From positions 28,369,429-28,433,428 of the forward strand of contig OV121097.1 of assembly GCA_921293015.1 (NCBI GenBank): a DNA stretch of 64,000 nt, written 5' to 3'. Positions 1 through 64,000 of this stretch are shown piece after piece. The first letter of the stretch is position 1. Every line of letters starts with the position of its first letter. Source of the stretch: Phorcus lineatus (lineage: Eukaryota; Mollusca; Gastropoda; Trochida; Trochidae). Made by a program: the position numbers and the translations under genes. The notes under the pieces were generated by a model that had not been told where the DNA came from, did not search any database, and was given only the letters and a program-made list of their open reading frames with translations.

Positions 1-1117
1 GTCATCTGGATGTGTCCTTGTCGTTTTGAGGTTATAATGTTGAGATAGGTTTTTCGTCATAAGAAAAGTGTTGATGTTGATGTTAAAGTTTTCATTGTGG
101 ACAATATTTGATTTCATGGATGAATGTAAAGACAGACTTTATAAAAGAGATATTAAAGATAGGTATTATTACCAATAATCAGAACTGATGATTCATACTG
201 ATGATGATGATGATGATGATGATGATGTATAGTTAAAGAAAGAGTGTCCCTTTAACACTAATTCCTCTAAGGAAGTTCTTGCAATAAATGACAACACATT
301 TTGGATATGTGTTGAAGTGTCCAAGGGTGGGTGACTCTACCTGCCACTTCTTACCTTTGGTTAAATTCAAAACATGCTGAATTTCCTCAAATAAATGGTG
401 GGTGACCAAAAAAAGCTGCACCTCCCATAAGCGCTGGGGGGTCAAGGGTACTGAAAATATAAGCCTTGGCCTTTATTGGACAAAAAAACCCAGTTATTTT
501 ATAAAATAAAGGAAGACTATCACGCATAAAGTCTGGAAATAATATCTTCATATAAGGACACTCAGGTGTTGACTCAATTGAGGGATGGACAATTAAACAA
601 AATCTATGGCGTAGAAGAAAAGTGTTTAGTAGATGTGAGACTGTCACAGAAGCCATGTTGGCCGCATACATTGAGAGTGATGGCCAGACATACAGAGGAA
701 ATGTGTCATTGGCTGATCATTGGGTGACAGATTTGATGTCTGGTCAGCGATGAAGATGATGTTAAGGGACTTGATGTCTGGCTAGTCGGTGATGAACATG
801 ACATTGAGAGGGTCACCTCCAGATCTGTGACTCATTGTGCATGGACTGTAGATGTCTCATTACAAACCAAACCTGAACCATATACAAGGCATTCAAAGAA
901 TAAAAATTTTCTCGTAACATGACTGACACCACTAATCAATATGTTGAAATATATGACTGTCATTGATGAAGAGTATGACAATCAGATGATATTGATGCTG
1001 ATGGTGTTAAATTTGTCATTTATGTGTGTTCAAATTTAGTAGTTCACCATTATTCATTATTACTACAAGTTCCCTTTTAGGGCTCTAATAATCATATATT
1101 TTAGTGTTTAAATGTGA
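1..1117. other. Non-coding DNA with a short (GAT)n run and a small duplication
   Basis: No credible gene is visible. A pure (GAT)n/(ATG)n microsatellite of about 29 bp lies at 199-227. A two-copy duplication with a period of about 38 bp lies near 728-810, where TTGATGTCTGG recurs at 733 and 771. Reading frames here are short and have no start or splice context. Confidence 0.6.
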
Positions 1118-1213
1118 GAACTGGTTGAACTTGTTGAACTTGTTGAACTGGTTGAATTGGTTGAACTGGTTGAACTGGTTGAATTGGTTGAACTGGTTGA
1201 ACTGGTTGAACTA
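1118..1213. repeat. 9-bp minisatellite (GAACTGGTT)n
   Basis: About ten head-to-tail copies of GAACTGGTT are present, with single-base variants (GAACTTGTT, GAATTGGTT). The low divergence suggests a recent array expanded by slippage. Nothing indicates that it is coding. Confidence 0.95.
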
Positions 1214-1899
1214 GTTTCAGAAGTCAATTAGATTTGGTTGCCAAAGGTAACAGGGTACCTTTAACACCAATATTGAGATTTTCTTATAAGGAAGCTCTCC
1301 AATGCCTAGGCTAAAATTTAGTCTATGGAAATTTTTGATAGTTTACTGTTCCTTCATCCATAATATTTTTTCTTTGGGCTCAGAATTTCATAGACTTGCT
1401 GAATGTGGACCTAGACTGTATTGAAGGCTCCTTTATATTCACAGTCATGAAGCAGGACTATCAAATGCCATGTTAATGACCATGATATGTTAGAGACTCT
1501 GAGACTCTTATCAAACCAATATTCTAACACATTGTGCCTTGGTTTATGACATGGTAACCCTTACTGTATGACACAATGTATGTTAACTTATGAAATGAAC
1601 TCATGAAAACAAGGTTTTTTGGATAATGCCTTCTTTGTTTTGAAATTCAAGATGTTTCGGAGTATATGCTAACTCCTTCATCAGGAGGAATATAAATTGG
1701 GGTACCTATCGTAACAAGTAAACATTAATCAATAATGAGGAAACTAATTAGAGAAATTAATTTAAAGAGAATGTTATACAATATGGATTTGCAGTAAAGG
1801 CATGTGGTGAGTACACACTTAAGTGCCAAAGTAAACAAAGGCCTGTAGGCTTTATTGAAGTAGAGAGTACATTGTGATTGCAAATACACTGAAGTTTGG
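1214..1899. other. Non-coding stretch with one TTTCGG/CTTCATCAG hairpin module
   Basis: No gene is visible. At 1646-1686 the + strand has TGTTTCGG, then AGT, a 9-nt loop and ACT, then CCTTCATCAG. On the minus strand this reads CTGATGAAGGAGT, loop, ACTCCGAAACA, a 5-bp GC-rich hairpin between two fixed words. The same architecture recurs at 8150-8182 and 8443-8475. Confidence 0.5.
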
Positions 1900-4230
1900 A
1901 GGTACAATTAATTGTGCATTGCAATTAGTAGAATATGAGGGTGGGCCAATAGTCTTTATTGAGGGTCACGTTGACACCAATACAGATGATACATGCTGTG
2001 TTTCTGATAAGGATACACTCCAATGCCAATGTCAACTAAGTGAAGAGGTCTTTGAGGTGGGGGTCTATTGAACCAATGTTAACATTCCCTTGAAACCGAT
2101 ATTGGTGTAAGCAGTATTATTAAAGACATAGGGCTCCTTCAAAACCAATACAGATGATAATGGTCATTTTCTAATAAGTACACTGTCTTATAGCATTTTG
2201 ATGGGAACCAAGTCTTGAGTCTTTGAGATGGTGACTCCATGACCAAATTTAGCATTCTGTTAATTCTGTTGGTGATATCAATTTGATTTAAGACCCTTTG
2301 ACAACAATACTGATGATGCATGGGGAAGATCAGATTAGGACACTGTATATGCCATGTTAAGAAAATCTTGAGTGTGTTGAGATCTTTGAACACCAAAGGA
2401 TTTATGACTTGGCATTTCTCCAATATTGTGGTATGTATCTGAAAGACAAAATGACATGATGTCTCTGCAACACCATCATAGATTATACCAAAACATTTTA
2501 AAGCTGAGTAACTCTACAATGCTGTGATTCTGTGTTGAAATGTCTATGACAGGGTGACCCTATCAGACCAGTGTTGGTTCAGGTGGTGGCGTGATTATCG
2601 TGTATGACAAAATATTATGATCAGACCAGTTATAATGTTATAATGTCAGCTTTTGACAGGGCAATTGATCATGAAAACAATATTGCAATGTTGATGTGGT
2701 GAGGTGAGGTGATTTGGTGTTTAACGCCAATTTCAAGAGGAAATATTTTACTTATATCCCTGGTTGCTAGTTTAACTGCAGGGTGAAAGTCCGCAACACC
2801 ATTGTGGCTATGCATTTTGGTGAAGCCTGCATGCATCGGCTGGAACTAGCAAACCATGGGTAGTAATGTGTTGAAATTAAGTGTAGCATTGCACCAAACC
2901 TTATACAGCATGTAGAACAATTCTCTTCTACAGACATTCTAGTACTCAGTTGACAGATGGGATCCTCCTAGGCATTTATAAGAATTATGATGTTGTGGCA
3001 TTGTGAACCTACAGCATCTATTAGATCTGTCCATTATGATGAGCCACATTATCAACAATTTTGACTGAGTATTTGAATTCAAAACAATGTTGATTATTTG
3101 TTTATGAAGTCTCTGAAGCAACAAGAAACTGACGATTTTATTCTTATTTCAAGGTTTTTAGCGTTGAGAATACATAAGAGATATCAATAACGCTCTGGAT
3201 GGTATTTCTAAGCAACACCAAAAAATTATGAAATTTTCAACAAAGACTTGAAGTCTTGGAGATGATACTCCTAGCCTAAGCAATATTGATATAGTTGACA
3301 ATATAGTTGATAATATTAACTGTTCATTGAAATGGTCTCTTACATGGTGATGCAAAAATACCAGTGTTAATGAATAATATTGAGACAATATATGACTAAT
3401 GTATTGGCTGAAGTGCCAGTTGGAGTTTGTTACCAGTCTTATAAGTATCTTGATGGATTTTTGGAGAAATCATAATCGGTAAATGTCTCATGAAGGTAAC
3501 AAATGCTGAATAAAGCAACCGCTGTTGAGGCTTTCAGTGTATTTTGAGACAGTAAATGACTTATGGTATGTGTCAGTAGGAATTATTATTTTTCTGAAGT
3601 TGTCATATTTCAATTTGAGATGAGACCAAAGGGATGAGCACCAAGGAACTAGTATTGATGAAGGTATGGCTAATGACAAGACTATGTTGAGAAATGATGG
3701 TGAAGTTGTTGAAAAGATGACCACTGGAGACTGATGTTGTTGACAATGTGAGAAATGATTTATGTCACAATGCACCTTCAACCCCCTTATTGATGAAACT
3801 GAGACAGTTTATGACAAAGCTATGCTGATAAGTGTTGATTTGACAGGATGACCGTAATGATTCAGGGAAGTAACTATTATTAATGAGGATTGTGGTATGG
3901 TTTATGAGTGGGCAGCATCTCAACACAAACATGAATGTTATAGAAACATTTTATGACTTCAATAACTCTCCAATCCTGAAACTTGTAACTAGAGTTCTGG
4001 AGGTCTAGAGCCAGATGACCCTACAAGACCATGTTTATATGATTTATAACACAAAGCACCTTCAACACCCATACAGATGAGTTTGAGACAGTTTATGAGA
4101 GAGCTATGTTGATGGTGTACGACAAGGTGACCCTTCTTGCCCAGTCTAATTGCTGGTTTAAGCTGAAGTGTGCTTGGTGTTGCTGCCTGCTGAATTATGG
4201 AACAGGGGAATCCTAGTATCAACACTTGCA
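1900..4230. repeat. Decayed long-period tandem repeat region
   Basis: Related phrases recur in the same order. CCAATACAGATGATA-type words occur at about 1978, 2148 and 2304. GAGACAGTTTATGAC-type words occur at about 3383, 3544, 3797 and 4082. A block beginning CACAA-GCACCTTCAAC and running into GAGACAGTTTATGA occurs at 3763 and 4046, a period of about 283 bp. TGACCCTACAAGACCA-type words occur at about 2548, 3716 and 4013. The copies are much diverged, so this is best read as an old satellite or tandem expansion that is mutating away. A SINE fragment is inserted within it (about 2757-2945). The short reading frames here are not gene-like. Confidence 0.6.
2757..2945 (-). mobile_element. SINE copy A, body only (family 1)
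   Basis: The minus strand matches the body of the SINE copies at 22638-22887 and 31901-32150. Shared words in order are GGT-CAATGCTACACT-AATTTCA, then CCCATGGTTTG-TAGTTCCAGC, then GATGC-TGCAGG-TTCACC-AAATGCATA, ending in a CCACAATGGTGTTGC-type tail. The tRNA-like head seen in the other two copies is not recognisable here, so the copy looks 5'-decayed or 5'-truncated. It interrupts the decayed tandem region. Confidence 0.7.
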
Positions 4231-5110
4231 TTCCTACACCTCATAAATCTCCAAACCTTGGTCCTAGAGGAGCAGAGATAGCTGGGCAATAGAAGAAACT
4301 ATTAAAGAAATAGTATTTAAAAGGAGAAGGCTTATAGAACAGTTATGCTATTAACACTCGATCAAGTATTTACCACACAAATCAGAATATCAGAAATGAC
4401 ACTGTTTCATTTATCAGCTTAACCAGAATTAATTTCAAATATTTTGGTTTGGATGTTATGATTATGAGCATTGATAGTGGTTCTCATTTTATTCACACAA
4501 AAAAGTGTTTTTGAGGAAAAGAATCTTCTGTGTTAATAATCGATTTTGAATATGTAATCATATAAATTATCAATTCCCATTTGTTTAGGCAATTGCCATA
4601 CCAATAATGAAATAGATATTGCTCAAATATGCAAGAAGTTTTATGAAATTGATCAGAAATTCTGTATGATATCAATATTCCTTAAAAATCAAGAATATTG
4701 ATAAAGTATACCTATGTGTCTTCCAAATATTATAGATTTAGAAAATCTTGAATCATAAGAAGAATGTTTTAGACAGGGTCCTAACATTTATTTTAAAAGA
4801 ATTTATTTATCAGTAAGAACAGCAATGATATTAATACTTCTCGCATTCTATCCGTCCTCAATCTCTCAAATGAAAAATTTAAAACAAGAGAATTCAAACT
4901 TTAATGTCTTTATTTACGTAGAACATAAAGAAAACCGCAATCTTAAAGGAATTACCCGTCAGGTTTGTAAAAGGCTCAGTTCTGTCATACGATATGGAAA
5001 CAAAAAATCAATCAGTACGTTGTGGTCATTTTTTGCCCACCATTTTCTGATTAGTGTCACGGGCTCATTCACTTTGTAATTACAAACTCTTAATTGGATT
5101 TTTTTTTCAG
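4231..5110. other. AT-rich non-coding stretch, nothing recognised
   Basis: No repeat, RNA gene or coding exon is recognised. Frames are short and unsupported. The stretch ends in a strong polypyrimidine-AG (5101-5110), discussed under findings as a possible acceptor. Confidence 0.5.
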
Positions 5111-5404
5111 TACGTATATCACCAATGTGGTATTGTTGAAGTTGGATCGATTGTCCCGACTTGCTTCTTATTGAAGCACAGATTGCCGAGGGGCTTCTCA
5201 ACCACCACAGAATACAATCATGGGAGACCTATCAATAATTCAAGAACCTTGGGTCTTCACTGCCGGGTTCTTCTTAGGTTGCAAATTAAAATGCCACTAG
5301 AAGTTTGAATCCTCATATGATCATTAGGGTTTATTAGTGAAATAACTGCACACCAACATCCCTGCGTCGAGTAATTAAAAATTAATAAGTAACGTGGTGA
5401 TGGG

Positions 5405-5915
5405 CCTGGAGAGATGTGGAAATGCTTAGTGGGAGATAGACTTGGATCTAGTGTCTAAATCTAGACTTGCTTTTGTCAAAATTGTGATTGGATTGTGTTG
5501 CCCATTTCTTAATACATAGTATATACAAAGTGAAACATTGAGAACAGAAATATATTTCTTTGAGGTTTTCAGTTTTCCCTTCTAGTTCTAGATTGTGTTG
5601 CCCATTTCTATATACTATAGCTGTTCATAGTGAAAAATTGAGAACAGAAATATCTTTCTTAGAGTTATGCAGTTTTCCCCTTCTAGTTACCTGTAACCCT
5701 TATTCAGGTACCTCGATGGATGTGGTAATTCTTAGTGGAACACAGAGTGGAGAGATAAACTTAACTCTTTTTGTCAAATTGTTGTGGAGATATTATCTTT
5801 TGATTGTGATGCCAATTACCTTAACATGAGAAGTGACATAGAAATGCAAATTTAACAAATGTTTTTAGCGATATGCAGTTGTTTCTTCTTAAGATACTTC
5901 TCGAATTGAGTGTTT
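5405..5915. repeat. Compound tandem repeat, ~100-bp and ~303-bp periods
   Basis: GATTGTGTTGCCCATTTCT occurs at 5491 and 5591 (period 100 bp) and in diverged form at 5802. Each copy is followed by a diverging GTGAAA-ATTGAGAACAGAAATAT module and a CAGTTTTCCC-type word. A second module, GATGTGG-AAT-CTTAGTGG through TTTTTGTCAAA-TTG, occurs at about 5414 and 5717 (period about 303 bp). The order is A-B-B'-A'-B'', which suggests two rounds of unequal duplication. No coding function is apparent. Confidence 0.85.
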
Positions 5916-6375
5916 TTAGCAAGACTTTCAAGGAAATTATCTGAGAAAATTCTTATATTTTTTCTGGTTGTTGTGGTGATGGTTATAGTGATAGAGATGG
6001 ACTCAGGCCCTGTTTCTCAGTATAAATTCTATTTTGCAATTTGTTCATAATCGAGACTTGATTTTCTTATTTTGATAAATAGATGAACTAAAAACACATC
6101 ATAAGTGAAGCTGTGTGTTGAATAATATACAAGTTCATGTAGCACAGTGTGTAAAGATGATACACACTTTTGGCGCTGACCATTTTTCGTAACGACTCCT
6201 TGTTTGAGAGCACTGGAAGTTCACACAAAGATCAAAATGACCTATGACCTAAGATTCCTCAGATTTATAAAATTTATCTTCAGATGAATTAACGAAATTG
6301 AATTTTGAGGGGGGTTCTTCTGATGGAACAGCTCAATTTAACATTCAAGTTTATCCTAGCTTGAATAGAGAACAA
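5916..6375. other. Non-coding stretch, nothing recognised
   Basis: Ordinary AT-rich sequence. I see no conserved motif, repeat or exon. Confidence 0.5.
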
Positions 6376-6465
6376 GTTCTATGGATTAACAACTTCTTTA
6401 TCGCAGAATTGCGACATTTCGGCTGTTGATACTAACAATATGTTAACAAGTAAGTAAAGGAGTCT
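6376..6465. mobile_element. Solo half of the CAACTTCTTTAT foldback family
   Basis: The order CTATGGATTAACAACTTCTTTAT, a short spacer, GCGACATTTCGG, then TGTTGATACTAACA and GTTAACAAGTAAG matches the left arm of the foldback element at 14243. That arm runs CAACTTCTTTAT, GTGCCAAGTTC, TGTAGATACTAACA, GTTATCAAGCAA. Only one arm is present here, so it is a solo or decayed copy. Element class is unknown. Confidence 0.6.
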
Positions 6466-8379
6466 TATCCTATAGCTTGTTTTTCAGAGAATAATATTCA
6501 GAAATAAGATGAGAATCATGGTTTCCTTTTCCAAAGACTTAGAGTTGGTCAAAAGATAGCTTTTTTCTCAACCTTGAGATTGCATAGTTTGGGATGTTAA
6601 TTTATTTTGAAATCAAATGAGAGGCATCAAATGTTATGATTTTTTTTATTCAATTTACAAAATTAAATCAACAATATTTTCAAAATGTGAAAATAATATA
6701 ATTTTAATCTAAATTGTTGCTCTAATTCATGTTTTGTGTGAAATGTTATTTTTCAGGTAAAATTTATTGCAGGGAACTAAACGTAAGAACCGATCATTAG
6801 ATAAATGATAAATCTTTGTGTATTGTCAGTTGAGTAAAAAAAATATCAATAGTGAATGAATAAATAACTATTATTGAATAAAAAAATCATCTAATAAATC
6901 ACATCAGAGATTTGAATGTTTGTCAATGAACTGTAAGAAGGTCTTGAAATAAAATAATAAGTATCCAACTGTTGATTGATCCCCTTAATGGTGTAGAAGG
7001 TTTGTATCCTGCGGTTAGTTGATCTGCTCCCAGTGAGAGATAGACCCCGCTCTATAAGAGTATAATTACTAGAAAGAACTAATTTGTTTCACACTGTTAC
7101 ATGGAGAGCCCTCTCTGTTGAGGTTTGCTCTAGTTAATGGGTTTGTGTTCTTGGGGCAATGGTAAATTCATTTAAAGAATTCTTTATATAGAATTTTGGT
7201 ATGATGGTTATTTCTAGAAGATTTTCTGAGTCTATTTAGTTGAATTCTATTATCTTTAAGCTTTAGTTAATTATTTGTTTAATAATTAACAACCTTTTAA
7301 AAAAAATTCAAGATTCTTAGAATCTTTTGAAATGAAAGTAATTGTCCTCTTTCTTTTAATTCTAATTTTTAGTACACTTCAGAAAAAATTATTATATTTT
7401 TATGTATGTTTGGGATTACATGTTGTTATTTTGAATAATTTATCTATTAACCAAAATTTGATGTGAGGTTCAATTTTACTAAATTCCAACCAGACTCGAA
7501 AATATTTTGTATCTTGGAATTAGTTTCAGTGAATTATGGGTGAACCTTACATTGTGGAAATTAACATTTTGATAAAATGTTTTCTAATTTTGCATAGGAT
7601 TTTAACTTCCAAAAGTCAAAACTTTAAATCATTAAACCTTATATTGTATCAATTAAATTAAGATATTTCACCACATTTCAACATTGTACCACTAGTATCA
7701 ACGGGAATATTATAGATACATTCCAAAGAAAAATTTCTTTGCTTCTACTGGGAATTTTAGAATTGCACACTCAGCATTTTCTAACTAGGGATCATCTTTG
7801 CAACGTAAGTCCTTTGTCCTTTATCAATTATTCATGCAAAGATATGTGAAATACCAAAGAGTTAATCCCACACAGTCTGTGAGAGAATTTCAACATGTAG
7901 GAGTTAATAATGTAACGCACAGAGGAGATATCTCATTAATGAAACTAATAATTTGCCGTCAATGTGTTTCTGTAGAAGATGACTTTCTTATAGCAGAGCG
8001 CAATGATATCAAATTTCTCATCAAGTTTGTTATTGTTTGCCTGATAGAATATTGAGTCATTGGATTATACATTTATTTAATCTCAGTCTGGTATTAACCT
8101 TAAAGACCATGATTTTCATAGAAAACGTCTTTGTTATCGTGAAAGTCACAATGTTTCAGAAAATATGTGTACTCCTTCATCAGGTAGGATGTGGGGAAAA
8201 ACAAAATAGGATATTATAATTATCACCCAAATCAAATCTCATTAAATAGTAAGCAAATACTCTGATATGTTGAGAAAAGGGCGGCGCTGACTTACGCTAG
8301 AGAAGAAAGTATTGGTCAGAATGACAAATCCATGGATCAAATAAATGATTCATGACGGTACAGGAAAGTTAAATAAAAT
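6466..8379. other. AT-rich non-coding stretch with one degenerate CTTCATCAG module
   Basis: No gene is recognised. At about 8150-8182 the sequence has ATGTTTCAG, a weak inverted repeat, then ACTCCTTCATCAGG. This is a mutated version of the module at 1646 and 8443. The remainder is homopolymer-rich AT sequence. Confidence 0.5.
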
Positions 8380-8563
8380 AAAGTGGGGAGTACCGTCAAA
8401 ACACAGAGATGAAATTCATTTTGAATACAACATTTAATTGTAACGTTTCGGGGGCCGTTGGACCCCCTTCATCAGACTGGTCCAACGGCCCCCGACACGT
8501 TACAATTAAATGTTGTATTCAAAACGAAGTTCATCTCTGTGTTTTGACAGTACTCCCCCCCTT
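8380..8563. mobile_element. 184-bp foldback element with ~83-bp arms
   Basis: Left arm 8380-8462 and right arm 8481-8563 are near-perfect reverse complements. Words found in both orientations include GTCAAAACACAGAGATGAA, GAATACAACATTTAATTGTAACGT and CGGGGGCCGTTGGA. The 18-nt loop contains CCCCCTTCATCAGACTGG. There are only about half a dozen mismatches and little indel, which implies recent formation or maintenance by conversion. The minus strand contains CTGATGAAGGGGGTC, loop, GGCCCCCGAAACGTT in the centre. No transposase or convincing target-site duplication is visible, so it is a non-autonomous palindromic element. Confidence 0.9.
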
Positions 8564-10545
8564 TACTCTGAAATGTTGTTGATGTTACAATAAAGACGTT
8601 AGTCTTTAATCGTGAAGATTTTGTTCTTCTTTTAAAAGCCTCTTCTAAATGTCCTTCAAAGACATCATTGACATTAATATAGTTTGATCCTCCTCATATT
8701 TTAGAAATACTTGTTTCTGTTCAGCTATTTGAAGTATTCCTGTAAATAGAAATATCCTGCATCCTAACAGCAAGGTATGGTGATCTAATGATCTTCCTGC
8801 TATGGAAGATAATGCGGTATAATATTCATTAACAACCATTTAAGAAGTAAATTTTTTTTGCCTGCATGACATTTTATAACTGCTATGGTATCCATAGTTT
8901 CCATCTTCTGGAAATCATTAAAACAGTTTTTATGAATATTGATATTATTTTGTGTTTTAAGCTTTGAAAGCTGTCTTAGTACTTTGCAAAGGATGTAAAA
9001 ATCCAGTTTCCCAAACAGGTACTTGACAAGGAGGAAAGTCCAATATTGCTGTGACAAAGCATTAAATGACTATGAATTGTGTCTTGCTCATTAAATCATT
9101 ATAAAATTTAGTATTTACATTTCTTTATATTATGTGTATAAGTATGACTTGTTTGACTAAATCAACAAAATCCATGTCAAAGGCTCTTTCCACAGAATAA
9201 AGAAGTTGTTTATCCATTAAGTTGTCCGCATTGGTCATGTGATGTTATTTACAAAACAACTCATTATAGCTCATTTTTCATCTTCTTTTAAAAAAAAATT
9301 AATTTATGAAGTTTACAAATATCTCTCATGATCACAACCATCCCCAGTTTATCTGACAAATTATGTTTACTATAATGATTAGAAAAAAACATTTCCTCAT
9401 TTCAAAAAAATATAACAGATATACCATCTTAACCTCAAAGTTTAGACATAAGATAAGGTGTTCAAATATCAAATACTCATGGCGCCATATTAAATCTAAT
9501 TGAGAGCTAGATTGTTTTCATTCATAATATCATCCTGCTCCCTACACTGAAGGTAGGTGTGCCTACTGCTTTAATTACACATGGTTTATGATGTGAGGAG
9601 CTTGTAGACCTAGGGATGAGTCTGTGTGTATGGGTTTAATATCTGCATTGGCCAGGTTTTACGAGATCTGGTATTGAGAGACAAAATAAGCCGTGTTTTA
9701 TAGTCCGAGCTTTGCTGTTTATGATTGGCGGCAACCTGGAAAGTGGTCTTGATGACTTGACAGATGTAGTCTTGCAAACAGACCGTGATTGAAAGAAAAT
9801 AACTATGCTTGACACTGCATACCTTTGATTTGAACTTCAGATGCTTATGAGTCAATAATTAGATTCACACACCAAGAAGGATTTAATTGATTCTAGGTTT
9901 CAGAATTGTTTGGTATACCAATTTTATTCATACGATAACTCTAATCATTAAACCTTTCATGGCACCGCCCTGGATATCTATTTTGCTGATCCATTTTCTT
10001 AACTGAGTCATTGCTGCCAATAGATTCCCAATGGCAAAAGGACAGTGCTTTAGGGGTATTTTTTGCGGAAATGAAATTCAAGGGGACTTTCCTGTAACCA
10101 GGTAACATGATGTTATTAGTGCAGAATAAAACCCAGGGCGAACATGTTATTTTGGGTAGCTTACTAGTTGATTTAGATTAAACAACTAGATAAATGAGAG
10201 TTCACACCCTGTAAAATGAAACAAGTGGGAAAAGTGAAGCCATTCATCGGCACCATGAGTGTGAAAAGCATTTCTGTGGCATTACAAGGCATTGTTGATT
10301 GGTGCTATTGTAAATCATTTTTAAATGTATGGATATTCAATCTATAACTATAGTTTTGTTTCATAATGTTATAAAATTGAAAAATATAACGCTTTTTTTC
10401 ATGTCGTTTCCCCAAAAACGAGATGATTTACCAGATCGAAGGAGGTAAGGCTCTTTTAGAATCACCAACATTAAGTTCTAATTTTTTTCAAAACTTAAAA
10501 ACTTATTATCAAAATTAAAATGATCGAGAACTTTGATAAAGTCCA
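8564..10545. other. AT-rich non-coding stretch
   Basis: No gene is recognised. A short AGAATAAAGAAGTTGTTTATCCAT word at about 9195-9218 belongs to the CAACTTCTTTAT family, as an isolated end fragment. Nothing else stands out. Confidence 0.5.
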
Positions 10546-10654
10546 GGGCCTAGATTTTCAAAGCTCTCTTAACACTAAGATAGTCATAAGTACCATCCAT
10601 CAACATTGACTTATGACTATCTTAGCACTAAGAGAGCTTCAAAAATCTAGGCCC
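10546..10654. mobile_element. 109-bp palindromic MITE
   Basis: Arms of about 48 bp: GGGCCTAGATTTTCAAAGCTCTC continuing to AAGATAGTCATAAGT, and its reverse complement ACTTATGACTATCTT continuing to GAGAGCTTCAAAAATCTAGGCCC. The loop is only about 10 nt and mismatches are few. This is a foldback element with no coding capacity. The transcript could form a long near-perfect hairpin. Confidence 0.9.
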
Positions 10655-10998
10655 AGAGTTATCAGAAATTTTTTAATAAGTTTACAAGAAAAGGTTTTAG
10701 CACTATAGCTGCTTATTTGAATAAATGTGAAACAATTTTGAGAGGCAGATTGATAGGTATGACTACTCATTATTTAACAAGGGGAATAATACATGCTTGG
10801 AATGGTAAGCTTTCTTGATATAAGAAATGGGTCCACAGATAAATACTAAGCAATCATTGATAAAATCCAAGAGACAACTTTATGTAAATGCTTTGAAAAT
10901 TAATCTTTACCACAAGTTTCTAGATTTTGAAAAGTCATTGATTGAACTTTTAGGTCTGAAAAAGAAGCATGAAATGTCCTGCTTTTTAAGCTTGGTAC
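10655..10998. other. Non-coding stretch, nothing recognised
   Basis: AT-rich sequence between the palindromic MITE and the TTAA-flanked element. No feature is seen. Confidence 0.5.
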
Positions 10999-11002
10999 TT
11001 AA

Positions 11003-13446
11003 CCCTTAAGATGCGGGTCCCGGAATATTCCGGGATGAAATTAGCTTTGCCCGCAAGTCCCCTTAGCGGTATGCGAGTAGCACACTCTATTTTTCTCACG
11101 CTAACTAATTATGACCGCGGGTCTCGGTAGCGGGGCCCGGAAATTTATTGCCTAGCAGTAGTCTCAGTTCAAAGCTTGTATTTTCGTTCCGGCTGTCGCT
11201 AAGCAACCGTGTTTTGTTTCGTTGGTGTTCTAAATAATGCGCGAACATGCTCCGAAAGTTATGAGAGTATTGATAATGTTTATCGTACCGAAAACAAACG
11301 TTAAAATCACTCAATTTTTCCCCACTCCCCGCCGCACGTGCTAATAGCCTGTGGGCACTTTCTACCCTCTCGCACGAGCTTACCGACCCACGCATGCTAT
11401 CGTTTACTGAGACGCGTGCATTTTGACCCTATGCACGCCTTCCTATCGCACGCCCTATGCTCTGAACCCTTGGGCGTATTACAATACCGATTGGATCTTT
11501 TGAAAGAGCAGAAAATTGTCTTCAATTCAATATAAAATACATAACTACGCCACCTGAAATGAAGATACAGCATGTGCCGCAAAAAAGGTGATTTTTACTT
11601 ATTTTTAGTTTTACACCATTTTGTCACACCAATCTTCACATGATGTGGTCAACTTATTTTGACAATTTTTATATTATAAGATAGAGAGAAAGATTGTCTT
11701 TCATTCCATGTAAAATTTGTACATGCGCAAAAATAAATAAAGACACAGCAAGCGCCGCACAAAAAGCTAATTTCTCTATTCAAATCATGTAAACTGAACG
11801 GCGATTTTGACATGTGCCTTTATTTCGTTTATATCTTCTCAACAGCTAGGCGTATTTTGAAATTGATTACCTCGTGATAAAGAGGAAATAATTGTCTTCG
11901 ATTTGATGTAAAAAAGTTATATGCAGTATATAAAATAAAGATACAGCAAGTGCCGCAAAATTGCGACTTTTCTTTATTCTTTGTGTTTTTACCATTTTCT
12001 CGCACTTTATATCACATAAAGTTCTCGGGACATTTTGAAATTTCATATATCAAAATATAGAGAAAAGGATGATCTTTATTTCCATATAAAATTTGTATGT
12101 AAACGAAAATCAGTAAAGACCCGACGAGCATTGCGCAAACAGGCAATTTCTCTATTCATATCTTGTTAACCGAGAAGCGATTTTTTCAACTGCTTTTTAC
12201 ACTTCCTATCCATTTAACGGCAGAGCGCATTATCAACATTTTCATATCACAATAAAGAGAAAAGGATCGTCTTCAATTCTATGTAAAATTTGCAAATTAC
12301 AATGAAACAATAAAGGAGCGGTAAGTGATGTCGCAATTATCAAAATCTGTTTTCAAATACCTGAGGGTACAATCTTTGCAAACTATATATATTCCAAACC
12401 AAGCGGTACATATTTATCATTTTCATATCAACGTAAAGAGGAAATAAATACCTTCATTTGCATGTGTAATTTGCCCATATTTGCATCAAAATAAAACGTG
12501 TGGAAATTATGCGACAAATGTCGCGGTAAGGCGATTATCAAAGACTTTATTCACTAGCTATACCCACGTTACGTTGGTAATAACTTATAATTACAGTGCA
12601 AAAGATTGTTATGATTTATTTTTTCGTAAAGAAGAATAAATTGCCTTCAATTCCATATATAATTTGCATGTATACAAAGCGAATAACTTGAATTATAAAA
12701 TTGGAAATAAAGACAATTTCTGTTAAGTGTGAGTGTATTTTTCAGCGGGGATACCCCGCCTGCACGCGCTGAGCGCGTGCGTTTGCCCGGGGCTACTAGC
12801 TTAGTAATATTACTGTGGGGGTCAGAACGTTATCGGGATTTATCACTACCCTGCTTTCGTTATTTATATCTTTCGTTTAGGATGGCGTATCGTAATAAAA
12901 TTTATCGTGAAATATAGAGCAAGAAATTAGCTTCAATTCCGTACATAATTTGCATGTGTGCACTCAGTGATTAAATGATTTTATAATGTTTGAAATGAAG
13001 ACAATTTTTAAAATTTAGTAAAATTCGTTCCAGACATATTATAAAAATAATTTTTATATCGATGTGAAAAGGAACAATTCATCTTTAGTTTCGTTTTGAT
13101 TTCGCGCATGCGCTCTTGGAATTTATTGAGTTATGGCGCCCGAATTGAAAACAAGTTTACTTCGGTTGTAGAAACCGTTCCAGGGGTGATAGAAATTTCA
13201 TTCAAAGTGTCAAGTAAGTATCATCCATTTATAACACGGGATTCGCCGACTAGCTTTGTATAAAACGACGATAACGTCCGTATTCCGCCATGTAAACACG
13301 CCATATGTTGTTAAAACGGTCGCATCTGGCGGCGCTGGAAAATTCGGCCACAGGGGCTAATTGCGTTATTACCGTAGCGAGGCGAGTGCTGGAAAATTCA
13401 GCCACGGGGGCAAAACTGGTCAAAATAATATTCAGCAACGGAAGGG
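11003..13446. mobile_element. piggyBac-like non-autonomous DNA transposon, 2.44 kb
   Basis: The element is bounded by TTAA at 10999-11002 and 13447-13450, starts CCCTT and ends AAGGG. TTAA target duplication with CCCT(T)-starting ends is the hallmark of the piggyBac superfamily. Beyond the first five bases the ends resemble each other only loosely: CCCTTAAGATGC and, reading inward from the right end, CCCTTCCGTTGC, with GAATATT further in on both sides. A perfect 18-bp palindrome TCCCGGAATATTCCGGGA lies at 11018-11035. Near the right end GCTGGAAAATTCGGCCAC and GCTGGAAAATTCAGCCAC form a subterminal direct repeat about 60 bp apart. Base composition is more GC-rich at the ends than in the flanks. 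No transposase frame is recognisable; the interior is a degenerate array. Confidence 0.75.
11500..13100. repeat. Degenerate ~190-bp internal array of the TTAA element
   Basis: A recurring block consists of a GAGAAA/GAGGAAA word, then AATTGTCTTCAATTCCATGT-like sequence, TAAAATTTG, AATAAAGACACAGCAAGTGCCGC-like sequence, and a GGCGATTTT-TCTTTATTC word. Blocks start near 11505, 11690, 11885, 12060, 12255, 12435, 12630, 12910 and 13065. Spacing is mostly 175-195 bp. One interval is lengthened by a GC-rich hairpin at about 12743-12800, which includes GCACGCGCTGAGCGCGTGC. Copies are heavily diverged, so the array is older than the element ends suggest, or was captured already decayed. Confidence 0.7.
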
Positions 13447-13450
13447 TTAA

Positions 13451-14242
13451 AGTACAAACTACTTAACAGAATAAAAAAACATTTTATCTTTCATTGAAGG
13501 TTCTGAGATGTTAAATGATCATAAATGTATTAATCATATTTAATATTAATGAAACAGGCAGCTAGGAAACTGTACCTGATGATTACTTTTGACCAGGTAA
13601 AAAATTTTTAGGACTTGGAGCCATGAAAGTATGGACTCTCCGAACTTTTTCTTTCTGAAATCCCTCACAAAACCCAACGTGAATACAACATATCTCAAAA
13701 CACCATGAGAACAAAATGTAGAGTACTACCAAATGCTCTGAACAAATACACTTCATAAGTGCCACAGTAAATGGGGCATTATTTATCGAGTGTGAAATAT
13801 GGCATTTATTCCACTAAGAAATATGGCTGTATCACCCTATGTCTATTGGGACTCTTGGAACAACAATACCAGGAACCGGAGTGGAATGGTCAGTTCCTAT
13901 AGGACTGCCTGTCATTTGTTTAACATTTGTTTAACATTGGAGCCAAACATACCTGATGGATGGACAGTGTACTTTTAAGGGTTGACCGCTCAGATAGATG
14001 TTTTCCATATGTTTCAGTGTAAATATTATCTTTTGACTGTTTTATGTGTTTATTCAGTAAAATTGGTTTATCACTTTGTATTTTCTCTAATTGATTTCAA
14101 TTTGAGTTTTTGCAATGGACTTGTTATAGTTTAAATAATGTATTCCAGGTTTTATTTTCTAGATCAAATATTACTGTCTAAAAAAAATTCTTGGAGAAGC
14201 ATTTACAAGTTATCTAGATGAAGAGGAAGATTTTTATAGACT
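13451..14242. other. Non-coding stretch, nothing recognised
   Basis: A short direct repeat (GTTTAACATTTGTTTAACATT) lies near 13918-13938. No gene or element is recognised. Confidence 0.5.
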
Positions 14243-14617
14243 TTCAACTTCTTTATTTCAAGAGTGCCAAGTTCAGGTGTAGATACTAACAGTGTTATCA
14301 AGCAACAAACGATGGATATTACTTTTCTCTTCACAGCATATGTACATCATCTGACTTAAATATTATCAATAACTTTGTAATTTGCCTCGACCATGTATAT
14401 TCTGCGCCTGTTAACAATGCTTGTTTAAAAAAACACACCTTGAAATGGTAACTCAAAAGTAAAACTGTACCATTTTGTGCTATGGGTCTTATGTCCTTTA
14501 TACAAATAAAAACCTTCTTCTTCTTCTTCTTCTTCTTATCAAGCAACTGATTAAAATGTAATCAGGATTTGCTTGATAACTGTGTTAGCATCTACATCCT
14601 AAGATAAAGAAGTTGAC
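14243..14617. mobile_element. 375-bp foldback element with CAACTTCTTTAT ends
   Basis: Left arm (14243-14308) and right arm (about 14550-14617) are inverted copies. Both carry CAACTTCTTTAT at the outside, then TGTAGATACTAACA-GTTATCAAGCAA inward, in opposite orientation. The right arm contains a nested hairpin, TATCAAGCAA-CTGATTA / TAATCAG-TTGCTTGATA-like. The interior holds a (TTC)n run at about 14517-14536. No coding capacity is visible. The arm sequence matches the solo copy at 6376. Confidence 0.85.
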
Positions 14618-15039
14618 AATCCACTTAACTCTTCCTCATTCATTTGTCTACGTTGATGTTCAAATAAAATTGTTGCTCGTGCTGAACCTATAGACTGCAG
14701 TGCATGATTATGAAAACTGTCCAATATAAAAATAACTTGCTTAGAATGTTGATTGAAGGATACAAATAGTTGAATGACCTAAATGCATTATACAGGTGTG
14801 TTTTTTCACCTGAGCATGACTCCCTTAATTGACGCTGTGTTGCCAGGTATACCTGCCCTCAACACAGACAATACTGTTTAACACGTCGCACATTACTTCA
14901 TGAGGGGAACAATAAGAAAAGTTTAAAGACACCATGAGACTTCAAATGTGTTTCTCACTTATTTGTTCAGCGGGTCTACTGTTTAAGGTGTGAATGAGTC
15001 GGTGACTAATTGTGGTGCTTCTTTTGTCTAGCGGACTCA
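14618..15039. other. Non-coding stretch, nothing recognised
   Basis: A mildly GC-richer interval with no repeat or exon that I can support. Confidence 0.4.
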
Positions 15040-15110
15040 AACCCAGACTGCAGTGTTTGGGTAGCGTGGTGAGCCAACAGACACTGTTACCCTTGGTGTA
15101 GGTTATTGAC
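15035..15110 (-). mobile_element. Possible tRNA-like SINE head (remnant)
   Basis: The minus strand has a B-box-like GGGTTTGAGTCC about 35 nt downstream of an A-box-like TGGCTCACCACGC. This is the spacing of a pol III internal promoter. The GTCTGGGTT context resembles the SINE at 55688-55823. No body shared with other copies is recognised, so it may be a decayed SINE head or coincidence. Confidence 0.35.
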
Positions 15111-16701
15111 ACTTTATAAAGCGTTTCCTGCTGACCTGTAGACTCCTGAAGCCAGATTTGATTGAATCATTAACTAAAACAAATATACATAGCATTATAG
15201 GAACAGATGCAGAACTTTAAATATACACTGCACACCTGCTGTGGGGACTATTCATGTCAAGGTAAAGGATTGTTGAATTATCTCAAACATGCCAACATGA
15301 CTGGCAACTGCAACCTTGTCAATTTGAAAAGATTTCAAATTAAATTTTTGAAAATAGGTGATGGTATAATGATGTGATATATACAGTAATCATTTGAATA
15401 TATGTTGAATTTTTGTGGTGAATTTTTCTCAACAATTTGGAATTCTTCTGGAAATGCACTTTTGTTGCAGAGTTAATTAGTATCAGACACCTCTGATTGG
15501 GGAATTTACAACTTGTCACTGTATGGTTAAAGATAGCATTAGTATAAACTTCATCATTTATTAAAGATCATTTTAAACATTTTTTCATATAACCATTTAG
15601 CTACCACGAAAAAAAATGATAGTGAGAAGGATGTTGTACTACCTTAGGTTACCTTATCACTAAATATATGATACTTCTCAGCTCACCCAGTAATGTTTCA
15701 CAAAAGCATTGCTGCATTGTTTTAACTTGCTCATTTAAGCAGAAATGTTGTTGTTAATGGGCAGTTTACAACTATGAAATGATGGGCAACGGTTTCACTT
15801 TTGGGACATTGTTGCCATGAAACAGAGCTATTGCAGCACTGTAGCATTTTGTAAGGGAGTTGAATATGGAGACCAAACCCACACATCAAAAGATTTCATA
15901 GATTTCTACAATCGGTTTTCTGTGATTGAAATTGATTGTAGCTATACTATTGAACATGCTTAAATAGATGGAGTTAGATGTTTTAATCACTGAGGTTTGA
16001 AAGTTTGAACAATATGTTGACATATAACAAGAAAAATATCCTACAAATGAGTTCATAAGCATCTAAAACGCATCCATTGTAACTATACATGCACTTGATA
16101 TTATGAATCTACTTTTCTCTTTCATATAAACAATCTTCTTTTAACATAAAATTACATAGATGAGTTTTAGTAAGTTAAAGGATTTTACAGATCATTCCAA
16201 ATATTGTGTAATTTTGACTCATAACTGAAAAAGATTAATCATCTCTTTAATATTTTTAAAAAGATTTAATCATATTTCCAAATTCATTGTCACCAAAGAA
16301 AAAGTAATCTGTTTAAAGCTTTTTTAAAAATTCTGACAGTGCAGACACATTAAGACTGTCGAGCAGACTGCTGACAATTTAAGATCCTATCAGTTGTGAA
16401 TCTTAAAATTTTTATAAATCAGTTTTGAATTTGAAGACTGGCAACAAAAGGTTTCCCTTTTCTCATAAGATTTCCTCAACAGACTAAATCAATCATTGCA
16501 TTGTGGTATTTTCATCAAATTCATCAATTTGGCTTTTTTTTCATTTTCATAATGTCTTTGCAAGTTAAAAGACTTCAGAAAATGAGAAATGAGAAAACTT
16601 ATAACTCCTGTCAATGAATCAGACATATTTTGTTATAAGAATTATTTTATTTTGAAAAAGATCTTCAATTCTTTACAAAGAATATTTCTATTTAACTTTT
16701 T
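15111..16701. other. AT-rich non-coding stretch
   Basis: Long homopolymer-rich AT sequence with no recognisable gene, RNA or mobile element. Confidence 0.5.
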
Positions 16702-16838
16702 AGTTATAAATGAATTAATTTTACCAGACAATGTCATTTTTTCCCTCATGATATTCCCCCAACAATTTTGTCAAAAGCTTTTTTGTTTTTTTATCAGTTA
16801 TAAATGAATTAATCTTACTAAACAATGTAATTTTTTTT
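16702..16838. repeat. 94-bp tandem duplication
   Basis: AGTTATAAATGAATTAAT recurs at 16702 and 16796, followed in both by a TTACNA-ACAATGT-ATTTTTT sequence. Two copies are present, the second partial. It lies in AT-rich sequence and is non-coding. Confidence 0.8.
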
Positions 16839-17059
16839 TTTAGAATGTTTTTTTTAGACTATCTAGGTGTGCTCTTTATCATGCTAAATTTCGACTCAGA
16901 AATTATTTTTTAATACATTTTCATTCAAAGTTTTTTTAATTCAATTTCAAATGTTGTATTTTGCTTTGAATTTCACATTCCAAATGGTATTTTAGATAAT
17001 ATGAATGTCAGTATTTTGATTACTTCCAGTTTCTGATTCCATTCTAAAGGTTAAAGGTC

Positions 17060-17311
17060 ATAATTCACATAAATTCAAAATTGAAATAAATTGATATATA
17101 AGGAAAGATCTCTGGTCATTTTGCTTTGAGACTAATCAACATCTATACTTGATAATCATTTCTTGGACAAGCTGTGGCATTTATTCAGGAAATTCTAATT
17201 TACATAAAAGTCAAAATATAAATGAATTGATTCAAAAGAGGTTAGTTTGCTTTGAGACCAATCAGTAGCTAGGCTTCATATCATTTTGAGAACAATGTTT
17301 GACATTTATTC
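17060..17311. repeat. ~123-bp degenerate tandem duplication
   Basis: The two units share, in order, TT-ACATAAA-TCAAAAT, AAAT-AATTGAT, TTTTGCTTTGAGAC-AATCA and GACATTTATTCAG-like words. The second unit begins near 17188. Divergence is substantial. Confidence 0.75.
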
Positions 17312-18824
17312 AGTTTAAGGATCTTGAAGACAGATGAGACTATTAATCCATCGTGCAGACTGGCAGAAAGACTATATAAGTCACAAACCACTGAAGTAGC
17401 TCTTCAGGCTAAAGGTTATACATCACACATGGTGAATGGTCAATCACCACGGTTACTGTCCCATGACGCGGTCAGTGTCAAAGTGTCCAGCATGGCATGG
17501 TCACTCTTATTAGGCTATAATTGCCTGGCATCGGTCAAACATCCCTCTCAAGTTATCCTCAGTGGTCAAGCGTGGCCTCTATACATCAAAGTCACAGTGT
17601 GACATGAGCATGGTTGATCGAGCTCCCTACAGGGTTGCTCTCTATATCAGCAACATTGACACACAAAGTAGGAAGTTTGAACTCTTACTTTTATCATATA
17701 TAGCTTTATCTGTGTCAGTGAAGTCTTTAATAGATGTAATAATGGACATAAATTATGTAATATATTAGATATAACTAGAGATTTGATAGATGAAATATGA
17801 TTTTATATATCACAAGTTAAAAGTTAGTTGTGAATTTATGGTAAAGTTTTCTTTTCATATCTATATTTGTATTTATCAATTTACAAGCATTTTCATGACT
17901 TTATTATTTTGTTTTCTTAATTTCTTTATGTGTAACATAGTTCATGTCCAGTTTATGACAATTGAAGAAATTCTGGGGAAAATAAAAACAAATGAAATAT
18001 GGTTTTGACACAGAATAAACTTAATAAAGATTGTGAATTCAATGAAAAGACTTAAAGCATATAACATTTTACATTTTTGAATTGAAAGAATAATTAATGA
18101 ATGATTAAACACGCATCAAATTATCATTTAAATTTAAAAATTAACTTATCTGTCTTGTGTATTTAAAAGGGGGGATATGAAAGATTTGCATTAGGTATAT
18201 ACTCAAATTAATCAAAATACATATGATATGTATATGTGGTCTTAAATCTTACTATACATTTTTTCCTTCTTATTAAAAGGTATTTGATCACGCCTGCAAT
18301 TAAGTTAACTATTGTCTTTGTGTAAATTATGGTTACAATAACTGGTAATAATTTAAGTTTATAATAGTTTTTGTGTAAGTAAGCAGTTTAAGCAAGGGAA
18401 TGAATAAGTCTATGTATTTTAGAAATTATTTTAAAGGTGCAGTAGCTGTTTTTTTTAATATTTCATTTTTCAAAATCTTCCCCAATAATCATTATTTTAT
18501 GCCAATTGTATTACTTTCATTTTTTAAAAACATTTTCTTACCCACCCGATCATCCATAGTTATAGAGGAAATAATCTAGCATCAAGCAAAAAACATTGGC
18601 GGCCATTTTCACCTCTTGATCATTGAAAGTAGGGAAATGAATTTGCATTACTCGTACTTAACTGATCATGTTACATTGGTTTTTAACTGTTTTATCAAAA
18701 GACGTCTTTGTTTACTTAAAAAAACAATGCTACTTGCCCTTTTAAAATTTTTAAATCTTGGGGAAATTCTGTAAAGTCCAAGCAAATATTTATTTCTTAA
18801 CGTAATACTGAAATTTCTCAATAT
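17312..18824. other. AT-rich non-coding stretch, nothing recognised
   Basis: A frame at 17324-17602 lacks codon-usage, splice or domain support. Otherwise AT-rich sequence without repeats. Confidence 0.5.
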
Positions 18825-18957
18825 GTCCTCGTTACTTACAAAAAGTAAATGTTATTTTCAAGTCAAACAGAAAATTTCAAAAATGGCTAAGATATGTTCT
18901 CCACTGACTTACAAAAAATGAATATTACTTTCAAGTCCAACAGGAAATTTTCAAAAC
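18825..18957. repeat. ~74-bp tandem duplication
   Basis: CTTACAAAAAGTAAATGTTA-type and CTTACAAAAAATGAATATTA-type units begin about 74 bp apart. Both continue into TTTCAAGTC-AACAG-AAATTT-CAAAA. Two moderately diverged copies. Confidence 0.85.
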
Positions 18958-21900
18958 CAGCATTAATGTTACAAAGTTAAACAAGCATAAACTCTTTAAT
19001 AATTTCCAAATGGATTAACAAAATAACTTCAAAAGATCAGAGATCATAAGAAATCAAACAAAACCTAAATGTTACAAAGGTGAATGATTTCTGAAAGGAT
19101 TAACAAATTTTCTCCAAATTTGTTTAAAGATCAAGGTAAGCCAAGTGAGTTTCTTTATTGTGCCAACAAAGGGGGAAAAGCCTTTATACTGCCAGATAAA
19201 AGATCCCCCTGCTGAGGTAAGATGCATTAAATTGGCAAAACAGGTATTTTTATGATAAAGTTTGTCGTCAATATTCAAGTATTTGCAGAGTAAATTGAGC
19301 AGGAGTATTCCCAACAGGAGATTAATGGCTTAAAACTTGCAAACACTGCATCAACATTTTCCGCTAAGAATACGGTCTGTATAAAAAATGTATTAAACTC
19401 ATGACACGGAGCACATCACTGAGGAGTACACGGCGTCTGAAAATACACCGACTCATGAAATAGTACATCAAAGAAGACTTAAGTCGTAAAAAATATCACT
19501 TTTGTAGAACATTAGCGCCAATCTACAGGAGAGTGAAAAAAATACTTTTGAAGATATTATGGTTGCATAACAATATATTCATAAGCATCATAAAAACTCT
19601 CTAAATGCCTTTTCTTAAAGTTATTTAAAAAACACCATGATTCTTACTTTGTGAGAGTTTAAAATGGTTAAAAAACACTTGAAAATTTGCAAAGTCTATT
19701 TTATGAATGCCGCATCTATAAACAATACAGACTATTTTTTATGAATGTGTAACTTCTTTATTTGGAATACAAAATATAGAACAAATAAGTTGTATATCAA
19801 TAAAAAAAAATAATAGTCTTCAGTCTTCAACACCCCAAATTCTAGGATGCCAATAAAGAAAGCTCCATTTATTATTAAAAACCACAATCCAGATGTCCCA
19901 AGCTTTTATGCTTTTATCAACAACAAGGATCATTCTCTACCGTAATATTGTACAATTTTCAATTTTTACTTCCTGAAATACAAAAAAATTATGTATATCA
20001 TTAAATATTGTATCTAGAAAATCTAGCAATTTTTTGTACCTTCAAAGTCAATTTTTGGATAACATTTACATACATATAAAAAAAATTGTAAGGAATGCCA
20101 ATAGACATCAAAGCACTTCCTGCTGTGTAAAATTATAGTTACTTTTTTGTGGTTGCACATTCTCTATTTACCTCATGTATATAGAGGTTCTTTGTGTGAC
20201 ACCAATGATTTGTATTGCATGGGTGGTTTGTTCATGATTCAATCTTTATACAAATTCAAACTCACTTCACAGGAGATTCTTGTCTTTTCAGCTCTCTTAA
20301 ACAAGAATTTTGTCAATTTATTGGCTGATTTACCAGCAAGATCTCGAGATCCAACAATAGGGGTATCATGCCTGAACCTTGTCGAACACCACTGTGGGTA
20401 TATGAACATTATATGGGACATTTACTCTGTCCATAATATACCTCATACATGCAGGGTATTACACAGGGCTCATCTTCCCTGAATGGGATTGCTTCACAAC
20501 TCATTGAAGACCTTTCAAGTTAAACATTGTATGTATTATCGTTATTATGAAAAAGCCATTGATAGGTATTTGTTATAGGAGTCATTTGGTGTGAACTCAT
20601 TGGTAATCTTGCAGTATAAAAACATTGTATCATTTTGAGAATTATGGAGACTAGGTTGACATAACGTATTAACACTTAGGTTGGTTATTGTTAACTGCAA
20701 ACTGTAACAAATGTGAATAGTGCATGTCATTTATGCAATGGGGAATGTAACATTGTTATCTATGGACATTTATGATAAATTTTGTTCTTACATATGTATT
20801 GATATTTATTGGGATATATGTAATGTACATATAATAATAGTACTAATACTCCTTAATAAGTGTATTACATTCTAAAATATTTGAATGATAGAAAACAATG
20901 GGTTTCTTTTAGGAAAATGATTTCCTTTTTTTTATCATTTTGACATTCCAAAAGTTTAACGTCAGTGACAAATATACATAATTTTTTGTGTTTTTTAATG
21001 AGAAATATTATTTAAAAATAAAAATTAATTTATTTTGGTTAATGTATTTTAACATAAAGACAATTCTACAAAAAAATTTGATTTTGACATACAAAGGTTT
21101 TGGATTTCAAAATAAAAACTTTGTCAATTATGAAATATTCAAATTAAGTCATCTTAGTATTGACATCTCATTGTTGAACAAAAAAACATTTTTAATGTTT
21201 ACGAGAATATTTTCAATTTTGTTGAAAATTCTCTGATAATAATCTTTCGGAGATGGCAGACATGTAGCGTGTTTTCAAAGAAAAAGGTTTGTAAGATGGA
21301 AGATAGGCTAAATAATGAGTATTGAATTGTCAGCAAAAGACATTTCTCCTTTGAAGCTTGCACAAATCAAATGCATGTTGTAGTCAAGTGGTGAGAAAAT
21401 TTCAGAACAAACTCTAAATCTTCACATAAAGGAAAATGTCCTGCCAACATTGAGAAGTTGAAAGAGAAATAATGCAAGAGGGGTTCTTTGACTTGTTATG
21501 CAAGAAAATACTATCTTGAACATGAACAGTAGGATTGCAGGTCTTTGGGCCAATGGATATTATTAATTTAAGGTTTATTTTAACATCCAACCTCCAATAG
21601 AGGCCAAAGGGAATCTTTAAAGTTCTAGAAAGCTAGTGAACAAGTTTTTTTTAATGATTTTGGACCATAATCATAGTTTTTGTGACCATTGTAACCCAGA
21701 AAGATCAGAACAGTACCTTTGCAAACTCATTTGATGGCACTGTAGCAAATTTTCATAGGCAAATGATGGGATCTCACCATTTAAACCAAAAGAGAGGTAC
21801 AGACCTTTACTTAGAGGTTTAATTTAAAGTTACTCATGATTTTTAATGTGGCTTAATTAAGATTAAAAAAACTACTGATCTGAGTGAAGTTGAAATCGCC

Positions 21901-22637
21901 TCCATAATCCTGCATCTTTATCTCTAAAATGCCAAAAATTTTGATATTTCTTGTTTTCAATGATAATCGGAAAACAGCTCCATAAATGTTAAAAGTTTAA
22001 AATTTTGTGTTCAATTAACATGTACATTGGTTAAATGACTTGTTTAAGTCTGTCAATCTTTGTGTCTGCTTTAAATAAGTTTCTAAAAGTACATTTGTGT
22101 CATTGGCACGTGCTACTGTCTGGTTTTTGATAACAAATCACGACTTAAAGCCATTCATTGTCACTACACTGAACTGATAATCATTAGGATTCTGATTTCC
22201 TGAAACAACCAATACCTCTCGATAAAATAACACTATTTATTAAGTTTGACATACTTGACTCCAACAACATACTCTGTGCCTCTTTGAGGGCACATTTCTT
22301 AGACAAATTCAGAGATCTCTCAAAAAAATGAAAACAAATGTTACAGAGATAATCACTGCATGTCAATCAATAAAAGAAGTCCTATAAAGAACCTACCAGG
22401 TTTAGATAAGCTTAGCAAATTCTTACCTCAGATGATTCAAAGATGTTCACACTTAAATGGTCGAATGAAGTTTTCTCACATCTTATCCTATGCCTAAAGA
22501 TGATTGAGTTACTCTGAAGGAAATATCGATTGAATCAACAAATATTTTATTTGGAAAATTTGAGGTGAGTTGGGGTTTATGGCAACTTTCAAGAATATTG
22601 AACTTATATCTTTTAAAATATCCCATTTTATCCCTAG
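18958..22637. other. Long AT-rich non-coding stretch
   Basis: No gene is recognised. The 111-codon open frame at 20147-20482 has no domain, signal peptide or neighbour support, and is treated as chance. An isolated AACTTCTTTATTTGG at about 19751 could be a fragment of the CAACTTCTTTAT family. Confidence 0.5.
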
Positions 22638-22887
22638 TATTATTGCAAGTAGAAAGCCTGCAACACAATTGTGGTTATTTATGCATTGAGGTGAAACCTC
22701 CAACCATCAACTGGAGCTAACAAACCATGGGTGTTACTGCACTGAAATTTAGTGTAGCATTGCGACCAAACATTATTGCTTGTGGAACAGTACTCTACTG
22801 CAGACAAAGTTGCCAAGCTCCTGGTGGGATTCGAAACCTGGACCTCTTGATCCAAAGCCGAACATGCTAACTACTGTGCCCCCAGGA
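22638..22887 (-). mobile_element. tRNA-derived SINE copy B (family 1)
   Basis: The minus strand starts GGGGGCACAGTAGTTAGCATG, which includes the A-box-like TAGTTAGCATG. It continues through GGATCAAGAGGTCC to a B-box GGTTTCGAATCCC, a good pol III promoter and tRNA-like head with one inserted T in the B box. The body then matches copies at 2757-2945 and 31901-32150: CAATGCTACACT-AATTTCAGTG, CCCATGGTTTGTTAGCTCCAG, AATGCATAAATAACCACAAT. It ends in GCAATA without a poly(A) tail. No clear target-site duplication is seen. Confidence 0.85.
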
Positions 22888-23866
22888 AAATTTGAACAAG
22901 TAAGAATAAAACAACATGATACAGGTTTAGTTATTTGATCGATTTAGCCAATCTTATCTGATAGGCTCCTCTGTAATATGATGGAACCTGAGGAAAAGGT
23001 TTGAAAAGTGAACAAACTACTTTAAAATAGTTTTATACATGTGATTGGTCTGCAATCAATCTGTGATCTTGGCATGTGATTTCCCTACCTTTGGATGATT
23101 TTTATTTGAATAAATCCTAATGTTTATATCACCTTTTCCCTCAAGCAGTGACTTGCCTATCTAGGTATATGAGAATAATAGATATTGATTTTGTGATATT
23201 ATCAAAGATACATTGAACTTGTTTTCAGTAATCTTTTCCAAGATTTAAAGTTGTCATTTAATGAGATTTATAAAACAGGTAAATGTTGTTTTTTAGATTG
23301 CAGATTGCATTTTACCTATAATATAAGCTGTTCCATAAAAGTAGGTTAATGCCATCAATGTTTCCAATATCCCTTGAACCAATATAGCAAACCTTTTATT
23401 CTTCTCTCAATATCTTGAGATTTAGATTTCAAAAGTAGGTAAATCCTTTCTTTCAAGCTCTAAGTTCATGATTTAGCATGTGGATAGAATAAATGAGAGT
23501 CTTAGGCTGCCTGACAGAGCAATTAGTTTCTTGTTCAGTTCAAAGCCATTTCCATGTCATGTATGTAAATCCTGCTATATTGGTAGTCTGTTTTAACCCC
23601 TTGAGGACCTGAAATACATGCATGGTACTGAAGACAAATATTCAAGCCTTAAGGAGTTAAGCTTGTCTTTTTCGGAAATACATGTAGGATTGGCTAACGG
23701 CCTAGATTTTTTTCAGAGGTGCGACTCTATTGGCATAATCAGTGAAAATGGTCATAGGAAATAGATAAATTTTATGTAAATATTTATTCACTAATGAAGA
23801 AACATGAAAATCATAACAATTTTATTTTTAAATGTGACATTTCATGTTGCTAACACAATAAATACA
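22888..23866. other. Non-coding stretch, nothing recognised
   Basis: Ordinary AT-rich sequence between two SINEs. Confidence 0.5.
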
Positions 23867-24105
23867 GAGGCCCAGTTGGTACAGTGTATGCTCATCACCA
23901 TGGAGGTCAGGGTTTGATTCCAGGTTGTGTCATTTTCAAAAAAGTTGAAAGATGGGAGATTTTGGTTCCTTGTATGGCATTTAATGATACAAGGATAGAA
24001 TATTACATGAACTGGCGCTGCATTGCGGCTGCCAGGCTTTGAGAGCACAAATTTCCAATGTACACTGTATTGCAGAAAATAAAAGCTATTATTATCATTA
24101 TAATC
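23867..24105 (+). mobile_element. tRNA-derived SINE, family 2
   Basis: The head GAGGCCCAGTTGGTACAGTG carries an A-box-like word. About 35 nt later the B-box-like GGGTTTGATTCC occurs. The body ends in CACTGTATTGCAGAAAATAA, then an (ATT)n-type tail, CTATTATTATCATTAT. A short 3-bp tail repeat is common where a SINE borrows a LINE 3' end. Body and tail differ from the family at 22638 and 31901. A minus-strand frame across it is a shadow. Confidence 0.75.
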
Positions 24106-27100
24106 AAAACACCCAAGCTTCACAAGCTTAGACATGTCTTTAAGGAAATGCAATAATAATTTTTGGTCAAGGTTACTTGTATGTGGGACATCATTTGAAT
24201 TATCACTTTAAACAGTGAGTAGCAAAGAGAAATTTGAAAAATATTGAAATTATAGTTCATTGTGTGTGTTTATAATATCTTTTCATGAAATGCTATTCAC
24301 ACATTTTTTAAAAAATTGGTGTTATAAATTAGATATGATAGTTATGACCTCATAAAAATTTATATCAACTTAATCCTTCTTTTGATGTTCAAAATTTGAG
24401 TTTCATAACGAGTCAAGGAAATCATTTTCAATTTGCATAACTTTAATGTTCATCTAATCTTTGAAATAAATCATTTTTCATTGTCAGGGCAGTGTTGTTG
24501 TTCTTATAATGTTGATGAAATTGATAAGAGATCTTCCTTATATATGATATTCACTTTTAAAATACATATTTTAAATTCATACATATATTGTTTAAATATG
24601 TAAATGTAAGAAGGTTCCCATGGCGATGATAAAGATAACAGTTTAATGGGAATTTTCTTAAAATATCACATTTTACAATCTTTTAAAAAATGTCCACCTC
24701 TTTGTAAAGTTTTAATGTAGTTTCATTTTTTTGTCAGTTGATAAATGAATCAATGTAACTACCTCCTTTATTCAATTGATAAATAAATCTTAAATGAAAT
24801 ATTGATTTTACTTTTTTTTAATTAGATATCTATTTAAATTATATTACAATGTTACACATTATTATAAATCACCACAAAAAAGGTTTCAGCATAGAGCCAT
24901 AAATGAATATCCTTAAGTGACATGAATATATTATACCTCCTTCAAAGGTTGCTCTCAGTTTATTACAGCCAGATAAATATCAAAAAGTCCTGGGGCATTT
25001 TTCTTATCCTTTCATCTAAAATGTCTTACATCTATGATAACTCTATAACCATGTTATCGGCTGGTTTTTTTCAAGCTTTAGTGTTTGCTAAGCATTTGAT
25101 GGCTAATTAATTACCTTATCTCAAGAAGTTGTTGCAATACGAAAATATTGCCCCAAATCAAGTTGTTATGATATGAGAATTTCGCTGAGTATGTAGTTGA
25201 TTTAAGTGCGGTCCAATTAAGTCGTAGTGGAACATTAAGGAGAGTGCACACTTGTCTGAGATGTTGTAAGTATGATATCCTTCACTCAGACTTCTCCCAG
25301 GAAATATCATGATTCAATAATTGGTCGCTAAAAAGTAACATTTCATAAAATTGTGCAATTAACTTTCTCCATGCCAACTAGCGCAAAGTCTGCTTAAAAG
25401 GCTATTCTCGCAGAAGGTTTTTTAGCAATGCCAAGGATATAGTATCATTCCCTCACTTTTGTTTTTCGTTCAGGAAATGATTTTATAATAATCTGGCATC
25501 ATTCTGGCTATCCGTCTGTTTGTCTGTCATTCCATGTTAATGGATCGGAACTGAGCAAAGAGTTCTCTTGTGAATTTGAACTAAAAGAGTCTCTTGAATT
25601 TTGTATTTTTAAGCATTGTGTTGATGCAATTTAAACTGCCGGTAAGATAATTGCAAAAGAAGTTTAAACTGATAAGATATTACCTGTAAATAGGTATAGT
25701 AGAAATGATTTGAACAGGTACGTATCAATGAAAAATCATTTTCAGAAATATTTATTTTTTTCATGATACTTATTGACTTAATTACATTTTAAAGTTAAGT
25801 GATGTAATGCAGTTTTCTGTTGACAAATATTTTGTGTATGTTGTGTATAAAAGACAGATAGGGATGTGAGTAATTCAGACTTGATATATAATAGTTGATA
25901 AAGAATCCATGGAATGAAACAAAGTTTTGTAGATTTTTCTTACAAATACCTTTTTTGGGGGGTGGGGGGAAGTGAATTTAAAATTTGAAATGAAAACTAA
26001 ATCGTTAAGTTTTTCACAAATCTTAAATTATTTGTCTTTTGGGTTGTTTTGATACATTACTTGATCTATTTGCAGCCAGTAATTTCCTTTATCGAAATGA
26101 TGTAAACAATCTTAATGTCCTTTCACAGACAAATAAATATCTAATTTCCTCTTGAAGTTATTTGATGATATTTTCATTGAAACAGAGACAATAGTACCAG
26201 ATCAATTTGTACAGAATTTCAATCAATTGACAACTAATTTTTAACATTTGATATAGGTTAATAGATCAAAAATGAGTTCAAAGGGTTATGGTTGTGTTGA
26301 ATTAACTAGAAAATATTACCAAGTTCTAATTGAATATCAGAGAAATGATTATTAAAAGATTGATGTATATTTTAGATATGTTTTTAGGTCTGTTTTGATT
26401 CCAGTGAAACGTAGATCTTTAGGGTAGGGGTAGCCTGGAGTTAAAGAAATTTAAACGATTCCCCTCCCTGCTTTTTTCAAAATTTGCTTTTTGATGATGT
26501 GCAAATAAAAGGGTGAACCCCAATAGTGAAAAGATGAAAAATTTCTTGATGAGCCTCTGTCTCTCCAAATATTAATATGCTTGGAAATGGCATAAAGATC
26601 TATACCAAACTGTTGGAAACTGTGAAAAATGATAAACATAATAAGCTTGTTATCAATCGGTAGGGATGCGCCTTCAACTATATTTTTTCTATCCCCTTAT
26701 GCACTGAAAGTAATATTTATAATAAAGTTTTTCAGTACAAATTTTCGATGAACAAATCTCTTTATCTTCATTTCCAGGGGACATTATAATCTACAATTCT
26801 CATTTGCACCACATGAAAATTTAAAATTTTCACATTCGATATTAGAATTAAAAAAAACAGCGATGTCTCTTTATTTCCCCATCTTGGTGGTAAAGTGATG
26901 ACAGGTGTTTGAGTGATTTATTTATCTCCCCAAAAGAAGAGTTCCTCAAGCGTGGTAGAGAGACACAGCAGTTTCCCCAGGTAACCTGCTTAGGTATGAC
27001 TTTTATCTGAATCCCTTAAGTCGTTTAAACCAGCGGACAAGCTGTTCTATTGAAATACTGGAGATAACTGCCGTATTAGCATTGATTTATACATTCTTTT

Positions 27101-28025
27101 TTCATTTTTAGACAACATGCCAGGAGCAGTGGGAATAGACAATCTACTTATCTCTCTATTATTGTATTTTTCATGGCTACTCTGTTTTTTGTTACAAATT
27201 TCTAAAATGCTAATGGGAAATGATTTATTGGCAATTTATCTTATTTTAAAAAGAAATGCCTGGATATTCTGGGATCGCGATCTTTATGAGTTTAAATGAA
27301 TATGTAATTGATTTAAGAAAGACAAGATTTCTTGGAAAACAACTTCTTTCTTGTGATATTCATTATGTTTCTTAGTATATAAGTTTTCTCCTTTATCAGT
27401 TCATGTACTCATAAACAATGTTGTTATTCAGCAATTCCTGTCTTTCTTATGTACAGCACTTCTAAATGCCCTTCAAAGATATGTATTTGATTTGCTATGA
27501 TTTCTTGATAGTTGTTTTTCTCTGACAGTTTTTAGATTATATGGAACAGTTTATTATATCTACATATTCATATGTAAAGTTTTGATGTATTAAATAAGTA
27601 TCAAAAATAAATCATATAATCATTTCTATTTGAACCTTATTAGGAAAGTCTACGAAAAAGCCTTTTACAAAGTATTACAAGGATTTGTCAATAAAACATA
27701 AACACAAAAATCCTGCTACGACTAAAATGAATAAATGTTTATTTTTGTGTCACACCACAATTCCAAAAGTAAATACATTCTATACAATCAAGTAAAAGGT
27801 CCAAAATTAACATCTACCAGTAGTTATCACTTGTATTATAAACATTTTTGCAACTATGTCATCACACCATTTAAACAATGTATATTTTGTTATCTAATAT
27901 TCCTTTAGATTATCAATGATATCTGTGTCTCATAAGCCTTTAAAAGTTGGATGTTGTTTTTTAAATTGATTTTGTAAAATGTTCCGAATTTTTTATAACA
28001 ACATGTGACACTAAATTAAAATATA
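24106..28025. other. Long AT-rich non-coding stretch
   Basis: No feature can be supported. A 60-codon frame at 27117 follows a pyrimidine-rich TTTTTAG, but has no domain or downstream donor in frame, and I do not call it. Confidence 0.5.
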
Positions 28026-28113
28026 TTCTTCTTCTTCCTCTTCTTCTTCCTCTTCTCCTTCTTCTTCTCCTTCTTCTTCTCCTTCTTCTTCTCCTTCTTC
28101 TCCTTCTTCTTTT
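28026..28113. repeat. (CTT)n polypyrimidine microsatellite
   Basis: About 88 bp of CTT/CCT/TCT triplets on the + strand form an uninterrupted pyrimidine strand with mirror symmetry in places. The Arg-rich minus-strand frame is a translation artefact of the repeat. Confidence 0.95.
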
Positions 28114-28667
28114 AGAAGACACATACACAGTTATATGAGACCATATCATCAGAACTTATCAACATAAACTATTTGTATAATTGGGTCAACATGGGGATAA
28201 GGTATTATCGCACCTATCACCATTCAATACTTGGAGATGTTTTGATAAGACTGTGTGTGTGTTTTCTTGACCGGATTATCTGGTAATCAGTGGCCTGGGG
28301 CTATGTTAAGAAGACTGACCGAGCAATAGACTGACCGACTGAAAGAATGTCCTGGTTTACCTCGATCAAGACTTATATATTTACAGGTACATGTTTCATT
28401 CTCATTTTTTCAAAAATGTATATTTTCTGAAATAATTATAAAGTTACTAATTGTCCTCATAAAATCATAAATTGGAAAATCTTTTCGAGCCAATGGCACC
28501 CAGCAAGAAGATTCTTCTGCTTGATATCCAAAACTTATTTTTTAGATGTGTTATGATATTTGAAAGGTTGAAATGCATTTAGGTAAAAAATTCAAGGAAG
28601 GCGCTGACTTTGAAACCCTCGAAATACACATACTAAGGACAGTCTTTTTAGGCCTCCATTAAAATTT
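28114..28667. other. Non-coding stretch, nothing recognised
   Basis: No repeat or gene can be supported here. Confidence 0.45.
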
Positions 28668-28970
28668 TACATTTAGACAATGTATCCAAAACATAAGTGA
28701 ACCTTTTTAAAAGGCCACTGGTGGAAAGTAAAATTTTCTTTAATATCCCTCATTTCTCAATCTACGTAGGTATACAAAATGTTTTTAGCGCTTGTATATC
28801 TTGAAAGAGGCCATGAAAGAAATTTAGTCAATGTACACAAAACATATGTGAACCTTTTTAAAAGGCCACTGGTGGAAAGTAAAATTTTCTTTAATATCCC
28901 TCATTTCTCAATCTACGTAGGTATACAAAATGTTTTCAGAGCTTGTATGTCTAGAACGAGGTCATGAAAG
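28668..28970. repeat. 151-bp tandem duplication
   Basis: GTGAACCTTTTTAAAAGGCC begins at 28697 and again at 28848. About 90 bp that follow are essentially identical, through CAATCTACGTAGGTATACAA and AATGTTTT. The flanking halves (CAATGTA-CCAAAACATA upstream, CTTG-AAGAGG-CATGAAAG downstream) are diverged. The sharp contrast suggests either a recent conversion tract or constraint on the central 90 bp. A reading frame spans both copies but has no coding support. Confidence 0.9.
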
Positions 28971-28984
28971 GTATCTTGGACCAC

Positions 28985-29085
28985 AGGGTCGTTTTATAGC
29001 CAGAGGCTACTAACGCAACTGGACATGAATGACCGACTCATTATCCCCTATCACCCTTCACACTTGATTTATCAAAACCTGCATA
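28985..29085 (+). repeat. Dispersed repeat, copy 1 (inverted copy at 32.7 kb)
   Basis: CAACTGGAC, then AATGACC-ACTCATTAT, a CTATCACC-TTCACACTTGATTT-type sequence and AAAACCTGC. The minus strand of about 32705-32815 carries the same order: CAACTGGAC, CCAATGACCAACTCATTAT, CTTACACACTTGATTT, AAAACCTAC. This is an unclassified dispersed repeat. Confidence 0.6.
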
Positions 29086-30425
29086 GGCATAAAAATGTTT
29101 TCTTTAGCATAGAAAGCTTCTTGTATAGGTATAAGTAAGTGTTTATTGAGAATATAGGCTTATTCTGTGAGGGATTTTATGCCAATTTGGCTTATAGAAA
29201 TGGTATGAGAAAGTGTGTTTAGCTCATGTGGACTGGTATAATATTTATCAGTATGGTATATAAGATGATGTTTATATGTTACAAAAGTCTTTGGAAATTG
29301 AAAATGTTTTGAGGTGTTAGTTTGTTTAATTGATATATACAATATTGTGTAGTTGATAATTACTTACTTATGTAAAATTAAAGTTACCTTAACTATGTTT
29401 GAAAACCATTATGTAAGATTTCAAGAGCTTTGTTTAATACTCAAAACTAGTTCAAAGCATATGAAAAATATGCCTAAGATGATATTTATCAATTGATGTA
29501 CAAGTGAAAGTTAAGTTTAATTTGATATTTAAGTCCAAAATTAAAACTAATTCATGGTTTACAACATAATAAAATAGTTGTCATCAGACTGTTTTTGTGG
29601 ACTATTGGCGAGAGGAATACAATATTTGATTACTCAAAACAAGATGACATGATGTTAAACAGCTTAGTATAAGACACTGTTCTCAACCCCTAATTTATGC
29701 ATGAAATGCTTATCTAAAAAACACCCTCTATACGTTTATGATGATATACACTGACTTAATGATTAACAGTAAAGTGTAAAATGTGCCTTTCACTGCTTCT
29801 TATGTTTAATTTCTTATATCAAGTATACCTTTCATACTTTTATATAGAATAGGATACAAAATAACTTAATAATTTAGAAGTTAGTATGAAAAGCATATTA
29901 TATTTCTCTCCCACTATCGCCCACACAATATCATCCTCTGTATATCCCTGTTTACACTGTTCGACCTAGCCATCTGTCCCAGTTATTTATAAACGATCCT
30001 TTAGCGTCATTCACACATACCTGCGACCCTCGTGAACAAGGATCCTCCACCACCAACTCATTATGCAAATCATCATCAACTCAAGGTCTGAATACAGATT
30101 TGAAATCTGAACAACAAACATGCTTTACATGTAATTACAAAATATTTACACCTCTGTTATAAGCCACATCATGTTTCTTTCAATCGGTGGTTGTTTTTTC
30201 TCTCCGAAAGTAATAGATATCGATATCACAAAAATTTTTTTTGTACCTTCATTTATACTAACCTCAATCCACAAAGCTCTAATGAAAATAATAAAACTGA
30301 TCGTTAGCCCTGAAAATATTATGCAAAACTAACTAATGCCCTACTTTTGATAACATATTTCACCATGACCAATCAAACTCAAGTGATGAAATATTTTAAT
30401 AATCATGAAATATATATAATATAAT
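29086..30425. other. Non-coding stretch; ATGCAAAT word at 30063
   Basis: AT-rich sequence. A perfect POU octamer word occurs at 30063-30070. The first copy of a TCATTCACACATACCTG word begins at about 30007; related copies occur at about 31358, 32344 and 32548. Confidence 0.45.
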
Positions 30426-30537
30426 CAGTGTATGAAACAAGGCCCCTTCCAGGCATGTGAACTGGTTACTTTTGGTAAATTTTGCATGTTTTTCTGACTT
30501 TTTGACCGGCAAACTTTCAGGCTTATTTCACACACTG
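30426..30537. mobile_element. 112-bp MITE with CAGTG ends (hAT-like)
   Basis: Terminal inverted repeats CAGTGTATGAAACAAGGC and, at the other end, the reverse complement of CAGTGTGTGAAATAAGCC, about 18 bp with three mismatches. CAGTG/CACTG termini fit the hAT superfamily. Both flanks are A/T repeats (TATAATATAAT and ATATATAAT), so an 8-bp target duplication cannot be assigned exactly. It has no coding capacity. Confidence 0.7.
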
Positions 30538-30564
30538 ATATATAATCACTACTACTACTACTAG

Positions 30565-30831
30565 TTGAGTGTCGCACCGACAGGTTGCACCTCTTCAGCT
30601 CTGAACGTATTTTGATATAACTTTCGGAGATAGGACTTTTCGATGTGTTGGCCCATCTCTGTGGAACAAGCTTCCTGGCTTCCTAAGATCTGCAGAGGAT
30701 ATCCTGACTTTCAAGTCTCAACTTAAAACCCACCTCTTTGAGATAGCCTACTGTCAATAGCGCTTTTGAGCAGTCCTCTCCAGAACTGGATATTAGCGTT
30801 CTAGAAATGACTATATTGATTGATTGATTGA
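30565..30831 (+). mobile_element. 3' end of a non-LTR retrotransposon (CR1/L2-like)
   Basis: Frame 30605-30760 encodes TYFDITFGDRTF followed by GPSLWNKLPGFLRSAEDI and LTFKSQLKTHLFEIAYCQ, then a stop. The GxRTF...LWNxLP...FKxxLKTHLF pattern is the C-terminal signature of CR1/L2/Jockey-type reverse-transcriptase ORFs. A stop at 30602 shows decay upstream. The short 3' UTR contains a GCGCTTTTGAGC-type hairpin and GGATATTAGCG, and ends in an (ATTG)n tail at 30814-30831, typical of this group. It is a 5'-truncated copy, as most LINE insertions are. It sits directly after the hAT-like MITE. Confidence 0.85.
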
Positions 30832-31259
30832 TAATGGCAGTATGTATACTTATTTATTATATTACACATCTCTTATTCCTAGCATCAGTGTTATGACTCT
30901 ATCAACCCTACATAACCCTAAAATCTATCTTTAAGCGGCGACAAATCTTTGTCACAGAGTGTTAACGAAACCCTTATAATATCTGAATATCATTTGATAA
31001 ATGATACCAACAGATTTTTATACCTCTTTTCAAAACTCTGTACCAAATGCAGAAATAGACAAAACTTAATGTGAATTTGAGTTTAGTAAGAATAATTGCA
31101 AATATATATTTCCACCAATGTACTTAATATGTCAATCGTTTTATGTTTGTTCAGGAGAAGCATTTAAATAGGCATTTGCTACCTGTTTACCAATACTTTT
31201 TACTTTTTGTATATTTATTCTGAATGTTTGAATGTTTTATGGAAGTAAAATACTGTTAT

Positions 31260-31450
31260 AACTCTATCAACCCTACAACCAGCACAGAAGGGACCATGAT
31301 TCTTTGTCATGTAAAATAGTACAAATTAGTTTGTCTATCACATATATTCTGTGCCTGTCTCATTCACACATGCCCGTGACTCGAAGGACAACCCCTTCCA
31401 GACACAAACACAAATCATCATACAACGTCGGGACGTAATATGGCATTAGC
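31260..31450. other. Non-coding; dispersed TCATTCACACAT repeat copy
   Basis: CTCATTCACACATGCCCGTGA at about 31358 is a copy of the word also seen at 30007 and 32548. CTCTATCAACCCTACA occurs at about 30898 and 31261. Together these suggest a diverged repeat of several hundred base pairs. Confidence 0.5.
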
Positions 31451-31666
31451 TTGGTACCGAACAGGTAATTATAAAAACCACAAACCCACTCTATATGAAG
31501 CCAGTGTATGATAAAAAGGTTGGTATGACAGCAAGTGACATGGTGATATTTGTAACTTTTTGAGTTATTTCTTTGCATTAGACATTTGAATAGACGGAAC
31601 AGCACTAGGTGCTTTTCAAGCCAATGACTTCTTTGATAAGAATTCTAAAAGTTGATGAGACGTACA

Positions 31667-31732
31667 ATAAGGGCAATTTTTATGGATAAGCAGAATAAAG
31701 AAGTTGCTTATCCATAAAGATTGTCCTTATTT
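31667..31732. repeat. 26-bp-arm hairpin around ATAAAGAAGTT
   Basis: AATAAGGGCAAT-TTATGGATAAGC pairs with GCTTATCCATAA-ATTGTCCTTATT across a 14-nt loop, AGAATAAAGAAGTT. The inner 13 bp are perfect. The loop carries the reverse complement of the AACTTCTTTAT family word, so this may be a rearranged end of that foldback family. Confidence 0.8.
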
Positions 31733-31900
31733 TTTAAGTCCATGTCGTTCAATGATTAGTTGATTTACTGTGCCATTGCATAGAAATGGAGAAGCTTATT
31801 TGATTTCTGAAAACTGCAATTTCTAAATGCACATAATAAAACATAGTGTACATATAATGCTATCAACTACTTTCTACAACTGTACAACAACCCCTCAAAA

Positions 31901-32150
31901 GGGGGGCAGGATAAGGCAGTGGTTAGTGCATTTGACTTCGGATCAAGAGGTCTTGGTTTGAATCCCGCCATAGGCTACTTTCTCTGCGGTAGAGAACTGT
32001 TATACATGCAGTAATGTTTGGGTGCAATGCTACACTGAATTTCAGCGTAGTACCACTCATAGTTCTCTAGTTCCAGCTGATGCTCGCAGGTTTCAACGAA
32101 ATGCATAATTAACCACAGTGGTTTTGTGGGCTTTATCCCTGCAATAATAC
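31901..32150 (+). mobile_element. tRNA-derived SINE copy C (family 1)
   Basis: The tRNA-like head has AAGGCAGTGGTTAGTGC (A box) and GGTTTGAATCCC (B box), with GGATCAAGAGGTC between. Then follows the family body: GAGAACTGTTATACATGCAGT, CAATGCTACACTGAATTTCAG, TAGTTCCAGCTGATGC, AATGCATAATTAACCACAGT, ending TCCCTGCAATA. Head and body are both intact in outline, the most complete of the three copies. A pyrimidine/purine-rich AAAAGGGGGG precedes it. No clear target-site duplication. Confidence 0.88.
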
Positions 32151-32280
32151 TATTGCCATTGTATATGTGAAATAATTTTGAAAGTGACATTTAACCCTAA
32201 ATCAGCTCATTTGATTATCAAGGAGATAGTGATGAAAAAAATCATTCACTTCTTCATCAAGATCTATAATTTTCACATTA

Positions 32281-32580
32281 TGAACAGCAACGAACCCAGA
32301 GGAGACAATACACTGTCAGACACTTACAGACTGTCCTCTACCCTCATTTACATATTCATGAGACTCATCACTCAAATCCATTTGTTACAAATCATTACCA
32401 CTGAAACCAAAAAGACTCAATATTTTACAGATAATCATGAAAAACACCATTCACCATTTGCCTTTCGAGTGTTACCTAGCACAGTACGAACATCAACAAA
32501 CCCAGAGACGACAAACTGTCAGACATTTATGAACTGTCACCCACCCCTCATTCACACATACCTGTGAGCCCGTAGTTCCC
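32281..32580. repeat. 207-bp degenerate tandem duplication
   Basis: GAACAGCAACGAACCCAGAG at 32281 and GAACATCAACAAACCCAGAG at 32488. Each is followed by CTGTCAGACA, then ACTGTC, then CCCTCATT-ACA-AT-C-TG-GA. The 129-codon frame across it has no domain and is treated as chance. Confidence 0.8.
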
Positions 32581-32704
32581 GACTCTAAGTCCCCCATTTC
32601 TTCACACCTCACCGACCTATACAAACAACACGTTTAATGACCACTACCTCAATAGGCTTACAGGCGCCTAAAAACACTCTCCACATATTGCAGTCTCGCA
32701 ACAT

Positions 32705-32815
32705 CCCTATACTTGTAGGTTTTTGGGAAATCAAGTGTGTAAGGTAATGGTAGATAATGAGTTGGTCATTGGCGTCCAGTTGTCAGAGGTGATAGGACCA
32801 GAATGACCCTTATAG
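32705..32815 (-). repeat. Dispersed repeat, copy 2
   Basis: Inverted copy of the sequence at 28985-29085; see that entry for the shared words. Confidence 0.6.
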
Positions 32816-32883
32816 TGACCACTGGTTTTGGAGGCTGTACACCCTGAGTGTCATTAAGGAGGACAAGGAATTTTATGGATTAT

Positions 32884-32964
32884 CAACTTCTTTATTGTAC
32901 TGATTTCAAGCAAACTGCATAAGAAACCTTGCCGAAACGTTGCTATCAGTACAATAAAGAACAA
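32884..32964. mobile_element. 81-bp foldback copy of the CAACTTCTTTAT family
   Basis: CAACTTCTTTATTGTACTGAT pairs with ATCAGTACAATAAAGAAC. The 40-nt centre contains GCCGAAACGTTGC, i.e. the reverse complement of ACGTTTCGG. It is preceded by TTATGGATTAT. It links the CAACTTCTTTAT ends and the ACGTTTCGG core in one short element. Confidence 0.8.
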
Positions 32965-32969
32965 TTTCT

Positions 32970-35565
32970 CAAACAGCTCAAACAGCTGAGGATCATTACA
33001 ATTCATGTATTCAGGATCTCACAAAGTGTGAATACACTATCTGTGATAGTACAAATTTGTGTACCTCTTGCGTAATTGGAACCCACACCTTTAATTTTTA
33101 CTCTGAGTTTCATCACATTGGCGATTTATATTAAAAAGGTATACCTGAAAGAATTTCATGAAAAAAGTGGTATAGTGAACACAGTCTTATTTTCTTACCT
33201 GTTTTTTACTTCGTTAGTGTTGTTTGACCCATAAACATTTGTATTAAAAGGGTCCTCCTAATGACTTTCATTCAAAACAGACTAAAGAGGATAATACCTT
33301 TATGTCATGCTGATCAAAGATCATTGTGACATTAAGTCATTCAAGCCACACCTTTTACATGCCTCAAAAAATACAACGGATTAAAATCACTTGTACAGCC
33401 TGAAGACTTATGCAGTAAGAACAAGTATCATTTTCAATATATCTAAATAGAACTAAAATTGGTTAACATATTTTAATTTAGATATATGTATCTGTAGCAG
33501 GGATTGAGAAATATTTTTTAAACCTTACCTTAAAATAGTAAATTTTAATTAGAAGATAAAATAACTTACTTATTATTACATTATTTTGGAAAAGTTTGAA
33601 CTAGTAGAAAAAAAGGTGACGATAATTTTCAGAGTTGTGATATCAGTATTTGGTGAAATAAGTTTTAAAGAAACACTGTTAATTTCGATATATTTTCATG
33701 ATCTCATTATGATCAGTGATCTAAATCTGAGTGATTATTTTTATTTGTTTAGTTTTGTTGTAAGAGCTTTGATTGTAATAAATATCTAATTTGCTTTGAT
33801 CAGAGTTATTTATAGAGTGTAGAAGTATTGGGCAGGAGCGTAATCACCCAGTAACTGTTAATGAGGCTAATGATGCACTTGGTCAAATTTTCATGATAAT
33901 TTACAAGTTGGTTCATTGCGTAAGAGACAAATTAATTATTCATTAATGTGTTGTATAATTCTCACACTGTATTACTATTAGATTATTTGGGAAACAGTTA
34001 TGTAACCAATAGGACAATGGAGTGATGACAATGGTCAGAGTGACTGCTCAATATTTAATTAAACCAGACACCTATATATACTCATCATTAAAAGTTAAGG
34101 ACCAACTGAATTTTTAATATAGAAGGCAGACGAGTATGATTTTGGGGTTAAATTAATAAGTTCTTTCCAAATATATTTTCTTCATAGGGTAAAATATCAG
34201 ATTTGTCAACATAATTGTCAAGTCAAAGGATACGGCGTAATACATCCTGCTAAAACTTCATTAAGCCATTTTTGTGTGAACACCTAAAACATTTTAGTCA
34301 AGTAAATGGATCCGTGTTGCTTTAACAAGATAGGTAGGTTCATTTTATTATTGAAATATTTGTCTTGCAAAAGGTAACATAGATTTTACTTTTTGTGAGT
34401 TTTTTTAATTTCATGCCACAACAGCTTTAAAGTATCTAATCCATCAAAATGATCTATGTGATACTAAAATTTCAAATATTTGGAAAATCTTTTACTTATT
34501 TATGAAATATATATGTGTGAAAACATTTCTTATTCCGTTTATCTCCTTGTGCAAACCTCATTTATAGATACATTTGACACCTGTCAGAATCCAGTCATTA
34601 TTGCAAAATGTCTGAGATTTGCAACAGTCAAATAAGTTTAATAGATCCTTTATACAATGTGGCCATTGCTTGATAACAGTATTCAAACTGTACTAAACCC
34701 AAAAGCCAGCCTTTCAAATGCATTAAAAACTTTAAGGTTTTTAAGGACAATATTTTTAAAATTGCGCTTCAAATGATAAAGTATATTGACCTGTGACAAT
34801 GCAGATCATTTTATAAATCCACATTTCTTCACCAGATTAATACACTCAAATAGTTTTATCAAGGTCTCTTGTCTAAAGACCATTTGTAATTCTGGTCTTG
34901 ATGGTAGGCTTAACATTCAGAAGTTAGACTTTAGCCATAATTTGTCTTTATTGTTAGGAAAATAGTTTAGCCAGTCTAAATAATATATCCTTTATTATGA
35001 TTGTTTTTATCTTTATTATTATATTTAGTACAAACCCAGGAAAAATTAAACAAATTATGAAATCTCTTCTTATCTTACTTGTGACTTCATGTTTTGCAAT
35101 TTCATAACAATCTATTTAAATTGTGTCATTATAGACAGAAAAGTAGATTGTAATGAAATATACATTGTATTTCTGTTGTTTTACCAAAACAAAGGATCTT
35201 TTGTTAATTCAGAGAAATGTCATCATTATTCTATGATAGTACATTTATATATGTGAACCAAGAACTGGGACAGATCTGTGTCATGTTAAGCAATCAAATC
35301 ATCCTAAAAGTCAGAAAATAAAAGAAAGTTTTTCATATTGTCATAAATGTTCATAATAGCCTTGACACAATCTCATCTTATTAACTCCAAATCTGACTTT
35401 ATGCCTTTTTTTGAATGACACTGTCGCCATTTTTTCTGATAAATGTGTTTTTAATGTAAAATACTCCAATGAGAATGGGCTACAATAAATCTTGGTGGGA
35501 AAAACAAGACGTTTGATATCAGATGCGTAAGTGCGATTATAATTTATTATCCCCCCTGGCTAGAG
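32970..35565. other. AT-rich non-coding stretch
   Basis: No gene is recognised. TTTAACAAGATAGGTAGGTTC at about 34321 resembles the block at 36434 (CTTAACAAGATAAGTAGTTC). Confidence 0.45.
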
Positions 35566-35668
35566 GTGATGTAATGGACTTATACCGACCTGTCAGACTC
35601 ACATGAACGATTTCCGCTATGATATGTATTAATTAGCTTTGTTCCTCCTCGACAAGGAAGTGATGGTC
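35566..35668 (+). repeat. Paralogous block copy 1
   Basis: GTGATGTAAT, then CACATGAA, ATTT-C-CT-TGAT-TGTATT, AGCTTTG, and AGGAAGTGAT. The same words in the same order and spacing recur 854-856 bp downstream. The GC content is higher than in its surroundings. Contains TAATTAGC and TGTCAG words. Confidence 0.65.
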
Positions 35669-36421
35669 AAAGATATTTCTTTGATGTGTTCTATTTGTTT
35701 ATACTGAACAACAAAAGAAATGAGATATATTCAACTTTACATATACTATGGGAAATCAGAGTTAGAGTGACTGGCAGCAATGGTTAAATTGTAAATGGCT
35801 TTAAACTGACCCTAACCAGAGCAGAGAACTATTGATTTAACAAAATATATCATTTTTTAAATACGTCGTTGATATGCATTTCTTTTTTTGTTCAGTATAT
35901 TATGATTTAAGCGAGTAGAATATGGTTTAAGAGTCGCATGACAGAAATTTGTTCGAAACTATTTTGTAATTATGTTCATGTTAGCAAACATTACAAAAAG
36001 CACTTATGAATCAAATTTACAAGGCAGATCTTTTACAAAACATTGATTTTTAGCTCATAATCCATTATATGCTTCAATGATTAAGTCAGGATGTCTAAAT
36101 CTTTCGACTTATTTGATATGTATACTGTCAGATTTGAATAGATGTCAACTTCTGCTTTGAAATGATGTTTATGTCAAAGTTTTGGATATTGTGAAATTTC
36201 ATGATAATATTTTATCACTGTCAGTGTATGGATAGTATAGATATTTAGTAGATTATTAATAATTCAGAGATTGACATATGTCCCTAACTAATTTTGTCCA
36301 GTATATGTATGTGTAATTGTTCAACCATGTCTTTGTCACTAAACAAACATGATCTTTTTCTGCCATCTTCTTGAATATTTTATTCAAATGAAACAGATTT
36401 TGGTGAAATTGATACAACTTA

Positions 36422-36525
36422 GTGATGTAATATGCCTTAACAAGATAAGTAGTTCCACATGAATAATTTTCTCTGTGATGTATTTATAAGCTTTGACCAA
36501 TGTTAATGAGGAAGTGATATTTGTT
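36422..36525 (+). repeat. Paralogous block copy 2
   Basis: GTGATGTAAT, CACATGAAT, ATTTTCTCTGTGATGTATT, AGCTTTG, AGGAAGTGAT, colinear with 35566-35668. Either an old tandem duplication of an ~855-bp unit in which only this part remains recognisable, or two insertions of the same element. Confidence 0.65.
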
Positions 36526-37540
36526 CAAATTCACCTCATTGTTATTTTCTAGTTTATATACTAGCTGTGTTAATATGAGACGGTTTTGAATAGTTTCTCT
36601 CAAGCAAATGTCATTTCAATCTATTTCTGTTCTTTAATGATAAACCATATACCTTTTATTACTTTTAAAATGTCATTTTAGCCTTTTTCGTTAAAAAAAT
36701 TATTCATTTTCATATTTTATACAAAATCCAAATAAATATGCAAACTTGTTTTACTATATGTAAGTTTAAGACATTTTGTTTCTTGCTAACTTATTAATCA
36801 ATTCTGATTTATTACTTTCATGTCAAAATGACTTAAAGAGAAAGCTTCATTATGTAGAAGAAATGTATTTTGTATCAAAAAAATGTTACTCTTTGCAACC
36901 CTCCTTTACTCTTTTGCTGCCTTTGAATATCAAAATGTTGAAACAATAAACATTAATTTCAACAGATTAAATCTGTTCAAACAGGCCCCTATGTAAAAAT
37001 GTTAAATACTGTCAAAATATTTGAAGTTTATGGAAATATGATTATAGACTTAAATATACATAGTATCATTTTGATATCAAAACAGTTTTCAAGAAATATC
37101 ATTTTCATGTCAATGGGTCTTATTATTGTACTATGAAAGTAAAAGACACGGCTGACAGTTGAATCTACACTGAGATATCAAAATATCTCAAATTCATGGA
37201 AATATAATTACAAGATTGAACTTAACCCAACCCTTATTCATTTCAACCGAAACCCAAGCCGTTAACAATCTTATCTTATATGTTTAAACTGTTTTGCACC
37301 CTGCTAAATTTGAACTTCTGGGCAGTATATTTGTAATATAAATCTCAAACCGAATCAGTTGGCTTTATGAATGAAATACCATCTGGCAGTAGTATATTTA
37401 ACTGCTTTTGATTAATTAAAAAATCATATGAGATATCACTAATGAGTATAACAGACAGGGGCAAGGGGAAACCAAACCCAACCCCCCAAAGTTCTCCAAC
37501 CCTTCCCCTACTATTGAAGGGGTATTTATGAATGAAGGTT
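36526..37540. other. AT-rich non-coding stretch upstream of the exon candidate
   Basis: Mostly AT-rich. At 37440-37540 composition changes to C/A-rich with a CTTCCCCTACTATTGAAGGGG inverted repeat and a TATA-like GGTATTTATG near 37520. This could be a core promoter, but there is no direct evidence. Confidence 0.35.
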
Positions 37541-37701
37541 TGGCTCAACGCAGCAAAGACCCTAGGGGGGATATCATAATGGTATAACCCGATCTCTCAT
37601 TCAGCCCTGCAAGCCAGACCACCTGCTCCCCCTGTGCATAATGAGCAGGGCCCAGCCCCATAATGAAGCTCACACTGAAAGACTGTGTTTTCCTTTCACA
37701 G

Positions 37702-38002
37702 TCGCGGCTAGCAGCCGGAGAGGCAGATTGTATATGGATCACGGCTCTCATGGAGTTGGACATAGGTGAACTGGGAATAGCACCAACTGGCTACTGTGTA
37801 TAACTAGTGACCTCTTCAAATTCATGTGATGGGACATTGCATTGTGTAGCTGTGAACTGCAGACCGATGGAATATACCTGGGCAAAACAAGCTCCTAGGA
37901 GGAGAGCTTGGACAATTACATCGTCACAGGATCTGTCGCAGAGGATGCTACCATTACTGGTGATCTTGTGTTTTGGAGCTACGAGTTCAGCTCTTGAAAT
38001 AG
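37702..38002 (+). CDS. Candidate first coding exon: signal peptide, phase-1 donor
   Basis: Predicted exon with a 5' UTR and a coding start at 37945. The start has A at -3 (CAGAGG-ATG). Nineteen codons, MLPLLVILCFGATSSALEI plus one base, run into the consensus donor ATAG|GTAAGT at 38002/38003. The hydrophobic core LLVILCF and small residues S-S-A before LE fit a cleavable ER signal peptide. A phase-1 intron right after the signal peptide is common in secreted and receptor genes. A pyrimidine-rich acceptor TTTTCCTTTCACAG ends at 37701, so the exon may start at 37702 or be a true first exon starting further upstream. An in-frame ATG at 37867 would add 26 polar residues. The product is not recognised, because only the signal peptide is visible and no downstream exon was found. 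It could still be a chance frame. Confidence 0.5.
37734..37849 (+). promoter_or_regulatory. Upstream ORFs in the leader of the exon candidate
   Basis: Three short ORFs precede the proposed start: 37734-37769 (12 codons with stop), 37750-37803 (18 codons, MELDIGELGIAPTGYCV) and 37829-37849 (7 codons). If the leader is transcribed as written, they would reduce translation of the main frame or require leaky scanning. They may equally be chance. Confidence 0.3.
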
Positions 38003-38160
38003 GTAAGTCAGGATTCCTCCTCCTTCCATCCATTCATCCACAGGATTGTATTTCAGGCATTGTTCAATTCCTGATATTCGGACGGATAACATGGATAAGC
38101 CTGTCTTTGTTGCATTGTGTGAAGGCCTGCTTCTTCAGAAGAGTCAGGCATGTGCTAACC

Positions 38161-38335
38161 ATGGATATCGCACGGCGGCCGGGATGGAATATTCACTGCA
38201 TGTGCCGTTACAATGGATTATCACATATTGTTACCATGGATTATCACAAATCGTTACAAAGGATTATCACATGTTACACAATGGATGTATTTTCACTCAT
38301 TGGAATATCACATTTCACCATGGATAAGTATCACA
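38161..38335 (+). repeat. 23-bp minisatellite just inside the putative intron
   Basis: Units beginning ATGGAT/AAGGAT and containing ATCACA-T-GTTACA start at 38161, 38184, 38213, 38236, 38259 and 38281, with a last related one at 38320. Spacings are 23, 29, 23, 23 and 22 bp. It lies about 160 bp after the donor and explains the open frames over this stretch. Confidence 0.85.
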
Positions 38336-39055
38336 CACAATTAATCGGGAAAAAATGATAAATTGTCTGGTTTTGATACTCAAAAGATTATTTTGCCCAA
38401 AATTCTGGCTTGACATTTTCAAGTGTTAAAAATAAGTAGAAAGTCATTATGTATTTATGAGCAGGTATTGATTTTAGAGAGCTACACATTCTCAGCTTCA
38501 GTATTGATTTTTTGAAACCATCTAGATACCTGTGCAAACAGCCTTCCCATTACCTGAAAGTATTTTTTAAAATATTTTTTTCTACATTTATAAAACCCTT
38601 CTTCAATATAATGAGTGCATATATTTTTTTTCTTTTTTAAGGAAAAAAATATTAGAATCAAATCAGTCAAAATGACCTTTTACAAGTCAGTTCATAACAT
38701 AAGTTAACATAAGAAGTCACAAGTTTACATTATTAAATCAATACACTGAAATATCATGTATTACAGTATTCACATTCATAGATGCAATTAGTATGATTAT
38801 TGTTCACAACCAGTAAACAAAATATTCAAAACCCAAAGTAAACAAAATTTATTCAACCCCTAAGCAAACAGCTTACCTATCAGGCTTAGATATACCTATT
38901 CAAGTGATAAAATTGCTCTGGAAGCGTGACAAAACGGAGTGACTCCCAAAAGCCGAGGTGCGAAGCAGACAATGCAGGGAGCTATCGCTCTCTCTCTGTT
39001 AGCGTGAGCTTGTAGCATGCTCTGTTCCTCACAGTCCCTCATGTCTCAAAGGGAA
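38336..39055. other. Non-coding stretch, nothing recognised
   Basis: AT-rich sequence, becoming pyrimidine-rich at its right end. Confidence 0.5.
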
Positions 39056-39057
39056 CC

Positions 39058-39153
39058 TTTCTCTCTCTGTCTCTGTTTCTCTCTCCCTGTCTCTCTATTT
39101 CTCTGTCTGTGTCTCTTTCTGTCTGTGTCTCTCTGTCTGTGTCTCTCTGTCTG

Positions 39154-39240
<87 letters not shown>

Positions 39241-39284
39241 CTCTGTCTCTCTCTGTCTCTCTGTCTGTGTGTGTGTGTGTGTGT

Positions 39285-39374
<90 letters not shown>

Positions 39375-39560
39375 ATATTTCTCCCTCCCTTTCTGCTCCC
39401 TTTTTCTGTCTTTCCCTCTCTGTCTTTCTGTCTTTCTCTCTCTCTCTCTTTCTTGATATTGCTCCCTCCCTTTCTGCCTCTCGCTCTTTCTGTTTTTCTC
39501 TCTCCTTCTTTCATGTTCTCTCTGTCTCTTTTCTCATTCTCTCCTTTTCCAACTCCAATT
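39058..39560. repeat. Long CT/GT compound microsatellite and polypyrimidine tract
   Basis: CTCTGTCTCTGT-type interrupted repeats (39058-39150) lead into about 80 bp of pure (CT)n. A (TG)n block follows near 39268-39288, then about 84 bp more of (CT)n to about 39372, then an imperfect C/T-rich tract with two copies of a CTTGATATT-CTCCCTCCCTTTCTGC word (39372 and 39452) to about 39560. Ser/Leu and Glu/Arg repeat frames on both strands are artefacts. The length suggests polymorphism and a possible triplex-forming sequence. Confidence 0.97.
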
Positions 39561-41029
39561 CTCACATTGAAACTTTCTCTCCCTCATGCCACAAGCTCTA
39601 GTTGCTTTCTAATCCTGTCCAATTTATCCCAAACACTAAAATTTTCCTGAATGAAGATTTCTTTCCCTTTTCAATTCAAATGAAGCATTTTCCCCAAACT
39701 TCTTCACTGTTACAGTCACATTTTTATTACAAGGAGAATAAATGCATTACATGCCCCCAATATATCACAATATACCTACAATCAACATTCAGTTCCATAT
39801 CCAAAGTACCTGAATTACCTTCTACTTCCAACATGTCTCGTTCTTTATCAAAGATGGAAGATCCTTAAAGGGGCATTGAGTGTGTATGTTGTTGGAGTCA
39901 AATATATCAAACTTTAAAAATGGTGTTTTTATATCAAGAACTACTGGTTGTATCTGAATATTACCATTTTATGCTTATTAGTCTAGTGAAATAAGCAGCC
40001 TAAAGTTGTGTTTTGTGATCGAAAACCAGACAGTGGCTCATGCCAATGACTCAAACGTAATTTTAGAAACTTATTTATAACAGTCACAAAGAAATATAGC
40101 TTGATAATAATGAGTATATCACATAACTAGTATAAAATCAATTGGAACGTATAAATTCGATCTCCTAACATTTATGTAGCCAATTTTTCAACTATCATTG
40201 AAAACAAGTAAATATAATAATTTTGGCATTAATGATGAAAATGCAAGTTCATTACTTGAAGTTTATGCAGGACATATGGCATATTGGCTATTATTTAAGC
40301 AACATAAAAAATTATCAAACAAAGTCTGTGTTGTTTTAAGTAATAATACCTTCATAATGTTCTATCTTTACAATAAGATATGATGTTACCCAATGTTGGT
40401 ACAGTTTTACCCTCAATCCGATCTCAAGACATGGAATTACCACAATATCTTCTTCAGGAAGCCACTTCTACAATATCCTGATTTTGATAAGATTTTTTAA
40501 GACAACATTGACATTGATTCTGTAGAGTTTGTCAGCAATTAATGTGGGATATAGAAGTACAGAGTTTATTATCTTGAAAGGGGCTTTTGCTTTCAGTCAT
40601 GAATATTTTTCGCAGCTTCAGTTTTCTGAACTATGACTGTCAACATATTGATATTATCCTCAGCTGTTGTCCTAAATCATATCAATAATTTTATTTAAAA
40701 TTTTAGTATTAGATACATCAGATTTGAATCTATATTGATTTATTTTTTATGAGAAAAATTTAAAACTTGACCCTGCTTCACTGTAAATCATAAAATCAAT
40801 GTTAAAACTTCGTGATTGATTTTGTCAGTATTGTTGAGATATCGACCAAGGTTGATAAACGGTAAATAGATTCAACCAACGAGACGTTCGTATTGTAGCC
40901 GGGCGACTGAAAGCTGTTCTCAAGAGGTGTTATTTAGCTTCAATAGCGGGAATAATCTCTGTTTATACAGGGGTACCCCTCTGTTGAACCCAATTTTAGA
41001 ATTAAACTCTCCTTGTTCATCCATTGTGT
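39561..41029. other. Non-coding stretch with a balanced island at 40.85-40.99 kb
   Basis: No exon is recognised. At 40850-40990 the sequence is more balanced and free of homopolymers. It may be regulatory, but I see no specific motif set. Confidence 0.4.
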
Positions 41030-41228
41030 AATTCATTCATCCTATCCCATCCTGTCTTTATCACACCCTTTTTCTAAATCCAAAATTTGTCATCAGCTCA
41101 GTCTAGTTTAGAGTCAAACCTTCATTTATCTTCCAGGCAATTAATTCATTTATCCCCTTTATTTGTATTTTCCCCTTTTTGTCTTTTATCCACTCCCTTT
41201 TACTAAATCCCCAAATTTGTTGTCAACC
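41030..41228. repeat. ~113-129-bp degenerate tandem duplication
   Basis: AATTCATTCATCC / AATTCATTTATCC at 41030 and 41143. CTAAATCC-AAATTTGT-TCA at 41074 and 41203. The order is conserved but spacing differs by 16 bp through indels. Confidence 0.75.
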
Positions 41229-43229
41229 CATGCAGGTTTCAGCTTCACATTTGGCAGCCATCTTTAGCACCATACAATCACTTCTCATGGCTCTGCTGCT
41301 CAAAATTCACATTTTCTTGATGAATTTCTCTGTTTAAAGATAGCTTTTCACTTTTTTAACTGTGTCAAATTTAGAAACAGCGACTTGGAAATAGACCTGA
41401 CAGCTAAAATTTTGGTTGACAGTTTTCAAAATTAAAAAAGCTTTACAAAATAACATTTATTATCATTATTTTAGAAAACACTATGTTATTTAGATAGTAA
41501 GATGATGGATTTTAGTAGTAGAATTTGCTTGTGACAAATCTCCTAAGATCTGACCACTAGGTTGAAAACTTTTAAATTAACTTCATTTAAATGTCTTAAC
41601 AAATCGATTTCATACAGAATAAAATTATAAGACATAACAAAAACCTACCATTCTTTCCTTTAAAATTTTGTATTTATTTCTTTTTTTTTGTAACATGTCT
41701 CCAAGCCCTCGATGTTATTATGTATTCAGTGCACGACAGATGTTCAAGGCTTCGCCATAATCCCAATGGAATCTCCCTACTTTTATCCCAGTACGAGCTG
41801 ACTTGATCCAATTATTTGTTTTTACTATCGGCCAACTCTATGCTGTACCTCGACTAAATTCACCACATTGAAATTTGTTTTTATTTTGAAGATGTGGAAA
41901 CAATAATCCTCTATCGATCGCTTGCTTTCACAACTCTCTCAACTTTCACCTCCTTCTTAAGGATAGCTTTGGTAGTTTTTCTTCAAGTTCATGTTTTGAA
42001 GTCCAGACTTATTTCAAGAGTATTGGAGTTTAAAAGTGGAAAATAGTATATATCATATAAAAATTGAGTTTATCTTAATGTTGTCAGAGGTTTTGTTAAA
42101 ATAATTGTTGTTATAAATAACTTGTTATTTCTTCCGCAAATTTCATTTTTACAGTATCTGGAATGAAATCCTGAGGATTAAAAAAGTTAAGGCACTTGAA
42201 TTTTTTTATTATATCAGCTCAGTTTTTTGTTAAAATAACTCTTTATTTTTTTTAAATTTCCAAAGAAAAGTTTACATACACAAATCATATTTTGAATAAA
42301 ATCCCAGTGATAAAAAATTTCAATCATTTTGCAAGTGTACACAGAACCTAGAAATAATAATTAGATTCTAATCTTATAGTATTGAAAGAAATCAAAATTA
42401 TTTTGCAAGTGTTTACAGAAGTTAGAAGAAGTAAATCAGATTTTTTAAAACTTTCACAACCTAATTCTATTAAACATATGAAAGTAAAAGTCAGATGAAT
42501 TAGATAACCCATATATGAGAGTCGGAGCAAGAATAAAGGCAAAGCATCCATTATATTTCTGAATAAGCTTTCGCATCCATTATGGCCAGCATTCTAGCAG
42601 AAAACCTCGGCCTAAGTCCATTGTGACTCAAGCCTTGGCGCTATCTCTTGGGAAATAGAGAAAATAGCTTCCTCGAGAAGAAAAAAGGACATCGAGACAA
42701 ACCATTGGGGGCTTTTGCAAAGCTGAAAGCAAAAAAAAAATACCTTTAGCTTCATACAAAACAGAAATCCGGTTTTATTAAAATATTTATAAATCTGCTG
42801 TGCTCTCAACCAAATTTTTATATGTGAAATGGAAGTTATGAAAAAAATATGCTGAAATTTGAGATTGTCTTATTCTAATCTATAGTTAACATTGAATTAT
42901 TTATCAGGATAAGACATAAGTATTTGAATTGTCTGTTTGTGTAGGTTAAGCAACCAATCAATATTTGGAAATGTGGATTTTATTCTATTTTCACTTGATG
43001 TCGATTTTATTATAAAAATTCGTATTTTTCTGACACAAGAAATCAATAGCATGGAAAAATATGATCCATGCCATATTTTTCTTTTGCAAAAGAATCACTT
43101 TCTTAAATATGTATTTTATGCAAACTGTTTCTCTTGACATGTTTAAAAAATATCCAATTATTTGAAAACTATCTATGAGCTCTTTACGATATTGCAATAT
43201 TATCTGTCACCCCATTTGGATGAAAATCA
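41229..43229. other. Mostly AT-rich non-coding; balanced island near 41.7-41.9 kb
   Basis: No gene is recognised. TTTTGCAAGTGT-ACAGAA recurs at about 42329 and 42401, a period of about 72 bp, another small duplication. Confidence 0.45.
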
Positions 43230-43550
43230 AGATAGGAAACGAACCAAAAGAGCGATTTGCTCCAGCAATCAAGTTTGCCTGAAATTACGTCACATGACAT
43301 TTCCGTCATAAACAAATCTGCGATACCAACTTTTCTCCTAGTTAAGGAAACTCTCTCCCCTGTTGTATCGCCCGAATGATTTAAATTCCATTTCTCTGTG
43401 GAGAGTTACCCCCTACCATCGTTAATTTTCTAAAAGTTTGGAATCCATGAAATCCCATTTTATTCACTTTTCTAATCAGGAAATTCAATATTAACACAGA
43501 TGACAGCGGCAAAGTTTTATAGGACCCGGGTTAGATTTAGAAAATTCATT
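43230..43550. promoter_or_regulatory. Candidate regulatory island with CRE and M-box words
   Basis: A balanced, low-homopolymer interval in AT-rich surroundings. It contains TTACGTCA (CRE/ATF-type) at 43285-43292 overlapping TCACATGA (M-box/E-box type) at 43290-43297, then CCGTCATAAA. The words match known binding consensus sequences; activity and conservation are inference only. Confidence 0.3.
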
Positions 43551-44337
43551 TCCTTCATACAATCTCTACTAGTGAAAAACTGATTTATGAAAATTACCTT
43601 GGGTGATATTAATTCTCGGCTTGGTCCTTTGAAGGTTTTTTTAAAAATCAGTTCATTGAATGTCGCATCGGTGACGTTTATGCTTTAATTCTTCTGAATT
43701 GTGTTTAAAAAACAACTTTGTTTTGTTTGATCAGTAAGAATGATGTATTACCATGATAATTAACATAAACGGAAATAGAACTTTCTCAAATGCAATAAAT
43801 CATTTAAAATGTCTAGAAACAAAATTGTTTCATTTCAAATATTTGATGATACAACAAATTGAGAAAAAAATAAATTGCAGTACATTGTTTGAATCTACTA
43901 TTCAATCAAATATTTTCACATTGCTTATTGTATAATTAACAATTTCTGATAATGTATGAAAATAACAAAATCTTTTCAACTATCACTGCTATTCCAAGTT
44001 CGAATATTTCAGACATTCATGTTGAGTCACTATGTGAAAACAAAGGATGAAGAATGTTTATTTTGAGGATAAAAAGGTCCTGGTTAAATTTGATGTTCGT
44101 TAACTGCAACTTTGCAAACAGGGAGCAAGAAGCAAGTTAATTGTAACAAAGAGCTTTCATGTTTGTCAGAGTTGTGTGTTTGAAGGAATGCTCCAATAAA
44201 AGATCAATACAATAGAATAGCCACTTAATCATAGAAGCAATTGGACTGCCCCCGGGTTGTCACCTCTCTCCAATCTTATTCATATATCCAAACAAGAATT
44301 TGCCTTGTAAGCATGTGCAAACACCTATATCTTTTAG
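43551..44337. other. AT-rich non-coding stretch, nothing recognised
   Basis: No supported feature. Confidence 0.5.
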
Positions 44338-44515
44338 AGGGAACTTCAGCCACACCCCCTCATCCTGAGCATAAAAGTGAGCAGTTTTATCACATTTTTT
44401 TGGAAGTTCAAATAAGCCTTTTGCTACCATACAGTATGTATGGGGGAGAACTCCAACAACACCCTTCTCCTCATCACAAATGAAGAGATGAAAAAAATCA
44501 TATTTCTTTGATGTT
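44338..44515. repeat. ~104-bp degenerate tandem duplication
   Basis: GGGAACTTCAGCCACACCCC-CTCATC and GGGAGAACTCCAACAACACCC-CTCATC begin about 104 bp apart. Both run into AAA-TGA-AG words. Open frames of 80 and 109 codons on the two strands overlap each other here and have no domain support. Confidence 0.65.
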
Positions 44516-45429
44516 GTCAGGTTGTGTGACAGGAAGGACATGATAAGGGCTTTGTCAGTTGCTGTATAGAGCATTTGGGATAAATACAAAGATGAAAAAG
44601 CACTTCAAGTAATCCAGTGGATGGGTAAATTTGCAAGTTTTATGAGATATAGCACGAGGTGTGTATAACCAAAAGATTTAATGTGTTTTGTACATCTGTA
44701 TTGTAGTGTGGCTTTATACAAGCATATGCTTCATAGCTGTGTTTACAGGAAAACCATTGGGGCATTGAAATGTTTGATACATAGAAAACCTTTACTCCTC
44801 ATTTGCAATGCATAATAGTCCTGAATAGTGACCATCGTGAGCTGTATTCATTCAGCATATGGTTTGGCCAAGCAATATCTTCTCAGCCAATATTCTCTCC
44901 AATTAATAAGGTTGAATGCTCTCTCTCAAATTTTTCACTGCAAACACTATAGCTCTCATAAATAATAAGTTTAGATGAATCTTTTTTTAAAAACTATATA
45001 GTACTGTCAGTTGCTCAGCCATAAGCTTTGTATCATCTACAGTACCTTACGGTAAATTCTCCAGCATATAGACCACTTGCACCTCTTACCACAGTGGCAA
45101 TGCAGAATCCATACTGATCCATGGAATTAGTTCCTTCCCATAAAATCCACATGCTTTGATCCCTCATCAATAAAACCTGTTGTTGACACCAAGCCTCACC
45201 ATGTTTTCAAAGGACTGACAGTTAATCTGCCTCAGTGTCCATTCTATTTGGAAGGTGTATGTATGTATCCATTCTTTGCAGGATGATCATTTTTTAACAA
45301 CATTGTTGATAAACTTGTATCACCAAATCTTCCCCAATTACTTTCATCCTCGTATTCTGCTTTTGCCAATCCCTGGTCACAAACATGCTTAGATTCATAG
45401 CGCAAGTCTCCTACATACTCTGTTTATTT
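44516..45429. other. Non-coding stretch, nothing recognised
   Basis: No supported feature. Confidence 0.45.
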
Positions 45430-45860
45430 ACCTACATCTGAAGAAAAGGAAATTATGTTCGTCTAAACCTCATCAAAGCTAGGTTTAATTAAACTGAAAG
45501 GCATTAATTCAAATGAATTATCTGAACTCAAAGGAAGTTATGTTCATCAAAACTCCCAAATCCTAATATCTTGCTAAGTTTGGCACAATCATCAAAAAAT
45601 ACTTGCAAGTGACCTGTCAAAAGAGCATGAATTTAAAAAACTGATCTGAAATTGGGTTCTTCAAAACCTCCCCATCCCCAACATATATTATGAATCCTTG
45701 TTGGAGCTCATCCACCAAACACCTACAAGTGACCTGTCAAGATGAGCATGAATTAAAAGGACCGATCTGAAATTGGGTTCTTCAAAACCTCCCCATTCCC
45801 AACATATAATATGAATCCTTGCTGAAGCCCATCCAGCAAACACCTGCAAGTGACCTGCCT
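45430..45860. repeat. ~121-bp tandem array, three to four units
   Basis: CTGATCTGAAATTGGGTTCT at 45641 and its counterpart at 45762 mark two highly similar units (period 121 bp) through TCAAAACCTCCCCAT-CCCAAC, ATGAATCCTTG-TG-AGC, AAACACCT-CAAGTGACCTG. Older units carry TATCTGAACTCAAAGGAAGTTATGTTCATC near 45519 and CATCTGAAGAAAAGGAAATTATGTTCGTC near 45435. Divergence grows to the left, so growth appears directional. Confidence 0.88.
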
Positions 45861-46589
45861 AGAAGGTATTCGGGAACCAGTCAATATCCAGTCCGGCCAT
45901 GATCCGCTGGAACGCTGGTTGATAGTACTACGCGGCATAGCATGATGGTATTGATTGCCAATCATATACATCACACGTCCTCCTAAAATTCATTTATGAA
46001 AGTCTGGAGCAGTTCTGCATTGTAAAAAGCAGACATCTTTCCTTGCTTCTGATGGAGAAATTGCTTGTGAATTGATCTCAGATGCTGTTAGGAATTAGTA
46101 ATGTCCTATAAAGATAATTTCGACAATTTTGGCGTGAAATTTTACATCATTTTATATCTTTATGAATTTTTCATGTTGATAAAAATAATGACCTCTTTAG
46201 AAGCTTTGATCAAGCTCATAATGCAGAAATTCATAAAAGCACAAAAAACATTTCGTTTCTAAAAGATTGTGTAAATCCTAATTATTTGAGATCTTTTCGT
46301 AAAATACTTTTTTTAACAATATGAAGGCACATTTTCGCAAAAGTAGTAAGACAGACCGAGACCAAATTAATATTTCAGGTCCTGTGTATGGCAAGGGTCA
46401 GAGTATTGATTAAGATAGTATGTGGCATATAGAAGCAAAGATTCATTAATTCTTAACATGGTCGCTGTCTTTATTGAGGTTGAAAATATTGCATCGCGAC
46501 AGGCTCTCACTGCGGGAGAATTCCAATATATTGACTGTCATGGCCTCCATTCTTAGCTGAAGACTTTCTCTGCACGCAGTGTCAACAAC
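45861..46589. other. Non-coding stretch, nothing recognised
   Basis: No supported feature. Confidence 0.45.
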
Positions 46590-47180
46590 ACTGAGCAACA
46601 TCATCGATACCTGCAGGCAACAATCTCAGCACTCGGCGCCAATGTTGGTGACCGGCAATAGTGGCACTGGTTGCCAGTATTGGTGCCAAGGGTGCTTTGA
46701 TTAGTGACACTCTAGATTTGCTGAGGTGGCAAAGGCATGGTGGCAATCCAGATTTCACTGAGGTGGCAATGGCATGGTAGCAATTTAGATATGGCTGAGG
46801 TGGCAATGGCTGAAAGTGTGGACTTTGACTTTTAATGGCAACTGTGTGATGGCAATCTAGATTCTATCTGGATGGTACATAGATTAGAAAGTGGCAATGA
46901 TGGCAATATCTGTCACTCTCTAATCTACCGGGCAATATTTGCCAGGGGAAATTTGAAATTGTAATAAAGGTTGCATTGATGATAACTGGTGACTTGCAAT
47001 GTAACTAATATTAAACTTGTTTCTGATGGCAATGATGGAATTTTAGATGGTGCCAATAATGGCAATTGTGGCACGTTTTTCCATGGTCCCAATTTATACA
47101 CTACAGCAGTTTCAGAAATTTGCCATAGTTGCAAATCTTTCTAGCTAAATCCTGGTGGCAATATTGGCAAACATGCCCAC
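46590..47180. repeat. TGGCAAT-rich decayed minisatellite, ~37-bp core
   Basis: CTGAGGTGGCAA-GGCATGGT-GCAAT units begin at 46721, 46758 and 46795 (period 37 bp). Around them TGGCAA(T) or its inverse ATTGCC(A) recurs more than a dozen times up to 47170, including GGTGGCAATATTGGCAA. The core is recent; the flanks look like older copies. Confidence 0.8.
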
Positions 47181-48005
47181 AGCGGCGATCTTCTTTCTAC
47201 TTGTATCTTGTCTTTGTTGATTACTAATAGGATTTTTTAGTAATCGCCTTTTCTCAGATATTGTTCAGTTTACCCTGGGGATTCCAAGTTTTTTATGATA
47301 ATCTTGCAAAAGATTTTTTTTCAAAGGTTTTCTGGACTAATTGCATTTTGGAAATGGCTTTTGGTCATGTTGTTATGCACATGTTAGAAATGCCAAAAAC
47401 GTCTTTAAAACTTACCAGTTTATTTAATGTCAATCTTTATCCTAGTAAATCGTACATTTCTTAATTTTATTCTTTTAATTTTCTTCTCATTTTATGATAA
47501 ATAACATGAAATTTACAGATGGCATTTTCACGAAATATAAATATCAATCTAGATTGTCAAAATTATTCAAATAAAACTGAAGCAGTCTTCAAGAAAAAAA
47601 ATAAAAATATCATTTTGAATCAAAATTCCCAGAACAATTTAAAACAAAACTAATAAATTGAGAAATATCATCTTTTGTTAAAATTACGATGTAATTTCCC
47701 ATCATAATGATCAAAATGTAGATCAAAGCTGATTACCCTGTGCAAGCTCACTGTGTATTAAGCATATAGCTACACATGAGTGAGAACTACTCCACATCTA
47801 TCCTTCATCAATAAACTTAGCCCCAGCAGTTTAACCTTACGGAGATTTCTTGATCTGCCTGTTATTATGCATAAAGTCAGCAAGGAATGCCATGCTTCAA
47901 AGGGTTAATTTGTGTGCACAGTCATGTTATGGACATGCTTTGTAACTTTCACATCAGTACCACCTGACTTGCTGTGATCCTTTGATGTCTTAACGACTTT
48001 ATGAC
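47181..48005. other. Non-coding stretch, nothing recognised
   Basis: No supported feature; mildly balanced composition from 47740. Confidence 0.4.
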
Positions 48006-48075
48006 CAGGTATGTCTTTCAGGTGTGTACAGGTATACGCAGGTGATAAGATAATCAGGTAAATGTGAATTCAGGT
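48006..48075 (+). promoter_or_regulatory. Cluster of six CAGGT words
   Basis: CAGGT occurs at 48006, 48019, 48029, 48039, 48055 and 48071, all on one strand, with spacings of 13, 10, 10, 16 and 16 bp. Two are CAGGTG (E2-box, Snail/ZEB type) and three CAGGTA. Such homotypic clustering with near-helical spacing is unusual. It could be a binding array or a decayed short-period repeat. Confidence 0.4.
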
Positions 48076-49213
48076 CTTTTAATGAGTTAGCTAATTACTT
48101 AATGATCATCATTTGGTTGAAATGAGATTTACGTGTTGGCGACTTTTTTTTTGAATAAAATTTTTTAATCAGGAAACATTTGGTTCGGAAAGAATTTATA
48201 GATTTGTTTTTCGGCGAAAGAGAAACCTACATCATCTAATTTCACTGGAGAACTACATGTTTGTAAAAAATCATACATTTTCTCATTTCACTGCTAGGTA
48301 AAAACTCTTATTACTCAAATTCACTTTTCTGATATCCTCAACTTAATCGTCAGGTTGATAAAGGTTTATCTTCCCACAAACCACTGGTTAAATAGTTAAT
48401 ATTGGTGGGATTCAGGTAGTTAACTTAATCTGATCAGAAGTGCCATTGATTCTGCCTACCGCCATATGATGGAATTGGCTTGTGACTACTTACCGTTTTT
48501 TCATAGGTATTTAAGTACGTTGGTTGCGTAAATTGGGACATACCGTGCTGCAGACAAATTAATCACGTTATTGATTGCAAAAAGAATATTGGTGCACTTT
48601 TTCATGCATGGTCGACTTCCGTATAAAGCCATCAGGAAAATGAGAAATTCGGATATTGCGAGGAAAGCGTTTTATTGTGGAGTGCCAGACAACATTGTAT
48701 GAATAATTCAACTCATTATCAAAGTTTTGATTTTTTTTTACATAGAAATCATGGACTGGAGGATTACGTTCTGAATTATGATGATTTAATGACGCTAATG
48801 AAATCTTCCTCCGTTTCCTGCTTCACGACCCCAGATGGTGAAATCCTCTCCCCTCGTAATATCTAATCGGACAGAATGCATGTGTCTTTTACGACAGTTT
48901 CTCTCATTTATAGCCCTGCTTCGCTTCCCTGTGTCCCCTGAAGACCAACAAAATGTTATTGGAGATGCTGAGTAGAACGAATAATGCAAAACTTCAAACA
49001 TTTTTCGTTATTTACGCAGTAAATTTGTTCGAATCACAGTGTGATGATTACATGGTGTGGGCAGGTTTTATCATCTTTATAGTCCAAACCGAGGGATCAC
49101 AGACTCCATATACTATTGCTCAGAGACCACAGTGATTAAAAACCCTAAACTTTTACTACCGTAACTCTGGAACTGTTACGTAGATAATATTTTTTTAATC
49201 CATGAAGTTGGAA
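48076..49213. other. Non-coding stretch, nothing recognised
   Basis: No exon, repeat or RNA gene is supported. Short frames at 48675-49135 lack splice or domain support. Confidence 0.45.
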
Positions 49214-49455
49214 AGTTAACTAAAGCTCAAAAACTTCAGATTCTTCTGATTAAAGCCCCTTGAATAACCATTCTAAACTGTAGCTCGAAACAGAATATTT
49301 ACATTTTTGTTAACTAAAGCTAAAAAACTTTACTTCTAATTGAAAGCCCTGTGAATTATTAAAAAAAACAGTAAAAGAAAACAGAATATTTACAGTTATG
49401 TTAATTAAAGCTCAAAAACTTCTCTTTGAATGAAATCCCTTAGTGTTACCATTCA
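49214..49455. repeat. ~92-bp tandem triplication
   Basis: GTTAACTAAAGCTCAAAAAC, GTTAACTAAAGCTAAAAAAC and GTTAATTAAAGCTCAAAAAC begin at 49215, 49309 and 49400. Each is followed by TT-CT-TGA-T-AAA-CCC-T, with ACAGAATATTTACA preceding the later two. Confidence 0.85.
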
Positions 49456-50940
49456 AAAACTGGCTGAAAACTTGATATACTCAAATCAGTGGAAAGTTTA
49501 ACAGAGCCTCTAACCTAGGTGTTCCGAAATATTCAATGAGAGTTTATCTCATGTCTTGATATATCCTTGATCAATCCCTTTGTTAAAGAGTAGAATATTT
49601 CTTATAAATTGTCTCCTGAGAATGGTTTGGGACAATTTTGATGAAGAAAGAAAATTACTAAATATATGCATAAATATTTCATAAAAACATTAAGCATTTA
49701 CAGAAAAAAAGTGTCTTATAAAACTTCAACATTGGAGGGTCTCACACCAAAATCATCAAACTTCAATGCCTTGACAGATTTCACCTTTTCAACAATTTTT
49801 CAGACAAAACATCAAGGAACCAAATTTCCATTGATAATAGCTGAAAGATCCAACCTCCAAGACTATGAAATCTGATGGTTATGGGTAAATGATCCCCCAT
49901 CAAAACACTAGTCTTTCAAAGACCATAGTCAAAAGATCAAACTTCAACACCTCAGAAATCTAAAGATCTTTAAGCCACATGCATTAAAGCAAGAGGAAGC
50001 CAGGCAGAAGAAAAGCGGTCAACTAGATAGCTGAAAGATATAATTTAGATAGGACTGGTGGCTGAGATAGATAACAACCCCCCTCACTGACAGATACGCT
50101 GGTCAAGCAGCATCCAATGGTGATAATTCTTCCACATTTGAAAAGATGGTGGTCCTCAATCTTGCCGTTGAAATATGTTTTAATTTAGTTGATCTTAACT
50201 GTCGTCTGTCTTAATAATTTAAGTTACTATGTTATCATTGAAAATTTGAAGTGTCTGTTTCTATTTTGAAGTTTAATTTATTTTTTTACAATGATAATTT
50301 CGAGAGTAATCATCGCACAATATGAAATAAGACTGTTCCTGTAACTCAGTAAGAATGCTCTGGGCTGGATGCTGTTATTATTTTCTTTGAATGTGGCATT
50401 TAAGTTGATTGAATATAAACTGTTAGGCTTGTAAATTTTCAAACTTATTCAATTCAATTGATATTAATATTGCTCACTGTCGACATATCAATAATTTCAA
50501 TCTGGTATTGGATACTTGAACATTAAACCACAAATAAATCCAGATTTTATGAATGTTTGAACTTGGCGTGACACCAATGAAATTGATCCATGCTATTCCC
50601 AGTATGAACACATCTGTATCATCCATTGGAAATAATTTCCAGAATTCTTATCACAAGAGTCGTTTTAATTGATATTAGATTTGAATGTTTGTACAATAGA
50701 TGAGGACCTTCTTACAGAAGGTAATCACTTGGCTTGGACTTTCTTTGATAGATATGTCAACACAGCGGGATACTCCCCAGGGAGTAGAAACAAGATGGCC
50801 GACAACAACACAGGGGGTTGTAATATTAAACCTGGTATGGTCTTTCAAGTGGACCCTTGTTGGTTATGGTGTAATGCTATGCGTGATATTTACTTGATGT
50901 TATTTTAATGAACAGATTTGACCAGTATAGGTATTTGAGA
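49456..50940. other. Non-coding stretch, nothing recognised
   Basis: A 37-codon frame starting at an AAGATGGCCGAC context (about 50793) is noted, but no domain or splice signal supports it. Confidence 0.45.
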
Positions 50941-50943
50941 TGC

Positions 50944-51030
50944 ATGATAAGGAAATTGATTGGAATGATAAAGGGAGAGCACTCTGATGATATATATGAT
51001 AAAGGGAGGTTACTCTGTGACAAGTCCTGG
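50944..51030. repeat. 31-bp duplication (ATGATAAAGGGAG)
   Basis: ATGATAAAGGGAG-G--ACTCTG-TGA occurs at 50965 and 50996, with a shorter ATGATAAGG at 50944. Confidence 0.75.
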
Positions 51031-51220
51031 TGTGATGATGTTGATGTGAGTGACCCCTGGTGATATTTTGGGTGGTCCTATCTGTATATAAGGGTTGGAG
51101 ACAATTATAATGGGAGTTAGAAGGGGTCAAATAGCCCCTGGTCACCTTGCCAGCTGCTTTCCGAGATATGTTATCTAAAAGAGGCAGAGTAGTTAAACAG
51201 AGTATCATCCTTACTGTATG

Positions 51221-51415
51221 CTTTATCATTGGCAGTTTGCGGCCTGCCAATTCCACTTGCATATCATTTGTGAGCACTTTATCATTGGCAGTTTGCGGCC
51301 TGCCAATTCCACTTGCATATCATTTGTGAGCACTTTATCATTGGTAATTTGTGGCCTTTAACGAAGGATGCATATCATTTGTGAATTCTTTATCATCATT
51401 CTAGTTTGCGGTCTG
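51221..51415. repeat. 56-bp minisatellite, 2 perfect and 2 diverged units
   Basis: Units beginning CTTTATCATTGGCAGTTTGC start at 51221 and 51277 and are identical over 56 bp. A third at 51333 and a partial fourth at 51388 are diverged. The identity of the first two marks a very recent duplication. Confidence 0.95.
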
Positions 51416-52580
51416 AAAAGTTGCATGCAAAAACACATTAGAGATGCAGACCGTTTGTCTTTCCATATTACTTTTGACAGACTGATCGATAATAAATTGG
51501 CAATGAGAATAGAGACAATAGCACATACTATTTCAGTTCAGGGAAGAATATGATGGTATCTCTATGGTCCATTTTGATGACCAATTTATACATGACATTG
51601 GCATAAATAGAGCCATTATTTTGTCTCTCTTTTTGTTGATGTGTGAAGTGTAGATGTAACTAGAGATAAATTTTCAATATTTGAATATCAAAATGCCAGA
51701 TATATTTCCATTTTATTCACCTTGGACAAAAATATTGAAAATAATTTGCTAAATTTGAGAAATCAATATCAAAGGTGTTTGTATTTTACAAGATGATTTT
51801 ATGATTACTCTATAGTTATTGGTGTCTGATGATAAATGATGATTTATGTTACATAATTCTTAAAAATGTAATTCAAGTAAAAAAACAAGGAATAGTCCAA
51901 GTAATTAGTAAAGATGTCAATAAATACATTTCTATTTTAAAAATCCAATGCCATGTGTAGATAATGCTAGTACTCTTCAGGGTGAATGTTTGCAAGCATC
52001 TGAAAGTATTGGTGGCTTTTTAAGTGATATGGGTTGACAAAGAGAGGGGTGTCAGTTTTCTCAAATCAAACAGAGCCTGGACACAGCGTGTGCATCACGT
52101 CCTGGGTATCGGCCTCACGTTAACACCTGCCGTATTTAGCCCCTTGTAGTTAGCCTCTCGCCAGCCCTTTGTTATAGGCTATAACTCGTCTCACGTCATA
52201 AAAAAACTAAATTTGTCAACTGAAATTTCATATAAAAGAAAATTGATTTTGATTATAAGCAGCGCAGAATCAAATCATTGACTGGAAAGGTTTGTCAAAC
52301 TATATTTGTATTAAAAAAGATGTTCTAAAGGTATATTACCGAATTCTTTGAAATTAATCTTAGTAATGTGATATTTTGTATTTGGAAATACACATGTCGC
52401 TTACGGCTGTAGGTAATTATTGATGCAGGGGTAGATAAAACTAATATCTTAGATCAGGAAAAGTCTTCTTGGTTTTTTATCAATTTGACTTGACAAATGG
52501 ATGTTAGTGAAGTAAGAGGTCTTTGTTGTAAGGCTCTCCAAGTGGTAGTATCTCACATCAAGAAAATTCAAAATTTGTCA
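51416..52580. other. Non-coding stretch; balanced patch at 52.08-52.2 kb
   Basis: No gene. CTCACGTCATA near 52190 is a CRE-like word in a GC-richer patch. Confidence 0.4.
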
Positions 52581-52915
52581 AAGGAAATCGCCTATAAAAG
52601 ACAAAATGGATGTTGTTTGTGTTCCGCACCCTCAGCTTGATCACCATCAAAGCATTTCTTTACATATGGTTGATTTAGCCTCAAACAATACTCCTTGCAG
52701 TGTCCCAATCTCCCAACTCTGCCACGAGCTTGCAGGTTTTCTCAACTCTGTTCATTTTCTTTGTCGATTAGGATGGACAGAATTCTCGCCTCGTTGTAAT
52801 GATCACCGAGAGTCGTCTTTGACAAAGAGATTCTGACTGTAAGTGATTACCCAGGGTTCTTTGTTGTCTGTCCGCAGCCTAACAACACCAAGCGGGTAAA
52901 AGACTGTTCGTGGAT
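52581..52915. promoter_or_regulatory. Balanced island, possible regulatory or exonic sequence
   Basis: Base composition is even and homopolymers are rare, unlike the flanks. A consensus donor-like CTGTAAGTGAT lies at about 52837. The 76-codon + frame stops just before it, so it is not a simple coding exon. A non-coding exon or enhancer is possible. Confidence 0.25.
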
Positions 52916-53529
52916 GACTTGGTGTTTGGAAACCTTCCCTTGATAAATCTTTCTCTCGATGTTGTGATCACATTCACTTTGTATAATTATCTTTGAGGGT
53001 TAAATTCTTTAAACTAGTTCTTCCTTCATGTCTCCCAGACCTTCAATCATACTGGTCATTGCCGCTGATTCTTATTCATATGCAAATTTTGAAAAATAAA
53101 TTAAAGATTTGATCTGAATTTTAACAAAAGGCTGATGAATCATAATTTTCATCAAGACGCACATTTTCGAAGATATGTAATTTTAAAACAAGTATAAGCT
53201 GGATTACGAAAAAGTAATATTTGTGAGTTTTTTGAGAAAATCATAGCTCTGAGAATCATTCCTACCCTGGGAAAGTCATTAATCATGGATGATGATGATA
53301 GTTTTTCAAAAGCTAGACAGCAACAGTAAATATAGCGACTTTTATCCTACTTATGTTTAAATGATGGAGGGTTGAACTTTATCTTTGACACCTTTCTCAA
53401 ATCAAAACTAATAATCACCATTTTCAAACGTATACATTGCTTGTGAGTTCTAAGGAAAGGATTGTCACTGTCGCTTGAGATTTAACATTGACATGGAGAA
53501 TTATCTGCCCTGCCCATAACTCCCTCTTT

Positions 53530-53815
53530 CAATTGTCAGCCATCTTGGAATGATGTATGAGGGATTTCGTTCCCAATTTTTTACTCGTCAGACTCGTGTT
53601 TTAGCTGAGTTTCCACCTCCAAAAGGCGCCATTATTGAATTTCCTGACGTGTCTCCATTGGAAGTTCCCCGCGGATGTTGGTCGCACACATCCTTTCTAT
53701 CGAACCAGCACACCAGAATTTGTCTGTCACAGTGGTGCTGCCACCTAGTGTTCATCACGATCCCCACCCCCTCATTTAATGCTCTCATTGGCTGTGATAC
53801 CCCCATTAAGTGAAC
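53530..53815. promoter_or_regulatory. Balanced island containing a CTCF-like word
   Basis: GC-richer than its surroundings, with overlapping open frames on both strands (87 and 72 codons). The minus strand at 53738-53751 reads ACACTAGGTGGCAG, matching the common animal CTCF consensus CCACYAGRKGGCAG at all but the first position. An insulator or enhancer is a reasonable inference; coding function is unlikely but not excluded. Confidence 0.35.
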
Positions 53816-55687
53816 TTTTTAGTTAAAAAACATCTTTTTTTATGGAAAAAAAACTTCAGGGGGTTCTTTTTCAATTGATATGCCATTTTTGGTATTTTTT
53901 CATGATGGTAGCATCAAAATGGAGGCCTAATTTCCACTTTTTTACTTTGAAATTTTGTTTTGATGTTCTGACTTTCCTAACATATCATTTAGAGAACTTT
54001 AATAAAAATAGGCAGAAAATGTCTTTTATATACAAATTCAAAGTTTATATAGATTTGAAGAACTTTCTTTAGGATAAGCTTTTTAAGATCGTAATTAAAT
54101 AAAATCCATTTGCAAATTTTTTTTTATTTTGGACATAATGATTTTAAACATTACGTACACTTAGATGCATTTGCATTTCATTAAATGGCTGTGATACACC
54201 AAAACAAAAGGATTTTCTTTGTCAAAACACTCGATTTATACTAATTTCTTAAAGAATTAGTCAATAAAGTGTAAAGTCATGATACAAAAACATGGTTAAC
54301 AAGCATCTGCAATGGCTTACTTGCGGTTTGGAAACAATCCTGTCACAGACATTGATTAATGACTTTTTGTGACTTTAAACTCTAGAATTAATTATCCTAA
54401 CCATGAGAATTACATTGTTTTCAAATGATATTTCTATCCAAAAAAAAGGGGAAATTGAAATAATTGAATTTTTAATTCAATTAAGCAATGTTGTTAGAAA
54501 TTATTTGTTTTTTAATTGCTTCATAATTATGTTTTATTTCTAATGATAATTAATGCAAAAAATGCTCTAAGTGGCTCCAAACGCTCTTATTGAACCACTT
54601 TTTTTCAAATTTCAAAATTTGTCTATTGCTTCATTCTTTGTCTAAATCTACTATCCACATATGAAAAAAAAGACACAAATAAAATAGAATTTTTTTAAAA
54701 TTTGTTTTTTTAAATTCAGGACAAATTTCAAATGTTCTAATCACAATTGTTTATGTTGACCTTTGAAATGCCTTAAAAAGTATAAATTTGATAAGCAGAT
54801 TTAAAAAAAAATTCAAGTCTTATTTATTTTCCAATTTTTTCAAATAGCTCAAAAGTTTCTAAGCTAGATGTTCGTATTGTTCAAAACATTCCTTCAAGAA
54901 GTTAACTACATGCTCAACACAAATTTGCCTGAAACTGACTGGCTCTTTCAACGAAGCAAGTAATTCTCATATTGACTGCATCCTCATAAATTGTCAGTGG
55001 TTTGCCTTAAGCTTTGTACCATATTTTGTAGCTTTTAGCAGCACTAAAGCATAAGGACTTGTCATGGATGATAAAAAATATTGTAATTAAGGTTAATTAG
55101 GTGAAACAGGATGACATTGCATACTAATTTTGTCCGGTATTCTGTATCGAATAGTTCCTGCAATTTTGATTAATTATTCTAACGTTACCTCCACGCTGGA
55201 AAACCGTTTAACTGACCTAATTAATTCAAGCTGGCACTCTGTGACATTTTCAGTGTCTAAGATATCGTCTTTCACTATCTGAATATTGAATTTCAGTTTC
55301 GAACATTTTTTGGCATTGGTCCTCGCTTTAACTAAAATGTGAAAAATTAAAATGTTATGGATACCCCAAGTGATGTATTAGGCATTTACTTCTATCTGGT
55401 TCTTAACAAATCATTTTTTAAGTCCTATTAGATTATCATCAAAATGCTTAAATTTTGTTGTTGTGCAAAATTGATATCGATTATGATTATTTTTTATAAC
55501 ATCTGTGAATACAGCTTGTTTTTTTCAAACTTTTGAAAATTTTATGAATTCGTTGAATAATACAGCTTTGTCTACTGTATGTGAATATTTACATAATAAC
55601 TTCAATGTTTGTTTGTCCTTTTCATTAAATTCATAAACAAATTTCTATGTTTCTTGATTATCATAAATACACTGTACATTTCATCAT
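53816..55687. other. AT-rich non-coding stretch, nothing recognised
   Basis: No supported feature. Confidence 0.5.
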
Positions 55688-55823
55688 GACCCCCACACTT
55701 GGGGTCAGATTTCTATCAATAAGAGACGTAATTGGTGATTATAAGCTTGGCATGGTGTGTGTATTGAACCCAGACTGTAGGTGAACCGGGCTGTGACCTT
55801 ACCCACTGTGCTAAACTGTCAGT
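55688..55823 (-). mobile_element. tRNA-derived SINE remnant, family 3
   Basis: The minus strand has TTTAGCACAGTGGGTAAGG (A-box TAGCACAGTGGG) and, about 35 nt on, TCTGGGTTCAATAC (B-box-like). The remaining ~75 nt end near GACCCCAAGTGTGGGGGTCA, a perfect-stem hairpin. The head resembles a tRNA; the body matches neither other family here. Confidence 0.6.
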
Positions 55824-56633
55824 CAAGCTTTCACTGATCCTTTAGAAATGATGAGATTCGACAAATTGCTTATAATTCCGGAAATGCCTCGTTTTCACTG
55901 ACAAATTTGGATTGGTTATTTCCTCTGGACTATTGTGGAAATTGGCCCTGTTTTACTTTGAACTGCATACGATGACACTAACCCTAACAGTTGATCCGAT
56001 AATTTGAGAATTTACATCCAACTATCCTAGAATGCGAAGTATCTGTGATGTCGGAAACACCCTGTCTTTGTCTGTGTTACCGTTCGGTCTCTGTGAATCC
56101 TGTTTATTGAATTCAGGGTTTACTTTCAAGGTTTTAAACTGATTTACATGATTTTTTAGATATTGTGTCAAATATTTCATTTTTTGAATCTTGAATGGTA
56201 TAGGGAGAGTTTATAGCTAATGTATGTACCTTTTACCTAACTGAATGAAGATGCAATCAAAAATAAGAAAATTGTTACTTGCTTGTGAATAAATGTCTCA
56301 AATTTGCATTTGCCATTGTTAATAACTATGTCTGTATATGTATAAAAGAATAATATTTAATTCTGAAAAAGTATTTTTCTAATTTTCAAAACTCTGTAAA
56401 TTTTAAGTTATGACAAAGGATCACATGTGTCACAATGGACTTTCTTAATCTTGAAGAATATCACCGGCAGATTAAAATTTGCCAGACAAGAAAAACAAAA
56501 TTTTAAACCAGCGAACAAGAGGTTTAGACAAAACGTCAAAATCAATAAATGCACAGTTTAAGATAGCCCAAGGCTTGGATCTTATTATGCAGAGGTTTGA
56601 ATCACGTTGTGACGCCAGATCTGTACAATAGTT
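55824..56633. other. Non-coding stretch, nothing recognised
   Basis: No supported feature. A weak GGTTTGAATC word at 56593 is not accepted as a SINE head. Confidence 0.45.
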
Positions 56634-56735
56634 TTAAGGAAGACGTCTTGCCACACTCTAAACCAGTTGTTAGGAAGACATCATGCCAGACTTTACAAAA
56701 GTTGTTAGGAAAATGCTGCCCCCTTGTTGTGTATG
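56634..56735. repeat. ~35-bp minisatellite, three units
   Basis: TTAAGGAAGACGTCTTGCCA, TTAGGAAGACATCATGCCAG and TTAGGAAAATGCTGCCCCC begin at 56634, 56670 and 56705. The 71-codon frame here is carried by the repeat. Confidence 0.85.
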
Positions 56736-57419
56736 AGTCTGAGAAATCACAGAGCTGTGGCCTCGAGGAAGACGCTAAATCAAAAAGACTGGTAATTTTG
56801 TTTGGAACATAATTTTCAACACTTATTTCCGAAAACAACGCTTGCTGAGAACTTTGGCTTTTTTGTTGACGACTGAATTTGAAAATGAGATTAGTTTAAA
56901 ATTTGTTGCTATGATTCATTTGTTGAAAAAATGTTTTTGGAAATTTTTTAGATTTATGTGTATTAAATGATGTAATCTTTTGTATCGATTCCTAGTTTGT
57001 TTTTTCCATCATTCACTGCCCTATTTCTGTTTTTCATCATTAATTCATTGATCAAATTGATTTTTCAATTCACAGGAAACAGATGTTGAATTTCTAATGA
57101 TTAGCAGAATAATTTGCCTCTGTTGTGAAATAAAATATTTAAATCTTTGCATGTAACACAAACCTATATATTTCCAATAACAAAACTGTAAATGACAGAC
57201 CAACACGTTGTATAATCAATTTACAATAAACATAATTTTGTCTCTGTAATAGAAAGTGACAGGTTTAAAATATTTCATCCATAACAATAAAAACATTTTG
57301 CTTAAAAATTTGATTTGCAATTTCGCTGATGCATTCATCACCTTTAATGATGGTAATCATGTAATTCTAATGCTTGTTTTCAACTTCATTTCTGATCAAT
57401 AACATATTATCAGGTTATT
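56736..57419. other. AT-rich non-coding stretch, nothing recognised
   Basis: No supported feature. Confidence 0.5.
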
Positions 57420-57800
57420 CCTGAGCAAGATAAAATGGAGAGGGCAACTCCACACATTGCGACTTTCAATACCTGTGTTTGTGATCTCGTCACAAGAGAC
57501 TAGCAAGCCACGATCGGCCATGACTCATCCAATCACTCTTGTCGTTCTATTAAGGTAGGGTCGGTAATGATTAATACTCTGTAGCCTCGGTCCTGATATG
57601 CAAATTATCTACCGGCCTTTCACGCAGCTCTCTGCAGAGACAATTGAGATATTCTCGATTCCGAGTTTGCGATCGGCGAACCATGAACGATGGGATGATG
57701 GGAGGGTGGATCTTACGCTAAAATGCAGGCACGAGTGTTTACTTTGCCTTCAAAATTGATCACACCAATGAAGCGAATGTTACGAAAATAAAAGTTAGAA
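57420..57800. promoter_or_regulatory. Candidate enhancer with a perfect POU octamer
   Basis: About 380 bp of balanced composition in AT-rich surroundings. ATGCAAAT lies at 57598-57605 in the context GATATGCAAATTATC. ATGATTAATAC (homeodomain-like) lies 20 bp upstream, and GATCGGC words at 57513 and 57672. No open frame or splice-site pair is present. The motif matches are direct; enhancer function is inference. Confidence 0.35.
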
Positions 57801-58654
57801 TGAGATTAGCTGACCATGATGTCCACCATTGTGATGCAGGCTCCATACAGCCTTTGAAGTGAAATGGGGTGTTGTGGAGCCTTGATGTAATAATACGATA
57901 CTTTCGTCATTTAGCAAATCATGATGACCTCTTAAAATCTTTTTGTTTGATCATTTCAGTTCGCGAACATCCATCGTAGCAAGCACATTTTGTTCAAATT
58001 AACTATTTATTAACGTGCAAGACAGATTACTAAATGTTGGTCCCTAGCTATCAAAGGGGTTGTCACGTTAACCAAATTTTCTTTAGTGCTGCACATTGAA
58101 CTTGCTGAAAATTTGTATTTTTAAAAATTTTAAAATTTTGTGTAATGGGAAACTTTATTATTTATGGCATAAGGATGATCTAAGCAATTCTTTTTGCAAG
58201 TTGACATTTCTCAACTTCAAAGAATAAATGATGTCTTTGAATTAATCAAATATATCAACTTGAATGTAATGTTTAAAGTTTAAAGTTTAATGATATTTAA
58301 AATTATTTCATCCTTGATTAAACTAATATTGTCAGATAAACAAAAAATAAATCTGAATAAATAAAATAACAAATAATTTGCAAACATTTTCATTATGTGA
58401 TACACATTAATTTGATGAATTTCTTTCCCTAACAATAGTGTTGAAAAATATTTTGCAAAAAAATATGTGAGGACATTGATAGTATTGAGTCCTTCACACT
58501 TTTAAATGCAAACCTAATCCAATCATTACAAAAAAAGCTGTGATACTATTTCCCTGAGGACTGAGTCATGTTTTAGCAGATGCTACTGGGGCACAACTAT
58601 TGACTTATTCAATCTAGAGGGGTTAGCAGTGAAAGAAGTGTGCAGTTAACTGAT
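57801..58654. other. AT-rich non-coding stretch, nothing recognised
   Basis: Contains a short GTTTAAAGTTTAAAGTTTAA direct repeat near 58270. Confidence 0.5.
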
Positions 58655-59401
58655 AGGGGCGGACTGGTTTCCTATATAGATGGATGAGCCTTTGCTGACT
58701 GGACCCCGGAGAGGAAACAGTGGTCGAGGGTGACGAGGAGGGGAAGATGATGGGGGGAGAGGAGGAGCGGGGTGAGGGGGTTTGTGGGGAGTTAACAATA
58801 GAAGGACAGAGGGGTAGTAGTCACTGAGAGAGGGAAATGTAGGGGAACTCATGAAGAGTCACCAAAGAGGGGAAAATGGAATTGAAATGACTTTGAGAGG
58901 GGAGGCGACAGGGGGTAGAGGGACAGTGGTTACAATGGCAAGGATAAAAGGGAGGAGGTTGCTGAAAATCAGATGATGTTGAGAAAAGAGAAGGAAGGAG
59001 AGAAAGATACTAATGAAAAGAAAGGTGGCCACAGAGAAAATAAAAGAGTATCTGTTGGGGGTAGTGATTACGAAGAACTTTTGAGGAATATTCGTAGAGG
59101 ATGCACGGTGAAAGCAATGGAGGTGGTTATAAGGAGGGAGAGGGTGGGGGTAATTGAATTGAAGTCTCAAGAGGAAACAGCAGAAAGGGGGATAGAGGTT
59201 GGTCCAAAGCAAGGGCTGTTAGCAAGACCAGGGCAGGGGCACTACACATTAATGACCAACTATTGTTTTGGGACCAGCACAATGAAGGGAAGTGACATTT
59301 TTTTCAGGGGAATAAGGAACTGTGAGTAGCAGGTAGCAGGAAGAACTCCACTAGAAAGGGACTGTTTTAGCGTGTATTGGGACATGGCTAAGAGGGGAGG
59401 A

Positions 59402-59712
59402 AGGTCGATGGTGGGATGGAGGTGGAACTCACAGTAATAGTCTGAATGACACAATGACTATGGGGATAGGGGGAGGAGGGAGGGGGACTAGACTGACCCC
59501 CAGACCTACAACGACAACTAAGGAGGGTCTGAGGAGAGGGAAGGGAGCTGATGGGGGTAGGTCGATGGTCGGATGGAGGTGGAACTCACAGTAATAGTCT
59601 GAATGACACCATGACTACGGGGATAGGGGGAGGAGGGGGACTGGACTGACCCCCAGACCTACAACGACAACTAAGGAGGGTCTGAGGAGAGGGAAGGGAG
59701 CTGATGGGTACC
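59402..59712 (+). repeat. 157-bp tandem duplication
   Basis: AGGTCGATGGT-GGATGGAGG begins at 59402 and 59559. The units agree through GGTGGAACTCACAGTAATAG, CTGACCCCCAGACCTACAAC and AAGGGAGCTGATGGG. Differences are a few substitutions and a 4-bp deletion in the G run of unit 2. Confidence 0.95.
59462..59486 (+). other. G-quadruplex motif
   Basis: Four runs, GGGG-ATA-GGGGG-AGGA-GGG-A-GGGGG, give loops of 3, 4 and 1 nt, a canonical intramolecular quadruplex pattern. The second duplicate unit has lost part of it (three runs). Confidence 0.85.
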
Positions 59713-59720
59713 CAGGAGGG

Positions 59721-60290
59721 TAGAGTGAATTATAACAGATGAACTAATGTCATTATGTTCACAATTGTCTGGGGTCTGTGTGTCAGAGGTTAATGCTGGA
59801 TATGCCAGCCCAGTATGTGGTGTGCTCTGTGTCATGGTGTAAGTGATGACAAATTTTACTCCATTTGATTGACTTTTCCTGCTGACCCTTCGACGGTGTT
59901 TCTGACACTAGACAAATAAGCTTTCATCTGAAAAATAATTTTGAGAACCTGAGGAGTGTTAAACTTCATTTGTTTGAAGTTTTTTGGTTATTTTAGTTGT
60001 TTTTTTTTTAAAAAGAAAGAGGTTTCCAGTACTTTTGGATACTTTTCAACATTTTGATAACTCATATTAAAATTAGTAATCTTGGTATGTATATAAAGGC
60101 CCTAACATTTTTTTCAAATTAACACTTTCAAATCAAAAACTTTTGCACTTGATAATCTTCCAAAATAAAATGACATTTTTAAGTCCTCATGGTTTTTCGT
60201 AATTGAATTGCAATCTTCAAAGTCTTTTTATCGGGCTTAAACAGAAATATTTCACCAATCAGCAAATTAAGATTCAATCAAACGTTTTAA
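59721..60290. other. Non-coding stretch, nothing recognised
   Basis: No supported feature. Confidence 0.45.
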
Positions 60291-60830
60291 TAGGTTGATT
60301 AAGCAGAGTGATTTCATGCTAACAGGCAAGCATGTGGACTAACTTGGTTTATTTTGCCTGTTTGATAAACAAGTTTAAAAATTCCGTGAGTCTTTCATGT
60401 GACATCACTGAATTCTTCAAGATCAGACATTTGGCATCAAAGGATGTCTCCAAACCAACTTCTCGTGTAATTACTTAATTAAATCACCACTCACGTTAAT
60501 TAGAACAAATTGTATCAACACCCATGTCCGCAACATCTAGATTATTCCACAAGCCAATATACATAAGTGCCATTAACAGCGCTACGTAGGCTAATTCAGT
60601 CCGTCGCATGGCAAGGCATACCAAGTTGTAAAATGAATGCTTATCTCGGCCATGCGGTCCATTCACCTGTGAGTTCGAAAAGAATCTCGGAGCAGCTCAA
60701 ACAAATTAACACTCTTTATTGCTTTGAGGTTAAAAAGATTGGTCCACGGGACATGTCTGTACATAAATTGTCGACGGTCAAGCCAATATTGAAAGTCCAA
60801 GCGGTCAAGTTTAGCTTTAGATAATGTTTG
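60291..60830. promoter_or_regulatory. Balanced island, possible conserved non-coding element
   Basis: Composition is even and open frames exist on both strands (85 and 72 codons), but no acceptor with a pyrimidine tract, donor or domain supports an exon. Both-strand openness suggests composition rather than coding. Confidence 0.25.
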
Positions 60831-62639
60831 TAAAGGGTCAGATCTTGACCAGTTGGTTTTGGGATGACCGTTTTGATCCATGTGTTCATATTTGAGGCTT
60901 TGTGTAATTTGAGAAGTTTATGGATAGGTTTAATGGATTATCATTTAAGTTTTAGCATGAGACTATTTGTCTGCATTGGATGATTTTGGTTTGAAAGACA
61001 TTTATGGTAGATCTTTAATTGTTTCCTTTAAAGTAGCACACATACGTTTTGCAAATCAAATGTACGGCCAAATTGTAATATTCTTGAAAATAGAGGGAAA
61101 ATATTCACTAATCAGAGGTCTTTTTAATAACCAAAATGATATAACTTTAATATTTAGTCTTTATCCTAATATCAGAAGCCGTATATCAATGGACAACTTC
61201 AGTTTATTTCAAAAGAGATTAGTTTTATCAAGTTCACAAATCAGTTAAGCTGAAGTTTATTCTCAGAGTGTTTTTTCATGTGTCTATGTAGGAATCTTTT
61301 GACGTGGATCCCAAACTTTGATTCGATTGGTGTTTTCCTGGGAATTCACTTTCACCGATATCAAGATCTGTTTTGGGTGCCCAGACGTGTTGATGGCGGA
61401 AGGTTGGGTTTTCATGAATTCTCGGCATTTTATCTCAGCAGCCATTGATTCCAAGACTCTTGCCGGACTTAATCTAGAATCTATTTCTTTTTATCACTCG
61501 ATGCAATAGCATCACCAATCAAGCTTTTAATGACGGTACCAGACAATGTTTAGAACCCCGAGCGACTTTCGACTTTCTTTCCTCTTTATCAGAAAACCTA
61601 TTCATAGACTGCAGACGATGGGCCAGTAACTCTTCTGTGATGAAGTTGTATTGATGCCATCATTTCTTCCTCCTTCATTGAAGATTCCAGTGAATATAAG
61701 ATTGTCTCCCATAGTGCAGAAAATGACGCTCTGAATGAATGGAATCAGTTTATTGTATTCCTCATAGTCAGTATTTGTAGAGTATGAAAATGTTGAAAGT
61801 TGAAAATATCTTTTTTATTTCAAATCTTTTGTTACATTTACAATTTTTAATTTGAAGTTATCTGTAATAAAGATATTTCTTTTCAAAATGAAAATTAGGG
61901 AAAATCCTAAAATTTATACAAATAAGAAATTGCACATAGATTTTCAGATGTCAAAGATGTATATCAAAGATGTTGACATTGCTTGCATATTTGTTTCTTA
62001 AAAACATTCAAACAAGCAAAAACAAGCTGAAGATGCATGATTTCTCTGACATTGGGGGAAAGGGGTTAATCTTCTTGTACACCCCATGTATATCTTCAGG
62101 AGTGACAAAGCTGTTCTTTCATAAGTCCATACACATCAGAGTGGATGAATGCTTCACACCTTTAGCTCATGTCTTTCCACAAGTCTATATATCTACATGA
62201 TAAGTTGCAGTCTTATCCTTTCTATTCAAGCCTTTTCACTAGATAACTAACCCTATGGTTTTCAATTATTTTCCCGCTCTTATTTCTTGTGAGAAAATAA
62301 CTTTATCTTCAATGATTTGTTATTGTCTTTTGGCTTCTATGATTTTACATTTCTAGTGTTGAGAGCAAAAATGTATTGCATTTTTATCTGGAGATGAAAT
62401 GTTGTGAATAAGTAAAATAAATCTATATCATTCCAGCTGACCTTTCTGTGATAATTGACATTTGGAAATTGGTTTCCATGGTAATTCAAGAGTCTTTCAA
62501 GAGAATGTACAATCGAGTGAAATTGTGCTCTTTTGAATTGAAATCATAGCTATTGCTGGATTTATCACAGTATACGCTTGTTGTTTAAGTGATGGTGTAG
62601 GCTTACAAATCTATTATTGTAGAATGAAGTACAGCGATT
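60831..62639. other. Non-coding stretch; balanced patch at 61.27-61.52 kb
   Basis: No gene is recognised. The patch at 61.3-61.5 kb contains a 63-codon frame with no support. Confidence 0.4.
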
Positions 62640-62960
62640 TACAATTATTTCCCACATCGTGGAGAAGAACAGTAATTATCTTGACTCGATAGAATTGGTG
62701 ACTTTGCTGCCATGTTGGCTTCAGAGAGTGTGAGGCTGTTTGTGGATCCTGAACTTATTTAAGCTGGACTGGCTTAGAATTTGTTTTGTCATCTATGATG
62801 CGGGTTTTCTAACTCTGTAAACAGGAGAGCTGAATTATCTCCCCCTGACGTGAATCGAGATCGAGGAAATTCATTGTTGATGGATCCTCGCAGACAATGT
62901 TTGTTCAGGGTTGCCATCTCTCAATGTTTACCTGGCACTTTACAGCTAGCTTGTCCATGT
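62640..62960. promoter_or_regulatory. Balanced island, possible regulatory element
   Basis: Even composition with GAATCGAGATCGAGG and AATGTTTACCTGG (forkhead-like GTTTAC) words. No coding support. Confidence 0.2.
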
Positions 62961-63690
62961 CTATATTTAATCATAATCTAGTTGAAGTTTCAATGGCTGG
63001 AAGGAACCCTTTTTGAATCCTCAGACAAAATTTGCAATAATTTTCACATGTCATGGCTGTAGTTGTGTCTCAGAACTGCACTGTTTGTTTATTTCCTCCT
63101 AAATAACAGCCAGGAAGGTTGATAAACCATCCAAAACCGACACTCTTTGAGAATGCTGTCTCTTTCTGTCTGGACATTTCGTAGCCTCAAAACACACTTA
63201 TCTCACTCCAAAATGAAATGAATGGTGTCGTTCCTCACATATACTGCTTAAATTTGTTCCTCTTCAGATGCCAAAATTCTTCTTTATCTAAATAAGTGGA
63301 AACATCTCATCACTTCAAGTGAAACAAAAACTTGAAATCAGACATACCCAATTATATTCAGACTTCCCTTTAAAAGAACAAATAATAGTTAACGTCAAAG
63401 GCAGAAAGTCTTTCAAACTTCAGACAAATCAACAAACACAAGTCCCACACTGTAACGTTAGTTATTGTTCCAGCTTCTTTACAAACGTAGAAGTCGTCGT
63501 AACTGACAGTTTCCTACATGTTGGAGTTATCACAAATACGTGGCAGACATAACAACAACCACTGGTTTAGTCACATCAATAAACACAGGGAAACATAAAT
63601 CAGAAATTTCAAGTTATTTTCTTTGGAAAGAGCACAATTTATTTCTTCCAAAGTGTTTAAAAATTCAATGTCAGATAGCATTATTATTGG

Positions 63691-63760
63691 TTCAGACCGA
63701 TCAAACAAAGGTTCAATCCTAAAAGTTCAGACTGATCAAACATAGGTTCAGGCTCATTTC
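63691..63760. repeat. 35-bp duplication
   Basis: TTCAGACCGATCAAACAAAG-GGTTCA-type and TTCAGACTGATCAAACATAG-GGTTCA-type units begin at 63691 and 63726. Confidence 0.8.
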
Positions 63761-64000
63761 AACAATCACTGGCCCAGACCTATTATCAAACAAGACTTCA
63801 GCCTTATCAATATACAGAGCAGTTCTAATCTCCAGTGTCCACTTCAGAGCACTGAACGACCTCAAATCTCTCCACCCTGCCGAGATCTACTCCGGTCATT
63901 CATCATGGCCACTCGCCTTGTTGACCACCTGACTGGACACTCACAAATCTCACCCTTCATCCAACTGTCAATTCTAAATCCATATTTGATAAATCTGACA
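63761..64000. other. Window end, nothing recognised
   Basis: GC-richer sequence running off the edge. It could be the edge of a feature that cannot be judged here. Confidence 0.3.

Follow-up and report, generated by a model that had tools for sequence, protein, structure and literature searches.

A hammerhead-like RNA motif with an extra core adenine in a family of Penelope-like elements of Phorcus lineatus

Results

Copies of the motif in the window

The window analyzed here is a 64,000-nucleotide stretch of Phorcus lineatus contig OV121097.1 (assembly GCA_921293015.1, positions 28,369,429 to 28,433,428 of the forward strand). A hammerhead-like motif was found on its minus strand at three sites, which belong to two sequence families. 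The family B copy at 8437..8480 has an intact core (CTGATGA-A-hairpin-GAAACGUU). It lies in a short copy of a Penelope-like element (PLE), a terminal-repeat piece on the minus strand (8262..8477) that begins 2 nt before CTGATGA; another copy in the genome matches query positions 124-339. The same site is the center of a head-to-head fold-back (8380..8563), the arms of which (8380-8464 and 8479-8563) are 93% complementary and separated by a spacer of 14 nt; the plus-strand arm starts within stem II. The long complementary arms at 8.4 kb are two head-to-head copies, not ribozyme stems.

The two family A copies are decayed. The first (1646..1689, CGAAACAUC) has a broken stem I and is surrounded by an element piece (1609..1938, minus strand) that aligns at 75% to locus L131 over 344 nt, while the second (8145..8188, UGAAACAUU) lies in a piece at 8108..8198 (minus strand, 78% to L131). 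A further family A fragment on the minus strand (27312..27399, 76% to L131), whose alignment begins at the motif start, was not reported by a covariance-model search at E values up to 1. This model was trained on 69 copies including the 8.4-kb copy, which scored 61.6 bits (E 7e-17); the 1.6-kb and 8.15-kb sites were not part of the training set and reached 37.6 bits (3e-9) and 30.2 bits (6e-7), respectively.

The original prediction had described these sites as a recurrent module resembling a hammerhead core, and the recurrence proved to be real. Exact minus-strand matches to CTGATGAAG–hairpin–CGAAAC lie at 1654-1684 and 8445-8475, and shuffling the window by dinucleotides 100 times produced none. 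At the third site (8150-8182) the sequence is CTGATGAAG…TGAAACATT, with most of the stem gone. In the genome (958 Mb), the exact pattern CTGATGAAG-N6..36-CGAAACGT was obtained 270 times versus 2 times for the reversed-pattern control, and a search for CTGATGAAG-N16-CGAAACG that allowed a single mismatch at most gave 834 versus 10 matches.

Core letters, extra base and cleavage-site base

The hammerhead type I core CUGANGA … GAAA is present in all 270 exact copies, in which CTGATGA is invariant by design since the search pattern required it. One locus that was located via its protein (L134) carries CTGAGGA, which fits CUGANGA. The constant extra A before stem II, which had been raised as an objection to a hammerhead, was confirmed: a search that covered A and G at this position returned 270 copies with A and 4 with G. 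The AAG form (n=270) contrasts with only 17 matches to CTGATGAG, the form in which stem II follows A9 directly (control 4); 10 of these are copies of a single unrelated hammerhead of the classical type, and in 4 the extra A is replaced by G. Because of this additional base the motif is termed a variant and not a plain member of the type I hammerheads.

The core letters were fixed by the search pattern; the cleavage-site base H17 was left free. Among 94 copies it was A in 41, C in 31, U in 21 and G in 1, so that the hammerhead rule of a non-G base is followed in 93 of 94. The G that had been assigned to the cleavage position of the 8.4-kb copy was a misplacement, as the base following GAAACGU is U.

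A search with the Rfam hammerhead models, which had been put forward as a check, gave no match to the motif, so that one of the proposed refuting outcomes was formally obtained. The positive control, a canonical PLE hammerhead at L039 in this genome, was likewise missed, and RF00163 matched in no control genome. The absence of an Rfam match is therefore uninformative.

Stem II covaries while stems I and III are reduced

Covariation was analyzed on the 69 aligned copies. Paired cells amounted to 83.6% versus 67.7% after shuffling, and double-sided changes to 115 versus 46.5; none of 500 shuffles reached either observed value. When the pairing partners were slid, pairing fell to 37.5-58.9%. Two other measures were unremarkable, namely the number of pairs with a double-sided change (8 versus 7.2, reached by 133/500 shuffles) and the number of further pair types (24 versus 21, reached by 13/500). 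Stem II comprises six pairs with 89.4% of cells paired, five of them with double-sided changes, and the compensatory changes suspected from the window copies are thus borne out by strong covariation.

Stem I, formed between the upstream flank and the bases after H17, was recovered weakly, as three pairs with 72% of cells paired. It reads TTGT/ACAA in one family and CAC/GTG in the other, differing on both sides. The third pair is broken in 41 of 69 copies, and for the first pair one slid control still paired in 73 of 94. Within each family, pairing did not exceed that of shuffles (e.g. 19 versus 18.7 of 24 and 60 versus 59.5 of 70), so the covariation of stem I is mainly a single contrast between the two families. 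The covariation expected across genomic copies was accordingly found for stem II, and for stem I mainly as this contrast. A long-range pairing GTACCGT/ACGGTAC was rejected as stem I by eye, since these letters form the second hairpin of the tail and would place a G at the cleavage position.

The candidate for stem III, with its A15.1-U16.1 pair, is the palindrome ACGU, which can pair only between two copies, as a dimer. Since ACGU was part of the search pattern, the present copies could show no covariation here. Stems I and III, which had not been assembled convincingly before, thus exist in reduced form; stem I spans 3-5 bp in full-length copies and is down to GU/AC in the 8.4-kb copy, which is truncated at its 5' end.

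The family B motif resides in a Penelope-like element

The family B locus L133 harbors an open ORF of 729 aa with RVT_1 (5.4e-9) and GIY-YIG (6.1e-5, 23.7 bits at a cut-off of 22.6) domains, and thereby the reverse transcriptase (RT) and GIY-YIG joined in one ORF, as expected of a PLE. Alignments of its protein to other GIY-YIG loci in this genome reach 7e-58. The motif lies in the 3' region downstream of this ORF, as does an ORF with C2H2; a second motif copy upstream of the RT ORF was absent from L133 and L134. The 3' end of L133 is common to the copies, and L036 is 99.5% identical to it. The tandem pLTR arrangement of PLEs was found in L135, an internally deleted derivative with 1,399-bp units, in which three motifs are spaced 1,399 bp apart, with 100% identity over a 1,749-bp overlap, and each motif has AATTTGT before it and AACAATT after it; the motif is located ~300 nt upstream of the first small ORF. 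Head-to-head inverted copies, also typical of PLEs, were found in L123, L100, L118 and L081. The family B motif thus belongs to the 3' region of an RT + GIY-YIG element with tandem and head-to-head architecture, and its host is a PLE.

Long inverted repeats, such as those of 1.5 kb at 98.7% in L123 or the 85-nt arms in the window, would also be expected of a DNA transposon or MITE with terminal inverted repeats that resembles a hammerhead by chance. This reading was rejected once the RT + GIY-YIG ORF was found, and we regard it as extremely improbable: five scanned proteins contained no transposase family, the compared copies have a fixed 3' end and a varying 5' end, and head-to-head insertions are known for PLEs (PMC3846280, in the part available).

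The host of family A was not found, and among the family A loci that were read there was no match to the L133 protein. Near L131 an RVT_1 fragment was detected that was read as LINE-type; the piece shared with the window begins ~340 nt downstream of that ORF. That family A is a PLE as well is suggested solely by the shared motif. The original suggestion of an inactivated or derived ribozyme is partly supported: a derived PLE hammerhead is consistent with the core and stem II, with where the motif lies in the element, and with the host of family B.

A canonical hammerhead with the palindrome GUAC was found in 25 of 30 GIY-YIG loci of the genome (24 identical strings and one variant), and the covariance model of the extra-A motif produced weak matches on the canonical site in 24 of the 30.

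Short copies begin at the motif and not at the cleavage site

Short copies mostly start 2 nt before CTGATGA, most commonly after an unmatched G. Among 56 copies of family B type that lack conserved upstream sequence, GT stood directly before CTGATGA in 44, where it was preceded by G in 18, C in 13, A in 7 and T in 6. A genome search for a non-T base before GT returned 104 copies, and the 100 listed had G in 63, C in 25 and A in 12; by composition, G is expected in 26%. Of 25 matches with a query start between 120 and 330, 12 began at 123-124, the position of GT, and none at the cleavage site (159-161), with 40 of 261 candidates scored. Cleaved RNA was therefore not seen as a template. The unmatched G may reflect the capped 5' end of an RNA, and the motif may mark the start of the element RNA; both readings build on DNA ends, and the counted copies are not independent.

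With a length of ~215 nt, a high copy number and a hammerhead-like motif, the short copies recall retrozymes, non-autonomous hammerhead elements that spread via circular RNA and whose animal RNAs measure 170-400 nt (PMC7229834, excerpted text). We consider this origin improbable, given that the short copies begin upstream of the cleavage site, are pieces of the coding element (as is L036), and were flagged as fold-backs in 21 of the 56 copies without conserved upstream sequence, with few tandem ones among the copies read (L033, L103).

The same start sites bear on whether the motif cleaves at all. It might descend from a PLE hammerhead, have lost cleavage and persist as a structured RNA signal, located at the 5' end or close to the RT start. 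Such a signal might bind the element's protein, join two template RNAs by ACGU pairing or belong to a promoter. Copies that begin at the motif and, among the 25 matches compared, never at the cleavage site, the extra A in the core and the tiny stems I and III would all agree with such a role, as would a lizard PLE that was inserted in vitro without need for cleavage (PMC11167929, in the passages available). We nevertheless judge it rather unlikely: the catalytic core letters (CUGAUGA, GAAA, A-U), although fixed by the search pattern, are combined with many stem II sequences, and a mere protein-binding hairpin would not require the unconstrained H17 to avoid G.

Discussion

The motif is very probably a variant of the PLE hammerhead-type RNA in which an additional A separates A9 from stem II and the palindrome ACGU serves as stem III; its catalysis is predicted. 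Its core is conserved, stem II covaries, stem I is weak and family-specific, and H17 is almost never G. The hammerhead family in PLEs is known. The version with the extra core letter was not reported among literature titles searched for the exact letters, a cap-derived G and PLE transcription starts.

Minimal type I and dimeric PLE hammerheads have reportedly been described by Cervera & De la Pena in 2014 and Lunse et al. in 2017. As far as they can be compared through citations and passages in other papers, they share with the present motif the terminal-repeat location, the CUGANGA–stem II–GAAA core, a very short palindromic stem III, the H17 rule and the tandem arrangement, whereas the extra A, a stem III of only ACGU and a stem I of 3-5 bp set the present motif apart. 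The canonical hammerhead of the same genome (L039:1949) has the same order of parts and the same place downstream of a GIY-YIG domain. It differs in its stem I (ATTCAC/GTGAAT), in the palindrome GUAC within GAAA-GUAC-UU and in lacking the extra A. In the plus-strand hammerhead of CChMVd an extra A is placed between A9 and G10.1, and the stems are longer. This RNA, of a viroid and not a PLE, resembles the present motif in carrying the extra A (PMC3705267, as far as the available text goes). Of the core insertions in hammerheads treated in the accessible part of PMC3088659, two weaken cleavage and a third is thought to be tolerable.

Precedents for the element itself are found in PMC11167929 and PMC3846280, both available in part. 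Poseidon PLE of Anolis (PAc) likewise combines RT and GIY-YIG, with a hammerhead at the pLTR/ORF junction, an internal RT start at an AC-rich stem-loop, and cleavage and extension of both target strands (PMC11167929, same excerpt). Its single ORF begins at stem II of the hammerhead, whereas here the motif lies before the small ORF in L135 and the C2H2 ORF follows the RT ORF in L133. A literature search judged by title made no published C2H2 ORF in PLEs evident, which is not proof of absence.

The following course of events is proposed. Within a tandem or paired RNA, two motifs would fold jointly through ACGU and could cleave after H17. Transcription of the element would begin at the G two bases before CTGATGA, i.e. 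at GUCUGAUGAAG, so that a correctly started RNA would carry no more of stem I than GU, which would disarm the ribozyme at its 5' end. In tandem or read-through transcripts, motifs lying farther downstream would retain the whole stem I and could be cut. Reverse transcription may start internally on the RNA, where the repeat has its AC-rich end, in which case the first 215 nt would be copied up to the cap, giving short copies such as the 8.4-kb one. Head-to-head fold-backs would arise from two short copies made from both target strands, or by self-priming.

Extending this, the motif could represent a distinct hammerhead subclass, defined by the fixed extra A and ACGU as stem III and forming part of the site at which transcription begins in a PLE with a small first ORF, an RT + GIY-YIG ORF and a C2H2 ORF. 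The GU start would disarm the 5' ribozyme while downstream tandem copies keep stem I, and ACGU pairing would also join two template RNAs for insertion from both target strands, leaving ribozyme-centered fold-backs. As a whole, this extension is speculative and more doubtful than not.

The role of hammerheads in PLEs is called unknown in the available part of a review (PMC7761336). In the genome of P. lineatus the variant is present in hundreds of copies. Covariants of stem II occur there naturally, one tandem array (L135) looks recent, and insertions start sharply at the motif. According to the excerpted text of another review, PLEs were until recently of compact form, with a single RT + EN ORF or two ORFs without EN, giant Terminons excepted (PMC6431247); the host element described here differs in that it also bears the C2H2 ORF after the RT ORF. 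The variant makes it testable whether an extra core base alters or abolishes cleavage when stem III is nearly absent, and whether transcription of the element begins inside the ribozyme.

Results

Exact matches to CTGATGAAG–hairpin–CGAAAC were obtained at two sites of the window, both on the minus strand (1654-1684 and 8445-8475), and a decayed copy was read on the same strand at 8150-8182. The pattern appeared in none of 100 shuffles of the window. The recurrence at three loci proposed in the original prediction was confirmed. In the genome (958 Mb, 74 contigs), the longer exact motif was found in 270 copies versus 2 for the reversed control, and with one mismatch tolerated and a 16-nt hairpin 834 copies were obtained versus 10 in the control. 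Four copies about 12 kb apart on contig C41 (12.62-12.66 Mb) resemble a large repeat array. Window positions 1106-1213 hold tandem repeats with a 9-bp period (GTTGAACTG).

Flanks were read for 96 of the 100 exact matches listed (270 in total), and 94 distinct copies were examined, including the 8.4-kb copy of the window. They fall into two families sharing the core and the extra A. In family A, the hairpin is GAGTWAGCATATACTC or a relative and the core is mostly followed by C|GTGAATTTCACAATAAAG. Family B has hairpins such as GGGGTC…GACCCC, GGAGGC…GCCTCC and GGGAGC…GCTCCC, followed after the core by [T/A/C]|ACAATTAAA. The window sites at 1.6 and 8.15 kb belong to family A, that at 8.4 kb to family B.

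The extra A before stem II, described as constant in the original prediction, is present in all 270 exact copies with CTGATGAAG. CTGATGAG with the same 3' core was found in 17 copies versus 4 in the control; ten of these represent one unrelated classical hammerhead, and in four the extra A is replaced by G. The classical hammerhead, with the core CTGATGAGTCCTGGCGGGACGAAACGT in ten identical genome copies, is possibly an animal retrozyme. In the viroid CChMVd, an extra A sits between A9 and G10.1. The excerpts of PMC3705267 place this nucleotide in the plus-strand hammerhead, and those of PMC11014351 ascribe weak activity of a viroid hammerhead to an additional core nucleotide. According to the excerpts of PMC3088659, cleavage is weakened by insertions after A6 and near C3, and an insertion in GAAA is thought tolerable.

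Covariation was analyzed in 69 gap-free copies with a 16-nt hairpin, without duplicates. In stems I and II, 83.6% of the cells were paired (shuffled, 67.7%), and double-sided changes numbered 115 (shuffled, 46.5); slid-partner controls gave 37.5-58.9% pairing. Less striking were the pairs with double-sided change (8 versus 7.2 shuffled) and the further pair types (24 versus 21). Most of the signal came from stem II. Stem I consists of TTGT/ACAA in full-length family B copies (TTTGT/ACAAA in locus L098), of three pairs only in L081-type family B copies and of CAC/GTG in full-length family A copies. Its support is mainly this single contrast between the families, as pairing within either family was not above shuffles (94 copies). 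One slid control of its first pair was still paired in 73/94, and its third pair fails in 41/69, largely in GT-cut copies. The core runs on as GAAA-C-G-U-H, with A15.1-U16.1 and C-G but without a loop; therefore, stem III is possible only between two copies through ACGU. Thus, of the two stems not assembled originally, stem I is short and stem III can form only between copies. H17 is G in 1/94 copies. These traits are also given for minimal PLE (Penelope-like element) hammerheads in the excerpts of PMC7761336 and PMC6155905, and double hammerheads are described in those of PMC6466107.

A second hairpin in the tail (family B tails; L133 reverse complement 6629-6680) has the motif on one side and the presumed RT start on the other. 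In the sequences read, its stems vary by subfamily (GGATGGC/GCCATCC, ACGGTAC/GTACCGT); it is predicted in one fold, with a whole-tail z-score of only -1.6.

Rfam gave no hammerhead match in the window or on L133, but a canonical PLE hammerhead of the same genome, used as control, was missed as well. A covariance model from the 69 copies recovered all three window sites. On 30 GIY-YIG control loci it gave weak matches on the canonical hammerhead in 24 (E 0.98, one at 0.047) and one off the canonical site (L054), while the pattern detected the canonical motif in 25, one of these a variant. Other hammerhead-like strings near PLEs (L057, L062, L065, L068, L046 and L050) have a palindromic stem III (GCGC, CATG, CCGG), which suggests that this one genome harbors several dimer-type hammerhead lineages.

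The host was searched with a 64-aa N-terminal piece from upstream of the family B motif in L132, yielding 68 matching places, several adjoining GIY-YIG matches. L133, a PLE, contains a 729-aa ORF with RT and GIY-YIG, and 25 nt past its stop a 252-aa C2H2 ORF (reverse complement 5305-6060) with a finger above the Pfam cut-off (zf-C2H2_4, 27.7 bits), followed by a 3' UTR and then by the motif, 213 nt from a 3' end common to other copies. In L134, a relative with the motif CTGAGGAAG, the RT frame is split in two; the C2H2 ORF (4938-5633, 33% identity over length) has an in-frame stop ahead of its last part and a finger under the cut-off. A further small ORF overlaps the RT ORF start in L134. In L135, deletion units of 1,399 bp are arrayed in tandem and are identical across a 1,749-bp overlap; the repeat end ...CGCCCCACACCT is followed after ~88 nt by a small ORF (MSNPPN…) containing one in-frame stop. 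No single copy was seen with small, RT and C2H2 ORFs all intact, and no family A host was found.

Discussion

A script classed 69 copies as family B, a few of which (e.g. L105, L111, L112, L116) are probably family A, and set aside 25/94 as family A or short-flanked. Conserved upstream sequence, always ending TGT, was present in 13 of the 69 and absent in 56. In 44 of these 56, GT directly adjoins CTGATGA on its 5' side, and the base ahead of GT is G (18), C (13), A (7) or T (6). When any base except T was required ahead of GT, 104 copies matched; the 100 listed have G 63, C 25 and A 12, against 26% G expected by composition, though copies are not independent and upstream sequence was not read for all 100. 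Short copies may start where a capped RNA has its 5' end, with the cap G copied along. LINE-type reverse transcription adds a cap-derived G; our literature search on such addition found no report.

The 3' end lies in an AC-rich stretch that, in the tandem array, comes shortly ahead of the first ORF; it resembles the internal RT start of an Anolis PLE, whose enzyme cuts and extends both target strands (excerpts of PMC11167929). Several GIY-YIG loci form close minus-then-plus, head-to-head pairs, and two heads join in the window at 8477/8479. Rotifer PLEs also occur as head-to-head copies, palindromic where they join, which the excerpts of PMC3846280 attribute to self-priming.

Among 25 matches starting at query 120-330 (40/261 candidates scored), 12 started at 123-124 and none at 159-161, which counts against cleavage in vivo. 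For the Anolis PLE, the excerpts of PMC11167929 likewise state that no reads begin or end at the cleavage site, that insertion in vitro did not require cleavage, and that the ribozyme cleaved only with protein present.

Taken together, the motif is a hammerhead-type motif of PLEs with a variant core and putative catalysis.
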